Assembly: GCF_027924405.1 (NCBI RefSeq) | Contig: NZ_AP026978.1 | Span: 4,464,001-4,528,000 of the forward strand | Direction of reading: 5' to 3' | From: Nocardia sputorum | GTDB taxonomy: Bacteria; Actinomycetota; Actinomycetes; Mycobacteriales; Mycobacteriaceae | Length of the DNA: 64,000 nucleotides | Part shown: in pieces, positions 1 to 64,000 of the stretch | Layout: each line of letters begins with the position of its first letter | How positions within the stretch are numbered: the stretch's first letter is position 1 | Notes under the pieces: generated by a model | The model's database searches: none | What the model saw: only the letters and a program-made list of their open reading frames with translations | What the model was told of the DNA's origin: nothing | Translations under genes and position numbers: made by a program

Positions 1-396
1 CTCGGCGTCACCGACGAGCAGTCTCACACCGTCGCTGTGGGCCGCTGCGTCGGGCGGCAGCCAGCACAGCGTGACTGCACCCGATTCACCGGGTTTGCTC
101 GCGAGCACTAGGTAGCGGCCACTCGTGTCCGCAGGGACATCAACTGGCTGGTCGAGCTTCAGTTCGCGTCCGCGACGGTCGTAGGCCAGCCCAGGTGCGA
201 CAGTGGCGACGCCGTCCTCGGGCGGCATGACCTCCAGGCCCGACACGATCCCGTACGCCCGGTGCAGCGCACGGTTGTGCCACCAACGCAGCTGCTCGTC
301 CAGAGCGGACTGATCGGTGAAGTCGCATCCGAGCAGCGCCTCGCCGTGGATGTGCCGCAGGCGGAGCGGATCGACCGGATGCAAGGGGTCGGTCAT
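1..396 (-). CDS. eCIS-associated protein, 3' end beyond window
   Basis: Reading leftward from the ATG at 396, an open frame runs to the window edge (132 residues visible). It starts MTDPLHPVDPLRLRHIHGEA and continues with WWHNRALHRAYGIVSGLEV and a beta-rich stretch. It begins 8 bases after the stop of the upstream baseplate gene, with GAGGTG just upstream as a ribosome site, so it is the next gene of the contractile-injection operon. I do not recognise the family. By position it could be a baseplate, fibre or adaptor component. The C-terminus is not in the window. Confidence 0.7.
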   Translation of the reverse strand, partial: MTDPLHPVDPLRLRHIHGEALLGCDFTDQSALDEQLRWWHNRALHRAYGIVSGLEVMPPEDGVATVAPGLAYDRRGRELKLDQPVDVPADTSGRYLVLASKPGESGAVTLCWLPPDAAAHSDGVRLLVGDAE

Positions 397-404
397 CGGC
401 GGGT

Positions 405-2645
405 TCACCTCACTTCGATTTCGTGTGGGCCGGCGTCGACCAGTCCGAGGGGGCCGATGCAGACGTCGGCGCAGCTCACTTGCCCGTCGGACACCAGTTC
501 GAGGGCGAGGACATGAGCGATCCCCGGCACCTTGCCGATGACGGTCAGTACCTCCGAGTGGTGGACGTCGCGGCCGAACGGCCACCCGGCGCCGTCGGGG
601 CCGCCGGTCAGCGGGTGCAGGAAGCCATCGAGGGCGGCACGGACGGCGGTCGCAAGTCCCGCGGTCGGGGTGCCCGCTGTGGCCTGGACCGTGGCCCGGA
701 CGGTGACGTGGACGTACTCTGGCTCAGCCACCTCGACCCGGGTGCCGATCATGCGTCGCCGGTTCAGGTAGGCGGCCACCGCCCTCCGCAGGCCGGGAGT
801 GGGTACCGGGCGGTCGGCGGGCAGGTGCGGGAGGACTAGCACCGTGACGACACCGGGCGCGGTCTGGAACGGGAATCCGGGGTGTGTGTTGGCTCGGGCT
901 TCGGCGCGGGCGAGACGGACCCCCGGCGTCTGCCGGGCCAGCGCGGCGTAGTCGTCCAGCGTGACGGCGCGCGCGGCGTCCTCCCGTTCATCGCGGGCCC
1001 GCGCGATCGCGGCCGACACCGACTCGGCGGCGGCGCCATCCGCGGCGGGCGTGATGTTCGCGATCCACACCAGCCGACCGGCAAGTGCCTTCAGGTCACC
1101 GGCGACGGCCCGGTTGTGTGCCGAGTCGGCCAGCCGGTCGATCGTCCGCGTCGCGAGGTTGCCGTCGGCGGCGCGGGTGATGTCCGCGGTCACCAGCAGC
1201 GTCGTCCCTGCGGGGGCGGTACGGCCGTGCTCGCCGTCGCCGAGCAAAATCGTTCCAGCGGTCGGGTCGGCGGTGAGGTGTGCGTCGGAGCGGGTGGAGG
1301 CGTCGAAGTCGGGCCGGGCAGACCAGATCCGCCACGTTCCGTCCTCCAGTCCGGTGACCCGCAGGGACGCCGCGACCAGTGGCGCGTCGGGCACGTCGAT
1401 GCGCTGCCCGGGCCCGCCGGTGCCGCGGGCCACCGCCGCGGCTTCGACGATCAGCGAGCGTTTCACCCTGTCGAGGGCCAGCAGCCGGACAGCGGGGATG
1501 CCGGCGCGGGGCGGCCCGAACCGGATCCGCCGCACCTGACCGCGGCGGTCCAGGTCCACGTCCAGTTCGACGAACTCTCCCGGGACCGGCTCCTCGCCGC
1601 TCACCTGCGCGCCTTGGGCGAGCTGCAGCCGGGTGGTCGCAGGGACGGCCTGCTCCACCTCTACAGGGTTGTCGGTCAGCCCTTGCAAGACAGGTGGGGC
1701 GTCGAATCCGCCGTGGATCAGCCGGGCTCGCAGCCAGACCAGAGCCTCTGGGTGGGCGCCGAGGCTTCCTGCTGGTACCGGTCCGGGTATGCGGAGGACA
1801 ACCCGCCCGTCGAGGGTCATGGCCCGGGTGTCGTCGTCGACTTCCTCGGGGGCGAGCCGGGTCCAGTGCCCGGCACCGTTGCGCAGTTCCCACGACAGCA
1901 CGGCACTGTGGTGGACGGCTCGGCGCGGTTCGGTGGTTTCTTTCTCCTGCTCATCGCAGTGCAGGATCTTCCAGGGCGGGACGCAGTCTGCGGTTGCGGC
2001 GGCTGTCTCGGCCGAGATCCTTTGCCGCTCGGCGTTTCCTGATCGGCCGTCCGGGTCCCCGATGGCTATACCGAGGCTGATGAGGGTGCCGGGTGTCCAT
2101 GGTGCGGGCAAGTCGAACCCGAGGTACAGGGCCGCGCCGGGCCGCGGGTCCGGTCCGAAGGGCAGGATCGGCTCGCCGCGCAGCCACGCTGTGGTCAGGT
2201 CCCGGGGGGCGGCCGAGTGCGGGTCTTCGGCCAAGACTGCCGCGAGGCGACCGGGCTGCACCGTCAGGTCGTGTCGGGCGCGGAAGCGTATCGGTGTCCC
2301 GAACGGGTCGTGCCCGGTGAATTCCAGCCCGGCTGGCAGCGGGAGCGGGGCCTCGCCGGGGGCGAGCCGCAGCCCGAGGATGGTCGTGGCCGGGCGCGGC
2401 GGCGCCGGGGTGATCCCGGCGAGGGCGAGGAATTTGCGGCGGTGGGCATCGGTGATTCGGTTGACGCGGTAGAGGTCCATCTCCACGATGAAGGCGAACA
2501 GCTCGACGAGCGTGATGCCCGGGTCGTGGGCGTTGTGGTCGGTCCAGCCCGGGGCGTGGAACGGGATCAGCGCTCGTGCCTCCTCGACCAGGTCGATCCA
2601 GCGCCGGTCGTCGAGGTTCTGCAGTGGTAGTGCGGTCGATATCAC
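405..2645 (-). CDS. baseplate J-like protein (Afp12-like)
   Basis: 746 residues. The N-terminus has LVEEARALIPFHAPGWTDHN and ITLVELFAFIVEMDLYRVN, the opening typical of actinobacterial putative baseplate assembly proteins. The C-terminal half has LADSAHNRAVAGDL and the J-like block with VTLDDYAALARQTPGVRLAR and GWPFGRDVHHSEVLTVIGKV. In tailed particles these proteins form the wedge around the hub. It follows the larger J-like gene by 7 bases and precedes the partial gene at 396. No signal peptide or membrane segment is seen, as expected for a particle assembled in the cytoplasm. Confidence 0.85.
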   Translation of the reverse strand: MISTALPLQNLDDRRWIDLVEEARALIPFHAPGWTDHNAHDPGITLVELFAFIVEMDLYRVNRITDAHRRKFLALAGITPAPPRPATTILGLRLAPGEAPLPLPAGLEFTGHDPFGTPIRFRARHDLTVQPGRLAAVLAEDPHSAAPRDLTTAWLRGEPILPFGPDPRPGAALYLGFDLPAPWTPGTLISLGIAIGDPDGRSGNAERQRISAETAAATADCVPPWKILHCDEQEKETTEPRRAVHHSAVLSWELRNGAGHWTRLAPEEVDDDTRAMTLDGRVVLRIPGPVPAGSLGAHPEALVWLRARLIHGGFDAPPVLQGLTDNPVEVEQAVPATTRLQLAQGAQVSGEEPVPGEFVELDVDLDRRGQVRRIRFGPPRAGIPAVRLLALDRVKRSLIVEAAAVARGTGGPGQRIDVPDAPLVAASLRVTGLEDGTWRIWSARPDFDASTRSDAHLTADPTAGTILLGDGEHGRTAPAGTTLLVTADITRAADGNLATRTIDRLADSAHNRAVAGDLKALAGRLVWIANITPAADGAAAESVSAAIARARDEREDAARAVTLDDYAALARQTPGVRLARAEARANTHPGFPFQTAPGVVTVLVLPHLPADRPVPTPGLRRAVAAYLNRRRMIGTRVEVAEPEYVHVTVRATVQATAGTPTAGLATAVRAALDGFLHPLTGGPDGAGWPFGRDVHHSEVLTVIGKVPGIAHVLALELVSDGQVSCADVCIGPLGLVDAGPHEIEVR

Positions 2646-2652
2646 GTGCTGG

Positions 2653-5600
2653 CTACCCTTCCGCTCGTGCGGGTCTGATCCGCAGCTCGCCTGCGACCAC
2701 GGTGCGGTGGGGCGCCACCGCGATGCGCTCGCCGCCGATCTGCCCGCCGGTGGAGATGGTCAGCTGCTCGACGAAATCGACACCGTCGACGCGCTCGAGG
2801 ACGGCGGCGACGTCGGCGAGGTACACGGTGCGGCCCGGCGGCCAGCCGCTACCGTCGGGCCCGCCGTGCACGGGGTGCAGCAGCCGCGTCAGCGCTGCGG
2901 TAGCCCGCTTTTCGACGGGCCCGGCTTCGGCTGGGTCGTGTGGGACGACTGTCACTTCGACGTCGATGGGCAGGTACTGCGGGCCGGTCACCTCGATGCG
3001 GCCGAGCGCGGCGAGGGTCGCCTCCGCCCGCGCCTCGACGTAGCGGCGGACCTGCTCGCGCAGACCGAACGACGGGAACGGCCTCGGATCGGCGGTCGCC
3101 GGGATGACGATCAGTGTCACGTAGCCGGGCCGCCGCCGCCCGTCGGCCGAGCGTCCGGCCAGCGCGGTGGCCACCGCGACCGCCGGGGAGGCTTCCCGGG
3201 CGAGGGTGACCAGGTCGGTCACCGACAGCCCACGGCCGCGGTGCCGCAGCGTCTGCGGTCCGCGCACGCGCAGCGCGTCAAGTGTCTCTCCGTCGGCGCC
3301 GCCCTCTGCGGGCATCGGGTTGGTGACAGCCTCGACGCCGCCGATGGATGCCTGGAGCTGCGAGATGGCCCCGGCCGCGACATTGCCGATGCTGCCTCCA
3401 CCGGTCTGATAGCGCCGCGCGAGGATCGCCGCACCTGCAGGCGGAGCCTTACCGGTGGCGCCATCACCGAACTGCAGTCGGCCCCGCGAAGGCTCCAGCG
3501 CGTAGTGCCGGTCATTCGGCCCAGAGCGCACCAGATGCTCGACCGGGTACCAGCGCACCCAGACCTCGGTGACCTGCTTGGCGCGGTCCCGGCGCAGCCG
3601 CAGCGGACCGTAGACGATGTCGCGTGTGCTCTCCTGACCGAGCAGTCCCTCGATCTCGCGGACTGCGCGCTGGTCACCGCCGAACAGTTCCAGTGCGACG
3701 ATCCGCCACTCGACGCCCGCGCGTGAGCCTGCCAGTTCGCGGACCTCGATCTGCTCCCCGGGCAGGACCGGGACCTGCCGCATGACGAGAACCTGGTCGG
3801 GCAACCCGGTACCGGCCCCGATCGGATCGTCGAGGATCGTCTGCTGTTGCACGGCCCACGTCGCGTTCGGGAAGATCGCGCGGATCGTCGGCTCGCCCGG
3901 GGGCCCGTCCTCGGCCAGGCGGGCGCGCAGCCACGAGCGGGGGCTGCCGAAACGGTCCAACGGCACGCTGTTGCGCGGACCGATCAGGCTGACCAGGCCA
4001 GGCAGCCGAAGTCCGCGGGTCCCGTCCTCCACCCGCACCGGGCGCCAGCTGCCGCCGTCCCAGTACTCCCACACCAGGGTGGGACCGCGTGAATCCGTCG
4101 GGTCTTCGGCGATGTCGATCAGGATGCCAACCTCATCGGCTGGCAGTGGTTTGTCGAAGCCGAGATATAGCGCCGGCGTGAGGTCTACGGGCGGGGTGAA
4201 GGGCCGGAAAATCCGGCCGGGCCAGATCGCCTCGTCGGTGCGGTCGGCGTAGCGGAAATCGTTGTAGGTCAGCACCCGCTCAGGGGTGAACGGGCCATGC
4301 GTCCAGGTGTAGCCCAGCTTGAACTCACTCAGCGCAGGAGGCTTGCTGACGATGTAGCTGAACGTGTTGGAATTCCCAGCCGAGTCGGTCCAGGTGACCT
4401 CTTGCCTGACGCCGAAACCACCACTGACCAGTCGGACCCGCATCCAGCGAGCCTCGATATCGGCGACCTTGGTCGGCGCGATGTCCTCGGGCACGGTGAG
4501 CGAAACGGATACGGAGGCTTTGGCTGGGTCGGTGGGGTCAAGGTCGGCGGGGGCGGACCTGAGGTCGGCGGTGAAGTTCGGCACCCTGGCCCATTCCCGG
4601 CCGTTCCAGTATTCCCAGGCGACGAGGTGTGGCAACGAGTCTCCATCGGACAGCTCATCCTGCGGGGTCCTGGTGCGTGTGAAACAGACGTCTAGGTGAG
4701 CCCTCGGTTTGGTGAATGCTTCCTCCGAGGAGAAGTAGAAGATCGACCCCGGTTGGGGTGCTGGGCCGAACGGGTAGAACAGCGCACTGGTGTCGACCTC
4801 CGCGCCGGCAACGATCGCTGTATCCGGCAGGAAGCCACCGGCGAGCGTGGTTGAGACTCCCGCAATCGGTGGCACGATCTGGACCCTGCGAATGGTGGTC
4901 GTGGACAGTCGGATCTGCTCGATCTCGGGGAGCAGTTGAGCTGGGTTCGGCGGCAGCGGCTCGGTGAGCCGCCCGCGCACCCAGAAGCTTTCGATTCCCG
5001 CGACGGTGGCCGGCGTGGTTTCGGCGCAGTCGGTGAGTAGGTGGATTGTCCCGCTCTGCTGAAACCGTGCTGTGCTGTCCTCCTGCGCGGCGGCAGTGCG
5101 GTCGCATGCGGCGATGGTGTTGCGGAACGGGCGCCAGACCTTGCCGTCCCAGTATTCCCACACCGTGCCGAGTTCCTCGGAGGACCCTTGGGAGAGTTCG
5201 AATTCGACTGCGACATGGCTGGTGGCCGAGATCGCGAGCAGGGTGGAGTGGGCGAGGTAGAGGTGGTGGGGAATGTCTTGCAGATCGGCAGGCCGCCACG
5301 GCCGAAAGGGTTCGCCCGCCGTGATCGCCGCCGTGTGATCGATGGACTGGTCGCGGCCGGGCCAGTGGCTGCGCACCTCGACGAGCCGGCCAGAGGTGAG
5401 CCCTATGCTGCGCTCGGTCTCGAAGTTCACCGGTTGCGGCGGTGTTGTCATCGGGGAGTCGGCAGGTTCAGCGGGGCCTATGTTCGTCGGGACCGGTTCG
5501 GGGGGCGTTGCGGCCAGCCGTGTTCCTGCGGGGACGCGGATGTTGCCTGTGTCGGCGCCGACGCTGAACACCACCAGGGCCCGGGCGGCGCGTGCCGGGA

Positions 5601-5832
5601 CGAGCGGCACGCCCAGCGCGTCGAGCATGGCCAATTGGTGCTTGTCAGGTATCTGGTTGAGTCTGGCGGTGATCGCGGCCAGGTAGCGGCCCACGATTTC
5701 GGTCAGCGCCACGTCGGGACCGTCGGGGCCGGGCTGCCACTCCGGCACGTAGCCGGACCGGCGTGCCAGCATCGCCGCGACGAACGCGGCGGCGTCGCGA
5801 GCATCGACGAGCGGTTGCTCGGTGCGGGTCAT
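2653..5832 (-). CDS. large baseplate J-like assembly protein (Afp11-like)
   Basis: About 1059 residues from the ATG at 5832, whose start codon overlaps the stop of the gp25 gene (ATGA), indicating translational coupling. The N-terminus ALTEIVGRYLAAITARLNQI and the repeated VWEYWDG..W.P blocks (around residues 210, 370 and 520) are typical of putative baseplate assembly proteins. The C-terminus carries the J-like domain with GWPPGRTVYLADVAAVLERV. It is paired with the shorter paralogue downstream, as in other eCIS clusters. An open frame continues upstream of 5832, but the overlapping start fits the operon best. Confidence 0.85.
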   Translation of the reverse strand: MTRTEQPLVDARDAAAFVAAMLARRSGYVPEWQPGPDGPDVALTEIVGRYLAAITARLNQIPDKHQLAMLDALGVPLVPARAARALVVFSVGADTGNIRVPAGTRLAATPPEPVPTNIGPAEPADSPMTTPPQPVNFETERSIGLTSGRLVEVRSHWPGRDQSIDHTAAITAGEPFRPWRPADLQDIPHHLYLAHSTLLAISATSHVAVEFELSQGSSEELGTVWEYWDGKVWRPFRNTIAACDRTAAAQEDSTARFQQSGTIHLLTDCAETTPATVAGIESFWVRGRLTEPLPPNPAQLLPEIEQIRLSTTTIRRVQIVPPIAGVSTTLAGGFLPDTAIVAGAEVDTSALFYPFGPAPQPGSIFYFSSEEAFTKPRAHLDVCFTRTRTPQDELSDGDSLPHLVAWEYWNGREWARVPNFTADLRSAPADLDPTDPAKASVSVSLTVPEDIAPTKVADIEARWMRVRLVSGGFGVRQEVTWTDSAGNSNTFSYIVSKPPALSEFKLGYTWTHGPFTPERVLTYNDFRYADRTDEAIWPGRIFRPFTPPVDLTPALYLGFDKPLPADEVGILIDIAEDPTDSRGPTLVWEYWDGGSWRPVRVEDGTRGLRLPGLVSLIGPRNSVPLDRFGSPRSWLRARLAEDGPPGEPTIRAIFPNATWAVQQQTILDDPIGAGTGLPDQVLVMRQVPVLPGEQIEVRELAGSRAGVEWRIVALELFGGDQRAVREIEGLLGQESTRDIVYGPLRLRRDRAKQVTEVWVRWYPVEHLVRSGPNDRHYALEPSRGRLQFGDGATGKAPPAGAAILARRYQTGGGSIGNVAAGAISQLQASIGGVEAVTNPMPAEGGADGETLDALRVRGPQTLRHRGRGLSVTDLVTLAREASPAVAVATALAGRSADGRRRPGYVTLIVIPATADPRPFPSFGLREQVRRYVEARAEATLAALGRIEVTGPQYLPIDVEVTVVPHDPAEAGPVEKRATAALTRLLHPVHGGPDGSGWPPGRTVYLADVAAVLERVDGVDFVEQLTISTGGQIGGERIAVAPHRTVVAGELRIRPARAEG

Positions 5833-6239
5833 CGCGGCGTTCCTTCGTCCAGGTAGAACGGGTAGACGAGGTTGTGCAACGAGTTGGTGGCGCGAACCCG
5901 GTACCGGACGTCGATGAGGAGTTGGTTGCGTTCGTTCGGGTCGGTGGTCACGGCGACGTCGAGCACGTCGATGCGAGGTTCCCAGTCGATCAGCGCGTCG
6001 CGTACCTGGTTGCGGATTCTGGTCATCGTGGTGGGGCTGACGGGTTCGAACACGAACGTGCTGAGTCCTGCCCCGAAGTCGGGTCGCATGACCCGCTCCC
6101 CCGGGTCGGTCCCGAGGATGATCATGATCGCCTGCCGCACGTCGTCGGAGTGGGTGACCATCGTCGGGGTGCCGTTGAGCTGGAGTGTCGGCGGGAACGC
6201 CCAGCCGACGCCGAGGAATGCTTGCGGATCGGCGACCAT
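5829..6239 (-). CDS. gp25-like baseplate wedge protein (Afp9-like)
   Basis: 136 residues with the gp25/IraD-like layout: an N-terminal GWAFPP segment, DVRQAIMIILGTDPGERVMRPDFG, then LSTFVF and a C-terminal beta strand region. The GERVMRPDFG core is the family signature. In T4-like and eCIS baseplates gp25 is part of the inner wedge that starts sheath assembly. It starts 2 bases after the PAAR gene stop and overlaps the next gene by 4 bases. Confidence 0.92.
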   Translation of the reverse strand: MVADPQAFLGVGWAFPPTLQLNGTPTMVTHSDDVRQAIMIILGTDPGERVMRPDFGAGLSTFVFEPVSPTTMTRIRNQVRDALIDWEPRIDVLDVAVTTDPNERNQLLIDVRYRVRATNSLHNLVYPFYLDEGTPR

Positions 6240-6241
6240 TC

Positions 6242-6523
6242 TCAGCCCCCGATCTGCACGCTCGGCAACCCTGTAATGATCGGGGCACCGCAGCCGGTGA
6301 TATCGCCCATCCGCGCCGCGCCGCGCCCACCGATGAGCACGGTGGCGCTGCCCATCACGATGGGGGTGGGCGGATGTGGCCCAGCGGTCGGCGGCATGGA
6401 ACAGGCGTGCAGGTCACCCAGCACCGCGGCCGGCATCCCGCCGATGAGCACCATGGGCACGCCGGGGCCGGTGATGACGCCGGGATGCCCGGTCGGGTCG
6501 AGTACACGCGCGGCGGACGGCAT
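6242..6523 (-). CDS. PAAR-domain spike tip protein
   Basis: 93 residues, almost entirely a PAAR-like repeat: it begins MPSAARVLDPTGHPGVITGP and has VLIGG twice, the DLHACS motif and GDITGCGAPIITG. PAAR proteins form the sharp metal-stabilised cone at the end of the spike in type VI and eCIS particles. His and Cys residues that could bind the metal (H and C in LHAC; C in TGCG) are present. It lies between the spike gene and gp25. Confidence 0.92.
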   Translation of the reverse strand: MPSAARVLDPTGHPGVITGPGVPMVLIGGMPAAVLGDLHACSMPPTAGPHPPTPIVMGSATVLIGGRGAARMGDITGCGAPIITGLPSVQIGG

Positions 6524-6535
6524 GGGGTGCCCTTT

Positions 6536-7198
6536 CTAGTTGATCTTCACGAGGGGGGCGGTGACGTTGCAGACCCCGCCGGATTTCACCTCAGTGGTGG
6601 CGGCGCCGTTGATCTCGACGTTCGCGCCTTTGAGGCTGATCTGCGGGGCTTCGAGCGTGATACTGGCCGCGGCCTTGATGGAGACCGACTGTGATGCGTT
6701 GTCCAGCGTGATCGTCACCGAGCCCGCGAGGTTGGACAGCTCGATCTTTGCTGGGTCCATCGTGATTTTCTGGTCGGTGGAGGTGGAGATTGTGACCGAC
6801 TGCAGCAGGTCGTCCATCTCGATCTGGTGGCCTGCGCCGGCGGTCAGTCCGCTGCGCAGGATCCGGCTGGTCAGCGCGGTGAGGGGGTCGTCGACGGGGA
6901 TGCGGTCGCGGGCGTTCCATAGGCCACCGAGGACGAAGGCGTCGCGCGCGTCATCGTGCGCCATGGCGACGAGCACCTCGTCATCGATGCGCGGGACGTA
7001 GAACAGGCCCGCCCTGGATCCCGCGCCCGCAGCGACGAGCCGCGCCCAGACTTCCTGGTCGATGGACGGGATGCGGACCAGGACCCGCCCCTGCATGGGC
7101 ACGTCGATGTTCTGGGTGACAATGCCTGCGGCGATACTGACACCGGGGCCGCGTCCGCCATCCTCTCGTGCGCCCTCTAACTCGAACAGGGACACCAT
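6536..7198 (-). CDS. gp5/VgrG-like central spike protein (C-terminal half of Afp8 type)
   Basis: 220 residues from the ATG at 7198. An OB-fold region (residues about 20-100, with GRVLVRIPSI, WARLVAAGAGSRAGLFYVP and DEVLVAMAHDD) is followed by a beta-helix tail of regular short strands (SVTISTSTDQKITMDPAKIE, LEAPQISLKGANVEINGAA). This is the gp5/VgrG spike arrangement. The gpD-like hub half is a separate gene just upstream, so the Afp8-type spike is split in two here. Confidence 0.88.
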   Translation of the reverse strand: MVSLFELEGAREDGGRGPGVSIAAGIVTQNIDVPMQGRVLVRIPSIDQEVWARLVAAGAGSRAGLFYVPRIDDEVLVAMAHDDARDAFVLGGLWNARDRIPVDDPLTALTSRILRSGLTAGAGHQIEMDDLLQSVTISTSTDQKITMDPAKIELSNLAGSVTITLDNASQSVSIKAAASITLEAPQISLKGANVEINGAATTEVKSGGVCNVTAPLVKIN

Positions 7199-7229
7199 GC
7201 TCGCCTCCCTCCGTCGGACCGGGTGTGTT

Positions 7230-8447
7230 TCAGCCGATGCGCTGTCCGTTGACACGAGCCAGGCCCGCGATGCCCTTCGGCGTCGGTATCGAGCCGAACC
7301 AGACCTCCTTGCGGACATCGAAGGAGGTCTTGAAGCCGCCGCCGTCGATCGTGTGGGTGGCCGATGTGATGCGGTAGAGCCCGCTGAACTGCTCGCCGAG
7401 GCCCTTTAGATCGATGACCCGGCCGGCCTTGATCTCCAGGTTGCCCACCGCGCTCCCGCTGCCGGTCAGGCGATTGTTCAGCCGCGGCAGTAGCTCGCTC
7501 AGCAGCGTCTTGGGCATGGCCGCGGCACCGACGGCGTCGATCTTGACCAGCTCGCGCGCCGCAGCCGGGCCCACGATGTCCTCGATGCCCTCGAACCCGG
7601 GGAAGATCTGCAGGTCGAAGGCGGCGCGGTCGAAATCCCAGCCGAGGACCACGACGAGTTCGGTCTTGATGCTGGGGACCCAGATGCGTGTCTGCACGCC
7701 GAGCACCTGGCCCACCGTGCTCAGCCGAGGGGTGAACTCGGCGAGGGAGGCTCCCCAGGTGAGGCTCACACTCGGTGCGAGGTCTCCGAGCAGGAATTGG
7801 AATCGCAGGACGAAACCCCGGGGCTCGGCGGTGTGGTCGATGTGCATTTCCCACCCGTTCTCCTTCGCGATCCCGGTCAGGAAGTCGAAGTCGCTCTGTG
7901 AGCCTTGTAGGCGGACGCCCTTCTTCGCCTCATCCGGATCGATCGCGTAGGCCATCAGCAGGGCAAAGAACGACAGCGCCGCGCCCACCGGGTCGTTGTG
8001 TGGGATGAGCAGATTGCCGGCGGCGACGAGGGAGGTCACCGCGGGGTCGGGCAACGGGAAGTGCCCGATCGTCGGGATGTCGATCAGGAACCCGCGGTCC
8101 TTGGTCCCGGTGGTCAGTCGCTGCAGGAAGTCGTGCGCGACCACCGTCAGGGTGGGCATCCCGCCGCCGGGAAATGCGGCGGAGATGCCGGTGATCTCGC
8201 CGACGAAGACGCGTTCGAGCGGGTCGGGCGCGTAGCCGAGCGACAGGGCGAACGGCTGGTCGACTTGCAGGAGCGGGTGGTCGAGCCAGCGCAGTCCTTC
8301 GTTGGCGAGGGTGATCTCGACGCGGTCCGCGCCTTCGATCCCGTCGGTGTGGCTGATTCGCGAGATCGACCCCCGTAAGGCGGGCGGGATGGCTTCGCCA
8401 TCGATTTCGATCGCGAACTCCGGCGCGTAGGACGGGTAGCGGGCCAT
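7230..8447 (-). CDS. phage late control D-like hub protein
   Basis: 405 residues of the gpD/gp27 hub family: EFAIEIDGEAIPPALRGSIS, a WLDHPLLQVDQPFALSLGYA segment and VFVGEITGIS near the N-terminus, then TLTVVAHDFLQRL. The second half has SDFDFLTGIAKENGWEMHID and YRITSATHTIDGGGFKTSFD. It forms the trimeric-to-hexameric adaptor between tube and spike. Its ATG at 8447 overlaps the stop of the LysM gene (TGATG). The gp5-like spike gene follows after about 30 bases. Confidence 0.9.
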   Translation of the reverse strand: MARYPSYAPEFAIEIDGEAIPPALRGSISRISHTDGIEGADRVEITLANEGLRWLDHPLLQVDQPFALSLGYAPDPLERVFVGEITGISAAFPGGGMPTLTVVAHDFLQRLTTGTKDRGFLIDIPTIGHFPLPDPAVTSLVAAGNLLIPHNDPVGAALSFFALLMAYAIDPDEAKKGVRLQGSQSDFDFLTGIAKENGWEMHIDHTAEPRGFVLRFQFLLGDLAPSVSLTWGASLAEFTPRLSTVGQVLGVQTRIWVPSIKTELVVVLGWDFDRAAFDLQIFPGFEGIEDIVGPAAARELVKIDAVGAAAMPKTLLSELLPRLNNRLTGSGSAVGNLEIKAGRVIDLKGLGEQFSGLYRITSATHTIDGGGFKTSFDVRKEVWFGSIPTPKGIAGLARVNGQRIG

Positions 8448-9109
8448 CAGCGCACGACCTCACCGGAGTCAGGGTCGTGGAAAGGCAGCGACGGAATCCG
8501 CAGCGGTTGTCCGGTGTGGATCTCTCGTGGATCGGCGAGCGCGTTGGCCAGCGCGATCGGCCGCCAGACGCGTGGGTCCTGGTAGTGCTCGGTGGCGATC
8601 CGAGTGAGTGTCTCGCCTTGGCGCACGATGTGGATCTTGGTGAAGTCCGCCGTCTGCCGGTCCACCTCCTTGGCCTCCCGCTCGGCGTCGATGAAGCGGT
8701 TGAACGTCACCGACACCCTTGCCCGGACGGGTCGGCCGTCGTCGGCGAACATCTGGAACTTCTGATTCGCCTTGGCCAGCACGCATCGGAAGTCCAGCGA
8801 CCCCCACTGCACGCGCAGTACTGGCGGCGCATGCAGTTCCTTATCGATCTCCAGTAGACCGACAACCTTGCCGGTCAGCTCGCGGACGTCCCGTTTCTCG
8901 ACGTCGTCGGTGTCCCAGGTGTCGAAGAACAGCTCCATCTCCAGGGTCTGCATGTTGCCGTTGACGAACTGCAGAATGGGGCCCGACAGCCCGGGGATCG
9001 CCTGGGAGGCGAACATGTTGTCCTGGTTGAGCGTGTACTCCTCCGGGTTGAACGGTAAAAGGAATTCCTGCCCGGTGTGCTCGACCGTAACTTTCAGCTT
9101 CTCCACCAC
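8447..9109 (-). CDS. LysM-containing baseplate hub/tube-initiator protein (Afp7-like)
   Basis: 220 residues. The first ~150 match the CIS tube-initiator type (FNPEEYTLNQDNMF, LEMELFFDTWDT, VLRVQWGSLDFRCVLA, RARVSVTFNRFIDA). The C-terminus is one LysM motif (IHIVRQGETLTRIATEHYQD and PREIHTGQPLRIPSLP). This domain pair is characteristic of eCIS and T4 gp53-type baseplate proteins. The start is GTG at 9109, or GTG at 9106, downstream of AAAGG. It is coupled by overlap to the gpD-like gene. Confidence 0.88.
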   Translation of the reverse strand: MVEKLKVTVEHTGQEFLLPFNPEEYTLNQDNMFASQAIPGLSGPILQFVNGNMQTLEMELFFDTWDTDDVEKRDVRELTGKVVGLLEIDKELHAPPVLRVQWGSLDFRCVLAKANQKFQMFADDGRPVRARVSVTFNRFIDAEREAKEVDRQTADFTKIHIVRQGETLTRIATEHYQDPRVWRPIALANALADPREIHTGQPLRIPSLPFHDPDSGEVVR

Positions 9110-9130
9110 GCACCTTTCCCTTCACCGTTC

Positions 9131-9895
9131 TCAGAACGCTCGGCCGAACCGCTCGCGGTGGGCGGTGAGGCGGTCGTCGAGCCGGGTCACGATCTGCTCG
9201 GTTAAGCCATCGAGGTCAACTGGCGGTGGGAGCGCCGGGCTCGGGCTCGATGCGACGGGCCCGAAACCCGGAATACCGACACCCCGGCGAGCGACATCCC
9301 TCGACGCCCGATCGACCTCGACGCCGACTGCCGGGCGATTCCGAGGAAGGGCGGTGGGGCGAACTGGAGACTCGATGCGTCGGTGCCCGTAGGCCACTCG
9401 CATGATCATCTTGCGGCATACCGCGGGCAAACGAGCCTCGGCGCGGTCGGACGCCGCCACCGCGACCGCGGGCGGCCGGGTCGCAGGAAGGAGTTTGGGA
9501 GTGGCGCGAGTCTGGGGATCCCAGCGCTCGTAGCCAAATGCACGCGCCCGCATCGGCTCCGACGACGGACGCCCCAGTCCCACGCCGGGCACCGCCGTAT
9601 CGTGACGGTATGCGAGCACCGATCGCGTTGTGCTGCGCTGCTCGATCACTACATGCGAGCCGTGCCCGGCCGGTGGCCGGGGCATGACTGTTCGCGCGCG
9701 GACGGTCAGGTGCAGGTGAGCGGTGAAGCTGAACTGCTGTCGAGTGCGCGATTGCTCGGCTCGGACGACAGGGCGACGTAGCAACGTCATCTGAGATGGC
9801 CGGTGCACCCGCCCGTGGCGTCTCGCGCGCCGGGTTTTGGTGTGCGCCCATGCTGTCCAGCGCTTGAGGTTGGGGCCGCTTGCGAGTTCGCTCAC
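9131..9895 (-). CDS. hypothetical eCIS operon protein
   Basis: 254 residues from a GTG at 9895 that overlaps the stop of the preceding DUF6760-like frame (GTGA). It is rich in Arg and Pro and has no domain I recognise. The C-terminus DLDGLTEQIVTRLDDRLTAH followed by RERFGRAF resembles the short amphipathic tail seen at the end of several eCIS and phage-tail hypothetical proteins. Its place between the small tube-linked proteins and the LysM hub suggests a structural or assembly role. Function is not established. Confidence 0.65.
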   Translation of the reverse strand: MSELASGPNLKRWTAWAHTKTRRARRHGRVHRPSQMTLLRRPVVRAEQSRTRQQFSFTAHLHLTVRARTVMPRPPAGHGSHVVIEQRSTTRSVLAYRHDTAVPGVGLGRPSSEPMRARAFGYERWDPQTRATPKLLPATRPPAVAVAASDRAEARLPAVCRKMIMRVAYGHRRIESPVRPTALPRNRPAVGVEVDRASRDVARRGVGIPGFGPVASSPSPALPPPVDLDGLTEQIVTRLDDRLTAHRERFGRAF

Positions 9896-10059
9896 CTCGG
9901 GATCCCTTCGTTGCAACGCTCGTTGATGGCGGAAATCTCGGCGACCCATCGGCGTCGGTCGGCGTGCTCCATCCGCATGACCGAATCCGGTGGCCAATGG
10001 AAGTGATAAGCGAGGAAGGCTACCTCCTCGTAGAGCGAGGCGAGGGGGTAGCCTACGAT
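9892..10059 (-). CDS. DUF6760-like small eCIS frame, probably reached by -1 frameshift
   Basis: 55 codons reading YPLASLYEEVAFLAYHFHWP, then MRMEHADRRRWVAEISAINE, closely resembling the small DUF6760 proteins found after the tube gene in eCIS and some phages. The in-frame stretch back to the previous stop contains no ATG, GTG or TTG before the conserved part. It is therefore probably expressed by -1 frameshifting from the upstream gene at GGGGGGA (10059-10065), or less likely from a rare ATC/ATT start. The end overlaps the next gene by GTGA. Confidence 0.7.
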   Translation of the reverse strand: MVGYPLASLYEEVAFLAYHFHWPPDSVMRMEHADRRRWVAEISAINERCNEGIPR

Positions 10060-10065
10060 CCCCCC
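10017..10065 (-). promoter_or_regulatory. candidate -1 programmed ribosomal frameshift signal
   Basis: On the minus strand a slippery heptamer G GGG GGA (10065-10059, codon boundaries in the X XXY YYZ register) is followed after 4 bases by an inverted repeat AGGCTACC...GGTAGCCT (10054-10047 with 10024-10017). The stem is extended by four more pairs after one mismatch, with a 12-base loop. The zero-frame stop TAG lies at the base of the stem. A -1 slip would fuse the 125-residue zinc-ribbon protein to the DUF6760-like frame. Confidence 0.72.
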
Positions 10066-10430
10066 TCGCCGTTCACCGCCGCGTTCGTTGCCGCTGCGAA
10101 TGTGTGCTCACACCGCGGGCACGACACCTTTCCGTTCGTCTTTTCCGGTTGATTGACGGTGTTGTAGAGCTCTTGCAGATACGCCAGATCGGCGGCGTAC
10201 AGGCTCTCGATCACCTTCGGGTTCACCTGCCCGAGGGTGCCGAGGGCGGTGACCACACGGGCGAGGATGATCACGATCAGGTACGCCTCGTTCTGCTGCA
10301 CTCGATGGTCTCGCAGCGGTTGGATTTCGTCGGCCGCGGTGGCCAGCCGCATCATCCCCTCGCGGTGCAGTGTGCCGTCCTCGTCGACATAGCCCAGCGG
10401 CAGCGTGAAGGGGTACTCGGTTTGGAACAC
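10053..10430 (-). CDS. small eCIS tail-assembly-chaperone-like protein with zinc ribbon
   Basis: 125 residues starting at GTG 10430, 2 bases after the tube gene stop, with GAGAGG upstream. It begins FQTEYPFTLPLGYVDEDGTL and REGMMRLATAADEIQPLRDH, a common pattern in proteins just downstream of contractile tube genes. It ends with a CPRCEH zinc-ribbon half and a Gly-rich tail. By position and likely frameshift it parallels the gpG/gpGT tail assembly chaperones of phages. That functional parallel is an inference. The frame stops at TAG 10055-10053 unless shifted. Confidence 0.8.
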   Translation of the reverse strand: MFQTEYPFTLPLGYVDEDGTLHREGMMRLATAADEIQPLRDHRVQQNEAYLIVIILARVVTALGTLGQVNPKVIESLYAADLAYLQELYNTVNQPEKTNGKVSCPRCEHTFAAATNAAVNGEGGS

Positions 10431-10432
10431 GG

Positions 10433-10867
10433 CTAGGCCCTCTCGATTCGCTCGTGTGCGATCTCGAGCGTTTCGATCGCGACGTCGGTGCCCTTGGCGC
10501 TGAAGTCCGCGCCGTCCCATTTGGTGGGCCATCCCTCGAAGAAGTTCCAGCGGGCGACCTCGGTGCCGTCCAGGTCGTTGAGGATGATGCTGCCGTTTCG
10601 GCGTGACACCTTCCCCTTCGTGACGTCCCTGAACCATTCGTACAGTTCCCGGGAATCGGTCAGCCCCCATTTCAGGGTGATGTTCGGGTACTTTGTCGGG
10701 CCGGGCAGTTTGCGGTTGGTGGTGTTGTCGCCGCCCTCCCGGTACTCGATGGGGTCAGCGCTGGCGCCGAACCCTGAGCAGTCGGTGAAGCCCGCTTGAG
10801 TGATTCCGTCGATCTCGACCAGGAAGTTGAAGTTGCGATACGGGTCGACCCGTACTCCGTTTGCCAT
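10433..10867 (-). CDS. contractile injection system inner tube protein (gp19-like)
   Basis: 144 residues, the usual size for eCIS tube subunits. Visible family features are VDPYRNFNFLVEIDGITQAG, FTDCSGFGASADPIEYREGG, KLPGPTKYPNITLKWGLTDS and WNFFEGWPTKWDGADFSAKG. Hexamers of this protein stack to form the inner tube that carries cargo. A GGAGG lies 8 bases before the ATG at 10867. It directly follows the sheath gene, the standard sheath-tube order. Confidence 0.95.
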   Translation of the reverse strand: MANGVRVDPYRNFNFLVEIDGITQAGFTDCSGFGASADPIEYREGGDNTTNRKLPGPTKYPNITLKWGLTDSRELYEWFRDVTKGKVSRRNGSIILNDLDGTEVARWNFFEGWPTKWDGADFSAKGTDVAIETLEIAHERIERA

Positions 10868-10879
10868 GGGTGCCGCCTC

Positions 10880-12037
10880 CTACGCGGGGATCTCGTTGAC
10901 CTGAGCGATACGGAACATCACGAACTCGGCCGGCTTCACCGGCGCCACCCAGACTTCGGTGACCACCTGTCCGCGGGCGCGCACATCGGGAGGGTTGGTG
11001 GTCTCGTCGCAGATGACGCGGAACGCCTCCTCGGGGACGGTCCCGAAGAGGGCTCCGTCGCGCCACACCCCGGTGAGGAAACCGTTGACGCTGCGGGTGA
11101 TCCGTTGCCAGAGCGGTTCGCTGTTGGGTTCGAAGACCGCGAATTGGGTGCCCTGGTCGATCGACTCGCGCAGGAAGTTCATCAACCGGCGGATGTTCAC
11201 GTACTTGATGCCGCCCGCCGCCTCGTTCAGGTCGCCGCCCATCGTGCGCGCACCCCAGATCCGGATGGTGCCGTTGAGCAGACGGATCGCATTGATTCCT
11301 TCCGGGTTCAACCCGTCCTGTTCGGCGGTGGAGAGCCGGTAGGTCAGGCCCAGTGCCCCGTTGACCTGTTCGTTCGCCGGGGCCTTGTGCACGCCGCGCT
11401 CACCGTCCACCCGGGCATAGATACCGGCAACCAAACCGCTCGGCGGGATGGAAACCGTGCCACCGGACACGGGGTCCGACACCTCGATCCACGGAAAGTA
11501 GATGGCCGCGAAGTCGCTGATTTTTACAGCTCCCTTGATCGCGTCCACGGTGATCGTTTTTGTGTCGTTGCCATCCAGAACAGCAACCCGGTCCTTGAGT
11601 TTCTCGCAATGGTCCACAAGCTTGCCGCGAACGGCGTCGTTCAGGGCGCCAGGTGCCGCGACGATGGCGATCTCGTCGATCGCCGCCATCCTCGTCAGCA
11701 CGGCATCCACCTCGGTGGCGTCGTCCAAGTTGCTGACCCTGGCCACCCAGCAGCGACTGCCACCGTTGTTGAAAAAGCCGTACACCGAGTGCGCGAGGTT
11801 CAGGTTGCCGGCGTCGAAGTCGCCGAACTGACGCTTGAACTGCTCCCAGTTGGTCACCGGGAACGGCACGCCCTGAGCGACGAGGGTGTAAGGCTTGCCG
11901 TCCGGGCCAACGGGCATTTCGTTTTCGGCGACGGTCGATACGCCGATGAACGCGGCCGTGCTGGTGCCCACACCGGCGATCGAAGGTGTAAGGGGTGTCT
12001 CGCGGACGTAGACGCCGGGGGAAAGCGGAACAGTCAT
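10880..12037 (-). CDS. contractile tail sheath protein
   Basis: 385 residues, compact compared with phage sheaths but normal for single-sheath actinobacterial eCIS. The N-terminus LSPGVYVRETPLTPSIAGVG and TAAFIGVS are the sheath arm. The middle has GDFDAGNLNLAHSVYGFFNN and GGSRCWVARV. The C-terminal core has IRIWGARTMG, YVNIRRLMNFLRESIDQGTQ, FEPNSEPLWQRITRSVNGFL and the final strand VTEVWVAPVKPAEFVMFRIA. AAGGAG precedes the ATG at 12037. Only one sheath gene is visible. Confidence 0.96.
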   Translation of the reverse strand: MTVPLSPGVYVRETPLTPSIAGVGTSTAAFIGVSTVAENEMPVGPDGKPYTLVAQGVPFPVTNWEQFKRQFGDFDAGNLNLAHSVYGFFNNGGSRCWVARVSNLDDATEVDAVLTRMAAIDEIAIVAAPGALNDAVRGKLVDHCEKLKDRVAVLDGNDTKTITVDAIKGAVKISDFAAIYFPWIEVSDPVSGGTVSIPPSGLVAGIYARVDGERGVHKAPANEQVNGALGLTYRLSTAEQDGLNPEGINAIRLLNGTIRIWGARTMGGDLNEAAGGIKYVNIRRLMNFLRESIDQGTQFAVFEPNSEPLWQRITRSVNGFLTGVWRDGALFGTVPEEAFRVICDETTNPPDVRARGQVVTEVWVAPVKPAEFVMFRIAQVNEIPA

Positions 12038-12091
12038 CGGCAGCGGCTCCTTCTCGATGGGGTTGGCTGGGGTGGTGTGTGAGATGGTCGG

Positions 12092-12928
12092 CTATGGCGG
12101 GAACGTGATGTCGTAGCCGTCGGGCGCGGTGGCTGGGACGGTGATCACCTCGTCCCGCGGAACATGGCCTGTCGCCGTCGCGCGCAGGATGTGCTCGCCG
12201 GCAACCAGACCCGAGAGCCGGAAACGGCCGTCGGCGTCGGTGGTGGCCGCCCGTCCTCCGGTGACCGTGACGACAGCACCGGCGACGGTCCCGGCGGGGT
12301 CGCGGACGACACCGCCGATCGCGAACATCGGCTCGCCCGGGGTGGCTGGGTCCAGGTCGTCGTCCAGATCGATCTCGCTGGTGATCACCTGCGGTCCCTC
12401 CGCGGCAGTCACCTCGAGATCCATCGCAATCGTCACCACGAGCCGGAACGAGGTGCGCGGGGAGATGCCGAGCGCGGTCCAGAACTCGTCGAGGTTCATC
12501 CCGTCGCCGGACTGCGCCACCCACATCGGGACCGGAAACGGTTGGCCGACAAGGGAGTTCTGCAGGTAGATCGGCGGGATCGTCGGAAAGCGGCTCAGCT
12601 TGCGCAAAGCGTTGGCGAGGATCAGCTGTTCCTCGGCGACCGCGGCGTCGTCGGTCTTCTTCGACCATGCCGTGACGAGATAGTCGCAATCGACCCGCAG
12701 AGGCGGTGTGCGCCTGACATACGATCCGCCAACGAGATCCAGGATTGGCTCAGGGTCACGCAGCATCCGGTTCTCGCGGACACCGTAGAGGAACACATCC
12801 AGCGTCGTCACCGACGGGGCGAACGCCTTGTCCGGGGTCTTGAAAGTCACCTCGACACCCGCGAGCGAGGGTGGCGCGGTCGCGTCGTCGAGAATCTTGC
12901 GCAGCGTCAGGCCGAGATCGTCGAACAT
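12092..12928 (-). CDS. DUF4255 tail-terminator/cap protein with carboxypeptidase-regulatory-like tail
   Basis: 278 residues from the ATG at 12928, overlapping the AAA gene stop (TGATG). Residues about 1-190 are DUF4255 (Afp16-type cap): MFDDLGLTLRKILDDA, TLDVFLYGVRENRMLRD, RVDCDYLVTAWS and FPTIPPIYLQNSLVGQPFPV. Residues about 205-278 (GGVVRDPAGTVAGAVVTVTG, DADGRFRLSGLVAGEHIL) form a carboxypeptidase regulatory-like beta-sandwich. This extra domain would project from the capped end of the particle. It may be a contact module, but that is inference. Confidence 0.88.
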   Translation of the reverse strand: MFDDLGLTLRKILDDATAPPSLAGVEVTFKTPDKAFAPSVTTLDVFLYGVRENRMLRDPEPILDLVGGSYVRRTPPLRVDCDYLVTAWSKKTDDAAVAEEQLILANALRKLSRFPTIPPIYLQNSLVGQPFPVPMWVAQSGDGMNLDEFWTALGISPRTSFRLVVTIAMDLEVTAAEGPQVITSEIDLDDDLDPATPGEPMFAIGGVVRDPAGTVAGAVVTVTGGRAATTDADGRFRLSGLVAGEHILRATATGHVPRDEVITVPATAPDGYDITFPP

Positions 12929-15039
12929 CAGCCCTCCCGACCGAGTATGTCGGCGTAGGCGCCCGCATCGCTGTCGGAGAGCACCCGGCCGATCTTCTGG
13001 TGCTCGCGCCGCGCCGCGCGCATGACGTGTCCCATGTCGATCCGCCCGCTGTTGGCCGAGGCGAGGTACGCCGCAGACACCACGATGTTCTTGATGTTGC
13101 CGCCGGGCAGGCGAAACTGGCGGGCGAGGAAGGGGTAGTCGATGGCGTCGTCCACTGGAGCCTGAGCGGGAATGAAGCGGCGCCACATCCGTTCTCGGTC
13201 CGCCTCGTCGGGTACCGGGAAATCGATGACGAACTGCAGCCGCCGTAAGAACGCTGCATCGAGGTTCTCGCGCAGGTTGGTCGCGAGAATCGCGATGCCG
13301 TCGTATTCCTCTATCTTCTGCAACAGGTAGGCGATCTCCACATTGGCGTAGCGATCGTGGGCATCGCGCACTTCCGAGCGCTTGCCGAAGATCGCGTCCG
13401 CCTCGTCGAAGAACAGCACCGCGTCAGCGGTCGTGGCCGCGTCGAATATTCGTTTGAGGTTCCGCTCGGTTTCACCGATGTACTTGCTGACGACCGTGGC
13501 GAGATCGATCACGTAGAGATCGAGCCCGAGCTCACCCGCCACGACGTCCGCGGCCATCGTCTTGCCCGTGCCCGACGGCCCCGCGAACAGCGCGCAGATC
13601 CCGCGCCCGGAGGCCAGAAGCCGATGGAACCCCCAGTCGTCGAGGACGCGGCGACGGTGCGCTACCCGGCTCGCCACCTCGCCCAATTGCGCCTTCGTGT
13701 CGGCGGGCAAGACGAGGTCATCCCAGCCGTACACATGGTCGATCTTGCGGGTCAGCGTCCCGAGTTCGCGGCCGGATCGCGCGCGAGCGGCCGCGAACAG
13801 ATCGTCAGACGCCGGGAGCGCACCCATCCACGCGCCGCGGTGCACCGCGCTTGCGACGACCTCCCGGATGTGCGCATCCGTCAGCCGAAAACGACTGGCA
13901 AGCGCCTGAACAGCCCACTCATCGACAGCCATCCCCGCGGCCTCGACAGTCGCCCTCCAGCACCGCGCGCGGCTGGGCGCCGACGGCACCGGAAAAGGCA
14001 CGGCCACGACACCAGCGGCCAGCTCCCCACGAGTTGACGCCGGAATCCACACCTCCTCACCCGACAGCACCGTGAGCACGCGCGAGCACGCGACCTCTTT
14101 GGTGAGCGCGGCACGCAGTCGGCCCGCAGCTGCGGCAGGCACCGCGTCGACACCGCCGAGAAAGATCCCAGTTCCCCGAAACCACGCCTCACGAAACGCG
14201 ATCCGGAGGAGTTCCTCGACCGGTCGCTCTTCACCGGATGCCCGCTCGAGATCCACGACCAACAGCCGCCGACCGGCCTCGGCAGCCAGCGCCTCAGCCG
14301 CAGCCAGCTGGCCGACCCCGCCCGGGCCGCAAAAGAACAGCCGTGGCGGAGGGTCGCCACCAGTCCGCATCACGTCCGCGGTCGGCAGCGCATCCAGAGT
14401 GCAATCGTCCAGTGGGAGCTCCGCGCGAGGCCGCCCGGGCTCACCGAGAAACGCACGGCCCACGAGCCGTGGGTCCAGGGTGGACTCCGACAGCAGCAGA
14501 CGCAGCACCTGCCCGTCCACCAGCATCTCCTGCGCCAGCAACGGCTGCTGCGGCCGCGCCGGATCGACGACAAGATGCAGCAGACCGTGGTGCACCAGCG
14601 GCGCGTCGGGCGCCACCCTGGCCCTGGCCGCTATCCGCTCTGCAGCATCGGCACACAGCAGGTGCAACGCAAGATCGACTGAGGCGCGGCGCCGGCTGAC
14701 GTCATCCTGAAGATAGCCGAACAGCCGCTCGTACCGAAGATCGATCTCCGGTGCGGCCGCGATCAGCAGAAGATCAAGATCGAACGCCGTGAGATCGAAC
14801 GCATTCGCAAGCCACTCACACACCTCGCTATGGGCATCGGTCACAATCGCGCCACCGGACAACACCGGTTGCCCGGGGCTCCGGCGCAGCAACCGGGCGA
14901 CCTCCTCAGGCCGGATCACCAGACCGCGATACGGATCAGCCGCCGCATCCGACCCGAACACCTCGGCTGCCGCGTCCACGGCACGCGTCAGCAGTGCGTC
15001 GAGTCGCCGCAGCGACTCGACCAGCCCGGACACCGTCAC
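12928..15039 (-). CDS. eCIS AAA+ ATPase (Afp15-like)
   Basis: 703 residues. The C-terminal AAA+ module has Walker A GPSGTGKTMAAD (near residue 490), VSKYIGETERNLKRIFDAA, Walker B AVLFFDEADAIFG and an arginine-finger/sensor region AILATNLRENLDAAFLRRL. An N-terminal degenerate module has FCGPGGVGQLAAAEALAAE, in which the Walker A lysine is replaced. Membrane-free AAA+ proteins of this kind are near-universal in eCIS clusters and probably act in assembly or cargo loading. It is the first gene of the leftward operon. The start is GTG 15039 or GTG 15033, with only a weak ribosome site. Confidence 0.93.
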   Translation of the reverse strand: MTVSGLVESLRRLDALLTRAVDAAAEVFGSDAAADPYRGLVIRPEEVARLLRRSPGQPVLSGGAIVTDAHSEVCEWLANAFDLTAFDLDLLLIAAAPEIDLRYERLFGYLQDDVSRRRASVDLALHLLCADAAERIAARARVAPDAPLVHHGLLHLVVDPARPQQPLLAQEMLVDGQVLRLLLSESTLDPRLVGRAFLGEPGRPRAELPLDDCTLDALPTADVMRTGGDPPPRLFFCGPGGVGQLAAAEALAAEAGRRLLVVDLERASGEERPVEELLRIAFREAWFRGTGIFLGGVDAVPAAAAGRLRAALTKEVACSRVLTVLSGEEVWIPASTRGELAAGVVAVPFPVPSAPSRARCWRATVEAAGMAVDEWAVQALASRFRLTDAHIREVVASAVHRGAWMGALPASDDLFAAARARSGRELGTLTRKIDHVYGWDDLVLPADTKAQLGEVASRVAHRRRVLDDWGFHRLLASGRGICALFAGPSGTGKTMAADVVAGELGLDLYVIDLATVVSKYIGETERNLKRIFDAATTADAVLFFDEADAIFGKRSEVRDAHDRYANVEIAYLLQKIEEYDGIAILATNLRENLDAAFLRRLQFVIDFPVPDEADRERMWRRFIPAQAPVDDAIDYPFLARQFRLPGGNIKNIVVSAAYLASANSGRIDMGHVMRAARREHQKIGRVLSDSDAGAYADILGREG

Positions 15040-15867
15040 CGCTCGGCCATCACGACCGGTAGCGCTGAGTCACCCGCGCGGAGCGGGACGATTATCGCGA
15101 CGGACCTGACGACGAAGCGATGAAGCCGTTCTCGAATATCCACGTCAGTCGACATTGCTGTTTCTCCCTTTGGAGATTTGGCAATCCGGCCACGGCCGCG
15201 AACTCGCGACCATCAGAACCCATTTCCAGCCACGATCCGAAGACAATTCCGAGACTAGAATGTTACCAAATAGAGGTAGCGGGGGAATTCGAGCAACTTA
15301 ACTGTCGGGCGCAGTGCAGATGGGAGTGTGCCTCACCTTCGGGACGATGTCAAGGATCTCGTCGGCCATCAAAATTTCAACCAGGTGTTCCCTGCCTCAC
15401 CGAGAAGGTTCGCACAGAGCGGCTACGCGAACTGCGCGAGGCAGAGGTGCTCGAACCCAGTCCGGTTTCATAACGCCGGAGTGTCCGCGATGGAAGTCGT
15501 ACCGGGACCAATCCGTCACGTTTGGGTGCGACTTGGCGCACATGTTCGGTAGCCAAGGAAAGGACGTTGCCGTGAGACATGCCCTTCAGTCAGCCCAAGC
15601 ACACGGTCACCAACGCGAACCGCGCGGGACAAACTTGGTCGACCACCTCACTGGCTAGTGTGCGAGCGTGGACGGCTGGATCGATCCAGCCGGTTCGCGG
15701 TACGCTGGGTATGCACCGAGGGCAGGATACTTGATAAAGATCGATCGACCTCCTCATGAGAAACCACCTACAGAAAAGATGGTGCGCCTAGCCCATGGAG
15801 CGGTTGCGTACGCATTCCACAACAATAGACATGCCGTGGAAACAGTGATGAGACGATCGGAGACACT
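15040..15867. other. intergenic region between eCIS operon and DUF4157 gene
   Basis: About 830 bases with no convincing gene; the short open frames here show no family pattern. It must hold the divergent promoters for the leftward eCIS operon and the rightward DUF4157 gene. It is locally AT-richer near 15770-15870. No repeat, tRNA or hairpin stood out. Confidence 0.5.
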
Positions 15868-17754
15868 ATGCACGCCCTCGTGCAGAGACCGAAGTCAACT
15901 CAGCAGGCCGTGTCGGTCCAGCCTCCAAGTCTCGCTCGAGGATGCCCTGAACTTGGCCGCGACTTGAACTGGCTCCATCACTTGCATCACAACATGGGGA
16001 ATCAAGCGGTCCAACGAATATTGCAAGCGCAGACCGAAGAACCTAATGCCGGATTGACCAGTACCGCAGCACCTCGATTTGGAAATGATTCAAATTGTAT
16101 CGCCACAGGCCTTCGAACCGCGTATCCTCCGCTGCAAACGAAGCTCAAGGTCAATGCGCCCGGGGATAAATACGAGCAGGAGGCAGACCGCATCTCTGAG
16201 AAGTTGATGCGGATGGAGGTTCCCGACCGTACACATGCGACGCCGCCGGCAATTCAGCGGGCCACCACCGGATTCCGGGAGGAACCTGCAGCGACGTATC
16301 TCCAACGCCTTTGTACCGACTACGAGGAGGAGGCGCTCGAGCGGAAGGTTGTGTCAAAGTATGCGACTGTGGGTGGGGTTCAGACATTGACTCGAGCCGA
16401 AGCCAATGTGAAAGCCGTCAGCGGTGGGTACCCGCTGACCCGCGAGCAACGGGAATTCTTTGAGCCGCGCTTCGGTGTCGACCTCAGCCGCGTGCGAATC
16501 CACACCGATTGGTCGGCGGATTCCGCAGCGCGCTCAGTGGGCGCACTAGCCTTCACGCAAAGCAGCGATATCTACTTCCGAAATGACCAATACTCCCCCG
16601 ATTCCTTTTCGGGGCGAAAACTGCTAGCACACGAGTTGACTCATGTCATACAGCAGGGAGCTGTACCAGAAATTGGGAATCCATCGTCTAATGGGGATAG
16701 CATCCAGCAGCGATCCACCGACCCCTCGACGGTCGACCGACAACCCAACGACGAATCCGCGTCAGTCGAATCCGGCGCGTGCTGCGCCTCGTGTGCGAGC
16801 GGCCGCCTCTGTGAGGACGACCAGCGGACCGGATTGAAGCGTCCTTCTTCGATCGGCACTACACATGGGGGCGTCCTTCAGCGAGCCTGCGGCCCGGCCG
16901 GTATCGGCTCGCCGTCCGGCTGCATAGGATCATCAGAATCGTGGCGAGACGACGCCGTGCCGTATCGGTTCGATGCAGGCTGCGATTCGTTCAGACCGGG
17001 TGAACGGGCTCGGCTCGCCGCAGAAGGCGTAGCCGCCGTACAAGCCGGGCGTGTGCTCGCGGTTGATGGATACGCGAGCACCGAAGGCGAATCTTGGTTC
17101 AACGTAGACCTCTCCTGCGCGCGTGCTCTGCAGGCCGCGTCCGTTCTCGCTAATGCCGGGGCGAGGGTCGCTGGCGTGTATTCGCATGGGCCTGTCACTG
17201 GCGACGCGTATCTGCGGCGGTCGGTCGTGGTCCGATCGACGTCCGATCAGCGCAGGAATCCCCTGCAACTAACCGGGAAACAACTGGCTTCGCCGCAGTT
17301 CCCGCAGGTCTGTAGGCCCGCAACCGGAATCGGCAATACCGACTGCGGTACCTACGCGATGGAGAACTGGTGGCTGCCACAGGCCTACGTACATAACGCG
17401 ACGTGTGCCTGCCAGGAGACTCCGAACGATCCGAAAGCGAACTGCATAAGGAAATTCCTGCAAGACCGGGTGAGCCGGGTCAATCGAGAGAAAAAGGTTG
17501 AGGCCGCGCACTGGCTCGGGGCGTTGATGACTGGCCATGTGAGCAAAGGCGCCTACATCAACTATGTCCAACTCAATCTGACACCGATGATTTACCAGGA
17601 CCACGTCGATGCGTACGGGACATGCTGCTGTCCTGCTGGCCCCGCCCCACTGGCGGCGTGGCGCGGCGTGACTACCATCCCACTGCCTTGCTCGCTCGTC
17701 GGATGGTCGATCCGGCAATACGGATCCTGCCACGCTACGCCGGGAAAATGGTGA
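15868..17754 (+). CDS. DUF4157 (HELTH) protein with OmpA-like segment, likely eCIS-linked cargo
   Basis: 628 residues from the ATG at 15868 (CGGAG six bases upstream). Near residue 45 is HHNMGNQAVQRILQA, the short GNQAVQRL-type motif common in eCIS-associated proteins. Residues about 185-270 are DUF4157: GYPLTREQREFFEPRFGVDL, VRIHTD, and a zinc-protease-like LLAHELTHVIQQ. Residues about 370-450 resemble an OmpA-like fold (VDGYASTEGESWFNVDLSCA and RALQAASVLANAGARVAGVY). The Cys-rich C-terminus (CACQETP, GTCCCPAGPAP, PGKW at the end) is conserved-looking but unassigned. No signal peptide is seen, fitting loading into the particle. Cargo status is inferred from the motif and proximity. Confidence 0.85.
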   Translation: MHALVQRPKSTQQAVSVQPPSLARGCPELGRDLNWLHHLHHNMGNQAVQRILQAQTEEPNAGLTSTAAPRFGNDSNCIATGLRTAYPPLQTKLKVNAPGDKYEQEADRISEKLMRMEVPDRTHATPPAIQRATTGFREEPAATYLQRLCTDYEEEALERKVVSKYATVGGVQTLTRAEANVKAVSGGYPLTREQREFFEPRFGVDLSRVRIHTDWSADSAARSVGALAFTQSSDIYFRNDQYSPDSFSGRKLLAHELTHVIQQGAVPEIGNPSSNGDSIQQRSTDPSTVDRQPNDESASVESGACCASCASGRLCEDDQRTGLKRPSSIGTTHGGVLQRACGPAGIGSPSGCIGSSESWRDDAVPYRFDAGCDSFRPGERARLAAEGVAAVQAGRVLAVDGYASTEGESWFNVDLSCARALQAASVLANAGARVAGVYSHGPVTGDAYLRRSVVVRSTSDQRRNPLQLTGKQLASPQFPQVCRPATGIGNTDCGTYAMENWWLPQAYVHNATCACQETPNDPKANCIRKFLQDRVSRVNREKKVEAAHWLGALMTGHVSKGAYINYVQLNLTPMIYQDHVDAYGTCCCPAGPAPLAAWRGVTTIPLPCSLVGWSIRQYGSCHATPGKW

Positions 17755-17769
17755 ACCAGCCTGCGAATT

Positions 17770-18324
17770 GTCCTGCCCCATTGATCATCAGGCAGGGCAT
17801 CTTGTCCTCGTAGAGGTCGTCGGCTGCGAAGTCGTCGAGGATCAACACGGCGGGCCGGACGAATTCACGCAGCCGTTTGTCCCAGGTCCGGTCGGCGTGA
17901 CCACCGGCGAGAGGCCAGCAGGCGGCTGGTCTTGGTGAACCGGACCTCGGGGCCTTGACGGCTCGCCAGATGGCCGAGTCCTTGCGCTACATGGGTTTCT
18001 CCCTCTCCGACCGGCCCGGTCAAGATGACCGACTCGCCGATGGGCAGCCGTCTCACTGCGGCGAGGTCGCGGATCTCGGCGGCGGGGCAGTTTCGGGCTG
18101 GCGGCGATGTCGAACTCCTCCAGGCTGACCTGCTGTTCGAACTGGCCGCGACGGATGCAACGGGCGATCGCTTGGGATTCCCGGCGGGTGATCTGGTCAT
18201 GGCACAGGACCTGCAGGAACTCAACATGCCCGAGATCGCCGGCGCGGGCCTGGGTAAGTCGGGAGTCCAAGGTCGGCAGCTTCAACGTCCGCAGCGCCTG
18301 CTCAAGGGCGGCTTCGACAATCAT
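17770..18324 (-). pseudogene. istB: IS21-family helper ATPase (IstB) remnant
   Basis: From the ATG at 18324 the frame reads MIVEAALEQALRTLKLPTLD, GHVEFLQVLCHDQITRRES and VSLEEFDIAASPKLP, a clear IstB start. It then shifts frame to LPIGESVILTGPVGEGETHV, where the Walker A lysine has become Glu. A Walker B-like segment LILDDFAADDLYED follows in another frame near 17840. No IstA partner is adjacent. It is a dead fragment, distinct from the intact IS21 copy at 43.8-46.0 kb. Confidence 0.85.
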
Positions 18325-18533
18325 GCCGACACCTCCTCGCCGCGTTCGTCTGCGCCCCGCTCGATCGTACTCGCCACCGGGCGGTGACTCGCCGTGCATC
18401 TCGGCGCACTTGGCTGTCAATTCGCTTATCAAAGCGGAGTGCGTCTTTTCGATTCAGACCGGGCAGTTGAGCGGTACATCCGGTCACCGCGACGGGACTG
18501 TCTTCGTCGTCTTGAGACCATTCGCCCCGCGTG

Positions 18534-20459
18534 TCAAAAGTCCCAACGCCATCCCGGCAAACGCTCGAGTAGCCTCCTACGCTCATCGTCGAGAGCATCC
18601 CGACGCATACGTTGTTCACGAACCCAGGCTCCAAGTGGCATGCCTGATTCAACCTGTCCCACAGGAACCCGGGAATGACCCTCCCGGCGAACGTAGTTCA
18701 CAAGCAAAATGAACGATTGGACCCAGCTGCGGTCCTTTTCTTGACTTCTCACAGATGAGGGGAGGCGGCCGGCAGTCCGCAGTCGCCGCAAATTGACAAG
18801 GGCAATATTTGCGTCAACATTACCTGCGGCAATTGCCTGCCGGTACCACCATTCGGCCTCATCGAAATTGTCGAACAAATCAAGAATTATCCCTGTAATG
18901 AAGATCTCCTCAGGAGACAATCCCTCGATCTGACGGTGCGCGATAGATGGAATCTCGAGCTCAGAGGATGACAGTGCCGGCGATGCCGCAACGTTATTCG
19001 ATTGTTGGAACCGATCTTCGACTGTCGCAGCAAGACCAGTGACGGAAAGACTCTGGGTGTTCGGCGTTAAGCCGACTACCTTTTTCAGCTGTTCCTGATC
19101 GGACTCCGCAAGATCTACCATCATGGCCCAACTAGCCCAAAGCAAGTCGGGAGCACTCAATCGCGCGGCAGCACCGCCGAATGCGGTGCTGCTCACGAAA
19201 TCAATCGTTAGCGGCTTCCGCGCCTCAATCGAAGTGGTTGCTCGTTTGACAACCGCGCTGTTTCCAATCATCTCTTCGAGAGATGTAAGAGTCTCTCCGA
19301 TGTCGGAACTTCCATCTGAACCATAGCTCAAATTCTTACCGTTTCCCGCAAGCTCGACCGATACTATCGGCAAATCTCCCCTCTTGGAGCGCTTCAGGAG
19401 AGCGCTGGGAGAAGGGCGCAAATCGACATAAATGTCATGACGGCGCGGGAGCTCATCACCACGGAAGCCGATCCATGCCTCCTTACCGAGTCCGGTCATG
19501 TAGATGCGCCCGTCCTCGACCTGCCAAGCAAGTTCTCGCGACCTATTCTGATGGTAACTATTCAGAATCCTGCAAGTTCGAGCGGTGATATTTGGAAGTG
19601 CAGTCTGCATAATGGATTGCAGCGCTCTTTGTTCGCCAACGAGATTCAGAGATTTAAACGACTCCAGATTGACACTGCGCCCAACTTGGCGCCAGAAGTC
19701 TGTGAGATCCTGCGAAATCGTACCAAGAAGCAACTGTAGCCTATCCGGCGAAAAATTCAATCTAAGGTTCCGGAGCTCTCGAGGGAATTCGTGGGCCGAG
19801 CCGCCAGCGGCGACCCACACGGTTTCAAAAATGGATGTCAACTCGGATGCTTCACCGGGAGAAAGCCAGTCATCGATTGCGTTCAGTGCAGATTCAGTCA
19901 ATTGCCGGTCGGCATCCATTGCGCCCGAAAAACCGCGACTGACCCTGATCGCGGCGTCCTCTGCCGCTTCTGTTTCAAACAGGCCGAGCCCGCCTCGAAG
20001 CACCGATGCGGGGAGCAGGTGCCCTCCGGAGTTTCCTGAAATACTGCTCATGCGATCGAATGCTTCGACTTCGGTAACCAACGACTGCGTTGACCGAGCG
20101 GTACTCGAAAGTTTTGCCACTCCGGATTCCGCGACGGAATATCCTTCCTCGAACAATTCCGATAGATGAACAAATACGGGCTTCGATTCAGCATGTTCCT
20201 GAACATCTTGCTCAATAATCCAAGGGTCCTGAGTGGGCCGAAGGTAGATCGGCCTGATTGCGCCGCTGCCTCGCGATGGCCACTCGACGACTAGATCCGG
20301 GATATAAGTATGATTAAAATACTCGGTCTGCACAATTTTTGCAGAAGGATCTGTTGCCAGAAGCGTCTCGGTAACAATCTCCTTGAGGCGCTGAATCGAT
20401 GCGACAGCATTTTCGATCAGGAAGGCGTCATACAACTTCGCTTCGATCTCTGAAGTCAT
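18534..20459 (-). CDS. large protein with Helicase-Associated domain, possible defence module
   Basis: About 641 residues from the ATG at 20459, one base after the stop of the upstream gene. The N-terminus (to about residue 100) has VQTEYFNHTYIPDLVVEWPS with nearby acidic residues, loosely like a restriction-nuclease fold. The middle is unassigned. Residues about 525-560 (FDNFDEAEWWYRQAIAAGNV) look like a TPR/Sel1 repeat. The last 65 residues are a Helicase-Associated (PF03457-type) domain: W..SF.LLVNYVRREGHSRV, LGAWVREQRMRRDALDDERR and a final LPGWRWDF. The DNA is visibly AT-richer than the flanks, suggesting recent transfer. Function unknown. Confidence 0.7.
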   Translation of the reverse strand: MTSEIEAKLYDAFLIENAVASIQRLKEIVTETLLATDPSAKIVQTEYFNHTYIPDLVVEWPSRGSGAIRPIYLRPTQDPWIIEQDVQEHAESKPVFVHLSELFEEGYSVAESGVAKLSSTARSTQSLVTEVEAFDRMSSISGNSGGHLLPASVLRGGLGLFETEAAEDAAIRVSRGFSGAMDADRQLTESALNAIDDWLSPGEASELTSIFETVWVAAGGSAHEFPRELRNLRLNFSPDRLQLLLGTISQDLTDFWRQVGRSVNLESFKSLNLVGEQRALQSIMQTALPNITARTCRILNSYHQNRSRELAWQVEDGRIYMTGLGKEAWIGFRGDELPRRHDIYVDLRPSPSALLKRSKRGDLPIVSVELAGNGKNLSYGSDGSSDIGETLTSLEEMIGNSAVVKRATTSIEARKPLTIDFVSSTAFGGAAARLSAPDLLWASWAMMVDLAESDQEQLKKVVGLTPNTQSLSVTGLAATVEDRFQQSNNVAASPALSSSELEIPSIAHRQIEGLSPEEIFITGIILDLFDNFDEAEWWYRQAIAAGNVDANIALVNLRRLRTAGRLPSSVRSQEKDRSWVQSFILLVNYVRREGHSRVPVGQVESGMPLGAWVREQRMRRDALDDERRRLLERLPGWRWDF

Positions 20460-20460
20460 C

Positions 20461-21147
20461 TCAAACCCCCTTCCCAATCTTGTACTGAGCGATGACCGAC
20501 AGATACTCGCGACTCATGGATAGGTGCTCGATCTGCTCCCGGGAGATGACCAAAGGTCTCCAAAGCCTTTTCGAGACCTGCTGGACCACTTCTGGATCCA
20601 ACCGACTGCTAGCTGCCTCATCCTTGCTCGTAAAGTTGAACTTCCAGTGCTCCCGAGTGCATTCCTCGACTCGTTCCGGGCTCTGAAGCTTCGACCACTC
20701 TGTAGAACTGAACGGCGCCCAGGTGAGCCACAAGAAGTGGTCACACCGCTCAGGCGACACACTGAAGGCGCGATAGCATTTCGCGAGGTATTCGCGATAC
20801 AACGACCGCTGATCCCCCGCATCCCTGTAGTTCTTTACCTCCGCGAGGAACAGCTGATTGTGCACGGCGCCCTCCTGCAGGAGGCCGCCGAGGTCGTAGG
20901 AAAAGGTACCGCCCGGTCTTGTGAAGGTCAGCTCAGAGACAGCCACCGGGTCAGGCTGGACCCAGCAGACCTGAGCTCTGGTTGTGCTCTCCAACCATCG
21001 TTTAGCCAGCGAAGTTCCCTCTACCCCAGGCATGAAGGAACTCCCCTGACATGGAGGGAAGACTACTTCACGGTTCGCAGCCTTGCGTTCTTGTTCGACA
21101 TCTCGGAACTCTCGGAGGTACTGAGCAGCAAGAATGCGCACGCTCAT
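20461..21147 (-). CDS. putative PD-(D/E)XK-like nuclease partner
   Basis: 228 residues from the ATG at 21147. It contains FSYDLGGLLQEGAVHNQLFL followed by AEVKNYRDAG. The D....AEVK spacing is that of PD-(D/E)XK nucleases (compare NERD and restriction-type enzymes). It continues LYREYLAKCYRAFSVSPERC and FLWLTWAPFSSTEWSKLQSP. It ends one base before the next gene, so the two form an operon. The frame stays open upstream into serine-recombinase debris, so the true start could be missing. Nuclease activity is inferred from the motif only. Confidence 0.6.
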   Translation of the reverse strand: MSVRILAAQYLREFRDVEQERKAANREVVFPPCQGSSFMPGVEGTSLAKRWLESTTRAQVCWVQPDPVAVSELTFTRPGGTFSYDLGGLLQEGAVHNQLFLAEVKNYRDAGDQRSLYREYLAKCYRAFSVSPERCDHFLWLTWAPFSSTEWSKLQSPERVEECTREHWKFNFTSKDEAASSRLDPEVVQQVSKRLWRPLVISREQIEHLSMSREYLSVIAQYKIGKGV

Positions 21148-21479
21148 CTCGGGCAGCGTTATCGAGACGATTTGGCCAAGCCCCCGGCAAGACGTCGGCG
21201 ATGGAACCTGACCGGATCGGCCACGGCACGACCCGTATTCGCATTGTTTCTCGGAGGGTGCGGTAGGTAGCGACGACAGCGCGGCGCTGACGCGCGCACT
21301 TCCATGACAACCACCGGATCCCGCCACCGAAGGTGGCGATGACCCCGCACCAGATCGCTGGTCCATTGTCGCCGCGTCTGCGGCCCCTGCGCTGTCCTGT
21401 CGAACGCCAGGTTCGAGCGATGCCCTCGCTCGGACCTGGCGTTGTTTCGTTTCCGCGAAACGTATTCTGCCATACCTGA

Positions 21480-21745
21480 ATTCGTTACCACCGTGCGCCC
21501 GGGGCACTTCTCCGAACCATCCTGCGGCAAGTACAGGGTCTGCCCCCGCTTCCAGGGCGGCGCGGTGTCTGGCGAGTTTCCGATCGATGGCAGCCAGCGA
21601 CCCGCGGGCCACTTCGAGTGCTGGCGTGTTGTCGGGTTCGGAGGCCTCGAGCATGGAGAGCGAGTGCGCGAGCTGATCGGGGTGGAAGACATCTGCGAGC
21701 AATGTGTCGAGGGGCCGCTGGCGGGATGCGCCAACCTGGCGGATT
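21480..21745 (-). pseudogene. serine recombinase C-terminal remnant
   Basis: Reading leftward: PLDTLLADVFHPDQLAHSLS, then MLEASEPDNTPALEVARGSL and DRKLARHRAALEAGADPVLA. This matches the C-terminal segment of large serine recombinases of actinobacteria. There is no catalytic domain on either side. It abuts the tail of the gene split by the IS630 array and fits an old integrated element. Confidence 0.75.
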
Positions 21746-21776
21746 CCAGACTGAGGCGTTGTTCATCCGCTGATGT

Positions 21777-21925
21777 TCATGCGGGATCGGTGCCTTCACT
21801 GCTCTCACGACGCACGATCTGCAGTGTTCTACGGCTACGCTCCTTGGCCTCCGCTTTGGTGATGGGTGTAACCGTCACGTCCGCGGCAATCGGACCGACC
21901 TCTGCAACTGTTTGCAGCACACTGC
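21777..21925 (-). pseudogene. C-terminal part of the gene interrupted by the IS630 array
   Basis: Minus-strand codons from the TA at 21926 read SSVLQTVAEVGPIAADVTVT, PITKAEAKERSRRTLQIVRR and ESSEGTDPA, then a stop at 21777. Joined through a single TA to the N-terminal part at 25502-26109 this restores one frame of 252 residues. Without that part it has no start. Confidence 0.85.
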
Positions 21926-23116
21926 TAGTGCCTCGTCTAAGTAGGTTGCCTCGGTAACCGGGTGTCGGGTTGATCGTGGGCGCGTGTCCGGTGATGCTGC
22001 CGGTGGAGGTGGTGTCGGTGGCCCGGAGGCCGGAAGTGTTTGTGCGGGCGGTGACCCCGGAGGAGGGGCGCCGGTTGCAGAAGATCACCAAGACGAGCAA
22101 ACAGCCGATCAGGACGCGACGAGCGATCGTGGTGATGGCCTCGGCGCAGCGGCAGCCGGTGCCCGCGATCGCGAGGTTGATGCAGGTCAGCGAGGCGTAT
22201 GTGCGGCAGGTGATCCACGAGTTCAACGAGCGGGGGTTCGACGCGCTGGACCCAAAATGGAGCGCGGGCAGGCCGAAGAAGGTGGATCGGGCGACGCGTG
22301 AACGCATCGCCTGCATCGCTCGGTGCTGCCCGCGGGATCTGGGCTGGCCGTTCTCGGTGTGGAGTCTGTCGAAACTGCGAGAAGTGTTGCTCACCAACGG
22401 AATCGTTGAGATCAGCCGCGAAACTCTGCGCAAGATCCTCAAAGCCGAGGGGGTGTCGTGGCAAGCGGTCAAGACTTGGAAGGCGGGCACCGATCCGGAG
22501 TTCACCGCGAAGATGAACCGCGTCCTGGACCTCTACGACCATCGGCCCACCGATGGGCGGGTGGTCTGTGTGGACGAGTTCGGGCCGCTGAACCTGCAAC
22601 CCCGCGCTGGTCGTGGCTGGTTCCCGCGACGGATCCCGAGGCGGTTGCGGGCGACCTACCGGCGCACCCAGGGCGTGCGGCACCTGCTCGGTGCTTTGGA
22701 CCTGTCGACCGGCAAGCTCCACTATCGGATCCGGGACCGTAAACGGTGGCAAGAGTTCCTGTCGTTGCTGAAGTCGCTGCGGGCGCGCTGGCCTGGCGAA
22801 AGGCTCTACGTCATCGTCGGCAACTTCTCCCCGCACAAGCGAGCCGAGGTCCGCGCCTGGGCCGCGGTCAACGACGTGGAACTGGTGTTCCTACCGACCT
22901 ATTCGTCGTGGTTGAACTGGATCGAGTCCGAATTCGCGGCTCTACGCTACTTCGCGTTGAACGGCACCGATCACCGCAGCCACGACGAACAAGACGCCGC
23001 GATCGGCGCCTACATCCGCTGGTACAACCAGCACGCCCGACCCAAACGCGACTTCGCCGTCAACTCCAAGATCCGGCACCCTGATTACCTACCGAAGGTT
23101 GCTTGACGCGGCACTA
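21926..23116 (+). mobile_element. IS630-family element, copy A (transposase mutated)
   Basis: The element is bounded by TA at 21926-21927 and 23115-23116. Imperfect terminal repeats start TAGTGCC at the left and end GGCACTA at the right. It carries one transposase gene. It is nearly identical to copy C (24311-25501), but the second catalytic aspartate is changed. It is the first of three elements in head-to-tail order that share TA dinucleotides. Confidence 0.92.
21994..23106 (+). CDS. IS630-family DDE transposase, copy A, catalytic Asp to Gly
   Basis: About 370 residues from ATG 21994 (an upstream TTG at 21970 is also possible). The N-terminal HTH region has AIARLMQVSEAYVRQVIHEF. Catalytic blocks are VVCVDEFGPLNL (first D), YVIVGNFSPHK and SSWLNWIESEFAAL (third acidic residue). 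The second block should read VDN, but the codon at 22819-22821 is GGC (Gly), whereas copy C has GAC. Loss of this aspartate predicts an inactive enzyme, though ends of this copy could still be moved by copy C. Confidence 0.9.
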   Translation: MLPVEVVSVARRPEVFVRAVTPEEGRRLQKITKTSKQPIRTRRAIVVMASAQRQPVPAIARLMQVSEAYVRQVIHEFNERGFDALDPKWSAGRPKKVDRATRERIACIARCCPRDLGWPFSVWSLSKLREVLLTNGIVEISRETLRKILKAEGVSWQAVKTWKAGTDPEFTAKMNRVLDLYDHRPTDGRVVCVDEFGPLNLQPRAGRGWFPRRIPRRLRATYRRTQGVRHLLGALDLSTGKLHYRIRDRKRWQEFLSLLKSLRARWPGERLYVIVGNFSPHKRAEVRAWAAVNDVELVFLPTYSSWLNWIESEFAALRYFALNGTDHRSHDEQDAAIGAYIRWYNQHARPKRDFAVNSKIRHPDYLPKVA

Positions 23117-24312
23117 GTGCCGCTTCCGGGAAGGTTGATGCTGTAACCGTGCTCGGGGTGGCGGGTTGATCGCGGGCGGGTGAGCGGTGATGCTGCCGGT
23201 GGAGGTGGTGCCGGTGGCTCGCGAGCCGGATGTGTTCGTCAGAGCGGTGACGCCGGAGGAGGGCCGGAGGCTGGCTCAGATCGCGCGGCGCAGCAAGCAG
23301 CCGGTGCGGATGCGGCGGGCGGTGGTGGTGATGGCGTCGGCGCAGCATCAGCCGGTCGGGTTGATCGCGAAGCTGATGCAGGTGTCGGAATCGTATGTGC
23401 GGCAAGTGATCCATGACTTCAACGAGAAGGGTTTCGACGCGCTGGACCCAAAATGGAGAGGGGGCAGACCGGCGAAGACCGATCAGGCGACGCGTGATCG
23501 GATCTGTCAGATCGCCCGGTGCTGCCCCCGCGACCTGGGATGGCCGTTTGCGACATGGAGCCTGTCGAAGCTGGCAGAAGTGCTGCGGATCAATAAGATC
23601 GCCGACATCAGCCGCGAAACCGTGCGGAAGATCCTCAACGCCGGTGGGGTGTCGTGGCAGGCCACGAAAACGTGGAAGGCTTCGGGCGACCCGGATTTTC
23701 AGGCCAAGATGGCGCGGGTGCTCGACCTCTACGACCACCCGCCCGCTGACGGCCGCGTGGTCTGCGTGGACGAGTTCGGGCCGCTGAACCTGCAGCCCCG
23801 CCCCGGCCGCGGCTGGTTCACCGTCCGCCGGCCACGCCGGCTGCGCGCGACCTACCGGCGCACCCACGGGGTCCGGCACATGTTCGGTGCCCTGGACCTG
23901 TCCTCGGACCAGTTGTACTACCGGATCCGGGACCGGAAACGGTGGACCGAGTTCCTGGCATTCTTGAACTCGCTTCGAGCCCGGTGGCCGGGTGAGACGT
24001 TGTATCCGATCTGCGACAACTACTCGGTCCACAAACGGTCCGAGGTCCGGGCATGGTGCGCAGCCAACGCGGTCGAGCTGGTGTTTCTGCCCACGTACTC
24101 GTCGTGGCTCAACCGCATCGAGTGCGAGTTCGCCGCGCTGCGGTACTTCGCTCTGAACGGCACCGACCACCGCAGCCACGGCGAACAAGACGACGCGATC
24201 GCCACCTACGTCCGCTGGCGCAACCAGCATGCCGAACCCGTCCGCGACTTCGCCGTCGGATCCAAGATCCGGCACCCGGATTACCTACCGAACGTTGCGT
24301 GACACAGCACTA
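23115..24312 (+). mobile_element. IS630-family element, copy B (divergent)
   Basis: Flanked by TA at 23115-23116 and 24311-24312, with ends TAGTGCCGC and AGCACTA. It is related to, but clearly different from, copies A and C throughout, so it is a separate subtype inserted between or next to them. The left TA is shared with copy A and the right TA with copy C. Confidence 0.9.
23190..24302 (+). CDS. IS630-family DDE transposase, copy B
   Basis: 370 residues from ATG 23190 (GTG 23187 also possible). HTH region LIAKLMQVSESYVRQVIHDF. All catalytic acidic residues are present: VVCVDEFGPLNL, YPICDNYSVHK and SSWLNRIECEFAAL. No frameshift or internal stop is seen, so it may be active. Confidence 0.92.
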   Translation: MLPVEVVPVAREPDVFVRAVTPEEGRRLAQIARRSKQPVRMRRAVVVMASAQHQPVGLIAKLMQVSESYVRQVIHDFNEKGFDALDPKWRGGRPAKTDQATRDRICQIARCCPRDLGWPFATWSLSKLAEVLRINKIADISRETVRKILNAGGVSWQATKTWKASGDPDFQAKMARVLDLYDHPPADGRVVCVDEFGPLNLQPRPGRGWFTVRRPRRLRATYRRTHGVRHMFGALDLSSDQLYYRIRDRKRWTEFLAFLNSLRARWPGETLYPICDNYSVHKRSEVRAWCAANAVELVFLPTYSSWLNRIECEFAALRYFALNGTDHRSHGEQDDAIATYVRWRNQHAEPVRDFAVGSKIRHPDYLPNVA

Positions 24313-25501
24313 GTGCCTCGTCTAAGTAGGTTGCCTCGGTAACCGGGTGTCGGGTTGATCGTGGGCGCGTGTCCGGTGATGCTGCCGGTGGAGGTGGTGT
24401 CGGTGGCCCGGAGGCCGGAAGTGTTTGTGCGGGCGGTGACCCCGGAGGAGGGGCGCCGGTTGCAGAAGATCACCAAGACGAGCAAACAGCCGATCAGGAC
24501 GCGACGAGCGATCGTGGTGATGGCCTCGGCGCAGCGGCAGCCGGTGCCCGCGATCGCGAGGTTGATGCAGGTCAGCGAGGCGTATGTGCGGCAGGTGATC
24601 CACGAGTTCAACGAGCGGGGGTTCGACGCGCTGGACCCAAAATGGAGCGCGGGCAGGCCGAAGAAGGTGGATCGGGCGACGCGTGAACGCATCGCCTGCA
24701 TCGCTCGGTGCTGCCCGCGGGATCTGGGCTGGCCGTTCTCGGTGTGGAGTCTGTCGAAACTGCGAGAAGTGTTGCTCACCAACGGAATCGTTGAGATCAG
24801 CCGCGAAACTCTGCGCAAGATCCTCAAAGCCGAGGGGGTGTCGTGGCAAGCGGTCAAGACTTGGAAGGCGGGCACCGATCCGGAGTTCACCGCGAAGATG
24901 AACCGCGTCCTGGACCTCTACGACCATCGGCCCACCGATGGGCGGGTGGTCTGTGTGGACGAGTTCGGGCCGCTGAACCTGCAACCCCGCGCTGGTCGTG
25001 GCTGGTTCCCGCGACGGATCCCGAGGCGGTTGCGGGCGACCTACCGGCGCACCCAGGGCGTGCGGCACCTGCTCGGTGCTTTGGACCTGTCGACCGGCAA
25101 GCTCCACTATCGGATCCGGGACCGTAAACGGTGGCAAGAGTTCCTGTCGTTGCTGAAGTCGCTGCGGGCGCGCTGGCCTGGCGAAAGGCTCTACGTCATC
25201 GTCGACAACTTCTCCCCGCACAAGCGAGCCGAGGTGCGCGCCTGGGCCGCGGTCAACGACGTGGAACTGGTGTTCCTACCGACCTATTCGTCGTGGTTGA
25301 ACTGGATCGAGTCCGAATTCGCGGCTCTACGCTACTTCGCGTTGAACGGCACCGATCACCGCAGCCACGACGAACAAGACGCCGCGATCGGCGCCTACAT
25401 CCGCTGGTACAACCAGCACGCCCGACCCAAACGCGACTTCGCCGTCAACTCCAAGATCCGGCACCCTGATTACCTACCGAAGGTTGCTTGACGCGGCACT
25501 A
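24311..25501 (+). mobile_element. IS630-family element, copy C (intact)
   Basis: Flanked by TA at 24311-24312 and 25500-25501, with the same ends as copy A. Only a few bases differ from copy A, including 22820 (G in A, A here) and one synonymous change in the Val codon of AEVRAW. It is the intact member of the near-identical pair. Confidence 0.92.
24379..25491 (+). CDS. IS630-family DDE transposase, copy C
   Basis: About 370 residues from ATG 24379. It is identical to copy A except that the second catalytic block reads YVIVDNFSPHK with Asp (GAC at 25204-25206). DEFGPLNL and SSWLNWIESEF supply the other acidic residues. It is the likely source or active partner of copy A. Confidence 0.93.
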   Translation: MLPVEVVSVARRPEVFVRAVTPEEGRRLQKITKTSKQPIRTRRAIVVMASAQRQPVPAIARLMQVSEAYVRQVIHEFNERGFDALDPKWSAGRPKKVDRATRERIACIARCCPRDLGWPFSVWSLSKLREVLLTNGIVEISRETLRKILKAEGVSWQAVKTWKAGTDPEFTAKMNRVLDLYDHRPTDGRVVCVDEFGPLNLQPRAGRGWFPRRIPRRLRATYRRTQGVRHLLGALDLSTGKLHYRIRDRKRWQEFLSLLKSLRARWPGERLYVIVDNFSPHKRAEVRAWAAVNDVELVFLPTYSSWLNWIESEFAALRYFALNGTDHRSHDEQDAAIGAYIRWYNQHARPKRDFAVNSKIRHPDYLPKVA

Positions 25502-26109
25502 GCTTGGCGTGTCGTACTGTTTGACAGGATTTGTATGTACTCATCGTCCAGGTTCGCCGCATGGTTCCGTAGCTCGCGCATACGGATCTCTCGTTCGGGC
25601 CCGAGCGTGGATACGCGTATTCCCAAATCAAGCAACTTCGGGACCATTCCGAGTCCCTGCGCGATCGCGAGGCCGAGGCCGCCGGTGGCGATGTACGAAA
25701 TTACCTCGATCCACGGATTGACCATGACGCTGGTCGCAATTCGGAGCTGGGCGTCCGTCCGCTGCCATTCCTTCTGATGCTGTGAGCTTTCTGCGAGTAT
25801 GCGGGAAAATTCCTCTTCCTGTGTTTCCCCCATCGGAGCCCTCGGAATGTCCCGCATCTCTCGGTGCTTCTCATCAGCATCGCCGAGTATCTCGCTGACC
25901 GAGAATCGAACCGTGACCGATACGAGCTGACGCATAACCCTCTGGACCCGATCTACGTCCATCATCGCCGGGCTTTCCCCAAATGCCTTCCGGATGAGCA
26001 AGCCGCCGGGAGATTGGTAGGGGTCCAACTTGAAGACATCTGGTTCCCCCACGCCGGAAGCGCGAGAACCTGGACGGTGCGACTCGGAGGACTCTCGACG
26101 GAAGGGCAC
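25502..26109 (-). pseudogene. N-terminal part of the gene interrupted by the IS630 array
   Basis: A GTG at 26109 opens a frame reading MPFRRESSES..., with VMRQLVSVTVRFSVSEILGD and a hydrophobic stretch VISYIATGGLGLAIAQGLGM near residue 140. It reaches IQILSNSTTRQA at the TA and then runs into IS630. Together with 21777-21925 it gives 759 bases (252 codons plus stop) with one TA retained. The helical, Gly-rich central segment suggests a membrane-interacting helix. Family not recognised. Confidence 0.8.
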
Positions 26110-26281
26110 AGCTAATCATAAGCAACTCTGCCCTCCGACTGCGGTATCACACGTATCTTCACGCGTCCGGACCGCCAGTGCAGCTCACGATTAGTTCCAG
26201 TATGTGTATCGGGCGGTTTTGGTTGGGCCTTGTTCTCGTATCCGGCCGGTGTGCACGCGGAGACCGTTCAGGGTGAGGGCC

Positions 26282-26821
26282 GTGGGGTCACAAGACGACA
26301 CGCAGGAAGTGCGAGCGAGTGCTGAGGTGCCGGAGGAGTGCAAGGCGGTCAGCAGGTTCACCTATGACGTCGCCGAGCAACTGAGGTGGGGGTCAGTGTC
26401 GTTGGATCGGAAAGTTCAGGCGCTGTTCGGTAGCTGGACGGGCAGTGCCGCCAAGCGTACCGCGCCGGATGGGGAGGACATGCAGGTCGGCGAACAGAAG
26501 CGTGGGACGCACCTACCGACTTGGCGGCAAAGCTTGGTGTCACCTCATCGACGTTTCAGGACCGGGACAACGCGAACACGGTGTCGTTCAGCTCGCTGCA
26601 GTCGGACTCAGAACATGTCCGCGAATTCGAGGTTGACCTCGATCACATCGACCAGGCGACCACCCGCGCTGTTGGCCACGAGACTTCTCCGCCGACCATC
26701 TCGATCACTTGGTGGGCCGCGTGCAGGAACTGGTGCACACCGAGTAATGGAAGGGTGATGTGGCAATGGCCTACGTCCAGGACAATCGGCACTGGATGGC
26801 CGCGGCGCGTGAGGTCCTATG
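26282..26821 (+). pseudogene. decayed pair of WXG100-type genes
   Basis: Three short frames in order show WXG100 traits: VRASAEVPEECKAVSRFTYD with LFGSWTGSAA (the W.G turn), then LAAKLGVTSSTFQDRDNANT, then FEVDLDHIDQATTRAVGHE, and finally HTEWKGDVAMAYVQDNRHWM and a stop at 26819. The second gene would start at ATG 26615, and a one-base deletion just after it breaks the frame. Two ESX-type substrates once stood here, on the strand opposite the intact toxin operon. Confidence 0.7.
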
Positions 26822-26840
26822 ACCCAATCATCATCTTGCG

Positions 26841-27209
26841 TTAGAGCAGTTCGATCTGACCGGGTTCGGGCAGCGTGTGTGGGCGTTCGTCCGTATACCA
26901 GGCGTACTCGATTCCACTGAGCCAGCCGTTCTCGACCCATAAGATGACCTCGCCGATCGGTGTTCCGTTGCGGTCGGTGACCGCTCCGCTGGCGAAGATC
27001 CCGTCGGGTGAACCGGATGCTTGCACCGCACCGGGCCGCACCGCCAGATCGACACTAGGTGAACCGACACCCCACGTTGCGACGACCTGCGAATACGGCA
27101 CCTGCGCCAGATACTCGGAGGCGCCGGGGGCGTTCGACGACAGCAGCTTGGTGACGACGCTGGTTTCGAGGTCGGTCAACGCTCGCGGCGGAATCGGTGT
27201 ACTACTCAT
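26841..27209 (-). CDS. probable immunity protein for the polymorphic toxin
   Basis: 122 residues from ATG 27209, with GAGGAG 5 bases upstream (an upstream in-frame ATG at 27269 lies inside the toxin gene). The C-terminal motif GEVILWVENGWLSGIEYAWY followed by TDERPHTLPEP is the pattern seen in small proteins next to actinobacterial polymorphic toxins. It is 25 bases downstream of the toxin gene and co-directional. Neutralisation of the toxin is inferred from this position and pattern. Confidence 0.72.
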   Translation of the reverse strand: MSSTPIPPRALTDLETSVVTKLLSSNAPGASEYLAQVPYSQVVATWGVGSPSVDLAVRPGAVQASGSPDGIFASGAVTDRNGTPIGEVILWVENGWLSGIEYAWYTDERPHTLPEPGQIELL

Positions 27210-27234
27210 CAATCTCCTCGGTTCTCGCGCTACA

Positions 27235-28515
27235 TCATGGAATGTATGCGGTGCCGATTTTGAAGACACCGTCGATCATTGCGCCGCGAATATGGACGGT
27301 TTGGCCGTTGATTGTGCGCACCAAAGGATTCGAGCCATTATATACGCCGTCCGGAACGCCTTGAACGCTCTCGATGATCTTCGTCATCGTCGCTTCTTCG
27401 CCACCCAGTGACTTCACCAGTCCATCCAGTTTGTGTTTCGGCACGAAGACATGCTCCATTGCCTCTTTGTCGAGCGCGTAATCCAGCGAGCTCTTCAGCT
27501 TGTCGCGCGCGATCCTGGCGATATCGGCGGTGCGCTGTGCGAGGAGGTCGGCGATGCGCTGGAGCTCGGCTCGCCTGGCTGCGAGGTCGTCGCCGGTTTC
27601 GGTGACTTTGTCGACGAATTTGGCCGCGCGTTTGGCGGCCACCACGCGGTCGACATACTTTTTCATCTTCACCGCGAGCTTGCCCGCTTTGGCCGCGGCG
27701 ATTGCGGCCGCGCCGAATCCCGCCGTCAACGCGCCGGCGATCACACCGATGACAACGGTCTCGGCGACCTCCTGAGCGAGGTCCTTGGCGAGATCGACCA
27801 GCAGCTGGCCCAGTTGCGTACGGAACTCCAGGATCGCAGAGCGGTGGGCGCGACAGGATTGCGCGAGATCTTTGTAGAGGGTGAGCACACCCTCGGCGGA
27901 CTTCTTCAGCTCCCGGATGTCCTCATCGACATACGCGGCGTCGGGAGCGGTCTCATTCTCGAATGTCTTCGCCAGCTGGTCCAGCAGGGCCGGCAGGTTG
28001 CCCACGCCCGATTCGGAGGCGAGTTTGTCCCACGCCTCAGCGGCAGTCTGCAGATCGTGCGGTTCCCCGTCGGGCATCGAAACGCCGAAATCCTCGAGCG
28101 CCGACACCGCGAAACCGACATCGTCGAACAGGCCACTACCCGGCCCGCCTGCCGAGGGCGGCGGCACGAGACAGACTGACCAGGCCGGCGACAACGGTGC
28201 TGGTTGTCCCGGTTCCGGTCGGCCGGTGCCGGCAACGTAATCGGCGAGCGCGTGGTTGTAGCCGAGCTGGTTCAGGATCCCGGCGTAGTTGCCCATTGCG
28301 GTGACGAGCAGCTCGGTCATACTCATCGCCGTGGTGACGGTCGAATCGTAGGACGTGGCCCATGCCTTGGATTCGCCCACATTTCCGCCCATATTGGCGG
28401 TCTCGCTCAGCGCGGCGATCTGTGCGGAGAATGCCCGCTGGAACGCGGTTGCGTACGAATACAGTGACGCGCCAGCCGAGGAATACACCGCGGGATCGAC
28501 TACCAAGGTCGTCAT
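27235..28515 (-). CDS. WXG100-linked polymorphic toxin
   Basis: 426 residues. Residues 1-100 are a helical WXG100/ESX-like secretion domain (SLYSYATAFQRAFSAQIAAL, SMTELLVTAMGNYAGILNQL). Next comes a Pro/Gly linker, a helical region with a hydrophobic segment VVIGVIAGALTAGFGAAAIA near residue 260, and coiled coil. The last ~75 residues (MEHVFVPKHKLDGLVKSLGG, TINGQTVHIRGAMIDGVFKI, GTAYIP end) are a compact toxin-like domain. It resembles small RNase-type toxin tips, but I cannot name the family with certainty. The operon with two WXG100 genes and an immunity gene supports export by a type VII system. Confidence 0.78.
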   Translation of the reverse strand: MTTLVVDPAVYSSAGASLYSYATAFQRAFSAQIAALSETANMGGNVGESKAWATSYDSTVTTAMSMTELLVTAMGNYAGILNQLGYNHALADYVAGTGRPEPGQPAPLSPAWSVCLVPPPSAGGPGSGLFDDVGFAVSALEDFGVSMPDGEPHDLQTAAEAWDKLASESGVGNLPALLDQLAKTFENETAPDAAYVDEDIRELKKSAEGVLTLYKDLAQSCRAHRSAILEFRTQLGQLLVDLAKDLAQEVAETVVIGVIAGALTAGFGAAAIAAAKAGKLAVKMKKYVDRVVAAKRAAKFVDKVTETGDDLAARRAELQRIADLLAQRTADIARIARDKLKSSLDYALDKEAMEHVFVPKHKLDGLVKSLGGEEATMTKIIESVQGVPDGVYNGSNPLVRTINGQTVHIRGAMIDGVFKIGTAYIP

Positions 28516-28521
28516 CAGGTG

Positions 28522-28827
28522 TTACGACCTGCCCAGCATCGAAAGATTCGCGGAGATCGCCGCCGTGTACCGGTCGTGGGCGTCCCGGACAGCCTGGCGC
28601 ATGGTGTCGATGCCTTCGGCGACATCGGTTGCCCCGGTGTGCCATTCCCGGAAAGCATCGGCCTGGGCGTCCGCGGCGGCACCGCTCCAGTTCTGCTGGA
28701 CGGCTGAGATGCGCTGCTGCAATCCGTCGAGGCTGTCGTTGAGGAATCCGATGAAACCCGAGATTCGGGCGACAATCTGTTCCAGCTCGTCAAGGTCGAC
28801 GCGATAGGGCTGAGCGTTGTCGACCAT
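28522..28827 (-). CDS. WXG100 family (ESX-like) protein B
   Basis: 101 residues from ATG 28827, which overlaps the stop of protein A (TGATG). It has two helices around the W-x-G turn VQQNWSGAAADAQADAFREW, the standard WXG100 layout and length. It is the partner of protein A, and the pair probably dimerises and helps export the downstream toxin. The toxin gene starts 6 bases after its stop. Confidence 0.88.
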   Translation of the reverse strand: MVDNAQPYRVDLDELEQIVARISGFIGFLNDSLDGLQQRISAVQQNWSGAAADAQADAFREWHTGATDVAEGIDTMRQAVRDAHDRYTAAISANLSMLGRS

Positions 28828-29171
28828 CACAACTCCGGAAGGTCCAGCGACCCGGTGAGCGTAACGGTGGTATCCGCCCGCGCCCGGTCCTGATCGTCGA
28901 GGGTCTTGCTCGTGACACCGAGCAGTTCGGCCATGTCGGCCAAGGCGTCGAGAATGGTATCCGCGCCTTGCTTGGCTTCGATCCACCCCGCGCTGAACGA
29001 GTCGGCAGAGGTGCCACGCCAATTGGAGAGCAGCGCTGCGATGTCCGTGTCGAGCGAAGTCAGGCCGTTGATGAGGGACTCGGCGACCTGCTGAACGTAC
29101 CGACCTGCATCGGTGACTTCATCGGGCACCAGCGCGAAGTCGTTGGTGGTCGAGCCAGGTTGGCCAGTCAT
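28827..29171 (-). CDS. WXG100 family (ESX-like) protein A
   Basis: 114 residues. The N-terminus carries ALVPDEVTDAGRYVQQVAES, the turn is LLSNWRGTSADSFSAGWIEA, and the second helix has ILDALADMAELLGVTSKTLD. It is the first gene of the WXG100-WXG100-toxin-immunity operon, so the promoter should lie just right of 29171. Confidence 0.87.
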   Translation of the reverse strand: MTGQPGSTTNDFALVPDEVTDAGRYVQQVAESLINGLTSLDTDIAALLSNWRGTSADSFSAGWIEAKQGADTILDALADMAELLGVTSKTLDDQDRARADTTVTLTGSLDLPEL

Positions 29172-29252
29172 GCAGCAATCCTTGAACGTCGGTGCGGATC
29201 ACGAGGTTGGACGCAGGTGGGTTCTATCTGGTTCCTCGGTGGAATGGTGCCG

Positions 29253-29650
29253 TCAGTCACAGTCTGGGGGCGGACCGGCATAGGTTCGGTCAACGGTGTT
29301 CGCGATACTCTCATGCCGCCCTGTCTCCTTGTCGAATAGGTGCTCGCGTCGGGTCACGACCTGGGTTGCGCCCACGGGGAAGAGTTCGGCGATGTGCGAA
29401 GAAGCGAACTCTATTCCAGCGTAGAGGGTTTCATCCCTCGGGCGCGGTGCGAGCAACTGCTGACCGGGTCGGGCTCGGTCGTAGTGCCGCCATCCGGAGC
29501 GCTGGATGCGACCGGTCTACTTGGCGAATGAGCCGATGCCAGCCAGAACTCAATCAGCCCTCCTGAGCGGAGAGCGCTCAGCACTTGACGCACGGTCGGC
29601 AGACTCACCCGGAATGGGGGTGTCGTATTAGCTTGAGTTTCAACGTTTCG
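29253..29650 (-). pseudogene. GntR-like regulator remnant
   Basis: Two minus-strand frames in series. The upstream one (near 29580-29620) has VSLPTVRQVLSALRSGGLIE, the recognition-helix segment of GntR regulators. The downstream one (29253-29456) has FASSHIAELFPVGATQVVTR and REHLFDKETG, reminiscent of the UTRA ligand domain. Stops and frameshifts separate them, and no intact start is visible. The identification rests mainly on the HTH stretch. Confidence 0.5.
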
Positions 29651-30284
29651 GGTCGTAGCTGGTGTCGTCGACTGCCTCCGGTTGATCATGGGCACCGAGA
29701 CCCGAGGTGGCGTTCGCCGGATACTCGGCAGCAGCAGTCCAGGCCCCCTCGTCGAACGCCGCGCCGGCGTCACAGGGCGACCCGGTCGTCGGCTCGGACC
29801 GCCTTCGGTGTTGGGGTGGCTATCGATACAGCACCCCTTCGACCCGGTCGAACACGGCAGTCATGGCACTTACGCCAGGGTCAGTACCTGTCGTCGACGA
29901 ACCGCGTGTGCGCAGTGGCGACTCCCCCTCCCGGCACGATTACCCATGCCACCCGACGACTCCGCCATCCAACCCGTACACACGACCCGCCGAATCCCGG
30001 AAACGTAGAGAGACCACAGTGATATTTGCCAGACAGTAGCTGCGGTGCAGGATTCGTCGGCGTGTCTTGTCGGCGACACGCTGACGAGCGAAGCCGCTTC
30101 CAATGCGGCCGGATCGCTCCGACGTCGAGCAGCCGATTCGATCCATCTCACCGAAATCTCACACTTTCGATGCGAAATGTCCGGATCCGATGGGACGTGT
30201 CCAGCGCCAGGCTTCTGCGAAGCATGCCCTTGACCAGGCTTGATGAGGAGCGTCGGGATCGGCTGGGGAGACTTGAACCTGTGT
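29651..30284. other. no gene recognised
   Basis: About 630 bases with only short, unsupported frames on both strands. I see no repeats or RNA genes before the tRNA-like scar that begins near 30285. Confidence 0.4.
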
Positions 30285-30320
30285 CAAGTGGTCGCAGGTT
30301 CAAATCCTGTCAGCCCGACA
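30285..30320 (+). other. tRNA 3'-end fragment, probable attachment-site scar
   Basis: The segment GCAGG TTCAAAT CCTGT (30294-30310) is a proper T-arm and loop, followed by CAGCCCGACA, a tRNA acceptor 3' strand with discriminator base. A GTCGGG at 30252-30257 could pair with the CCCGAC, but the whole would be only 69 nt. The anticodon loop lacks a T before the anticodon, so this is not a functional tRNA. An integrase remnant follows immediately, as in elements integrated at tRNA 3' ends. Confidence 0.7.
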
Positions 30321-30321
30321 C

Positions 30322-30359
30322 AGAAAACCCCTTCCGACCAGCGTCGGAAGGGGTTTTCT
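30322..30359. terminator. bidirectional intrinsic terminator
   Basis: A perfect 17-bp stem (AGAAAACCCCTTCCGAC with its complement) and a 4-base loop CAGC, with an A-run entering and a T-run leaving. It would end transcription rightward from a tRNA and leftward from the integrase gene, whose stop lies 4 bases away. Confidence 0.88.
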
Positions 30360-30362
30360 CGT

Positions 30363-31090
30363 TCATCGACATACGGCCGGATTCGACCCGAGCCAGTCAG
30401 AATCTCCTACTTCGCCCTCGTCGCCGCGAGCCCAGCGTTCCGGGACGTCCCGATTGTCCGGAACGGTCTCTGGCACATCGATGTAGTGCGTCTTGGCCAC
30501 CGCGCGGGTGTTGCCGAGCTGGCGGGCGGCGCGTTCGGGATCGCCGTAGGCGTGGTCGACCGCGGTGGCCGCGCCTTTGCGGAACGTACGCGGGGTCACC
30601 CACGCGAAGTTCTCCCCGCGTGCCGCGCGCCAGATGCGGCCGAAATGGTTCGGGTTGCGCAGCGACGCGTTTCGAGCCGGAAACAGCAATCCCATCGGGT
30701 TGGGACGGTCACCGACTTCCAGGTCCTTGACCGCCTCGCGGACCGCCTCGACGGTGTGGGCGGGCAGCAGGATGCGCCGCCACCCGTTGTCGGACTTCGG
30801 AGCGGGTTTGCGCACCCACTTGCCCTTCACCTCGACCAAGGTGCCGGTGACGTCGAGGTAGGGCTCCGGCGCGTCGAGATGGATGTCCCCGAGCAGCAGC
30901 GCGAACACCTCATGCGGGCGCATGCCGGTGCCGGTGATCACGTCGACCACCCACACCACCGTCCAGTCCCGCGGCGGACCACAGGTGTAGGCCGGAGTGC
31001 CGGGAATCGCCTCCCCATTGGCCCACGCCCGAACCTGGGCCCGGAAGGCGGGCAGAGCGCCCTGGTCCTGCACCTTGCCGCGAGCAGGGT
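30363..31090 (-). pseudogene. tyrosine integrase, N-terminally truncated
   Basis: The frame ending at 30363 has the catalytic-domain pattern: VVDVITGTGMRPHEVFALLL (first Arg), VRKPAPKSDNGWRRILLP, TPRTFRKGAATAVDHAYGDP and RQLGNTRAVAKTHYIDVPE (Tyr). The box II histidine of HxxR is Arg here. The N-terminal DNA-binding domain is missing; upstream codons run out of frame into the excisionase remnant. Placed against the tRNA scar, it is the remnant of an integrated element. Confidence 0.78.
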
Positions 31091-31109
31091 TGCGCCGCCG
31101 CGGTGGCCC

Positions 31110-31381
31110 CGCCGACGCGATCGAGTTGGTCTTGCTCCTTGGCCAGCAAGTCGCTGAGTCGGTAGCGTCGGTATCGGCCCCATCCGCGCATACCGCGGGC
31201 CGCGACCAGCGGATGCCCACGACGCCAAGGTCTCGAGCGGAATCTTCAACCGCGCCGATACTTCCCGCGTACTCAACCAGACATCGTCATCCGCGGATAC
31301 GGGATCGGTCTGGGAACCCGCACTGCCACTGGCAGTTGGCCGCGATGGTGTGGGACGGGATGTCGGAGGCTTTCCGGACAT
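31110..31381 (-). pseudogene. excisionase-like HTH protein, frameshifted
   Basis: ATG 31381, with AGAGGTG upstream, opens a frame with WLSTREVSARLKIPLETLAS followed by WASAGRGPRYARMG, a helix-turn-helix excisionase pattern. The expected continuation RYRRYRLSDLLAKEQDQ is found, but in another frame from about 31185. It sits directly upstream of the integrase remnant, as xis genes do. Confidence 0.65.
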
Positions 31382-32135
31382 GACGAGGCACCTCTTTCTC
31401 CAGTCGCCTGGCAGCAGACGCACCCGACAGCCATTAAACCCTCGACCGATCGCTGATGCCACGACCAACCGCCTGGACGCAGTTCGAACCTCGTGCAGCA
31501 CAATTCTTTCACCGCAGCATGGCAGCCGAAGCGCTGTCACTAGTACGCCGGCCATGATCGCGCCCAGTGACGTGACCGCGACCCCACCCCGGGCAACGAG
31601 CCACCCCACTGCAAGGCGTGGCGGCTCGGACCGATCAACTTCGCGTTGCGAACAGCCGGGCATTGCGCGAAATCCCCCTCCTTCCCACGTAGGCCAATGC
31701 AATCGGGTTGCGCTCAATGGAGTTGCGAACAGCAGGCGCGGGAGGGCCGGACCGTGTTCTCCGCCGACTGCACCCTGGCCCTGATGAGGAGGTGCCTCCC
31801 AATCGGCTTGGATCCCCGCCGCCTGAGTCGAGCAACGGACATCCTGTAATTCCGCACCCAAGCCTCCACGCCGATATGCTCCTCCACGCGGTGATGCAGT
31901 GATCCCTTCAGCCCAAGATCGTTTTGCGACAACCGCCCAAGGGTGCTCGAACCGAGACGAATCAATCAGCTGAGCTTCTCCGATCCTGTTGCACGCTTCG
32001 GCGCCGTCGAGACTCTTCTTGGACATGAGCGCACTGGGGTGGGCGGGCCTACTGCTGGCAGAGGCCGCCGGAAACGCCCTAGCTGTCCTTGGCACAGTCT
32101 CTCGACGATCCTGTCCCTCCGCAGGATGCTCTCGG
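31382..32135. other. no gene recognised
   Basis: About 750 bases between the integrase remnant and the monooxygenase gene. A long open stretch exists on the minus strand but shows no family pattern, and its composition looks like chance in high-GC DNA. It may be debris of the integrated element. Confidence 0.4.
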
Positions 32136-33518
32136 TCACGGCGCCGTCCTGTACGCGCGGCTCACGAAACCGTCGGGGCGGACCAGCACCGTCCCGTACG
32201 GCCAGCCGTCCACGAGGTACACCGGAACGTCAGCCTTCACGCCGGGATCGGCCGTGAATACGCACCACTGCGATCCGACGAGATCCAGCGTGGACACTCC
32301 GTCGGCCACCCACATGTGCGGTAGGCGCGATCCCGGGGACCCGTCGAGGTCGAGGGCGACGTCCTCGGTGGAGGGCAGTTCCGCGCCGCCGTACCGGTAG
32401 CCCAGGTGTACCACCGGCGCGTTGATCGCCCCCGCCGCCTTGCGTGCCGGTGCCATGTCCTTTCCCCAGTGCAGGGACGGATCGTTGAACCGCAAGCGCG
32501 CCTGCTCCATCGTCATGAGGGCCACGGGATGCCGTTCGTCGTGATAGGTCTCCAGCAGTTCGGGCCCGGCCGCACCGCGCAGCACGTGCGCAAGTTTCCA
32601 CGCCAGATTGTGCGCGTCGGCGATGCCGGCGTTCAGCCCGAACGCGCCCAGCGGGGGGATCGCGTGCGCCGCGTCGCCCACCAGGAAGACCCGCCCGACC
32701 GACAGGCGATCGGCCACCTGGCCGCGCCCCCGGAACCTCAGCACACTGCGGATCTCCACCTCGATCGACGGGTCGCCGAGCGCGGTGCGGATGAGTTCGG
32801 GAGTCGGCTCGGTGTCGAGGACGGTGAGGAACACCCACTCACGTTCGCCGTCGACGGTCACCAGCAGGCCGGTCGCATCCGGATGTTCGATATCGCACAT
32901 GGCGAACGGCTCGCTCGGACGCAGATCAGCGTGGAACAGGACGCTCGTCGTCTCCCGACCCATCACACCGGGGCCAGTGAGGCCGACGCCGAGGACCTTA
33001 CGGACCCGGCTGCGCACCCCGTCCGCCGCCACCAGATAGCGCGCCCGCACGACCCGCCCGTCGGACAGGGTCGCGGTGACGCCGCTGGCGTCCTGGTCGA
33101 ACGACTCGAGCGCCACGCCGAACTCCACGTCGCCGGCCTTGGTGATCAGCACCCGGTCGAGCAGGTTCTGTCCGCAAGTGCCGCGGATCCGGGCCGGTGT
33201 GTAGGTGAGCTCGGCCGCGGTTTTCGCCTTCCACGCCATGCCTTCGGCGAAGTCGGCCTCGGCGAGCGTGCGCCCTTTGATCTTCCCCGCCCGCAAATCG
33301 ACCGCCGCCTCGTCGACCGCGTGGTCCAGGCCGACCTCGCGCAGGATCTCCATCGACCGCGACCCGATGCCGGTGGCCCTGGGGTGGTGCGACAACTCCG
33401 GCTTCGCCTCGACGACCAGGGGCTTGACGCCGTGGTGGCGCAACAGAACCGCCAGCATCAGCCCGACGGATCCGCCGCCCGCGATCAGAACATCAGTGGA
33501 TACAGTGTGCCCGCTCAT
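32136..33518 (-). CDS. FAD-dependent aromatic-type monooxygenase
   Basis: About 460 residues. The Rossmann FAD motif is at the very start (STDVLIAGGGSVGLMLAVLL), the DG motif is ARYLVAADGVRSRVRKVLG, and the second FAD motif is VFLVGDAAHAIPPLGAFGLN followed by AGIADAHNLAWKLAHVL. This is the PheA/TfdB-like group that includes antibiotic-hydroxylating enzymes. The substrate is unknown. The start is ATG 33518 or GTG 33524, both inside a perfect operator-like inverted repeat. A TetR gene is divergent, suggesting repression relieved by the substrate. Confidence 0.9.
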   Translation of the reverse strand: MSGHTVSTDVLIAGGGSVGLMLAVLLRHHGVKPLVVEAKPELSHHPRATGIGSRSMEILREVGLDHAVDEAAVDLRAGKIKGRTLAEADFAEGMAWKAKTAAELTYTPARIRGTCGQNLLDRVLITKAGDVEFGVALESFDQDASGVTATLSDGRVVRARYLVAADGVRSRVRKVLGVGLTGPGVMGRETTSVLFHADLRPSEPFAMCDIEHPDATGLLVTVDGEREWVFLTVLDTEPTPELIRTALGDPSIEVEIRSVLRFRGRGQVADRLSVGRVFLVGDAAHAIPPLGAFGLNAGIADAHNLAWKLAHVLRGAAGPELLETYHDERHPVALMTMEQARLRFNDPSLHWGKDMAPARKAAGAINAPVVHLGYRYGGAELPSTEDVALDLDGSPGSRLPHMWVADGVSTLDLVGSQWCVFTADPGVKADVPVYLVDGWPYGTVLVRPDGFVSRAYRTAP

Positions 33519-33536
33519 GGGCACACTGTATCCACT
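33495..33536. promoter_or_regulatory. perfect 18-bp inverted repeat, likely TetR operator
   Basis: The arm AGTGGATACAGTGTGCCC (33495-33512), a 6-base spacer GCTCAT, then the exact complement (33519-33536). It covers the start codon of the monooxygenase and ends 18 bases before the TetR start, so one bound repressor could block both genes. The monooxygenase has no good ribosome site before its start, so leaderless translation is possible. Confidence 0.88.
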
Positions 33537-33553
33537 TCGGTAGACTCCTGTCC

Positions 33554-34240
33554 ATGTCGCTTATCTGGGAACGTGAGCCGTACCGGTCGAAAAGGCAGGC
33601 ACTGAGCGTGGAGCGCATCGTTGATGCGTCCGTGGCCATCGCCGATGCCGAGGGGATCGACGCGGTATCGATGCGCCGCGTGGCCGCCGAACTGTCGACC
33701 GGTACGACGTCGCTCTACCGCTACGTCGACAGCCGCGACGACCTGCTCGACCTCATGGTCGATGCGGTACACGACGACCACGTGCCGCTGACGGGAGACT
33801 GGCGCGCCGACCTCGAAGCGTACGCCCACCACGAGCGCCGGTTGTGGTTGCGGCACACCTGGCTCGCTCCGCTGCTGGCCACCCGCCCATCGCTCGGCCC
33901 CAACTGGCTGCGCGGCCTGGAACACGCCCTCGCCGCGGCCACGCCGCTGACCTCCGACATCGCTGAAGCGGCCTCGGCCGTCGGGCTGATCAGGGACTAC
34001 GTGCGCGGCGCGGTCATGCGCGAGCTCGCCGAGAAGCAGACCCAGCAGCGCACCGGTCAGACCGAGGACCAGTGGCGCGCCGCCGTCGCCCCCTACATGC
34101 GCAAGGTCATCGAGAGCGGCGCGTATCCGATGGTTTCGCGCATGATCGAATCCGCCGACCTGAGCCCGGCCGAACAGTTCTCGTCCGGGTTGCGCCGCAT
34201 CCTCACCGGGATCGCGAACTCTCAGCAGACGGCACGGTGA
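33554..34240 (+). CDS. TetR-family repressor (TetR_C type)
   Basis: 228 residues. The HTH region is IVDASVAIADAEGIDAVSMR followed by RVAAELSTGTTSLYRYVDSR and DDLLDLMVDAVHDD, the TetR signature. The C-terminal domain has LRHTWLAPLLATRP and resembles the tetracycline-repressor C-terminal fold. It is divergent from the flavin monooxygenase across the 18-bp inverted repeat, so it probably controls that enzyme and itself. Confidence 0.92.
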   Translation: MSLIWEREPYRSKRQALSVERIVDASVAIADAEGIDAVSMRRVAAELSTGTTSLYRYVDSRDDLLDLMVDAVHDDHVPLTGDWRADLEAYAHHERRLWLRHTWLAPLLATRPSLGPNWLRGLEHALAAATPLTSDIAEAASAVGLIRDYVRGAVMRELAEKQTQQRTGQTEDQWRAAVAPYMRKVIESGAYPMVSRMIESADLSPAEQFSSGLRRILTGIANSQQTAR

Positions 34241-34403
34241 TCACGAACGAACCGAGGCCGGCCCCATCCGAACAGGGAACCCGTATCGATGCGGGCCTGG
34301 CGGGACACCACCGGCGGTGTCCGGTGACGCGGCCACGTGGTGAGCAGTGGATCAGCGTGCCCGTGGAAGTGGCCGCGAAGCCGGACCAGCAGTCGACGTC
34401 ATG

Positions 34404-34663
34404 TCACTGCGGCGGGAGGTCCGCAGTCAGCCGGTTCACGAGAAAGGCGATGATCTCGTCGCAGACCGCGGCGGTCGGCTCCCCCGCTGTATCGACCAGA
34501 TGCGCGGTGACCACACTGTGCGGGCAGCCGACGATCTGTGAGAAGAACGGCGGCGGAGAGGGATTCGCCGCGTCGGCGGGCAGCACTCGCGGCTCGAAGC
34601 GCGGGCCGAGCGCTGCGGCATAGGCAGCGATACGCCCCGGCCCCGAACCGCGAACCGCCCGCG
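34404..34663 (-). pseudogene. possible gene fragment downstream of the LuxR regulator
   Basis: An open stretch without a start reads ALGPRFEPRVLPADAANPSP, FFSQIVGCPHSVVTAHLVDT and AVCDEIIAFLVNRLTADLPP, then a stop at 34404. It looks protein-like and ends in a plausible C-terminal helix, but I do not recognise the family. It could be the tail of a lost gene. Confidence 0.3.
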
Positions 34664-36979
34664 TTACCGCGCTCGCTGCGACTGCGCCGTCCAGGCGGCG
34701 ACCTGCGCTCGTGACGAGAAGCCGAGTTTTGCGAGGATGTTTTCGAGATGCCGGTCGACGGTGCGCGGCGATACGACGAGCCGTTCCGCGATCTGCCGGT
34801 TGCTGAGGCCCTGCGCGACGAGTTCGGCCACCTGCTGCTCGCGTGCGGTCAGTACGGTGTCGTCCCGCTCCGCCGGTTCGGCGGCACACTCGTGACGGGC
34901 GAGTGTGTAGGTGATCGCCTGGTCGTGATCGAGGGCTTCCCCGCGGGCGCGTTCGGCCCGCAGCACCGCCCCGGGCAGGGCCGCGCCGGTGGTTCGCACG
35001 CAGGTGTCATGCGGCGTTCCCATGTGGGGCCCGAACGCCGTGATCGAGGTACCGATTCGCCGCCATTCGGATCCGACCGCGCCCAGCAGCCGCGCCGCAC
35101 GCCGGTATTCCCCGCGCGCGGCGGCTATCCAGGCCATCAGCTCGATCATCAGCGACGTGGCCACGCGGTCGTTGAATCCGGTCTGGATCTCCAGTGCCGC
35201 GCAGGTCGTGGCAACCGCCTTGCCGTACTGGCCGTGGACATACTGGTCGAAGCCGAGGGCCCACAGGGCCAACGATTTGCTCCATTGTTCGCCGCACATG
35301 TCGGCCAGCGCGATCGCCTGCCGGGCCGTCTCCGGTGCTCTGTCGTCACGGCTGTGTGCTTGCGCCATGGCGAGCTGGAACAGGGTCAGCCGCGCCACAT
35401 CGTCATCGTCGGGGAAATCGGCGAGGACGCGTTCGAAGATCGCTATGGACTCCGCCAGGCGGCCCCGGAACAGCTCTGAGGTGCCGCGCAGAGTGTTCGC
35501 CCAGGCAATGGCACGGCGGTCGCCCACGGCGGCGGCACGGGCTACGCACTCGTCGAGTGCCCGGTCGGCCTGGTCGCGGTCGCCTTGTAGCAGCATCACC
35601 CAGGCCGCGACCCATAGCGCCGGGATCCGGCCGGGGCTGTTCTGGTCGGCGCAGCGCAGCGCTCGCTCGACCCACCGCCGTCCGTCGCCGAGGAATCCAT
35701 CGGCGCACCAGTGGTAGCGCAGCGCGGTGACCAGAGCCAGCGCCTCGCGTGCGGCGGCCGGCTCGTTGGTCGCCCAGTCGAGCGCCGCTTGGAGGTTGCC
35801 GTGCTCCGCGCGCAACTCCGCCACGCCGGCCGCCTGTCCGGGCCCGTTCCATGCCTCGGCGCACCGTTCGGCGAGTGCGAGATAGTAGTCGCAATGCCGC
35901 TTATGCAGGGCCTCGGTCTCACCCAGCTCGCGCAGCCGGTGCCATCCGTACTCCCGGATCGTTTCCAGCATCCGGTACCGAGGCAGGCCGTCGGTCGGGG
36001 CGAGCACCACGATCGACTGCGCGACCAAATGGTCGATCAGGTCCAGAATCTGTTCGCGCGGCAGGTCGGGACCAGCACAAACGCCCTCGGCGGCGGCGAG
36101 GGTGAATCCTCCGGCGAACACCGACAGGCGCGCCCACAGCATCCGCTCCGCGGGCCGGCACAGCCCGTAGCTCCAATCGATCAGCGCTCGCAGTGTCCGC
36201 TGCCGTGGCGCCGCGGCCTGCGTGTCGGTGGTCAGCAGGGTGAACCGGTCATCGAGTCGCTCCAGGAGTCCCTTCATCGTCAGTGACCGCAGCCGGGCGG
36301 CAGCGAGTTCGATAGCGAGCGGGATCCCGTCCAGTCGGTGGCACACCCGCGTGACCGCGTCCATGTCGCGCTCGGTGACCGTGAGTTCCGGGCGCACTGC
36401 TCGGGCACGTTCCAACAGCAGCGTCGGCGCTTCGAAAGCGGTCAGTGCCGTCGGCGTGATCGTCGTGTCCGAGGTAGGCATCGACAGCGGCAGCACGGGA
36501 TACACGTGCTCGCCCACGACCCCGAGCGCCTCCCGGCTGGTGGTCAGAATCCGCAGCCCGGCGCAGGATCGGAGCAGGCGCTCGCACAGCGCACCGGCCG
36601 TTTCCACCAGGTGTTCGCAGTTGTCCAGCATGAGTAACGCGTGCAGGTCGGCCAGGTGGTCGATGAGCTGCTCCTCGGCGCCGCGGTTCGACAGGTCGAC
36701 TATTCCCAGGCTGTTCATCACCGCCCGCGCCAGCAGTTCCGCGTCGCCCACGTCGGCCAGGTCTACCAGCCACACCCCGTCGGCAAACGACTGGCGGGAT
36801 GCGGCGGCGACCTCGGTGGCCAATCGTGTCTTTCCGACGCCGCCCACACCGGTGAGCGTGACCAGCCGTGCGGTCGCGAGCAGTTCCCGGACTTTGCGGA
36901 GTTCACGCTGCCGCCCGACGAAGCTGGTGATCGGAAACGGCACGTTGCCGATCACGCGAGCAGGCTTGCGACGCGCCAT
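34664..36979 (-). CDS. LuxR-family ATPase transcriptional regulator
   Basis: 771 residues. An NB-ARC-like ATPase comes first: SFVGRQRELRKVRELLATAR, Walker A TGVGGVGKTRLATEVAAA, Walker B LHALLMLDNCEHLVETAG, and ILTTSREALGVVGE. TPR-like helices fill the middle. The last ~60 residues are a LuxR HTH: LTAREQQVAELVAQGLSNRQ then IAERLVVSPRTVDRHLENIL. These regulators often control secondary metabolism or stress genes. No obvious target operon is next to it. Confidence 0.93.
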   Translation of the reverse strand: MARRKPARVIGNVPFPITSFVGRQRELRKVRELLATARLVTLTGVGGVGKTRLATEVAAASRQSFADGVWLVDLADVGDAELLARAVMNSLGIVDLSNRGAEEQLIDHLADLHALLMLDNCEHLVETAGALCERLLRSCAGLRILTTSREALGVVGEHVYPVLPLSMPTSDTTITPTALTAFEAPTLLLERARAVRPELTVTERDMDAVTRVCHRLDGIPLAIELAAARLRSLTMKGLLERLDDRFTLLTTDTQAAAPRQRTLRALIDWSYGLCRPAERMLWARLSVFAGGFTLAAAEGVCAGPDLPREQILDLIDHLVAQSIVVLAPTDGLPRYRMLETIREYGWHRLRELGETEALHKRHCDYYLALAERCAEAWNGPGQAAGVAELRAEHGNLQAALDWATNEPAAAREALALVTALRYHWCADGFLGDGRRWVERALRCADQNSPGRIPALWVAAWVMLLQGDRDQADRALDECVARAAAVGDRRAIAWANTLRGTSELFRGRLAESIAIFERVLADFPDDDDVARLTLFQLAMAQAHSRDDRAPETARQAIALADMCGEQWSKSLALWALGFDQYVHGQYGKAVATTCAALEIQTGFNDRVATSLMIELMAWIAAARGEYRRAARLLGAVGSEWRRIGTSITAFGPHMGTPHDTCVRTTGAALPGAVLRAERARGEALDHDQAITYTLARHECAAEPAERDDTVLTAREQQVAELVAQGLSNRQIAERLVVSPRTVDRHLENILAKLGFSSRAQVAAWTAQSQRAR

Positions 36980-37016
36980 GAAACCAATCTAGTCGCCGCG
37001 AAGACTCGCCTGGGAA

Positions 37017-37208
37017 TTACTCGGCTCCCATCTCCCCCCTCGGGCCGTTTCCACCGGGCAAGAGCCAAGCGGCCACGGCTCGCCAATCGGCCGGAGTCAG
37101 TCCCGCACCGGCACGTTCCCCCATGACACAGTGCAAATGCAGACGTAGATATCTATCAGTTTTCGACAGCAATGCCTCTCGGCATCGCGGGCAATATATC
37201 TCGGTCAT
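37017..37208 (-). CDS. small zinc-ribbon-like protein
   Basis: 63 residues starting MTEIYCPRCREALLSKTDRY. One CPRC pair plus a later His/Cys (LHLHC) could bind zinc. It is just upstream of, and codirectional with, the LuxR regulator. No family assigned; it could be a chance frame, but the start is good-looking and the composition is gene-like. Confidence 0.4.
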   Translation of the reverse strand: MTEIYCPRCREALLSKTDRYLRLHLHCVMGERAGAGLTPADWRAVAAWLLPGGNGPRGEMGAE

Positions 37209-37442
37209 GCCGTCAACAATTCGAGCGTGCTTTACAGGTTATTGTCTGTCTAGAGGTTCACACCGTTGGGAACCGCCGTCGGCGCCGTTGCCGGGCAGCG
37301 GGGATCGGGGATCGGGTATCCCGCACCTCGGGACAGACGAATTCCGGAGTCGGCAGCGTTGAAACACACTCCGGACGATGGGCCGGTGGACCGGCGATCT
37401 GAGCTCTCAACGGCCGGGCTGCCGAGGTCGTATTCGCTTCCT

Positions 37443-37826
37443 TCATCGGAAGGACCGCGGATTCGGCGAAGTGATTTCGTTCCAGAAATCGTGGCGTACC
37501 GCGTCCCACAGCGTCGCCAGTTCCGGACGGAGTTCTCGCGCTCGCGCGAGATCCGGGTACTCGTCCGTTCCGAAGGAGACGACCGCCAAGGTGTCCGAGG
37601 TGTCGTGCACCGCGACGACGGAGATCAGATGGTCCCAGGACAGTAACCACGTCGCGCACAGTCCGTCGATTTCGCTTCGACGCACCCTGATCATCTCCGA
37701 CCACCCTTGTCGCACACGCGGCTCGTAGCTCTTTCGATCACTGCCGACGCGCCGCCGCCGGGTGACGTGCGACCAGGGCTCCGTCGGCGATCCGACATTC
37801 AGGCTTCTTTCCACGTCTGTTGTCAC
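37443..37826 (-). CDS. hypothetical protein
   Basis: 127 residues with a regular hydrophobic pattern in the second half (CATWLLSWDHLISVVAVHDT, LAVVSFGTDEYPDLARAREL, LWDAVRHDFW). No recognised domain, signal peptide or membrane segment. It is isolated, with about 490 bases of unassigned sequence to its right before the CRISPR relic. Confidence 0.45.
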   Translation of the reverse strand: MTTDVERSLNVGSPTEPWSHVTRRRRVGSDRKSYEPRVRQGWSEMIRVRRSEIDGLCATWLLSWDHLISVVAVHDTSDTLAVVSFGTDEYPDLARARELRPELATLWDAVRHDFWNEITSPNPRSFR

Positions 37827-38318
37827 GGTCGACCTCCTCTTCGCGAATGACGGCAGTCAGCATCACAGCTGCGCCCACGCACCGACATGCGTGAACACAC
37901 CCACTTACGCACCCATATCCGCTGCTCGTGGGCCTGGGAGGTCACCGGGCGTCAGGGCCGGTCCACGGCGGTTCCCGCTGATCGGTGGGTTCCCGCAGAT
38001 TGGGTTTTGCGCCGCCGCGCACTGCTGTTCTTCAGCATGATGCTCGTCCATTTCCGGCACAGGTGGATGACAGGCCTAGGGTGATGACGGCGTCATCACT
38101 CTGTCATCAGCCACCGAACGGTGCATCTACCCCCTCGCCGAGCAACCCCATGGACGGTGAGTTCGATGCGTCCCGGTTGGGCGCATACCTCCAGTCGCAT
38201 CCAGTTGGGTACCGACCCTCTGGTTCCGCGCCAGCACACAGGGTCAGATTTCAGCTGACATTGAAACCCGCGTGCGTTGCGGACCTCTACATCAATCGCT
38301 TAGTCGCTCAGCACTCCG

Positions 38319-38586
38319 CGCTCATCCCGCGGGCGCGGCGAGCACATCTTCCGCGTCAACGACGATCCCGCCGACCGGGAGTCCTCCCCGCGCGCGGGAG
38401 CATGGACGCCCAGTTCCGCGACGTGCTGGGCGATGGGCCTCATCCCACGAGCGCGGGGAGCACGGTGTCGTTCGATCTCTCGTACGACGGTGTGCAGGGT
38501 TCATCCCCGCGGGCGCGGGGAGCACTACGACGGGCACACGGTTCGCCTTGGCGATCTGGGTTCATCCCCGCGGGCGCGGGGAGCAC
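38319..38586. CRISPR. decaying type I-E-like CRISPR array, five repeats, no cas genes
   Basis: Two perfect 28-base repeats at 38498-38525 and 38559-38586 (core TCATCCCCGCGGGCGCGGGG, ending AGCAC) are separated by a 33-base spacer. To the left are three mutated copies at about 38436-38463, 38379-38403 and 38319-38345, at 58-62-base spacing. The repeat matches the type I-E consensus of actinobacteria. Decay increases leftward, suggesting the right side is the younger or conserved end. No cas gene is in the window. Confidence 0.9.
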
Positions 38587-38902
38587 ACTTGTTGACCAGC
38601 ACGTACTCCGCTGGCCGAGCTGGTTTTCATTCACTTTCGTGAGCGATCGACAGCTCCGGCTCGGTTCGGATCTCGTGGGCCTGGCACCGCTTGTCCGGTT
38701 CGCTGCATCTCTATCGTGCCGTACAACCAGCCTCAGATCGGACACCTCTCATCGAGCTTGAATGGCTGCGGTCCCTGGAATCGTCACCCTGTTGGTCGTC
38801 CGTGTACAGCCCATGAGTAGAGGTGAGGGTAGCTTGCGACGCCTACGGTTGGAGCGGGAGTCGTAGCTGCCTGAGGCTTGCTGTGGGCGGTTGAATCGGG
38901 GA

Positions 38903-39808
38903 ATGGCGAGTTCTGTGATCGTGGCAGTGGTGACTCCGTTTCGAGCCTCCGGGTCGATTGATTTCGGTGCGTTGAGTGACTACTTGGAGTTGCTGTCGAC
39001 CGCTGGGGTCGACACGATCTTGGTGAACGGTACGACGGGCGAGTTCGCGAGCTTGACCTTCGGTGAGCGGCGTGCGGTGATCGAACATTGTCGGCGCGCG
39101 TGGACGGGCACGCTGATCGCGCATGTCGGCGCTACTGCCGCTGGGGAGGTCATCGAGGCGGCTCGTCATGCCGAGGAGTATGCCGACATGCTGGCGGTGA
39201 TCTCCCCTTTCTTCTTTGCCGCCGCGCCGGAGGCGGGCATCGAGCAGTTCTTCGGGCAGGTGCTGGCCGAATCAGTGAAGCCGTGGCTGCTGTACAACTT
39301 CCCCCGGCACACCGGCAACCCACTCACTGCGAGCATGGTGGCCCGCTTAGCCGAGAAGTTCCCGCAACTGCATGGAGTGAAGGACTCCGGCAAGGATCCG
39401 GCCCTCACGAGGCGGTACAAGGCCTGCTGCCCGCGGCTGTCGGTGTATGTGGGCGATGACCGTGTCCCGGCGCGGCTGAATGAACTGGGAGTTGATGGTG
39501 TGGTTACCGGTGCGGGCGGCCCGGTCGCGGAACTACCTGTCGCGATCACTGCGGCGGCCGAGTGCGGCGAGGTGGAATGTGCCCGTTCGCGGCAGCAGGT
39601 TTTCGACGACTACAGCGATACCCGCAAGGCAATGGCGTTGTCGGACATCGGGTTCGCCAAGGCAGCGGTCGGCGCGCGGCTGCCCGGGTTCCCGCCTCAT
39701 GTTCGCGCCCCGTTGGTGGCTGCTGACGAGCAGCAGCTTCACCACATTCGCCGGTACATGCATGCCAGCGCTATCCCCGCGATCCAGGGTCTTCGCCGCA
39801 GCATGTGA
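38903..39808 (+). CDS. DapA/dihydrodipicolinate synthase-family aldolase or lyase
   Basis: About 301 residues from ATG 38903 (a TTG 12 bases upstream is possible). The TIM-barrel class I aldolase motifs are present: VNGTTGEFASLTFGER (the GTTGE phosphate/carboxylate loop), LLYNFPRHTGNPL (catalytic Tyr) and LHGVKDSGKDP (Schiff-base Lys). The length suits the family. The chromosomal biosynthetic dapA usually has other neighbours, so this one may act on another 2-oxo acid. It converges with the kinase gene. Confidence 0.88.
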   Translation: MASSVIVAVVTPFRASGSIDFGALSDYLELLSTAGVDTILVNGTTGEFASLTFGERRAVIEHCRRAWTGTLIAHVGATAAGEVIEAARHAEEYADMLAVISPFFFAAAPEAGIEQFFGQVLAESVKPWLLYNFPRHTGNPLTASMVARLAEKFPQLHGVKDSGKDPALTRRYKACCPRLSVYVGDDRVPARLNELGVDGVVTGAGGPVAELPVAITAAAECGEVECARSRQQVFDDYSDTRKAMALSDIGFAKAAVGARLPGFPPHVRAPLVAADEQQLHHIRRYMHASAIPAIQGLRRSM

Positions 39809-39837
39809 CTCTCGGAGTCCGGCAATCGGCTGTTTGT

Positions 39838-40530
39838 TCAGGTAGGGATGACGAGGTCGCAGAGGGTGTGGGCGAGTTCGCGCACGCCGCTGTCGAGGAC
39901 GCTTGCGTGGTAGGCGTCCCAGTCGGCGAGTTTGGGTGCGTCACGCTCGGCGCGGCGGACGAGCATCCGAGACCGGATCACCGCCGCACTGGTATCGAGC
40001 CACACTGTCACCACCGGCACTGCCCGCGTCACGCCGGTAGAGGCGCGCAGATAGTCACTCAACCGTATCCCGCGCGCGGCGGCGGCACGGATCGTCGACA
40101 GGAACGGTGCGTCCAGCACGATGGGCAAGACCGGGGCGAGGGTGAGGCCGGTGCGGATGAGTCCGTCGTAGATACCCGGGGCGACAAGCGTCCGGTAGGT
40201 GTCGGAATCGCGGTCGAACCGGTCACCGGTCAATCTGGCCATCACCGATTCCTCGAGTAGCGGCGCGAACCGATCCTTGTCCAGCACCGCCGTACCGAGC
40301 ACGCGCGCCAGAAAGTCCGCGGCCGTCGATTTTCCCGAGGCCGGAAACCCACAGACCACAACCGCACCGCAGCTACCCAGCCCGCCGACCGCGTCGCGCA
40401 ACACCTGCCGCTGCGACTCGGTCAAAACATCCTCGGCCCGGTCGTGGTCATCTGTCACCTGCCCAGTCCACCACACGAGATCGCCTTTGCCCCGGACAAG
40501 CGCATCGCTATGCCGAACGCACTTGGTCAC
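39838..40530 (-). CDS. AAA_33-type P-loop kinase
   Basis: Up to 230 residues; a GTG at 40458 (VTDDHDRAED) is an alternative start. Walker A is VVVCGFPASGKSTAADFLAR, followed by DKDRFAPLLEESV and a C-terminal RRAERDAPKLADWDAYHAS lid region, typical of small-molecule or nucleoside-type kinases of unknown substrate. It converges with the DapA-like gene, 30 bases apart. Confidence 0.75.
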   Translation of the reverse strand: MTKCVRHSDALVRGKGDLVWWTGQVTDDHDRAEDVLTESQRQVLRDAVGGLGSCGAVVVCGFPASGKSTAADFLARVLGTAVLDKDRFAPLLEESVMARLTGDRFDRDSDTYRTLVAPGIYDGLIRTGLTLAPVLPIVLDAPFLSTIRAAAARGIRLSDYLRASTGVTRAVPVVTVWLDTSAAVIRSRMLVRRAERDAPKLADWDAYHASVLDSGVRELAHTLCDLVIPT

Positions 40531-40699
40531 AGTCTATTCCGTCTTCGCCTCCTGTGCTCTGGCCCCGCGTGTTCTCGATGCACCAGGCCGCGGAGTCGTT
40601 TACTCGGTGGGATCGGGTCTGGTTTGAGGTCGTGGGCGAACCCTTCGGTACGCCGACTACCACCTCGCCGAGCCGACCAGGAGGGTGACGTTCTGACGG

Positions 40700-40800
40700 T
40701 CATCTGCGCCGGTAGTTGTCATATTTGTCATAGCCGGTGCCGACGTGCCCGATGTAGACCAAACGGTTCGACTCGTCGTAGGCACCCAAGTTATGGACAG
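40700..40800 (-). pseudogene. remnant of ATP-dependent DNA ligase C-terminal domain
   Basis: Minus-strand codons read NLGAYDESNRLVYIGHVGTG followed by YDKYDN and a stop. LGAYD...LVYIGHVGTG is a hallmark of the OB domain of LigD-like or LigC-like ATP-dependent DNA ligases. There is no catalytic domain upstream, so this is a relic. It lies about 40 bases left of a perfect LexA box. Confidence 0.6.
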
Positions 40801-40840
40801 AGTTTGATCTCTGACCGTTGACCGCTTGTTAGGACACATC

Positions 40841-40856
40841 TCGAACGTTCGTTCGA
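40841..40856. promoter_or_regulatory. perfect mycobacterial-type LexA (SOS) box
   Basis: TCGAAC, four bases GTTC, then GTTCGA: an exact match to the actinobacterial LexA consensus TCGAAC-N4-GTTCGA. No intact DNA-repair gene starts beside it. The nearest genes are a TetR regulator 220 bases to the right and the DNA-ligase remnant 40 bases to the left. Confidence 0.75.
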
Positions 40857-41024
40857 ACAGAATTCCTCTGCGGCAAAGCTGTCCGGACGATTCCCGCGGA
40901 TTTGGGGAGATGCCCAAGAATTGATCTTCTACCGACGCCGGTGCGCCGGCTTCGGCCGCTCGATGAGCGGCATTTGAGGATGTTCGTCGGACCGCGCCTT
41001 CCTGACAGTTCCATGTCGGAGCTG

Positions 41025-41045
41025 TTCTTGGGCGCTGGTCAAGAT
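41025..41045. promoter_or_regulatory. operator-like site upstream of tetR (TTCTTG-N9-CAAGAT)
   Basis: TTCTTG at 41025-41030 and CAAGAT at 41040-41045 with a 9-base gap, the same half-sites and spacing as the two sites in front of the alpha/beta hydrolase gene. It lies 35 bases before the TetR start, fitting autoregulation. Confidence 0.68.
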
Positions 41046-41079
41046 AGCATCGAGGCCTGGTACTAGGTCAGGACTGGAG

Positions 41080-41640
41080 ATGCCTCGCAACAGACGTCCG
41101 CAGGATCGGGAAGAGAAGCGCGCGGAGATCGTGGTGGCTGCTCGGCGGTTGTTCGTCGAGGAGGGATACGACGCGGCGTCGATGTCGCGGATCGCCCGCG
41201 ACGCGGGAGTGGTGTCGAACACGCTGTACTGGTACTTCCAGGACAAGGACGCGGTATTGATCGCGGTCCTGGACGCGGTCCTGGCCGACTCGATGGCCTC
41301 CTACAGCGAACTGCTGGGCTCGGGGCTGGCTGATCGGCTGTTGTGGCTGGTCGAGGAATTGGAGCAACTGGGGCGGTTGGTCAGCACGGTGCACATGCGC
41401 GCCGAGAAGTCCGCAACCATTCACGAATGGCACGAGCAGTTCCACGCGCTGGCCGAAGGATTGTTCCGGGCAGAGCTGATCGAGCTCGGCGTGCCCGCCG
41501 ACGAACTGGATCCGCTGGTCGCGATCGGCGTTTTCGTTGTCGAAGGCTTGCTGACGCATCCGACGGAGCAGCCCCAGCGGCGCGCGGTGATCGAGACGTT
41601 GCTCAACAGCGCTCGCAGTCTTGCCGCAGCCGCCGGCTGA
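41080..41640 (+). CDS. TetR-family regulator
   Basis: 186 residues. The N-terminal HTH reads EEKRAEIVVAARRLFVEEGY, DAASMSRIARDAGVVSNTLY and WYFQDKDAVLIAVLDAVLA, the canonical TetR pattern. The C-terminal helical domain is unassigned. It converges with the hydrolase gene at 41678 and shares an operator-like motif with that gene's promoter, so it is the likely repressor of both. Confidence 0.92.
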   Translation: MPRNRRPQDREEKRAEIVVAARRLFVEEGYDAASMSRIARDAGVVSNTLYWYFQDKDAVLIAVLDAVLADSMASYSELLGSGLADRLLWLVEELEQLGRLVSTVHMRAEKSATIHEWHEQFHALAEGLFRAELIELGVPADELDPLVAIGVFVVEGLLTHPTEQPQRRAVIETLLNSARSLAAAAG

Positions 41641-41677
41641 GTGCCTGCTCTCCGCACGTCCACCAGCCAGGGGCGAC

Positions 41678-42799
41678 CTATTCCATGTTGTGTGCGGTTT
41701 TGTCGAATTGTGTTGCCAGGAAATCGAGTTGGTCACGCACGGCGCGTTCGAAGTGCTCGCCCAGGTAGATGCCGAAGTGGTCGCAGGGGTAGTTCTGGAC
41801 GTGCACGTGTGCCAGGCCCTGCGCGCGACGCTTCGTGGTCTTCGCGGGCGCGGCCGCGTCGTTGTCGCAGACACACAGCAGCGTCGGAGTGCTGAAGCGA
41901 GCCAGCGCGCGACCGGGCCGATCGAGCGGAAGGTGCAGCACCAGCCGTGCGGCCAGGGCGTTGGCGGCATCGAATTCGCCGTCTGGGCCGCGCAATACAC
42001 CCCACATGCTGTCGCGACCGACACCGGTCACGGGTTCTTCCCCACCGTCGATCTCGGTCAGCTCGATGTTCTTCGACACCTGAGCCCGCACCGACGGCAG
42101 CCGTTTCAACAACGTGCTGGTGCGCCGCGAGAGCCGGGTCCCCGCAGGCAGGAGCGCGGAAGCACCGGCGAGGGCGTCGGGTGAGGCCACGAACGCGGGC
42201 ATCCAAGCCGTCCCCGCCATCGGCACCAGGATCGGCTTCGCGCCGAACCAGGAACCGACCGTATCGAGGATGCCCGCCACCATCAGCGCCACCACGCTCA
42301 GCGGGCCGGTCCGGATACGCGAGCGCAACGACGCCGGTCCGTCGGTGAAGGGGCACTGGGCCACGACAGCCGCGATACGGGTGTCTTCAGAGGCGACCTG
42401 AAGGACATGTCCGCCACCGAAAGAGCTGCCCCACAACGCGATCCGGTCGACATCGACCTCCGGAAGTGTGCGTACGAAGGCCAGGGCGGCATGCCAATCG
42501 GCGCGTTGCCGACCGATATCGAGGAGCTGGCGCGGTGCTCCACCGCTGGCCCCGAGGTGACGGTAGTCGAACACCAGCACCGACCACCCCGCGTCGACGA
42601 ACCGTTCCGCGTAGGCATCCAGGCGCATCTCCCGCACCGCCCCGAGCCCGTGCCCCATGATCACCATCGGACGCGGGCCGTTCAGATCGGGTGCGGTGTA
42701 CAACCATGCCGCGCACTCGTCCTGGCCAGAGGCGAACGAGACCTCACGTCGCCGCACCGCTGCCGACTCGCGCCGATCGGCCGGCCCACTCATTTCCAT
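41678..42799 (-). CDS. alpha/beta hydrolase
   Basis: 373 residues from ATG 42799, with GGAGG 10 bases upstream. Motifs: oxyanion region VIMGHGLGAVREM, VLVFDYRHLGASGG, nucleophile elbow IALWGSSFGGGHVLQV (Ser), an acidic TLLCVCDNDAAAP, and a C-terminal His in YPCDHFGIY. A long insert (about residues 170-270) forms a cap. The substrate is unknown. Two TTCTTG-N9-CAAGAA sites lie in its promoter, and a TetR gene converges with it. Confidence 0.9.
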   Translation of the reverse strand: MEMSGPADRRESAAVRRREVSFASGQDECAAWLYTAPDLNGPRPMVIMGHGLGAVREMRLDAYAERFVDAGWSVLVFDYRHLGASGGAPRQLLDIGRQRADWHAALAFVRTLPEVDVDRIALWGSSFGGGHVLQVASEDTRIAAVVAQCPFTDGPASLRSRIRTGPLSVVALMVAGILDTVGSWFGAKPILVPMAGTAWMPAFVASPDALAGASALLPAGTRLSRRTSTLLKRLPSVRAQVSKNIELTEIDGGEEPVTGVGRDSMWGVLRGPDGEFDAANALAARLVLHLPLDRPGRALARFSTPTLLCVCDNDAAAPAKTTKRRAQGLAHVHVQNYPCDHFGIYLGEHFERAVRDQLDFLATQFDKTAHNME

Positions 42800-43793
42800 G
42801 ACTCGCGTCCTCCCGCTTCACCACCGCTCTTCTTGGACGCCATCCAAGAAGCAGGTCGCGGTTACGGTAAAGCCTTCTTGGACGACAGTCAAGAAATCGG
42901 CTGAGTATGGATCTGCCGTCGCGTGAGCCGACAGGGCGTAGGCGGCCGCAGCGCGTGCAGTCGGCTACCCGCGCGCGGCGAGCACAGTTCAGGCACCGCG
43001 GTGCGTCGGAACCGGCATGGCGGCAGGGCTTGCGTTGACCGCAGATCGAGCACACCGCGATCGGGATCTGGTGACACTGTTCGCAGATCGGGGAGCCGCC
43101 GCGGTGGGTGGCGATCACGGCGAGATCGCCGCAAACTGAACATATTCTCCGGTTGAATGCTTCACGGCGGCCGCACTGGTCGCACAACGGGTCGCCCTCG
43201 GGCGTGCGGGTCGCCACCGGGCGGCGATGACCGCATCGCACACATTCGCGCGCGGTGGTCTTGTTGTGGCAGAGCTGGCAGCAGCCAGGGCCCTCCCGCA
43301 ACCCGGTGATCACCTTCGTCTTGCCGCAGAACGGGCAGCTCGCCGACACGACGCCCGCCACCCCGGCGTCCACCAGCGCCTGCACCGATCGACGGACCGA
43401 GCCCGAAGCATCCGCGGCCGCCCCGGTCAGCAACTGTGGGCGTGCCTCGAGGTCCCAGGCCACCTGCCGCCGTCGCGCCGCCTGAACCACCGTGGCCACC
43501 ACCAGTTCCCGAGCACGATCACGGCCGGCGGCCGGGCTGACCGACGCGATCAGATCACAGATCATCTCGACGTGGTCGACCCCGGGATCCGGCGGGCACA
43601 ACTCGCAGCGCGGCAGGCCGTCACGGTCGTAGAACCGCGGCGTCAGTACCCGGCCGCAGACAGCACACGGGCGCGGCGCGAACGTTCCCCGCTCACGGTT
43701 GTTGCAGGTGACACACACCCGCACCCCGTCGCTGTTGTGGCGGCTCATCCGCAGTCCCGGCCGGTCACACGATCCGCAGCGCGGTGCGACCAC
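42744..43793 (-). CDS. multi-zinc-ribbon protein, C-terminus probably lost
   Basis: 349 codons from GTG 43793. At least eight CxxC pairs occur (CGSCDRPG, CVTCNN, CAVCGR, CPFCGKTK, CQLCHN, CVRCGHRRP, CDQCGR, CSVCGD, CEQCHQ, CSICGQRKP, CTRCGRLRP), with a helical insert near residues 75-150. Such proteins resemble the zinc-rich N-terminal part of large actinobacterial integrase-like proteins. The ribbon pattern ends near 42920 and the frame then runs through the hydrolase promoter, so the true C-terminus appears replaced. An IS21 insertion lies about 45 bases upstream. Confidence 0.6.
   Translation of the reverse strand: MVAPRCGSCDRPGLRMSRHNSDGVRVCVTCNNRERGTFAPRPCAVCGRVLTPRFYDRDGLPRCELCPPDPGVDHVEMICDLIASVSPAAGRDRARELVVATVVQAARRRQVAWDLEARPQLLTGAAADASGSVRRSVQALVDAGVAGVVSASCPFCGKTKVITGLREGPGCCQLCHNKTTARECVRCGHRRPVATRTPEGDPLCDQCGRREAFNRRICSVCGDLAVIATHRGGSPICEQCHQIPIAVCSICGQRKPCRHAGSDAPRCLNCARRARVADCTRCGRLRPVGSRDGRSILSRFLDCRPRRLYRNRDLLLGWRPRRAVVKREDASHGNEWAGRSARVGSGAAT
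42829..42896. promoter_or_regulatory. two operator-like inverted repeats upstream of the hydrolase
   Basis: Site 1 (42829-42851) is CTTCTTGGA, 5 bases, TCCAAGAAG: a perfect 9-bp inverted repeat. Site 2 (42874-42896) has the same left arm and GTCAAGAAA on the right. Both reduce to TTCTTG-N9-CAAGAA and are centred 45 bp apart, about four helical turns, which would allow cooperative binding. Confidence 0.8.
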
Positions 43794-43899
43794 CTGCCTT
43801 CGGCATCGTCATGCGTTGTCTGGCGGAAATCCCGCGTGTCGACGCTCTTCGAAATGTAGGCCGGTGGCGCTCGTTGAAGATCGGCCACTTGGTGGTTGT

Positions 43900-44688
43900 T
43901 TAGTCTGCCGTGTTGTCTGTCCGCATGGACGGGAGTGTGTCGATTTCGGTGTTGCGGAGTCGGTAGCTGTTTCCTTTCAAGGTCAGGACGTCGGCGTGGT
44001 GGACGATTCGGTCGATCATCGCCGCGGCAACGACGTGGTCGGAGAACACGTCGCCCCAGCGGGAGAACGGCAGGTTCGAGGTCAGGATCAGCGAGGCGTG
44101 TTCGTAGCGGCTGGAGACCAGTTGGAAGAACAGGTTCGCTGCGTCTTGTTCGAAGGGGATGTATCCGACCTCGTCGACGATCAGTAGTCCGTAGCGGCGG
44201 AGTTTGGCCAGTTCGGCGGCGAGGCGGCCGTGCTGGTGGGCGGTTTGTAGGCGGGTGACCCATTCGACGGCGGTGGCGAACAGGACGCGGTGGCCGTGGT
44301 GGGCGGCGGCGATACCCAGCCCGATCGACAGGTGGGTTTTGCCGGTTCCCGGTGGCCCGAGTAGCACCACGTTCTGGGCTTTGGTGATGAACTGGCCGGT
44401 GCCCAGATGTGCGATGGTGTCGCGCTTGAGGGCGGGCTGGTGGTCGAAGTTGAATTCCTCGATCGCTTTGCGGGCGGGGAATCCTGCTGCGCGGATCCGG
44501 ATTTCGGCGCCGGAGGACTCTCGGGATGCCACTTCGCGGGACAGGACCGCGGCGAGGTATTCCTCATGCGTCCAGCCGGCGTCGCGGGCTTGGTCGGCCA
44601 GGCGGGCGGCGCTGTCGCGGATGCGGGGGGCCTTCAACGCGTTGGCGTAGTACTCGATCTGCTTGGCGGTATCGGCGGGTGCGGCCAT
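43900..44688 (-). CDS. istB: IS21 helper ATPase IstB
   Basis: About 262 residues from ATG 44688, overlapping the istA stop (TGATG). Walker A is VVLLGPPGTGKTHLSIGLGI, Walker B is YGLLIVDEVGYIPFEQDAAN, and LILTSNLPFSRWGDVF follows; all are intact. It assists IstA in target selection and strand transfer. Confidence 0.95.
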   Translation of the reverse strand: MAAPADTAKQIEYYANALKAPRIRDSAARLADQARDAGWTHEEYLAAVLSREVASRESSGAEIRIRAAGFPARKAIEEFNFDHQPALKRDTIAHLGTGQFITKAQNVVLLGPPGTGKTHLSIGLGIAAAHHGHRVLFATAVEWVTRLQTAHQHGRLAAELAKLRRYGLLIVDEVGYIPFEQDAANLFFQLVSSRYEHASLILTSNLPFSRWGDVFSDHVVAAAMIDRIVHHADVLTLKGNSYRLRNTEIDTLPSMRTDNTAD

Positions 44689-45920
44689 CACGCGACACCC
44701 TCGCCGCCGAAGTCGACGCCGAAACAGGTGTCGTAGTCCGCGAGGTTACGCACCAACCCGCCGTCATCGACGCTGACGGTCCGAGATTGTTTGTGTCCGA
44801 ATGCTTCCCGCAATTGCGCAGCGGTGTGGACATGGGTGGGGTCGGTGATGGTGACCGCTTTCGACCAGGCTCTGCGGTGGGTGGCCACCAGCAGCCCGTC
44901 GCAGCGGGCGGTGACGGTATCCAGATCGGCACGAATGTCGATAAACCGTCCGATCACCGTCGGGTCGATCGAGTAGTCGTTGCCCAAGACACGCAGGTAG
45001 TAGTCACGCGGCAGCCTCGCGCGGCTGGTGAACCCGACCGCCGGGGCGATCGGCGGCAGTGTCGTCATCGCGGCCCGGTCGATGCCGACCAGCTCCGCTG
45101 GGGAACCCGCGATGCGCCGGACGTGTCGAGCGTTGGCGATCGGCAGCCACTCGGCGAGCTGGGTGTTGAAATCTCCTGGTGAACTGAACGACCGGCCGGG
45201 CAGGAACGAGGTCTCGAGATAGCCGTTCACGCGTTCGACGATGCCCTTGGACTCCGGGTCGAACGGCTTGCACTGGACGATGCGGGTGGCCAGCATCCCG
45301 GTGAACGCCACCACCCCAACGGCCAGGTGTCCGCCCTTGCCGATCCCTGATTCGTTGTCCCACAACAGCCTGCGCGGGACTTTCCCCAACTGCCCCGACA
45401 GCAGCGACCACATCCCGGCCAGCAGATCCGCGGTGGTCCGGGTCGGAATCATCATCGCAGTGATGAACCTCGAGAACGAAGCCACCATCACCAGCACCGG
45501 GGGTGTCCCGACCTGCCCGGCGCCCAACGGGATCGGTGTCGGTGGGAACCACAGATCGCACTGCGCCTGATCCCCGGGCCGATACTCCAGCCGGTCCGCC
45601 GGATCCTTCGGTGCGTACTGCGGCCGCAGGGCCGCGACTTTCTTACGGAACCACGACGGTGACCCCGCCCAGCCCACCCGCTCGGCGATCACCGACGCCG
45701 GCATCGCCGGGAACTGCGCCAGCAGCTCCCGCACCAGCGGCTCGAACTCGTCGAACGCCGAGGGACCCGACACCCGCTGGTATCGCGGCGGCGACTCCGA
45801 GGCAATCGCCCTCGAGACCGTGTCCCGCGAGATGCCCAACCGGGACGCGATCGCCCGCATCGACAGGCCCTCACTCGCATGGAGATACCTGATCTGCGCC
45901 CATTCCTGCACTGAGATCAC
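44688..45920 (-). CDS. istA: IS21 transposase IstA
   Basis: About 410 residues from GTG 45920 or, better spaced from GGAAGG, GTG 45911. The N-terminal HTH is LSMRAIASRLGISRDTVSRA. The DDE core starts RPGDQAQCDLWFPPTPIPLG and includes RRLLWDNESGIGKGG and KPFDPESKGIVERVNGYLET (Asp, Asp, Glu). The open frame continues upstream past the IS end, but that part lies outside the element. Confidence 0.94.
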   Translation of the reverse strand: MISVQEWAQIRYLHASEGLSMRAIASRLGISRDTVSRAIASESPPRYQRVSGPSAFDEFEPLVRELLAQFPAMPASVIAERVGWAGSPSWFRKKVAALRPQYAPKDPADRLEYRPGDQAQCDLWFPPTPIPLGAGQVGTPPVLVMVASFSRFITAMMIPTRTTADLLAGMWSLLSGQLGKVPRRLLWDNESGIGKGGHLAVGVVAFTGMLATRIVQCKPFDPESKGIVERVNGYLETSFLPGRSFSSPGDFNTQLAEWLPIANARHVRRIAGSPAELVGIDRAAMTTLPPIAPAVGFTSRARLPRDYYLRVLGNDYSIDPTVIGRFIDIRADLDTVTARCDGLLVATHRRAWSKAVTITDPTHVHTAAQLREAFGHKQSRTVSVDDGGLVRNLADYDTCFGVDFGGEGVA

Positions 45921-46315
45921 CCTTCCGATCGTGGATGGGTGGCCGATTTTCAAAGAGCGCCGGTGGCCGGATTTTCGAAGAGCGCTGACACCCGCGGCCG
46001 ACCATATCCTGCAACGCCTACTTTCCCGCAGCAGCGCGCGATCCTCCAGGACATGGATCCCCGTGACGGTCAGGTGTCGTAAAACGGTTCTCGACATCCC
46101 GCGGGTTTCATCCGTAAGGGGTGATCCCTGCTCCTGGAAGGTGCTCATAGCCTGTGGTTGAGCGCCGCGTAGAGGTGGGAGCCACTGTGCGGGTCTGCCG
46201 TATGCACTGACCCGTTCGGCCGGCTCAGCGCGACACGGCTCGGGAGTCTCGGGTGAACTGGCCGGGTTGGTGTCGTTGATCGCAAGGCCCAGTGCACGAT
46301 CTTGTTGGAGGGGCA

Positions 46316-46864
46316 ATGACCAGAACCGATCCACAGGAATTCACCACCCTGCTCGACACCATCGCCCAGCGCCGCAGCGCCGGCGACGGCACAGTTTCGG
46401 CGCAGTCCCCCACGCACATCCCCGAGGTCAGAGCGGCGGATGTTCCGCAGGAGGTCAAAGACGCCCTTCAACCCGCCGAGACCGGCATGCTGGAGCAGCT
46501 CGGCCACACCGGCGCCGCCGCGTACACATACGCTCAGCGCGTCCTCGCCGGTGACATCTCCCGCGAACAGTTCGAGGACCTGATCAGTCAACTGATGGAC
46601 AGCGCCCAAACCCAGTTCACTCAGCTGCGGGACTCGACCAAGGCAAAACTTCAAAGCCTCGGCCGCCAGCACCCCGACTGGCAAGCGATGATCCTTTCCG
46701 TATTCGAAGCGGTCACCAACCTGCAGTCCGACGTGCTGACAAAGGAATTCAACTTCCTCCAATCGCTGATGTCGAACACGCCCCAGCAGGCAGGCCAGTT
46801 GAACGGATTCTTCAGCGACTTGATGCGTCACCTCGAGGAAGGGTGGAGTCAGATCGTGGGGTGA
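46316..46864 (+). CDS. hypothetical helical protein
   Basis: 182 residues from ATG 46316 behind GGAGGGGCA. It is mostly helical with many Gln residues (MLEQLGHTGAAAYTYAQRVL, QFEDLISQLMDSAQTQFTQL, QQAGQLNGFFSDLMRHLEEG). No signal peptide, membrane segment or known domain. It is followed 90 bases later by another small unknown gene on the same strand. Confidence 0.65.
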   Translation: MTRTDPQEFTTLLDTIAQRRSAGDGTVSAQSPTHIPEVRAADVPQEVKDALQPAETGMLEQLGHTGAAAYTYAQRVLAGDISREQFEDLISQLMDSAQTQFTQLRDSTKAKLQSLGRQHPDWQAMILSVFEAVTNLQSDVLTKEFNFLQSLMSNTPQQAGQLNGFFSDLMRHLEEGWSQIVG

Positions 46865-46955
46865 TACCGGCAGCTCGGCGTGGGCTCGGGCGTGGATGTG
46901 CGGGTTCGCGCCACCGTTTCCTTGCGTGACGAACACCCGATCGAAGGAGGAGACA

Positions 46956-47294
46956 ATGACCAAAGCGGAACAAGCTCTCGAAGTGAAGCAGGATACGTTG
47001 TCCGAAGCATCGAAGTCGGCGGAACGTACCTCGGTCGGCTGGTACAAGCTGTACAACGATCTGGACCTCCCCGTCACCGCCGTAATAGCGGCCGGCCGTG
47101 GCGGGACCCGCCTGAGGGTGCTGGTGATTGCGCCCGGCACCACCAGTGCGCAGTTCGATGACGGTACTGATGCACTTTTCTATCAGGGGACCGGGCCGGG
47201 GGAGGTGTACGACTGCGTCAGCGGTTGTGTCTGGTACCACTTCCGTGGGGATCTGCGAGGCAACCAGGTCAACAACCTGAGCTGGTTCCAGTAG
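46956..47294 (+). CDS. hypothetical small beta-rich protein
   Basis: 112 residues, with a strong AAGGAGG 8 bases before ATG 46956. It begins MTKAEQALEVKQDTLSEASK and then shows alternating strands (VGWYKLYNDLDLPVTAVIAA, LRVLVIAPGTTSAQFDDGTD) with a Cys pair in YDCVSGCVWYHF. No family recognised. It follows the 182-residue gene and may be cotranscribed. Confidence 0.65.
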   Translation: MTKAEQALEVKQDTLSEASKSAERTSVGWYKLYNDLDLPVTAVIAAGRGGTRLRVLVIAPGTTSAQFDDGTDALFYQGTGPGEVYDCVSGCVWYHFRGDLRGNQVNNLSWFQ

Positions 47295-47532
47295 CCGTGA
47301 TCCAGGGGTCCCGCACTGGCCGGGACCCCTGATGCGGCTGATCGCCAGCGGGCACCTGCGGCGTATCCACGGCGCGTGGGGGCCACGTCCGCAGGATCCG
47401 CCGGTAAGACGCCACCGCAGAGAGTTTCGCGAGTCGGAACCACCTGCCGGGTGTTCCCAGACCCCCAGGCACTCACGACGAGGTGTCGATAAACGATCGG
47501 TTCTCCGACATCCGCCTCTCCGGTGGTGTGGT

Positions 47533-47889
47533 TCAGATGCTCATGTCGGTGGATCCGTGTGGCGGGTGCCGCGGCTCGGCACGATCGGGGGTGGCTTCAT
47601 CGGCCGGAGGGCGGGGCTGTCCGGCCAGGATGCGGTTCAGCTCGACGCGTATCGGAGCTGCGGGGGCTTGCCCGCCCGCGGTGGGTAGTTCGGTGAGGAT
47701 GCGTCCGGCCAGTTCGCGTAGTCGCACGTTGGTGTGTTGCGAGTAGGACCGCAGCAGCTCGAATGCTTGCTGCTCGCCGATCCCGTAGACCAGCATCAGC
47801 ATTCCTTTGGCCTGCTCGATCACCGCGCGGCCGGCTTCGAACGCGCACCGATCGGCGTCAGCGGGCGGTCGGGGTTGTTCGATGTCCAC
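47533..47889 (-). CDS. ANTAR-domain RNA-binding regulator
   Basis: 118 residues. The ANTAR core AGRAVIEQAKGMLMLVYGIG followed by EQQAFELLRSYSQHTNVRLR and ELAGRILTEL is clear. A disordered Pro-rich tail follows. ANTAR proteins bind paired-hairpin RNAs and prevent termination. There is no GAF or other sensor domain, so the signal is unknown. It is divergent from a MerR gene whose leader holds unusual RNA structure. Confidence 0.9.
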   Translation of the reverse strand: MDIEQPRPPADADRCAFEAGRAVIEQAKGMLMLVYGIGEQQAFELLRSYSQHTNVRLRELAGRILTELPTAGGQAPAAPIRVELNRILAGQPRPPADEATPDRAEPRHPPHGSTDMSI

Positions 47890-48036
47890 ACACCCACCCC
47901 TACCCGCGGTGTGGCGTGGAGAAAAGCCCTACCCAGGAAGCGGGAAAATCTACATTGCAGGGTGTAGACATTCGGGAAGCTGGGGTGTACTTTCTCTGTT
48001 GTTGGAGATGAGATGTCTGGTTGGCCGGGCAGGTGA

Positions 48037-48116
48037 ACTGCACCGGAAGCAAGATCCACCATCCCCTCCGGCGGAGAAGAGAATCCGGTGCAGTCGGCCG
48101 GACCGCCGGAGGGGAT
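48037..48116 (+). ncRNA. candidate H-type pseudoknot in the MerR leader
   Basis: Two perfect, interleaved inverted repeats: ACTGCACCGGA (48037-48047) with TCCGGTGCAGT (48084-48094), and ATCCCCTCCGGCGG (48061-48074) with CCGCCGGAGGGGAT (48103-48116). The order arm 1, arm 2, arm 1', arm 2' is that of a pseudoknot with loops of 13, 9 and 8 bases. It lies between the divergent ANTAR and MerR genes. No riboswitch class recognised. Confidence 0.5.
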
Positions 48117-48267
48117 GACGAACTCCCGCAGACACGTCCGGCAACCCCAGGAGGTGGTGACTGAACAGCTCTTCCCAGATTCCGCGTCCCGGGCTGTTGC
48201 CGGGCGCGGTCCCCGCGGTCGGCTTCACCGTCCGACCGGCGGGATAGACGTGAAACCCCTCGATCCC

Positions 48268-48296
48268 AGGCCCCGGCGCACAACGCGCCGGGGCCT
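48268..48296 (+). terminator. strong GC hairpin in the MerR leader (possible attenuator)
   Basis: AGGCCCCGGCGC, loop ACAAC, GCGCCGGGGCCT: a perfect 12-bp stem ending 26 bases before the MerR start. No T-run follows, so it may act as an actinobacterial-type terminator or attenuator, or simply as mRNA structure. Confidence 0.5.
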
Positions 48297-48321
48297 GTCG
48301 ACGTTGAACCCCAGAGGTGTT

Positions 48322-48705
48322 GTGCAGCAAGCGAACGACCCCACCAACTCCACCCACCCCATCGACTCCGCCGACGCTTCCAGTGCCGCCGACCGGCTCG
48401 ATCACGAGGACTACCCCGCCTACAGCATGGGCAGGGCCGCGGAAATCCTCGGCGTCACCCCCGCCTTCCTGCGCGGCCTGGACGCCGCCGAACTGCTGAT
48501 CCCGCAGCGTTCAGCGGGCGGGCACCGCCGCTACTCCCGTTCCCAGTTGCGGATCGCCGCGCGGGTCCGCGCGCTGGTCGATGCGGGCACACCGCTGGAG
48601 GCGGCGTGCCGGATCATCGCCCTGGAAGACCAACTCACCGAAGCCCGCGAGCTCAACGCCGAAATCACCCGGCGAAACCCGCCCGCGCCGGACCGCGACA
48701 GCTGA
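48322..48705 (+). CDS. MerR-type HTH regulator
   Basis: About 127 residues from GTG 48322 (AGAGG upstream; ATG 48427 is a shorter option). The HTH is YSMGRAAEILGVTPAFLRGL followed by ELLIPQRSAGGHRRYSRSQL and RIAARVRALVDAGTPLEAAC, the MerR winged-helix pattern. A short coiled coil follows. There is no effector domain. It converges with the HATPase gene. Confidence 0.82.
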   Translation: MQQANDPTNSTHPIDSADASSAADRLDHEDYPAYSMGRAAEILGVTPAFLRGLDAAELLIPQRSAGGHRRYSRSQLRIAARVRALVDAGTPLEAACRIIALEDQLTEARELNAEITRRNPPAPDRDS

Positions 48706-48711
48706 GTCCGG

Positions 48712-49056
48712 TCAGCCGCGGCCGCGGGTGCCGAGTTCGGCCCACACCGTCTTGCCGGGTCCGTGGTAGTCCACAGCCCAGCAGGTGGCCAGCTGATCGA
48801 CCAGGATCAACCCGCACCCTCCGGTGTGATCGGGTCGGCGGATCCGCGCGGGCGCGGGTGAAGCATCCTCGACCTCCACACGCAACCAGCCGTGGCCGGC
48901 CACCATCAACCGGCAACCACGCGGGGCGCGGGCGTGCACGACAGCGTTGCCGGCCAGCTCGTCAGACACTTGCACCGCGTCCTCGATACGCAGGAATTGG
49001 TCGACGGGCTGATCCATATGTACTTCCAGAAGCGGACGCCCGGCATGCTCGACTAT
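48712..49056 (-). pseudogene. HATPase (RsbW-like) gene, 5' end replaced by IS5 remnant
   Basis: The C-terminal part has the Bergerat-fold motifs: QVSDELAGNAVVHARAPRGC (N box), WLRVEVEDASPAPARI (G1) and GGCGLILVDQLATCWAVDYH with GKTVWAEL at the end. These belong to anti-sigma-type serine-protein kinases. Upstream of about 49056 the same frame continues into an IS5-family transposase segment instead of the expected N-terminus, so the native start is gone. A chimeric protein could still be made. Confidence 0.75.
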
Positions 49057-49260
49057 CTTGCGGCCTTTGATCTTCTTGCCCGCGTCGTAACCGGTCGTGC
49101 CGGCAGCGACCGTGTCGGCGCCACGAACGGTCTGCGAGTCGATTACCGCGGCAGTGGGCCGCGTGTCACGCCCTGCCTGGACTCGTGCCCGGTCCCGCAA
49201 CACGTCGTGGATGCGTTGCCACACACCGGCTTTTGTCCACCGCCGCTAGATGTCATACAA
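49057..49260 (-). mobile_element. IS5-family (IS427-like) transposase fragment
   Basis: Codons read RRWTKAGVWQRIHDVLRDRA, then RPTAAVIDSQTVRGADTVAA and GYDAGKKIKGRK, the first DDE block (VIDSQTVRG) of IS427-group transposases. It stops abruptly where the HATPase sequence begins, with the frame preserved. Confidence 0.82.
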
Positions 49261-49325
49261 CGAGAGCTTCCCAGCGCTGATGGAAGCGATGGCCTGGCCG
49301 GACCGATCGGGGATACCGTCGCTTC

Positions 49326-49682
49326 ATGTGTACCTACGGTTTCGTGCACTACAAACTGCACTATGCGTGCGTGGGGTGCCGGGTGTCGTTCAAGCGGCAC
49401 CCGCCGATTGCCGGTGTAGCGCACCATTGCCCGCGATGCGGTAAACCGATGTTATGTGCGGGGCATGATTTCGCGGCGCCCCCTCGCCGTGACACCCGGG
49501 CGTGGTCGGTGGTCGCTGCCGTGGTCGGCGCCGGATTGCGTTACGAGGGTTTCGAACCGTGCGGCTGTGGCTGGGAACCGAAATACCGGCCGCGGACCCG
49601 CGCCGAACTTCGCGCCCGCCGCAAGTTCGCCACACGCAACGCTGTTCCGCTCGCCGATGCGCTCGCCCGCCCTAACGTGTGA
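49326..49682 (+). CDS. small zinc-ribbon protein of unknown function
   Basis: 118 residues. It starts MCTYGFVHYKLHYACVGCRV and has CPRCGKPMLCAGHDFAAPPR, WSVVAAVVGAGLRYEGFEPC and EPKYRPRTRAELRAR. This is a family common in Nocardia and Streptomyces and often mislabelled as deoxyxylulose-phosphate synthase. Four Cys in two CxxC pairs can bind zinc. The function is unknown. Confidence 0.85.
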   Translation: MCTYGFVHYKLHYACVGCRVSFKRHPPIAGVAHHCPRCGKPMLCAGHDFAAPPRRDTRAWSVVAAVVGAGLRYEGFEPCGCGWEPKYRPRTRAELRARRKFATRNAVPLADALARPNV

Positions 49683-49834
49683 ACACACTGCCCAAGCGCA
49701 CCGCAACCGGTCGAACGCGCCGCACCACACCGGACACGACCCCGAAGACAGGAATCAGGACCGAATACGCCTCGACCGCGCCTGAGGCCGAGTTCTCACA
49801 TGCGTTCTAATAGTGCTTTGTTAGATGCGCCGGG

Positions 49835-51112
49835 ATGTGCTGTGCTGCAATGGTGTTGCGCGAGGAGATGGACGTGGTCCGTCCGGTGATCGAGGAGTTC
49901 GCCGCCGAGATGTTCGCCGGGTTCGCCCGCCGGGACCAACGAGCCAAGGGGCAGCTGTACCTGCGGGGCCTGCTGGCAGACGGTAAACGCAAGTCGATGC
50001 AGCCCATGGCGGCGCGGCTCGGGGTCGATCATCAGCAGTTGCAGCAGTTCGTGACGACCTCGACCTGGGACCACACCCAGGTCCGGGCCCGGCTGACCGG
50101 GTGGGCGGCGCGGTTCGTCGACCCCGACGCCCTCGTGGTCGACGACACCGGGTTTCCCAAGGACGGGACAGCATCACCGGGTGTGGCGCGAATGTACTGC
50201 GGGGCGTTGGGCAAACGCGGCAACTGCCAGATCGGAGTGAGCGTGCACGCGGCCACCGACTGGGCCTCGGCCGCACTGGATTGGCGGCTCTACCTACCGA
50301 AGTCCTGGGACGACCACACCGCCACCGACCCGGACGAAGCCGAACAGATCACCGCACGGCGGGCACGGTGCGCGATTCCCGACCACGCTCGGTTCCGGGA
50401 GAAGTGGCGGCTGGCGCTGGACATGCTCGACGAGGTCCTCACCTGGGGAATGCCCGCCCGGCCGGTGATCGCCGATGCCGCCTACGGCGACAGCACCGCC
50501 TTCCGCGCCGGACTGACCGAACGCGGCCTGACCTACGTCCTGGCGGTCTCGGCGGCGACCAGCGTCCACCCCGCCACCGCTGAACCGGTGCCACCGACCT
50601 ACTCCGGATTCGGGCGACCCCCAACCCGCACCGACTACCCCGACAAGCCCGTCACCGCCAAGACGATGATCATCACCACCGGCCGCTCAGCGGGACGGTT
50701 CGTCACCTGGCGGCGCGGCTCCCGCCACACCGCATCGAACCCGGGCGCGGTGATGCGCTCCCGGTTCCTCGCCTTACGGGTGCGCCCGGCCAACCGCAAC
50801 ATCACCCGCGGACCGGACGGCAGCCTTCCCGAATGCTGGCTGCTGGCCGAATGGCCCACCGGCGCGGCCGAACCCACCGACTACTGGCTGGCCACCGTGG
50901 CATCAAGCATCCCGCTACGAGACCTCGTGCGGCTGGCGAAAATCCGCTGGCGCATCGAACACGACTACCGCGAACTCAAAGACGGCCTCGGCCTGGACCA
51001 CTTCGAAGGCCGATCCTGGCTCGGCTGGCACCGCCACGTCACCCTCACCTCCATCGCCCAGGCAATCTGCACCACGCTGCGCCTCACCCCAAAAGCCCCT
51101 GCGCAGGCCTGA
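49835..51112 (+). CDS. IS701-family DDE transposase
   Basis: 425 residues (ATG 49835, or 49850). Family blocks include FAAEMFAGFARRDQRAKGQL, ALVVDDTGFPKDGTASPGVA (first Asp), VIADAAYGDSTAFRAGLTER (second Asp) and IEHDYRELKDGLGLDHFEGR (Glu). The zero frame stops after TPKAPAQA. A plausible C-terminal continuation CAGLTLYAVLRRLQHLLATW with a CHTCH zinc motif lies in the -1 frame to 51222, behind a slippery heptamer. Confidence 0.94.
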   Translation: MCCAAMVLREEMDVVRPVIEEFAAEMFAGFARRDQRAKGQLYLRGLLADGKRKSMQPMAARLGVDHQQLQQFVTTSTWDHTQVRARLTGWAARFVDPDALVVDDTGFPKDGTASPGVARMYCGALGKRGNCQIGVSVHAATDWASAALDWRLYLPKSWDDHTATDPDEAEQITARRARCAIPDHARFREKWRLALDMLDEVLTWGMPARPVIADAAYGDSTAFRAGLTERGLTYVLAVSAATSVHPATAEPVPPTYSGFGRPPTRTDYPDKPVTAKTMIITTGRSAGRFVTWRRGSRHTASNPGAVMRSRFLALRVRPANRNITRGPDGSLPECWLLAEWPTGAAEPTDYWLATVASSIPLRDLVRLAKIRWRIEHDYRELKDGLGLDHFEGRSWLGWHRHVTLTSIAQAICTTLRLTPKAPAQA

Positions 51113-51132
51113 CCCTCTACGCCGTCCTGCGC
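51088..51132 (+). promoter_or_regulatory. candidate -1 frameshift signal in the IS701 transposase gene
   Basis: The heptamer C CCA AAA (51088-51094) is in the correct X XXY YYZ register. After 6 bases, GCGCAGG (51101-51107) pairs with CCTGCGC (51126-51132) around an 18-base loop. A -1 slip would bypass the stop at 51110-51112 and add about 40 residues with a CxxC pair. The alternative is a simple frameshift mutation near the 3' end. Confidence 0.5.
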
Positions 51133-51381
51133 CGACTCCAACACCTACTCGCCACCTGGACCGGGCACTGCCACACCTGCCACCAACCCCTACCAGCCCG
51201 AACACAACCACCCCACACCTAACAAAGCACTACTAAGAGGGCATCCGAGAACTCGGTGTCGCTGGTGATTTTCAATTGGCGAAGATGGCCTGGACCTGAA
51301 TGTGGCATGTGTCCAGACAGCTCGTTTGATGTGGCGTCACCACGGCTGAGTTTGTTGCGGCGCGACGGTTCTGGTCAGAAT

Positions 51382-52332
51382 GTGGGGGTGGCGCATGCTG
51401 ATCTGGCTGCTGTGTGGTGGCGGGAACTGTCCGACGAGTCGGCAATGGGGGTTGCGCGTGCGGTAGCCCGCGAGAACGATGCGGAATTGATCGGTGTTTA
51501 TCGCCATGAGTACGCGGGCCGACAGCAGCGTATTGCCCTGTTCGAGCGGGCGGGTATGCGGTTCTCGTTGGTTCCGGCCGACCGTGTGCGACTCGGTTAC
51601 GACGGGGACAGGTTCGTCCCGTCGCCGCACCAGGTGGTCAGCTATGCCGATAGCGTTGAGGAGTACGGTCTGCCTGCGATCGCGGAATTCGTCGATGCGA
51701 TGACTTCGCCGGATCGGGTGGTGGAACTTCCTGCGATGCTTGTCGGGGTCGAGGCACTGGAACCGTGTCTCGAGAGCGTGCGGATCGATGATCCCCGGGT
51801 TCAGCAGCTGGTCGCCGAGTCTGGTCCTCGCACTGGCACGATCACGCACTTGGGCCCCGGCGGCGGTCTGAAGGTCGAGTTCGGCGAGCTGGGACAAGTG
51901 CAGCGCGCCTGGGTGGCCGAACAGATCTCCTACGAGCAGGCGTTGGGAAGTGCGTCTGTGCTGGGCGTGCGGGCGAGCACTCCGGATGAGTGGGAATATG
52001 CCTGTGGTGCTGGGGCCAGCACTCTGTTTCGATGGGGCGATGACAGCTTGGACGACGGATATCCGTTCGATCACCGGAGGGGCCCGCACCGGGAGTCGAA
52101 CTTGTGGGGTCTGAAGATCGGTCAGGATCCGTATCGACACGAGTTCACTACGGAGCCGACCATCGTCTGCGGTGGTGACGGGGGCGGTGCCACGTGTGGT
52201 GGAAGCGGGTTCTTCCTGGGGTGGCTCACGCTGGCCACCGCTTACCGCGACAAGGATTTCGGGGCCTGGCTCAATTCCGAAAACGGCTACATCACCGAAT
52301 TACTCATCCGGCCGGTCGTCGAGATGGCCTGA
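51382..52332 (+). CDS. FGE/SUMF1-like domain protein
   Basis: About 316 residues; starts GTG 51382 or GTG 51388 are likely, though the frame is open back to 51256 near the IS701 end. The C-terminal half has RASTPDEWEYACGAGASTLF followed by RWGDD, the signature of formylglycine-generating-enzyme-like folds. A C-terminal segment with GGSGFFLGWLTLATAYRD replaces the usual SVRGG/R..R end. No sulfatase is nearby, so a modified or non-catalytic role is possible. IS701 sits immediately upstream and may have displaced its promoter. Confidence 0.7.
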   Translation: MGVAHADLAAVWWRELSDESAMGVARAVARENDAELIGVYRHEYAGRQQRIALFERAGMRFSLVPADRVRLGYDGDRFVPSPHQVVSYADSVEEYGLPAIAEFVDAMTSPDRVVELPAMLVGVEALEPCLESVRIDDPRVQQLVAESGPRTGTITHLGPGGGLKVEFGELGQVQRAWVAEQISYEQALGSASVLGVRASTPDEWEYACGAGASTLFRWGDDSLDDGYPFDHRRGPHRESNLWGLKIGQDPYRHEFTTEPTIVCGGDGGGATCGGSGFFLGWLTLATAYRDKDFGAWLNSENGYITELLIRPVVEMA

Positions 52333-52830
52333 AAGGTAGTTCGAAGAACTCAGGTGCGCTGGTCGGTTCGGGCGAGGCGTCGGTGAGTGTGTGGATGGCG
52401 GCGATGTAGGCCATGGCTTCGTGGCGGTCGGGTCGGGTCTCGTAGTCGCGGACCAGGCGGCAGTTGACCAGCCATCCGAAGCTTCGCTCGACGACCCAGC
52501 GGGGGCATGGCGTTGAATACGGTGGAGGTATCGCTGCGTTCGACGATCTGAACCATCGGTGCCAGAACGGATTTCGCCCACTGCACGAGTCGTCCGGCGT
52601 AGTCGCCATCGGCCCACACCAGCGAGATCGTGGCGAAGCGTGCCCGCACGGCGGTCAGCGGCTGGTGGACGGCGTCACGGTCCTGGATGGCGGCACTGGT
52701 GACCACGACCGCCACAACGCCGCGGCGAACCCGGAAGCGATCCGAGGCCGGCGAAACCGGCCATCGAGCCGAGCGGACGAGTCCGCGGGCAGGGTGTCGG
52801 ACAGAGCGATAACCGCGCCGCCGAGGTCGC
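52325..52830 (-). pseudogene. IS5-family transposase, 3' fragment with frameshifts
   Basis: In order along the minus strand: VVAVVVTSAAIQDRDAVHQP, TISLVWADGDYAGRLVQWAK and PRWVVERSFGWLVNCRLVRD, then RHEAMAYIAAIHTL. These are the central and Glu-containing (WVVERSFGWL) parts of an IS5-family DDE transposase spread over two frames. The 5' third is missing. Confidence 0.85.
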
Positions 52831-53146
52831 GTCCGGCGGCCGCGAGAGCGTACATGGCGGGCACGATGGCGAACACCCACTGGGCGTGGTGTGTCGACCT
52901 TCAAGCGGTTCGACTCCGGCCTCCGAGCCCCGCCGAGCCGAACCTATGGGTCGATACGCTGTCCACGCACCCGATCGGGTCCGCGGAATCGCCCGGCCGA
53001 GTCCCCCAGCCCCGTGCGCTGCACCGCACCTCGGCGAGAACATTCGGTCCGGCGCCGGTGTGGGTCCGGCCCTCCCAGAAGTGGAAGCATCCGCGACTGG
53101 GAGGGTTGCCCGTCGTCCGGATCCTGTCTCCCGCATCGATCGACGA
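52831..53146. other. no gene recognised
   Basis: About 315 bases between the IS5 remnant and the LysM genes. Only short unsupported frames; it may contain further IS debris. Confidence 0.35.
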
Positions 53147-53341
53147 CTATTCGACGTCCGCCGTTCCGGCGAGAACGGACCGCAAGGGGAGCATGATCTC
53201 CTGGCCGACTCTGATCAGGTTCGGGTCCGCGATGTGGTTCAGCTCGGCGATCATCCGGAGGAATCTCAGATCGCCGTACTTCTTCTTGACGATCCCCGAC
53301 AGGGTCTCCCCCGCGACGACTGTGTGCCATTCGGCTGCCAT
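53147..53341 (-). CDS. single-LysM small protein
   Basis: 64 residues that are almost only a LysM: WHTVVAGETLSGIVKKKYGD, FLRMIAELNHIADPNLIRVG and QEIMLPL. No signal peptide. It lies 9 bases after the triple-LysM gene in the same direction, so the two are an operon. Without export it could serve as a module in a cytoplasmic assembly, as LysM domains do in contractile baseplates. Confidence 0.85.
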   Translation of the reverse strand: MAAEWHTVVAGETLSGIVKKKYGDLRFLRMIAELNHIADPNLIRVGQEIMLPLRSVLAGTADVE

Positions 53342-53350
53342 GAGTGTCTC

Positions 53351-53827
53351 CTAGCTCTTCGGGGGAATGATCAATTCCTGGCCGACGCGGATGACGTCGG
53401 GGTTCGGGATCTCGTTCGCTTCGGCGATCAGCGGGAACAGTGCCGCGTTCCCGTAGAAGCGCTTGGCGATCTTGGACAGCGTGTCGCCGGAAACGACCTT
53501 GTACGTGATGCCGGGAATGATCAGAACCTGGCCGACGTGAATCACGTCGGGATCGTCGATTCCGTTCGCCGCGGCGATCAACGGAAACAGGTGCGAATTC
53601 TGCGGGCGATAGAAATGCCCCGCCAGGCCGGAGAGGGTTTCGCCACGCACCACCGTGTGCTTGCGACTCACGTCGGGGAGAATCAGGACCGTCCCGATGC
53701 GTATCGAGTCGGGATCCGGAATCCCGCTGGCGACGGCGATCAGCTCGAAAAGCGAAGCCTGCCCGTAGAATCGTTTCGCGATCGCCGACAGGGTTTCACC
53801 CGCGGCGACCGTGTGGGTGTTGAGCAT
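53351..53827 (-). CDS. triple-LysM protein without signal peptide
   Basis: 158 residues with three LysM repeats at about 4-50, 57-105 and 108-156 (each TV..GETLS.IA..FYG...LF.LIA.AN.I.DPD.I.VGQ.LIIP). There is no N-terminal signal or membrane helix, and no enzymatic domain. It is divergent from a large membrane protein across a region with two palindromes. Confidence 0.9.
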   Translation of the reverse strand: MLNTHTVAAGETLSAIAKRFYGQASLFELIAVASGIPDPDSIRIGTVLILPDVSRKHTVVRGETLSGLAGHFYRPQNSHLFPLIAAANGIDDPDVIHVGQVLIIPGITYKVVSGDTLSKIAKRFYGNAALFPLIAEANEIPNPDVIRVGQELIIPPKS

Positions 53828-53974
53828 GATTCACTCCTTTTCGATGAAACCTCGGCGTTTCGGTACCCGAGGATGTCGATAATTCGATGAACGATGTCCG
53901 GGTCGGAATCGCCGAAACCAGCGTATAGTCGGCACAACGGCCGTCAAAGTCCTCGGACGGACGGATTCGAAGTC

Positions 53975-54079
53975 GGGTAGTGCGCTACTCATGCCGAAGC
54001 GCTCGGAAAGCAAATAATTGCAGCGCCCTCGACCGCGCCGTGCGCGGCCATCTGCTTCGAAATGAGTAGTCGACTACTC
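53975..54079. promoter_or_regulatory. two related 16-bp palindromes in a divergent promoter region
   Basis: GAGTAGTCGACTACTC (54064-54079) is a perfect 16-bp palindrome. GGGTAGTGCGCTACTC (53975-53990) matches it at 12 of 16 positions and keeps the GTAG/CTAC arms. Centres are 89 bp apart. Lying between the leftward LysM genes and the rightward membrane-protein gene, they are candidate binding sites for one regulator of both. Confidence 0.6.
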
Positions 54080-54258
54080 GTTACCACCCGGATGGGTGAG
54101 CCTACGGTTGGCCCCATCCAAGATCAACGCGGCGAGTCATGTGATGACGGTATCGAGCCCGGGTCGAACGCGCACATGAGTGCCCGCGAGGCGGCTGGGT
54201 TGGTTCGCAGTACGGCCAGATCAGCTCGATGATCGAGAAGTAGTTCGGCGGAGGAGAT

Positions 54259-56142
54259 ATGGACGCCACAGCACGAACGGATGCCTTGGCGACGGAACTT
54301 TCCGGGGCCCTCACAATGGCATCGCGGTGCCCTGGAAATCTCTCGCAGAACAGCCAGGACTACCGCCTCCGGGCTGCACAATTCTTCACCGAGAACGACC
54401 GGGTGGCGCGTGCTATCGACAGCGAACTCGGTGAATTGTTTCGCGAGGACCCGGAGCTCGGCCGCCTGGTCGAAGCCACGAGCCGCAGGGGCGGCCGCAA
54501 GCGTCTCGCGCAACACCTGCGGCAGACGCTGCCCGAGCACCCGCATGCACAAGAGTCCCTGCTCTCCTTGACGCAAGGGACCGCCGACCCCGTCGCCAGC
54601 CGTACACCCATAGGCGGCGCGGTGTCGTGGAGCCGGTCGTCGGGATGGTTCAGTCGCGAAGTCGTTCTGGTGCTGATGAATGTTCTGATCGTCGTCCCGA
54701 TCGTGTTCGCGTTTCTCACCGTATGGGGTGGAGTTCATCGTCACAGTTCGGCAGACGACGTGTCCACCGCCGCACTGAGAGTCTTCATCGTATGGGTCCT
54801 GTCTTTCTTGCCCAGCTGGTTGTATATCCGATTCCTCGGGCAGCGCGCAGGCGCCCTGTGGAGCGAGTACGTCATCAATCTCCACCGCCTCGCAGTGGAC
54901 GAACCGAGATACCTGCCGCGACCACCGAAGTCCTCCGAGTTCTACGCGGAATGGCTCGCGGACGGCGGCTACCTCCAGGAGGAGGAACACAATATCTATC
55001 GGCAGAAGTTCAACGCCTATTATGGACGCGCCGTTTCCTCCGCGGGCGGATCCGATTTCGTTATCAAGACCGACACGCTTTTTCCCATCTTCCTCGCCAC
55101 GATCGGTTTCGCGACTTGCTGGACAGCGGTCCTCTGGGATCTGAGCTTCGTCGAGAACCCCACGACCGCGTGGGATATCCTCAAGTTCGGATTTCTCGGC
55201 GCCTACGCATTCACCGTGCAGAGCCTCGTCCGCCGGTTCTTCCAGAGCGACCTCAGGCCGAGTGCGTATGCCTCCGCGCTCCTGCGGATAATCGTCGTCT
55301 TCGCCACCTTGGTGGCCTTGTATCAACTGATCGACAGTTTCGAAGCCGGTGTTCGATCGGCAATTGCCTTCGTTGTGGGCGCTTTCCCGATCGTCGGCAT
55401 CTACGCACTCCACAGGACGACGGCGGTCGCTCTGCGGGCTGCGGTACCCCAGCTCACTCCGAATTATCCGCTCAATCAGATCGACGGCCTGAACGTGTGG
55501 TACGAATCCCGGCTCATCGAAGAAGGCATCGAAGACATGCAGAGTCTGGTGACGGCGAATCTCGTCGATGTCATCCTCCACACGCGTGTTCCCATCGGCC
55601 GACTGGTCGACTGGATCGATCAGGCCCAGCTGTACTTCCACCTGGACCACAGTGAAGTGACGCGGCGTGAACGCCGGCAGGCCCTGCGTCAGGACAACAC
55701 ATCGTCGTCCAAACCCTCCTCCGAGGACCCGAGCTGGACCGCACAGCTCAGCGGAAGCCTCGGCCCTGGCGTTCGCGCCGGCACCAACACCCGCGTAAGG
55801 CTGCGCCAACTCGGCATCCGAACGGCGACCGACTTGCTCATCGCGTTCCCGCCCAGCGAAGTCGACCCCCGCACCGCCGCCGAACCGACGGGTCGGCAAT
55901 ACCGATACCTCACACCGGCAGGCATCGATCTCGAGCAGATCCGCATGCTCGTACGCGTTCTCAACGAAAGCAGCGAGCTGGTTCCCGTCTGGAACTGGCA
56001 ACGCAGGGGCGCTCGTATCCGCCCACCTCAGGAAACGTCGAACAGAAGGCGTATCAATGGGCTGGAGCACTCCCAGCCGGAGACGACCGCAAGTGCACTC
56101 CGTCGACGAGAGCCACAACGAACGATCTTCGACCCGCACTGA
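54259..56142 (+). CDS. large multi-pass membrane protein, unknown function
   Basis: 627 residues. An N-terminal soluble helical part (to about 130) is followed by roughly six membrane segments: VVLVLMNVLIVVPIVFAFLT, ALRVFIVWVLSFLPSWLYIR, LFPIFLATIGFATCWTAVLW, FGFLGAYAFTVQSLVRRFF, LLRIIVVFATLVALYQLI and AIAFVVGAFPIVGIYALHR. The C-terminal soluble region includes TNTRVRLRQLGIRTATDLLI, like a helix-hairpin-helix. GGAGG lies before ATG 54259. It is divergent from the LysM operon. No known family assigned. Confidence 0.75.
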   Translation: MDATARTDALATELSGALTMASRCPGNLSQNSQDYRLRAAQFFTENDRVARAIDSELGELFREDPELGRLVEATSRRGGRKRLAQHLRQTLPEHPHAQESLLSLTQGTADPVASRTPIGGAVSWSRSSGWFSREVVLVLMNVLIVVPIVFAFLTVWGGVHRHSSADDVSTAALRVFIVWVLSFLPSWLYIRFLGQRAGALWSEYVINLHRLAVDEPRYLPRPPKSSEFYAEWLADGGYLQEEEHNIYRQKFNAYYGRAVSSAGGSDFVIKTDTLFPIFLATIGFATCWTAVLWDLSFVENPTTAWDILKFGFLGAYAFTVQSLVRRFFQSDLRPSAYASALLRIIVVFATLVALYQLIDSFEAGVRSAIAFVVGAFPIVGIYALHRTTAVALRAAVPQLTPNYPLNQIDGLNVWYESRLIEEGIEDMQSLVTANLVDVILHTRVPIGRLVDWIDQAQLYFHLDHSEVTRRERRQALRQDNTSSSKPSSEDPSWTAQLSGSLGPGVRAGTNTRVRLRQLGIRTATDLLIAFPPSEVDPRTAAEPTGRQYRYLTPAGIDLEQIRMLVRVLNESSELVPVWNWQRRGARIRPPQETSNRRRINGLEHSQPETTASALRRREPQRTIFDPH

Positions 56143-56275
56143 ACACCCCCGGCCGAGGTCCCGCGTTCCTCGCCGGCGCGGGATCGGCACATCCTTACGC
56201 GGCCTTACCGGCCGGTGGGGTCATGATCATCGTTGTTCACCGGCCGTGCCGATCTTCGTGGCGCGGCCGGAGCCG

Positions 56276-56668
56276 TCACGGTGCATCCAACACACTCGCC
56301 GGGACACCGTAGGGCAGAAATCGCACTCGACGGCGATCATCGGTGTTGTCGCGATGCGCGCGCAAGGCCTCGAGTTCGCTGGGAAAGACCTGGTCGACCC
56401 TGGCCTCACCGCTGTCATCGATGCTGTAGATCACCCACACCCCGCTGCCGGTCGCACCGGTGGTCTCGCCCTCGGGTTCCGGTGGGCGTGGCCGTTGCGG
56501 TTGGACGAACTGACCGAGCAGCGACGCCAGCGAACCGACGCTCGCGTGATCTACGCGATCCAGGAACACGCCGGCTTTCCCGAGCAGATCACGGAGCTCG
56601 GTTCCCGCTCCACGCAGTGCGCGTTCGAATTCTTCCGGATCGATGCCGAAAGGCCCGTTATCTGGCAT
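56276..56668 (-). CDS. hypothetical protein
   Basis: 130 residues from ATG 56668, with AGGAG 9 bases upstream. An N-terminal acidic helix (FGIDPEEFERALRGAGTELR) is followed by a Pro/Glu linker and a compact C-terminal part with GVWVIYSIDDSGEARVDQVF and ELEALRAHRDNTDDRRRVRF. The last part resembles small actinobacterial proteins that read like a single beta-alpha unit. Function unknown. Confidence 0.65.
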   Translation of the reverse strand: MPDNGPFGIDPEEFERALRGAGTELRDLLGKAGVFLDRVDHASVGSLASLLGQFVQPQRPRPPEPEGETTGATGSGVWVIYSIDDSGEARVDQVFPSELEALRAHRDNTDDRRRVRFLPYGVPASVLDAP

Positions 56669-56905
56669 CGCATGTGCTCCTGGAGACGAGTTGGGCGTTA
56701 CGTCCTCAGTGTCCTCGCGAAACGCCGACTTCGCCACGACGGCCTCCGCGCCGTGGCGCTTTCCGACCGCACCGGTGGGTAGCCCCGACGGTTTGCCGAT
56801 AGTCGGTCTCCGACATACCTGCGGCGCGGTTGCGTGCGGTCCGGGCGTAATTTTGCGCGGGTCGGGGTTGCATCCTGTACCTGGGTACAGGCTTACCGTG
56901 GCGGC

Positions 56906-57253
56906 ATGATGATTTCGTCTTCGTCGGGTGATTGGGTGCCGGATTCGTGCACCCTGCCAACCGCTGAGCGTCCTGTTCGAGTCGCGGAGTTCGATCGGTT
57001 CTTCGCTCAGTCGGTGCGGCACACCCATCGGCCCGCCCGCACGCTGCTGGATCTGGTGCTGGCCGGCGACGCCGAACCGGCCGGCCGTGACCTGGCCGCC
57101 CGGGAATCGGCCTGCTGCTCGTTCTTCGCTTTCACCTTCGACACCACCGAGACCGGACCGGTGATGCACATCGAGGTTCCCGAGGCCCAGGTCGATGTTC
57201 TCGACGCGCTCGCCGTGCGGGTGGACGCCTTGATCGGCGGAGGCCGGAGTTGA
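56906..57253 (+). CDS. small protein of a MerR-linked metal/stress operon
   Basis: 115 residues from ATG 56906. Motif [20 protein letters not shown], then [20 protein letters not shown] and [20 protein letters not shown]. Proteins of this type (with the CCSFF Cys pair) sit directly before MerR regulators in actinobacteria, often in mercury or other metal/stress loci. Its end overlaps the following TTG start (TTGA), showing translational coupling. Confidence 0.75.
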
Positions 57254-57432
57254 CCGGCTTGCGCACCGGCGAGCTGGCCGAAGCGGCCGGGGTGAACACC
57301 CAGACTTTGCGGTACTACGAGCGACGCGGGCTGCTCGCCGAACCGCGGCGGTCCCTGGGCGGGCATCGGCTGTATCCCGAACAGGCGGTGACGGTGTTGC
57401 GGGTGATCAAGGCGGCGCAGCGGCTCGGGTTC
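57250..57432 (+). pseudogene. MerR-family regulator, truncated after the HTH
   Basis: TTG 57250 opens [40 protein letters not shown] and [20 protein letters not shown], a complete MerR DNA-binding domain. After that the sequence changes abruptly to the tail of an unrelated membrane protein in another frame, so the metal-binding C-terminal helices are missing. Confidence 0.82.
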
Positions 57433-57444
57433 ACCCCACCGCAC

Positions 57445-57620
57445 AACCCGACGCCCACTTCGGCCGCATCCTCGCCGCCTACGGTGGCGTGTTCGTCGCG
57501 GGCTCGCTGGCCTGGGGCATGGCGCTGGACGGCTTCCGGCTCGACCGCTGGGATGTCACCGGCGCCCTAATCTGCCTGATCGGCGTCGCCGTCATCATGT
57601 ACGCACCGCGCCACGCCTGA
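57445..57620 (+). pseudogene. UPF0060 (YnfA-type) membrane protein, C-terminal half only
   Basis: The frame reads [20 protein letters not shown], then [20 protein letters not shown] and [16 protein letters not shown] with a stop at 57620. This is the well-conserved last half of a UPF0060 protein. The first half and start are absent; MerR HTH sequence lies in their place. Confidence 0.85.
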
Positions 57621-57635
57621 CCCCTCGTTCCCGCG

Positions 57636-58682
57636 TCACCCCTGGAGCGGGGCTTGCGGTCTCTTTTCCGGGTTCGACCAGGTGACTCGACCCTGTCCGC
57701 TGTTCGCCGCGGCGGCGTAGCGGCGGGCCAGGCGGGCGAACGCGGCGGTGAGTTCGGGCGGCCCGAGGACTTCGATGTCAGCGTCGAACCTGCCGAGAAC
57801 GCCGGCGAGTGCGGTCCATGACCACGAGCCGAGGACCACTCGGCAACTGTCGGGATCGAGCGCCTCGACTACTCCGTCGTGGAGGAACGGTGCGACCTCG
57901 GTGGCGGGCAGACGCAGGATCACGGCCCCACGGCATGGCCAGTTCCCGGTCGCATCCGAGCCACGGAACCGGCTGGTCACGAACGTGGTGACGTCTCCCT
58001 CCGGAAGTTCACGCGGAGTGAAGCGGGGGCCGGTGGGGATGCGCGGGGCGATCCGGTCGGCGCGGAACGTCCGCCAGTCCTCGCGGTCGAGATCCCAGGC
58101 CACGAGGTACCACCGTCCGCCCCACGTGACGAGATGGTGGGGTTGCACTCGACGTGCCGGGCGCGCGGCGGCATCCGTCGGTGATGCGCCCGCGTAGTCG
58201 AAACGCAGCACCTCGCGGGCGTGGACAGCGGCGCCGATCGCCGTGAGGACCTCCGTGCCGGCCTCGGGCGCGGGCCGGTCCTCGGGCGGTGCGACGGCGG
58301 TGATCCGGAGGGTGTCTATGCGGTGGCGTAGGCGCGCGGGCATGACCTGGCGGACGGTGTTCAGCGCGCGTGCCGCGGCCTGGTCGATACCGGCGCCTGC
58401 GGTGGTGGCGATCTGGAGTGCGACGGCCAGGGCGACGGCCTGTTCGTCGTCGAACAGCAGCGGCGGGAGTTGGGCGCCTGCGCCGAGCCGGTATCCGCCG
58501 TCGGGGCCTTTGGTGGTGGCGATGGGGTAGCCGAGTTCGCGCAGGCGGTCGATATCGCGGCGCACGGTGCGCGGGCTGACCTGCAGCCGCTCGGCCAACA
58601 GCGCCCCCGGCCAGTCCCGGCGCGCCTGTAGCAGGGACAGCAGCGCCAGCAGTCGCGCGGAAGTTTTCGGCATATCGCTCAT
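57636..58682 (-). CDS. HTH/WYL-domain transcriptional regulator
   Basis: About 348 residues from ATG 58682 (or ATG 58673). The N-terminal winged HTH is LALLSLLQARRDWPGALLAE followed by RLQVSPRTVRRDIDRLRELG and YPIATTKGPDGGYRLGAG. The middle is the WYL domain: LRFDYAGASPTD, RVQPHHLVTWGGRWYLVAWD and WRTFRADRI. It is divergent from a VOC-family gene and probably controls it. Confidence 0.9.
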   Translation of the reverse strand: MSDMPKTSARLLALLSLLQARRDWPGALLAERLQVSPRTVRRDIDRLRELGYPIATTKGPDGGYRLGAGAQLPPLLFDDEQAVALAVALQIATTAGAGIDQAAARALNTVRQVMPARLRHRIDTLRITAVAPPEDRPAPEAGTEVLTAIGAAVHAREVLRFDYAGASPTDAAARPARRVQPHHLVTWGGRWYLVAWDLDREDWRTFRADRIAPRIPTGPRFTPRELPEGDVTTFVTSRFRGSDATGNWPCRGAVILRLPATEVAPFLHDGVVEALDPDSCRVVLGSWSWTALAGVLGRFDADIEVLGPPELTAAFARLARRYAAAANSGQGRVTWSNPEKRPQAPLQG

Positions 58683-58765
58683 CCTGTCCGAAGTAGCGGA
58701 CACAACCTGGCCACTACCCTTGCGAATGTTGCTCACGTCAACCGACGAGCCGAACAGGAGCAACT

Positions 58766-59182
58766 GTGTCTCTCACAACCACCGCCCACTTGAACTTCCG
58801 CGGTGACGCCCGCGCCGCGCTGGAGTTCTATCAGTCCGTCTTCGGCGGTCAGCTCGCCGTCGTCACCTACCAGGACGCCGGGAACCTCGGCGGCGAGGCC
58901 GACCAGATCATGTGGGGCCGAGTACAGGCCGACAACGGATTCCATGTCATGGCCTACGACGTGCCCGTGCAGACGGGCTACGACCCGGGCGAGAACGCGT
59001 TCTTCGTCTCCGTGCGCGGCACGACCGTCGAAGAGGTCTCGGGCTATTGGGAGAAACTCACCGCGGGCGCGACCATCGTGGTCCCGATGGGCCCGGCGAA
59101 CTGGGCGCCCGCCTACGGGATGCTGCGTGACCGTTTCGGTGTCGTCTGGGTCGTCGACGTCGTCGGCGAGTACAACGGATAG
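58766..59182 (+). CDS. VOC-family (PhnB-like glyoxalase) protein
   Basis: 138 residues from GTG 58766. The PhnB-type pattern is HLNFRGDARAALEFYQSVFG, GEADQIMWGRVQADNGFHVM and NWAPAYGMLRDRFGVVWVVD. Such proteins bind a metal in a paired beta-alpha-beta fold, but the role is often unknown. The adjacent WYL regulator is the likely controller. Confidence 0.9.
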   Translation: MSLTTTAHLNFRGDARAALEFYQSVFGGQLAVVTYQDAGNLGGEADQIMWGRVQADNGFHVMAYDVPVQTGYDPGENAFFVSVRGTTVEEVSGYWEKLTAGATIVVPMGPANWAPAYGMLRDRFGVVWVVDVVGEYNG

Positions 59183-59221
59183 GGCGTCACGACTTCGTCG
59201 AGCAGATCCGCACGGTCATGA

Positions 59222-60388
59222 CTACGGCGACTTCGTCAGGCCGCGGACGTGTGGCCATGCCTCGGCGAGCGCGAGCAGCTGATGCAGTTCCGCGGTGAGA
59301 TCCCTGGCACCGGGCCGGATCTGGTGCCGGGGTGGGAACCGGCTCGCGCGCGGAGGGTGCCCAGCAGCCTTGGCGGCGATGGCCTCGGCGACGCGGCGAG
59401 CATGGATATGCGGGTCACCGCCGGTGATGGCCAGATCGCCGGGGCTGTCGCTGTAGCGCTTGAGATGGAGGAGGCTGTCACGGATCTCGACCGTCATGCG
59501 GTGCAGACGGATGGCCGGGTCGGTTCGGCCGTGGTGGTCGCGCGGCGCCTCCAGGACGATTCCGGGCACGGCCGCGGTGAGATCGGCCCACATCGGCTGC
59601 AGCCGACGGCAATAGCGGCTGGTGCGGTCCCATCCCATGTGGGTGAGCAGGGTGCTGATCAGCGGCACCGTGACCACGGCGGGAGCGCCGACGGCCGAGA
59701 GGAGGAAGCCGCTCCATGCCTTCCAGCGCATCTCGGGATCCCATGCCGGGTGGCCGGCCAGGACACTGCTGACGGTCTCGATCGGGTATACGACCGCTAC
59801 GACCCCGAGAGCTGCCACGGTGCCGAGGACCGCTGTGTACAGTGCCCGTTCCTGCCAGGTGGTGTCCCCCGCGGCGCGCATCTCGCGCACGCTGACCCGG
59901 CCGACGCGCAGGGCGGTGGCACCGAGCGGCAGGGAGAACACGACCCAGATGACGACAGCGCGCCAGCCCAGGGTTTGGTCGATCAGCTGGTCGGCCCGGC
60001 GGGCGGGCGCGCCCGCGATCAGGATGACGGCGGTGGCGGTGACCGTGACGAGGTAATAGCGCCGCTGTCTGCGCCATGTGTGGGCGGGATCGGCGCCTGC
60101 CCACAATTCGGCGATGCCGTAGATATGCGAGACGGCCAGCAGAACCGCGCCCAGCGACAGCTGCCGGGCGATGTTCACCACGTCGCGGTCGTCGCCGGGC
60201 AACAGCCAGGCCAGTGACTGTTCGAACCATGCCTCCCGCAGCAGGTGCTCGAGGAGGGCGGCGGCGAGCGCGCGGTTGATGAGCCGGTCGACGAGGCTTT
60301 CCCGCAACAGCCACCACCGACCGGCGAGCACCGATGCGAGCACCGTCAGGACAGGCCAGCTGATCAGACCCGGGACAGGAGAAGTCAT
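59222..60388 (-). CDS. DUF6545 (MAB_1171c-like) membrane protein
   Basis: About 388 residues from ATG 60388, 2 bases after the ImmA gene stop. It has several membrane segments (ISWPVLTVLASVLAGRWWLL, LSLGAVLLAVSHIYGIAELW, VVIWVVFSLPLGATALRVGR, AVLGTVAALGVVAVVYPIE, APAVVTVPLISTLLTHMGW) and then a soluble C-terminal domain with HRMTVEIRDSLLHLKRYSDS, as in the MAB_1171c-type proteins. The pairing with ImmA is a recurrent actinobacterial arrangement. Function unknown. Confidence 0.85.
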   Translation of the reverse strand: MTSPVPGLISWPVLTVLASVLAGRWWLLRESLVDRLINRALAAALLEHLLREAWFEQSLAWLLPGDDRDVVNIARQLSLGAVLLAVSHIYGIAELWAGADPAHTWRRQRRYYLVTVTATAVILIAGAPARRADQLIDQTLGWRAVVIWVVFSLPLGATALRVGRVSVREMRAAGDTTWQERALYTAVLGTVAALGVVAVVYPIETVSSVLAGHPAWDPEMRWKAWSGFLLSAVGAPAVVTVPLISTLLTHMGWDRTSRYCRRLQPMWADLTAAVPGIVLEAPRDHHGRTDPAIRLHRMTVEIRDSLLHLKRYSDSPGDLAITGGDPHIHARRVAEAIAAKAAGHPPRASRFPPRHQIRPGARDLTAELHQLLALAEAWPHVRGLTKSP

Positions 60389-60389
60389 C

Positions 60390-60902
60390 TCATCGGTGCC
60401 GGTTCCGGAAGAACGTCGAGCGGAACCGGCTCGCCGACCGCTTCGGCAGCATCGCTTCGACCAGCAGCAGGTCGGCGAAGGTTTCGGCGGCGCGCTCGCG
60501 CTCACTGCCGTAGTCTTGGCGCCCCAGGACGCTGTGAATGGTTTCCAGCGACAGCGACGGCATCAATTCGCGCAACGGTAGATCGGTCGCAGGACCGGCG
60601 GGACCGCTCGAAGTCTCTCCGTGGCCGAGCAGCATGTGACCGATCTCGTGGGCGATGATGTGATCGGCATGCCATTCGGTGTCGGCCCCGTACATGATCA
60701 CGTCGTCGTCTTCCCGGGCGATCCACAGGCCACTTCCGGTGCCGCATCCGTTTCCGGCGAGTGCGCCGACGTCGATCGGGCACAACGTGATCGACCGTCC
60801 CCGATACGCCGCCACCCGCTCGATGTATTCCGTCATGTCCCATGGATGGGGGATCTGTACCAGGCGACCCAGCTCCTCGAATCGCGCGGCGAGATCCTCC
60901 AT
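60390..60902 (-). CDS. ImmA/IrrE-type zinc metallopeptidase
   Basis: 170 residues. The zinc motif is DHIIAHEIGHMLLGHGETSS (HExxH). The N-terminus (LAARFEELGRLVQIPHPWDM, RGRSITLCPIDVGALAG) and the C-terminal ERAAETFADLLLVEAML (with the third ligand Glu) fit the family seen before DUF6545 genes. An XRE regulator usually precedes it, but none is visible upstream here. Confidence 0.88.
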   Translation of the reverse strand: MEDLAARFEELGRLVQIPHPWDMTEYIERVAAYRGRSITLCPIDVGALAGNGCGTGSGLWIAREDDDVIMYGADTEWHADHIIAHEIGHMLLGHGETSSGPAGPATDLPLRELMPSLSLETIHSVLGRQDYGSERERAAETFADLLLVEAMLPKRSASRFRSTFFRNRHR

Positions 60903-61131
60903 TACGCCTTCCCCTCGTCGATCACGGTCACCTATTGCCGATAATGCGGTGAGCGTAGTCGTCTACGGGGTCTTGTCGCCGACCTGGCTTGCCTCACAAG
61001 CTTTCTCGGAACCGAATGAGAACAAGATCGCACGCCGCTATGGCTTGGGTGGGCACGCCGGGGCTCCGTCGGCGGGGGTCTCGCTGGGGGCATCGACCGC
61101 AGGGTCGCCATCGGCCGGATACCGGGCGCGG

Positions 61132-61968
61132 CTATCTCCAGGTGGCAGCGTGTTCGAGGGCGTAGGACTTCAGCTGCCGTGCCGGGTGACCGGTGAGCCG
61201 CTCGACCGTATCGGTCACCACGGCGTTGCCACCGTCCCGAATCAACCGGAACAGGCCCTGCTGCCAGGTGATCGAGCGTTCGTCCAGACCGGCCTGCCGC
61301 AGGCCTTCGGCGAACTGATCGGCAGTGATGGGCACGTAACCCAGGTCCCGGCCCGCGGCTTCGCCCAGGGTTTGGGTGACCTGCCGCAGGGTGAGGGCCT
61401 CTGGGCCCGTGATGATGTGGACGTCTCCCGCATGCCCCTCCTCGGTGAGTGCGGCGACTGCCACCTCCGCGATGTCTCGGGTGTCGACGAAGCCCACCGC
61501 GGCATCGGCGACCGGGAGCGCGAGCTCGCCGTTCTCGCGGAGGGCCGCCGCGAAGCCTTCGCCGAAGTTCTGCTGAAACCAATTGGGCCGCAGAATCGTC
61601 CACTGCTTACCCGAAGCGCGCACGTCCGCCTCCCAAGCGGCCATCGGAATCGCGTCGGGCAACTGCTCGACACCGAGCACCGACAGCAGCACGACCTTGC
61701 GCACGTGCGCAGCGGTGGCCAGCAGATCACCGACCAGGCCGGGTTCCTCGGGTGCGGCGTACGGTCCGACGACGTACAGGCTGTCGATGCCGTGCAGCGC
61801 CGGAGCCCAGGTCGCACGATCGGCCCAGTCGAAACGCACCGGCTCGACTCCCGCGGTCACCGCTGCGGGGTTGCGGCTCGCCGCTCGCACGTCGACGCCG
61901 CGAGCCACCAGCGCGTCCACCACGGGCCTACCGGTCTTGCCGGTCGCGCCGAGCACCAGAACAGTCAT
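61132..61968 (-). CDS. NmrA/atypical SDR NAD(P)-binding protein
   Basis: 278 residues. The dinucleotide-binding start is TVLVLGATGKTGRPVVDALV. Then come VRAASRNPA, SLYVVGPYAA, VLLSVLGVEQLPDA, KQWTILRPNWFQQNF and FVDTRDIAEVAVAALTEEGH, all NmrA-family (quinone-oxidoreductase-like) traits. It lacks the Tyr-x3-Lys of classical SDRs. It is divergent from an AraC regulator 100 bases away. Confidence 0.92.
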   Translation of the reverse strand: MTVLVLGATGKTGRPVVDALVARGVDVRAASRNPAAVTAGVEPVRFDWADRATWAPALHGIDSLYVVGPYAAPEEPGLVGDLLATAAHVRKVVLLSVLGVEQLPDAIPMAAWEADVRASGKQWTILRPNWFQQNFGEGFAAALRENGELALPVADAAVGFVDTRDIAEVAVAALTEEGHAGDVHIITGPEALTLRQVTQTLGEAAGRDLGYVPITADQFAEGLRQAGLDERSITWQQGLFRLIRDGGNAVVTDTVERLTGHPARQLKSYALEHAATWR

Positions 61969-62069
61969 GGGGTTCTCCTCAGATCGTTTGTCCGAGAGCG
62001 AATCTACGGATCGCGGCCAGGATGATGAATGCCTGAGAATCCGGAATACATGTCCTAGAGTCCTGGCTT

Positions 62070-63008
62070 GTGGACGTTCTCTCCGACGCGCTCGCCGCGA
62101 TGCGAACGGGCCGAACCCGCGCGGCCCGCACCGACGTACGCGCGCCGTGGGGCTTGCGCTTTCCGGCCGTCACCGGCACGACCTTCCATGTCGTGCTCAG
62201 CGGCACCTGTTGGCTGCTGGCCGACGGAAGCGAACCCCTCGCGCTGAGCCCCGGCGACGTGGTCTTCCTCCGCACCGGAAGCTCGCACGCTCTCGCCGAC
62301 GACCTTCGAACGCCGCTGGTCGATTTCCTTCCCGAGCGCCAGGAGCCCGATTCGCCGATCGGCCATGTCCGCGTCGACGGTTCGGGACCGCGGTCGATAC
62401 TGCTCTGTGGCGCATACCAGCTCGATCGAACGCGGCCGCATCCGCTGATGAGGGACCTGCCCGAAGTTCTGCACCTGCCCGCCGGGAACGCGGACCTCGG
62501 TCATCTCGTCGGCCTGCTGGCGACCGAGTTCGACCGGGATCGGCCCGGCCGCGACGGCATCGTTCCCCCACTGGTCGACGCGATGCTGCTCTACATCCTG
62601 CGCACCTGGGCCGACGAGTGCGCCGATTCGCCGGGATGGGCGCGAGCGCTCCGCGACCAGGCGATCGGCCGAGCCTTGCGCGACATCCACGCTCGCCCAG
62701 CCGCCCCTTGGACCGTGGAACAGCTGGCGGCGCGCAACGGCCTGTCCCGGTCAGTGTTCGCGCAGCGGTTCACCGCGCTGGTCGGCGAACCGCCGGTGTC
62801 GTATCTGACCTGGTGGCGCATGACGAGTGCCGGCCGCATGCTCCGCGAATCCGACGCCCCGCTCAGGAATGTGGCCGCACAGGTGGGCTACAGCTCCGAG
62901 TTCGCCTTCGCCAAAGCGTTCAAGCGCGCTTACGGCGTCGCCCCGGGCTTGTACCGGCGCGCCGAGAGAGGCGAGACACCGACCATTCCGACTCGATCTC
63001 CAGCCTGA
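62070..63008 (+). CDS. AraC-family regulator with cupin N-terminus
   Basis: 312 residues from GTG 62070. The N-terminal cupin has TTFHVVLSGTCWLLADGSEP and LSPGDVVFLRTGSSHALADD. The C-terminal double HTH is WTVEQLAARNGLSRSVFAQR followed by FTALVGEPPVSYLTWWRMTS and VAAQVGYSSEFAFAKAFKRA. It is the likely regulator of the divergent NmrA-type gene. Confidence 0.93.
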   Translation: MDVLSDALAAMRTGRTRAARTDVRAPWGLRFPAVTGTTFHVVLSGTCWLLADGSEPLALSPGDVVFLRTGSSHALADDLRTPLVDFLPERQEPDSPIGHVRVDGSGPRSILLCGAYQLDRTRPHPLMRDLPEVLHLPAGNADLGHLVGLLATEFDRDRPGRDGIVPPLVDAMLLYILRTWADECADSPGWARALRDQAIGRALRDIHARPAAPWTVEQLAARNGLSRSVFAQRFTALVGEPPVSYLTWWRMTSAGRMLRESDAPLRNVAAQVGYSSEFAFAKAFKRAYGVAPGLYRRAERGETPTIPTRSPA

Positions 63009-63038
63009 GGTCAAGATCCATCGCGCGCCGCGTTTCGG

Positions 63039-64000
63039 CTAGAGCGGGGCGTCGCGCCACCAGCGGTCGTACAGATCCTGCCCGGAGGCGCCGCCGCGGA
63101 CCAGGACATGGCAGAAGTCGCGGATGGGTGGGTCGAACTGCACGAGGAGGATGCCCGTCGGCCGGCCGGCCGCGCCGGCGACTTCGCCCCAGACGACTCG
63201 TCCGGTCCCGGCGATTCGCTGCCATGACTCGTCACCGCGCACCGTCATGTCGGCGAACGGCGTCACCGGGTTCGGCTGCCGATCGGTGTTGCAGTTCACG
63301 ACGAGGCGCTCCACCGGGTTTCGGTCGCCGTCGCACAGGAGTCTGGCCAGCTCGCCGAGTTGCGAGTTCAATTCGACCGGATTTCCTCCCCGATCTACCG
63401 GATGGCATCGGATGCCCCCATGGCCGAACGCATTCGGCGTCGCCGGCAACAGCCTCGGGAACTGCCGGACCACGGTCTGGTAGCTGCCCCAGTCGGTGCG
63501 GTCGCCGACTGCCGTGGTCGGCGCCGCCGCGGTACTCGACCGGGCGACCGAGGTGGGCAAGGCCGAGGACTCGCCGCTGGGGCTGCGGGTCAGGGCGAGG
63601 ACGGTCCCGATGCCGAGCACGACGGCGGCCACCGCGACGGCCGCGGCGAGCACGAATCGTTTCCGCGACCGGGATGCGCGGGAACCGCCGACCGGAGCCG
63701 GCTGTTCCTCCGTCCCGAGCGCCGCCGCGAGTGCGGCGGCGAGTTCCCCGCACGACGGGTAGCGGCGGGCCGGGTCTTTGGCCAGCGCGCGGGCCACCAC
63801 CTCGTCGACTCCGTGCGGCAGGGACGGTCGCACCGCGGACGGGCGCGGCGGCGCGTCCCGCAGATGGGCCCGCACGATTTCGGCCGCGCTCGGCCGCGCG
63901 AAAGGCGGCGCCCCGGTCAGCAACTCGTAGAGCGTGCAGCCCAACGCGTAGACGTCGGCGCGGTGATCGACGGCGCCGCCCGTGAGCTGCTCCGGGGCGG
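63039..64000 (-). CDS. serine/threonine protein kinase, N-terminus beyond window
   Basis: The frame enters from the right edge with APEQLTGGAVDHRADVYALG followed by CTLYELLTGAPPFARPSAAE and ARALAKDPARRYPSCGELAA, the C-lobe of a Hanks-type kinase. A single membrane helix RFVLAAAVAVAAVVLGIGTV follows. The extracellular part (about 180 residues) has Cys residues in GHGGIRCHPV, LLCDGDRNP and FCHVLV and resembles the secreted domains of mycobacterial and nocardial kinases. The catalytic N-lobe is off the window. Confidence 0.9.
   Translation of the reverse strand, partial: APEQLTGGAVDHRADVYALGCTLYELLTGAPPFARPSAAEIVRAHLRDAPPRPSAVRPSLPHGVDEVVARALAKDPARRYPSCGELAAALAAALGTEEQPAPVGGSRASRSRKRFVLAAAVAVAAVVLGIGTVLALTRSPSGESSALPTSVARSSTAAAPTTAVGDRTDWGSYQTVVRQFPRLLPATPNAFGHGGIRCHPVDRGGNPVELNSQLGELARLLCDGDRNPVERLVVNCNTDRQPNPVTPFADMTVRGDESWQRIAGTGRVVWGEVAGAAGRPTGILLVQFDPPIRDFCHVLVRGGASGQDLYDRWWRDAPL

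Follow-up and report, generated by a model that had tools for sequence, protein, structure and literature searches.

A phage-tail-like injection machine of Nocardia sputorum, with relatives in several phyla, appears to produce an assembly protein in two forms through -1 slippage of some ribosomes, as phage tails do

The production of two versions of one assembly protein from a single gene region is a trick known from phage tails. It is described for gpG and gpGT of lambda (PMC5009743; this and the other papers are cited from extracts of their text) and it is found in P2, where the genes follow one another in the order sheath, tube, E and E+E', the last of these with an annotated -1 frameshift. 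The slip site of P2, as read from its record, is a T-run followed by a G. In actinophages, GGGGGAA is a recognised slip motif of tail chaperone genes, providing the sole letters of one motif in the phage set that was studied, and it was noted that G:U pairing would allow the second tRNA to re-pair (PMC10885494). A value of 6–7% was measured for a phage chaperone cluster (PMC3711429). The strongest counter-evidence to a frameshift at such a G-run, and thus to the reading developed below, comes from E. coli: G_GG.G_GG.U without a stimulator gave 0.018%, the lowest value reported. When the IS3 pseudoknot was present, all motifs but three passed the authors' threshold, and G_GG.G_GG.U is not among these three (PMC4066793). 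As for eCIS, the phage-tail-like injection machines to which the present locus belongs, neither programmed frameshifting nor a tail assembly chaperone is described in the extracts, located by word search, of the openly accessible literature covered here (PMC8894135, PMC8894136, PMC10066040, PMC10020575, PMC12237407, PMC12998442, PMC11566945, PMC12210884, PMC13222765, PMC8528098 and PMC8718954), and no title in the literature listings points to either.

The window, i.e. the whole 64-kb stretch of N. sputorum DNA that was analysed (contig NZ_AP026978.1), carries an eCIS cluster on its minus strand. The gene order is AAA ATPase, Pvc16_N, sheath, tube, chaperone/DUF6760 pair, CIS_tube/LysM, base-plate V, PAAR, gp25 and baseplate J; the chaperone gene is thus placed after sheath and tube, in the same order as in P2. 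The features on which the argument turns are the following.

12928..15039, minus strand: AAA ATPase typical of eCIS (PF00004, E 7.3e-30)
12092..12940, minus strand: Pvc16_N gene, between ATPase and sheath (PF14065, E 4.1e-23)
10880..12037, minus strand: sheath gene, upstream of the tube (PF04984, E 1.4e-18, and PF17482)
10433..10867, minus strand: tube protein gene (T4 gp19-like), directly upstream of the chaperone gene (PF06841, E 6.9e-48)
10053..10430, minus strand: zinc-ribbon, tail-assembly-chaperone-like protein of 125 aa in the zero frame, GTG start (10430), TAG stop (10055–10053); open reading frame, PHROG 508 tail assembly chaperone, E 1.3e-7
10059..10065, minus strand: slippery heptamer G GGG GGA in zero-frame register, as read from the letters
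10047..10054, minus strand: 5' arm of the predicted stem, AGGCTACC, 4 nt after the heptamer
10026..10045, minus strand: predicted inner stem, CCTCG (10045–10041) with CGAGG (10030–10026)
10017..10024, minus strand: 3' arm of the predicted stem, GGTAGCCT, pairs counted on relatives
9892..10059, minus strand: DUF6760 segment in the -1 frame, read after the slip, stop TGA (9894–9892), predicted fusion of 179 aa (PF20546, 8.3e-17)
8447..9109, minus strand: next recognised eCIS gene, CIS_tube domain and LysM (PF19266, E 9e-36; PF01476, E 6e-6)

The chaperone reading frame ends in GAG GGG GGA TCG TAG, and the heptamer GGGGGGA is of the classic X XXY YYZ type as well. Its two downstream arms pair over 8 bp and enclose 22 nt that contain the inner stem; a 69-nt segment folds at -30.8 kcal/mol versus a shuffle mean of -21.7 (z = -3.18), with 1 of 200 shuffles as good. 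A preliminary description, made from the letters of the window, had reported a 125-residue zinc-ribbon frame ending at an in-register G GGG GGA, and both coordinates and letters were right. It had also reported a stem of 8 plus 4 pairs after 4 bases: the spacer and the 8 bp stand, the predicted fold is 8 plus 5, and the claim was thus right in substance. The -1 frame, which was said to be DUF6760-like and devoid of ATG, GTG or TTG of its own, does match PF20546. It is open from 10107 to the TGA and has no standard start ahead of the conserved domain, the first ones, two ATGs (9978 and 9972), lying within it; the rare-start candidates upstream are ATT at 10101 and ATC at 10059. A covariance model of the element, the training of which included the window site, returned one site at E ≤ 10 in the 7.43-Mb genome, that of the window (E 5.5e-16; 150 of the 1041 first-look candidates were scored).

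We consider it very probable that -1 frameshifting yields, in addition to a short chaperone, a DUF6760-extended form of the eCIS tail assembly chaperone. Computation shows the element and its conservation, the lack of start codons and the likeness to phage chaperones; slippage, its rate and the division of labour between the two forms are what we infer, as follows. The gene after the tube would be the tail assembly chaperone of this eCIS. The majority of ribosomes would terminate at the TAG just past the G-run, yielding the zinc-ribbon form of 125 aa, while a minority, with help from the stem-loop 4 nt downstream, would shift back by one base on G GGG GGA and yield the 179-aa form ending in DUF6760. 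By analogy with gpG/gpGT of lambda and gpE/gpE+E' of P2, binding of the tape measure would fall to the short form, and delivery of tube subunits to it would be the task of the long form.

Relatives were gathered as 107 DUF6760 matches, corresponding, once 16 duplicates are removed, to 91 distinct loci, 88 of which were anchored on a protein motif (L021, L038 and L064 are unanchored, L017 and L062 have no zinc-ribbon match, and L024, L039 and L109 were dropped from L001–L109 for having no DUF6760 match with the small profile). In the genome samples used, centre genomes included, DUF6760 is present in 2 of 201 genomes for the window's family, 23 of 396 for its phylum, 24 of 244 for Cyanobacteria, 16 of 201 for Chloroflexota, 1 of 199 for Acidobacteriota and 3 of 229 for a gammaproteobacterial class, the names of the last four groups being taken from record titles. 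A Rhodococcus plasmid has the same arrangement, with 72 of 87 junction bases identical to the window. Gain or loss of one base in a G homopolymer would produce the same picture in one genome, so that a sequencing error or a broken gene has to be considered; since the arrangement recurs in the Rhodococcus plasmid and in dozens of independent assemblies, and since conserved families are encoded in both frames, this explanation is hardly credible. Apart from the plasmid (80% identity), the closest chaperones found to the Rhodococcus-like one of the window are those of L025–L028, from Acidobacteria and Chloroflexota assemblies, at 69–70% identity, which suggests that the cluster moved horizontally.

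The run GGGGG occurs in the register NNG GGG GNN in 77 of the 88 anchored loci, as GGGGGAA (30 loci), GGGGGAG (29), GGGGGGG (13) or GGGGGGA (5). A homopolymer of 5–7 G at every such site could also invite RNA polymerase slippage, part of the transcripts then having an extra G, and the resulting fusion would look identical at the protein level. Runs of five G are short for slippage of RNA polymerase. With only five G in 59 of the 77 loci, and with a conserved downstream stem at ribosomal spacing that such a mechanism does not need, we regard polymerase slippage as very improbable. That the arrangement would be a shared trait had been proposed in the preliminary description, and it proved so: G-run, stem and missing start are kept together in relatives from Actinobacteriota, Acidobacteriota, Chloroflexota, Cyanobacteria and Proteobacteria. 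Conservation within actinobacterial eCIS, the comparison it had recommended, is partial. The G-run is present in 11 of 20 anchored Actinobacteriota loci, but only one of those 11 lacks the start, so that absence of the start codon does not characterise the actinobacteria. The case that was to speak against frameshifting, a good start without heptamer, is confined to a minority: 9 of the 11 anchored loci without G-run have a start within 27 nt of the domain.

Start codons are the point at which translational reinitiation competes with frameshifting. On that explanation, the G-run serves as a Shine-Dalgarno sequence for DUF6760 as a protein in its own right, begun at GTG or ATG in certain clades and at rare codons (ATC, ATA, CTG or GTA) in others. 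Among the 77 G-run loci, 50 have no ATG, GTG or TTG in the 27 nt that precede the Tyr codon of the domain, and 35 have none anywhere in that frame. The interval from heptamer to Tyr codon contains a standard start in 27 loci, which include most of clade B (see below) and which were counted against frameshifting; 26 have only CTG, ATA, ATC or ATT there, as reinitiation at a rare codon would have it, and 24 have no near-cognate codon at all, which such reinitiation does not accommodate. Reinitiation also draws support from GTG or ATG codons overlapping the chaperone stop in 17 of 21 clade B loci, from public annotation that begins DUF6760 at CTG (L042) or ATA (L043), and from the E. coli study, which names a Shine-Dalgarno artefact, G_GG.G being able to act in this way for an AUA in the -1 frame (PMC4066793). 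The zero-frame stop lies at most 6 nt past the heptamer in 68 of the 77 loci and 15–36 nt past it in the other 9, 4 of them with the stop inside the 3' arm; in these 9 a stop-start overlap at the G-run is impossible because of this distance. Moreover, a start site is not expected to have a stem inside the coding sequence. Altogether, reinitiation appears unlikely. A narrower version, which gave the G-run no role other than that of Shine-Dalgarno sequence for an overlap of GTGA type and supposed that the GTG had disappeared from the window, was dropped for the window's clade, where relatives without any start share the stem.

The pattern recurs in loci added later from viral contigs and eight further plasmid records. 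Of 27 such loci, 14 were new, distinct and anchored (9 were duplicates, 2 had no DUF6760, and L157 and L158, both with GGGGGAA, were unanchored). The G-run is present in 13 of the 14: 9 of these have no start and all 9 have the stem, 2 have start and stem, and 2 have a start and no stem. In the single locus that lacks the G-run, a GTG lies 24 nt upstream and the stem is absent.

Codon usage and covariation both argue that the stem is under selection as RNA and that it is kept by codon choice together with some paired changes. Among 55 loci that combine a G-run with a YP motif, 51 use TAC for Tyr, 46 use CCC for Pro and 50 use GTA or ATA at the Val/Ile position; GTA and ATA are used at that position by none of the 8 YP loci without G-run (Fisher 3e-7, for loci that are not independent). 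As background, across the same genes in set A3, the usage is TAC for 94 of 216 Tyr, CCC for 63 of 289 Pro and GTA for 59 of 455 Val (13%). A first codon test was partly circular, because its group A had been picked by stem letters (with L040 added by hand), and the counts of 55 versus 8 loci come from the test redone with the protein anchor. Three of the four TAT codons in the YP set go with ATA (L029, L062 and L080), turning a C-G pair into U-A; the fourth locus, L041, has no such stem. In alignment A3, 90.3% of the cells pair and 3 pairs are doubly changed, but covariation alone is weak, since its score is reached by 20 of 500 shuffles and is slightly exceeded after a +1 slide (0.110 versus 0.096), although only 51% of the cells pair in that position. 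Loci that have an insertion of one codon, together with some others, are absent from alignments A3 (45 rows) and A2 (20 rows). A different stem occupies the same place in the Streptomyces-type clade (B), with 92.1% of the cells paired, 4 doubly changed pairs, and a covariation score reached by none of 500 shuffles and by no slide. For nine junctions folded singly, z ranged from -1.78 to -4.08. A loose pairing test, chosen after the stems had been seen, finds a stem in 72 of the 77 G-run loci (A in 51, B in 21) and neither stem in 5, while 4 of the 11 loci without G-run (L009, L018, L023 and L065) pass the same test; these 5 and these 4 were counted against frameshifting. All p-values overstate, because the loci are related. 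The preliminary description is confirmed in what it observed and supported in its interpretation as frameshifting, for which the comparison of relatives makes a strong case.

Three clades can be distinguished. Clade A, with members in Acidobacteria, Chloroflexota, Cyanobacteria, Methylococcales and Paraburkholderia besides the window itself, has the heptamer, stem A and usually no start. Clade B, Streptomyces-type with some Chloroflexota, has the heptamer, stem B and mostly a GTG or ATG overlapping the stop, with CTG in a few; it may use both routes, frameshift and start codon. Clade C has no heptamer and an overlap of ATGA/GTGA type, which recalls a paper on T4-like phage chaperones made without frameshifting that is cited in PMC13222765. 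It includes a Haloferax plasmid (L045, 1986–2782), an archaeal copy in which distinct chaperone and DUF6760 genes overlap by ATGA and the G-run is absent. An in-frame fusion was seen in 1 of the 91 distinct loci, L064 from a Chloroflexales assembly, where one ORF following a tube-like ORF (as judged by eye) joins T4_baseplate (9.1e-16) and DUF6760 (6.5e-7) in a single frame. Since its front part matches PHROG 150 (baseplate hub) but gives no match to PHROG 508, this is a related architecture rather than the same chaperone. A broader proposal, which we put forward tentatively and with some doubt, is that one step in the assembly of bacterial contractile injection systems is set by recoding: the G-run would be a slip site, and in some clades also a Shine-Dalgarno sequence, yielding the chaperone and its DUF6760 extension, and lineages would have switched among four states, namely frameshifting alone, frameshifting with a start codon, plain overlap and gene fusion, with selection keeping the dose of DUF6760, not the frameshift itself.

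The likeness to phage chaperones, claimed in the preliminary description on the basis of position, holds. PHROG 508 is matched by all 51 chaperone members scanned (E ≤ 0.01), and PF10109 (Phage_TAC_7, the title of which names E) gives weak matches in 6 of the 51. DUF6760 resembles the E' part of P2, PF06528 being matched by 17 of 63 members (E ≤ 0.1) and hhalign giving a probability of 67.6; the DUF6760 of the window scores 18.1 bits against the P2 GpE family, for which the curated cut-off is 23. Comparison of the zinc-ribbon profile (A4) with P2 gpE by hhalign gave no match. The eCIS differ from P2 in their slip site, a G-run instead of a T-run, and, in the window, in the next recognised gene, which is of LysM tube-initiator type and not a tape measure. 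With gpG/gpGT of lambda and HK97-type chaperones the structural score is modest, and the window differs from these by the zinc ribbon at the protein end and by belonging to a bacterial machine. Likeness to the tail chaperones of actinophages is by motif letters: GGGGGAA (PMC10885494) is found in 30 of the 77 eCIS loci, whereas the window has GGGGGGA. Within eCIS, the spike plug Cis6/Alg6/Afp6/Pvc6 is small, is needed for assembly in Algoriphagus and is numbered between the tube-like and LysM genes (PMC8894135, PMC8894136), and DUF6760 may or may not correspond to it; a PDB sequence search with DUF6760 had no plug chain among the 22 matches listed at E ≤ 1. In Streptomyces, the product of sco4251, of unknown function, was present in at least one of three particle preparations (PMC10020575), and the sheath gene is sco4253 (PMC10066040); gene order beside the sheath would make sco4251 the chaperone.

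If the frameshift reading is true, a role would be assigned to two functionally uncharacterised genes that many eCIS clusters carry, and eCIS would gain the assembly chaperone that phage tails need. It would also explain odd or missing DUF6760 start codons in annotation, where the use of an internal TTG (3384 in L040), of CTG (2360 in L042) or of ATA (2363 in L043) hides the missing start. Cloning kits that assemble eCIS gene by gene could lose the fusion unnoticed. The locus would further provide a clean test case, accessible through synonymous stem mutants, of how a phage recoding signal survives once the machine has been domesticated.

A few minor observations may be added. The element model, scanned over the 244 cyanobacterial genomes, matched in 25, namely the 24 with DUF6760 and a weak one (G600), most of the matched sites having been in the training set. 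One cyanobacterial genome, G587, has four DUF6760 places (L031, L050, L060, L063, L066), each matched by the model, and two of the four have identical junctions. L086 and L156 have an odd relative frame, the junction of L086 looking normal. In the window, no recognised gene lies in the interval of roughly 780 bases that separates DUF6760 from the LysM gene (9110–9891); a hypothetical protein is annotated in the same interval of the Rhodococcus WB1 plasmid (L040, 4094–4351). Beside the cluster, a divergent 628-aa protein encoded on the plus strand (15868–17754) has an eCIS_core domain (PF13699, 6.8e-29) and is, by this domain, a candidate cargo.
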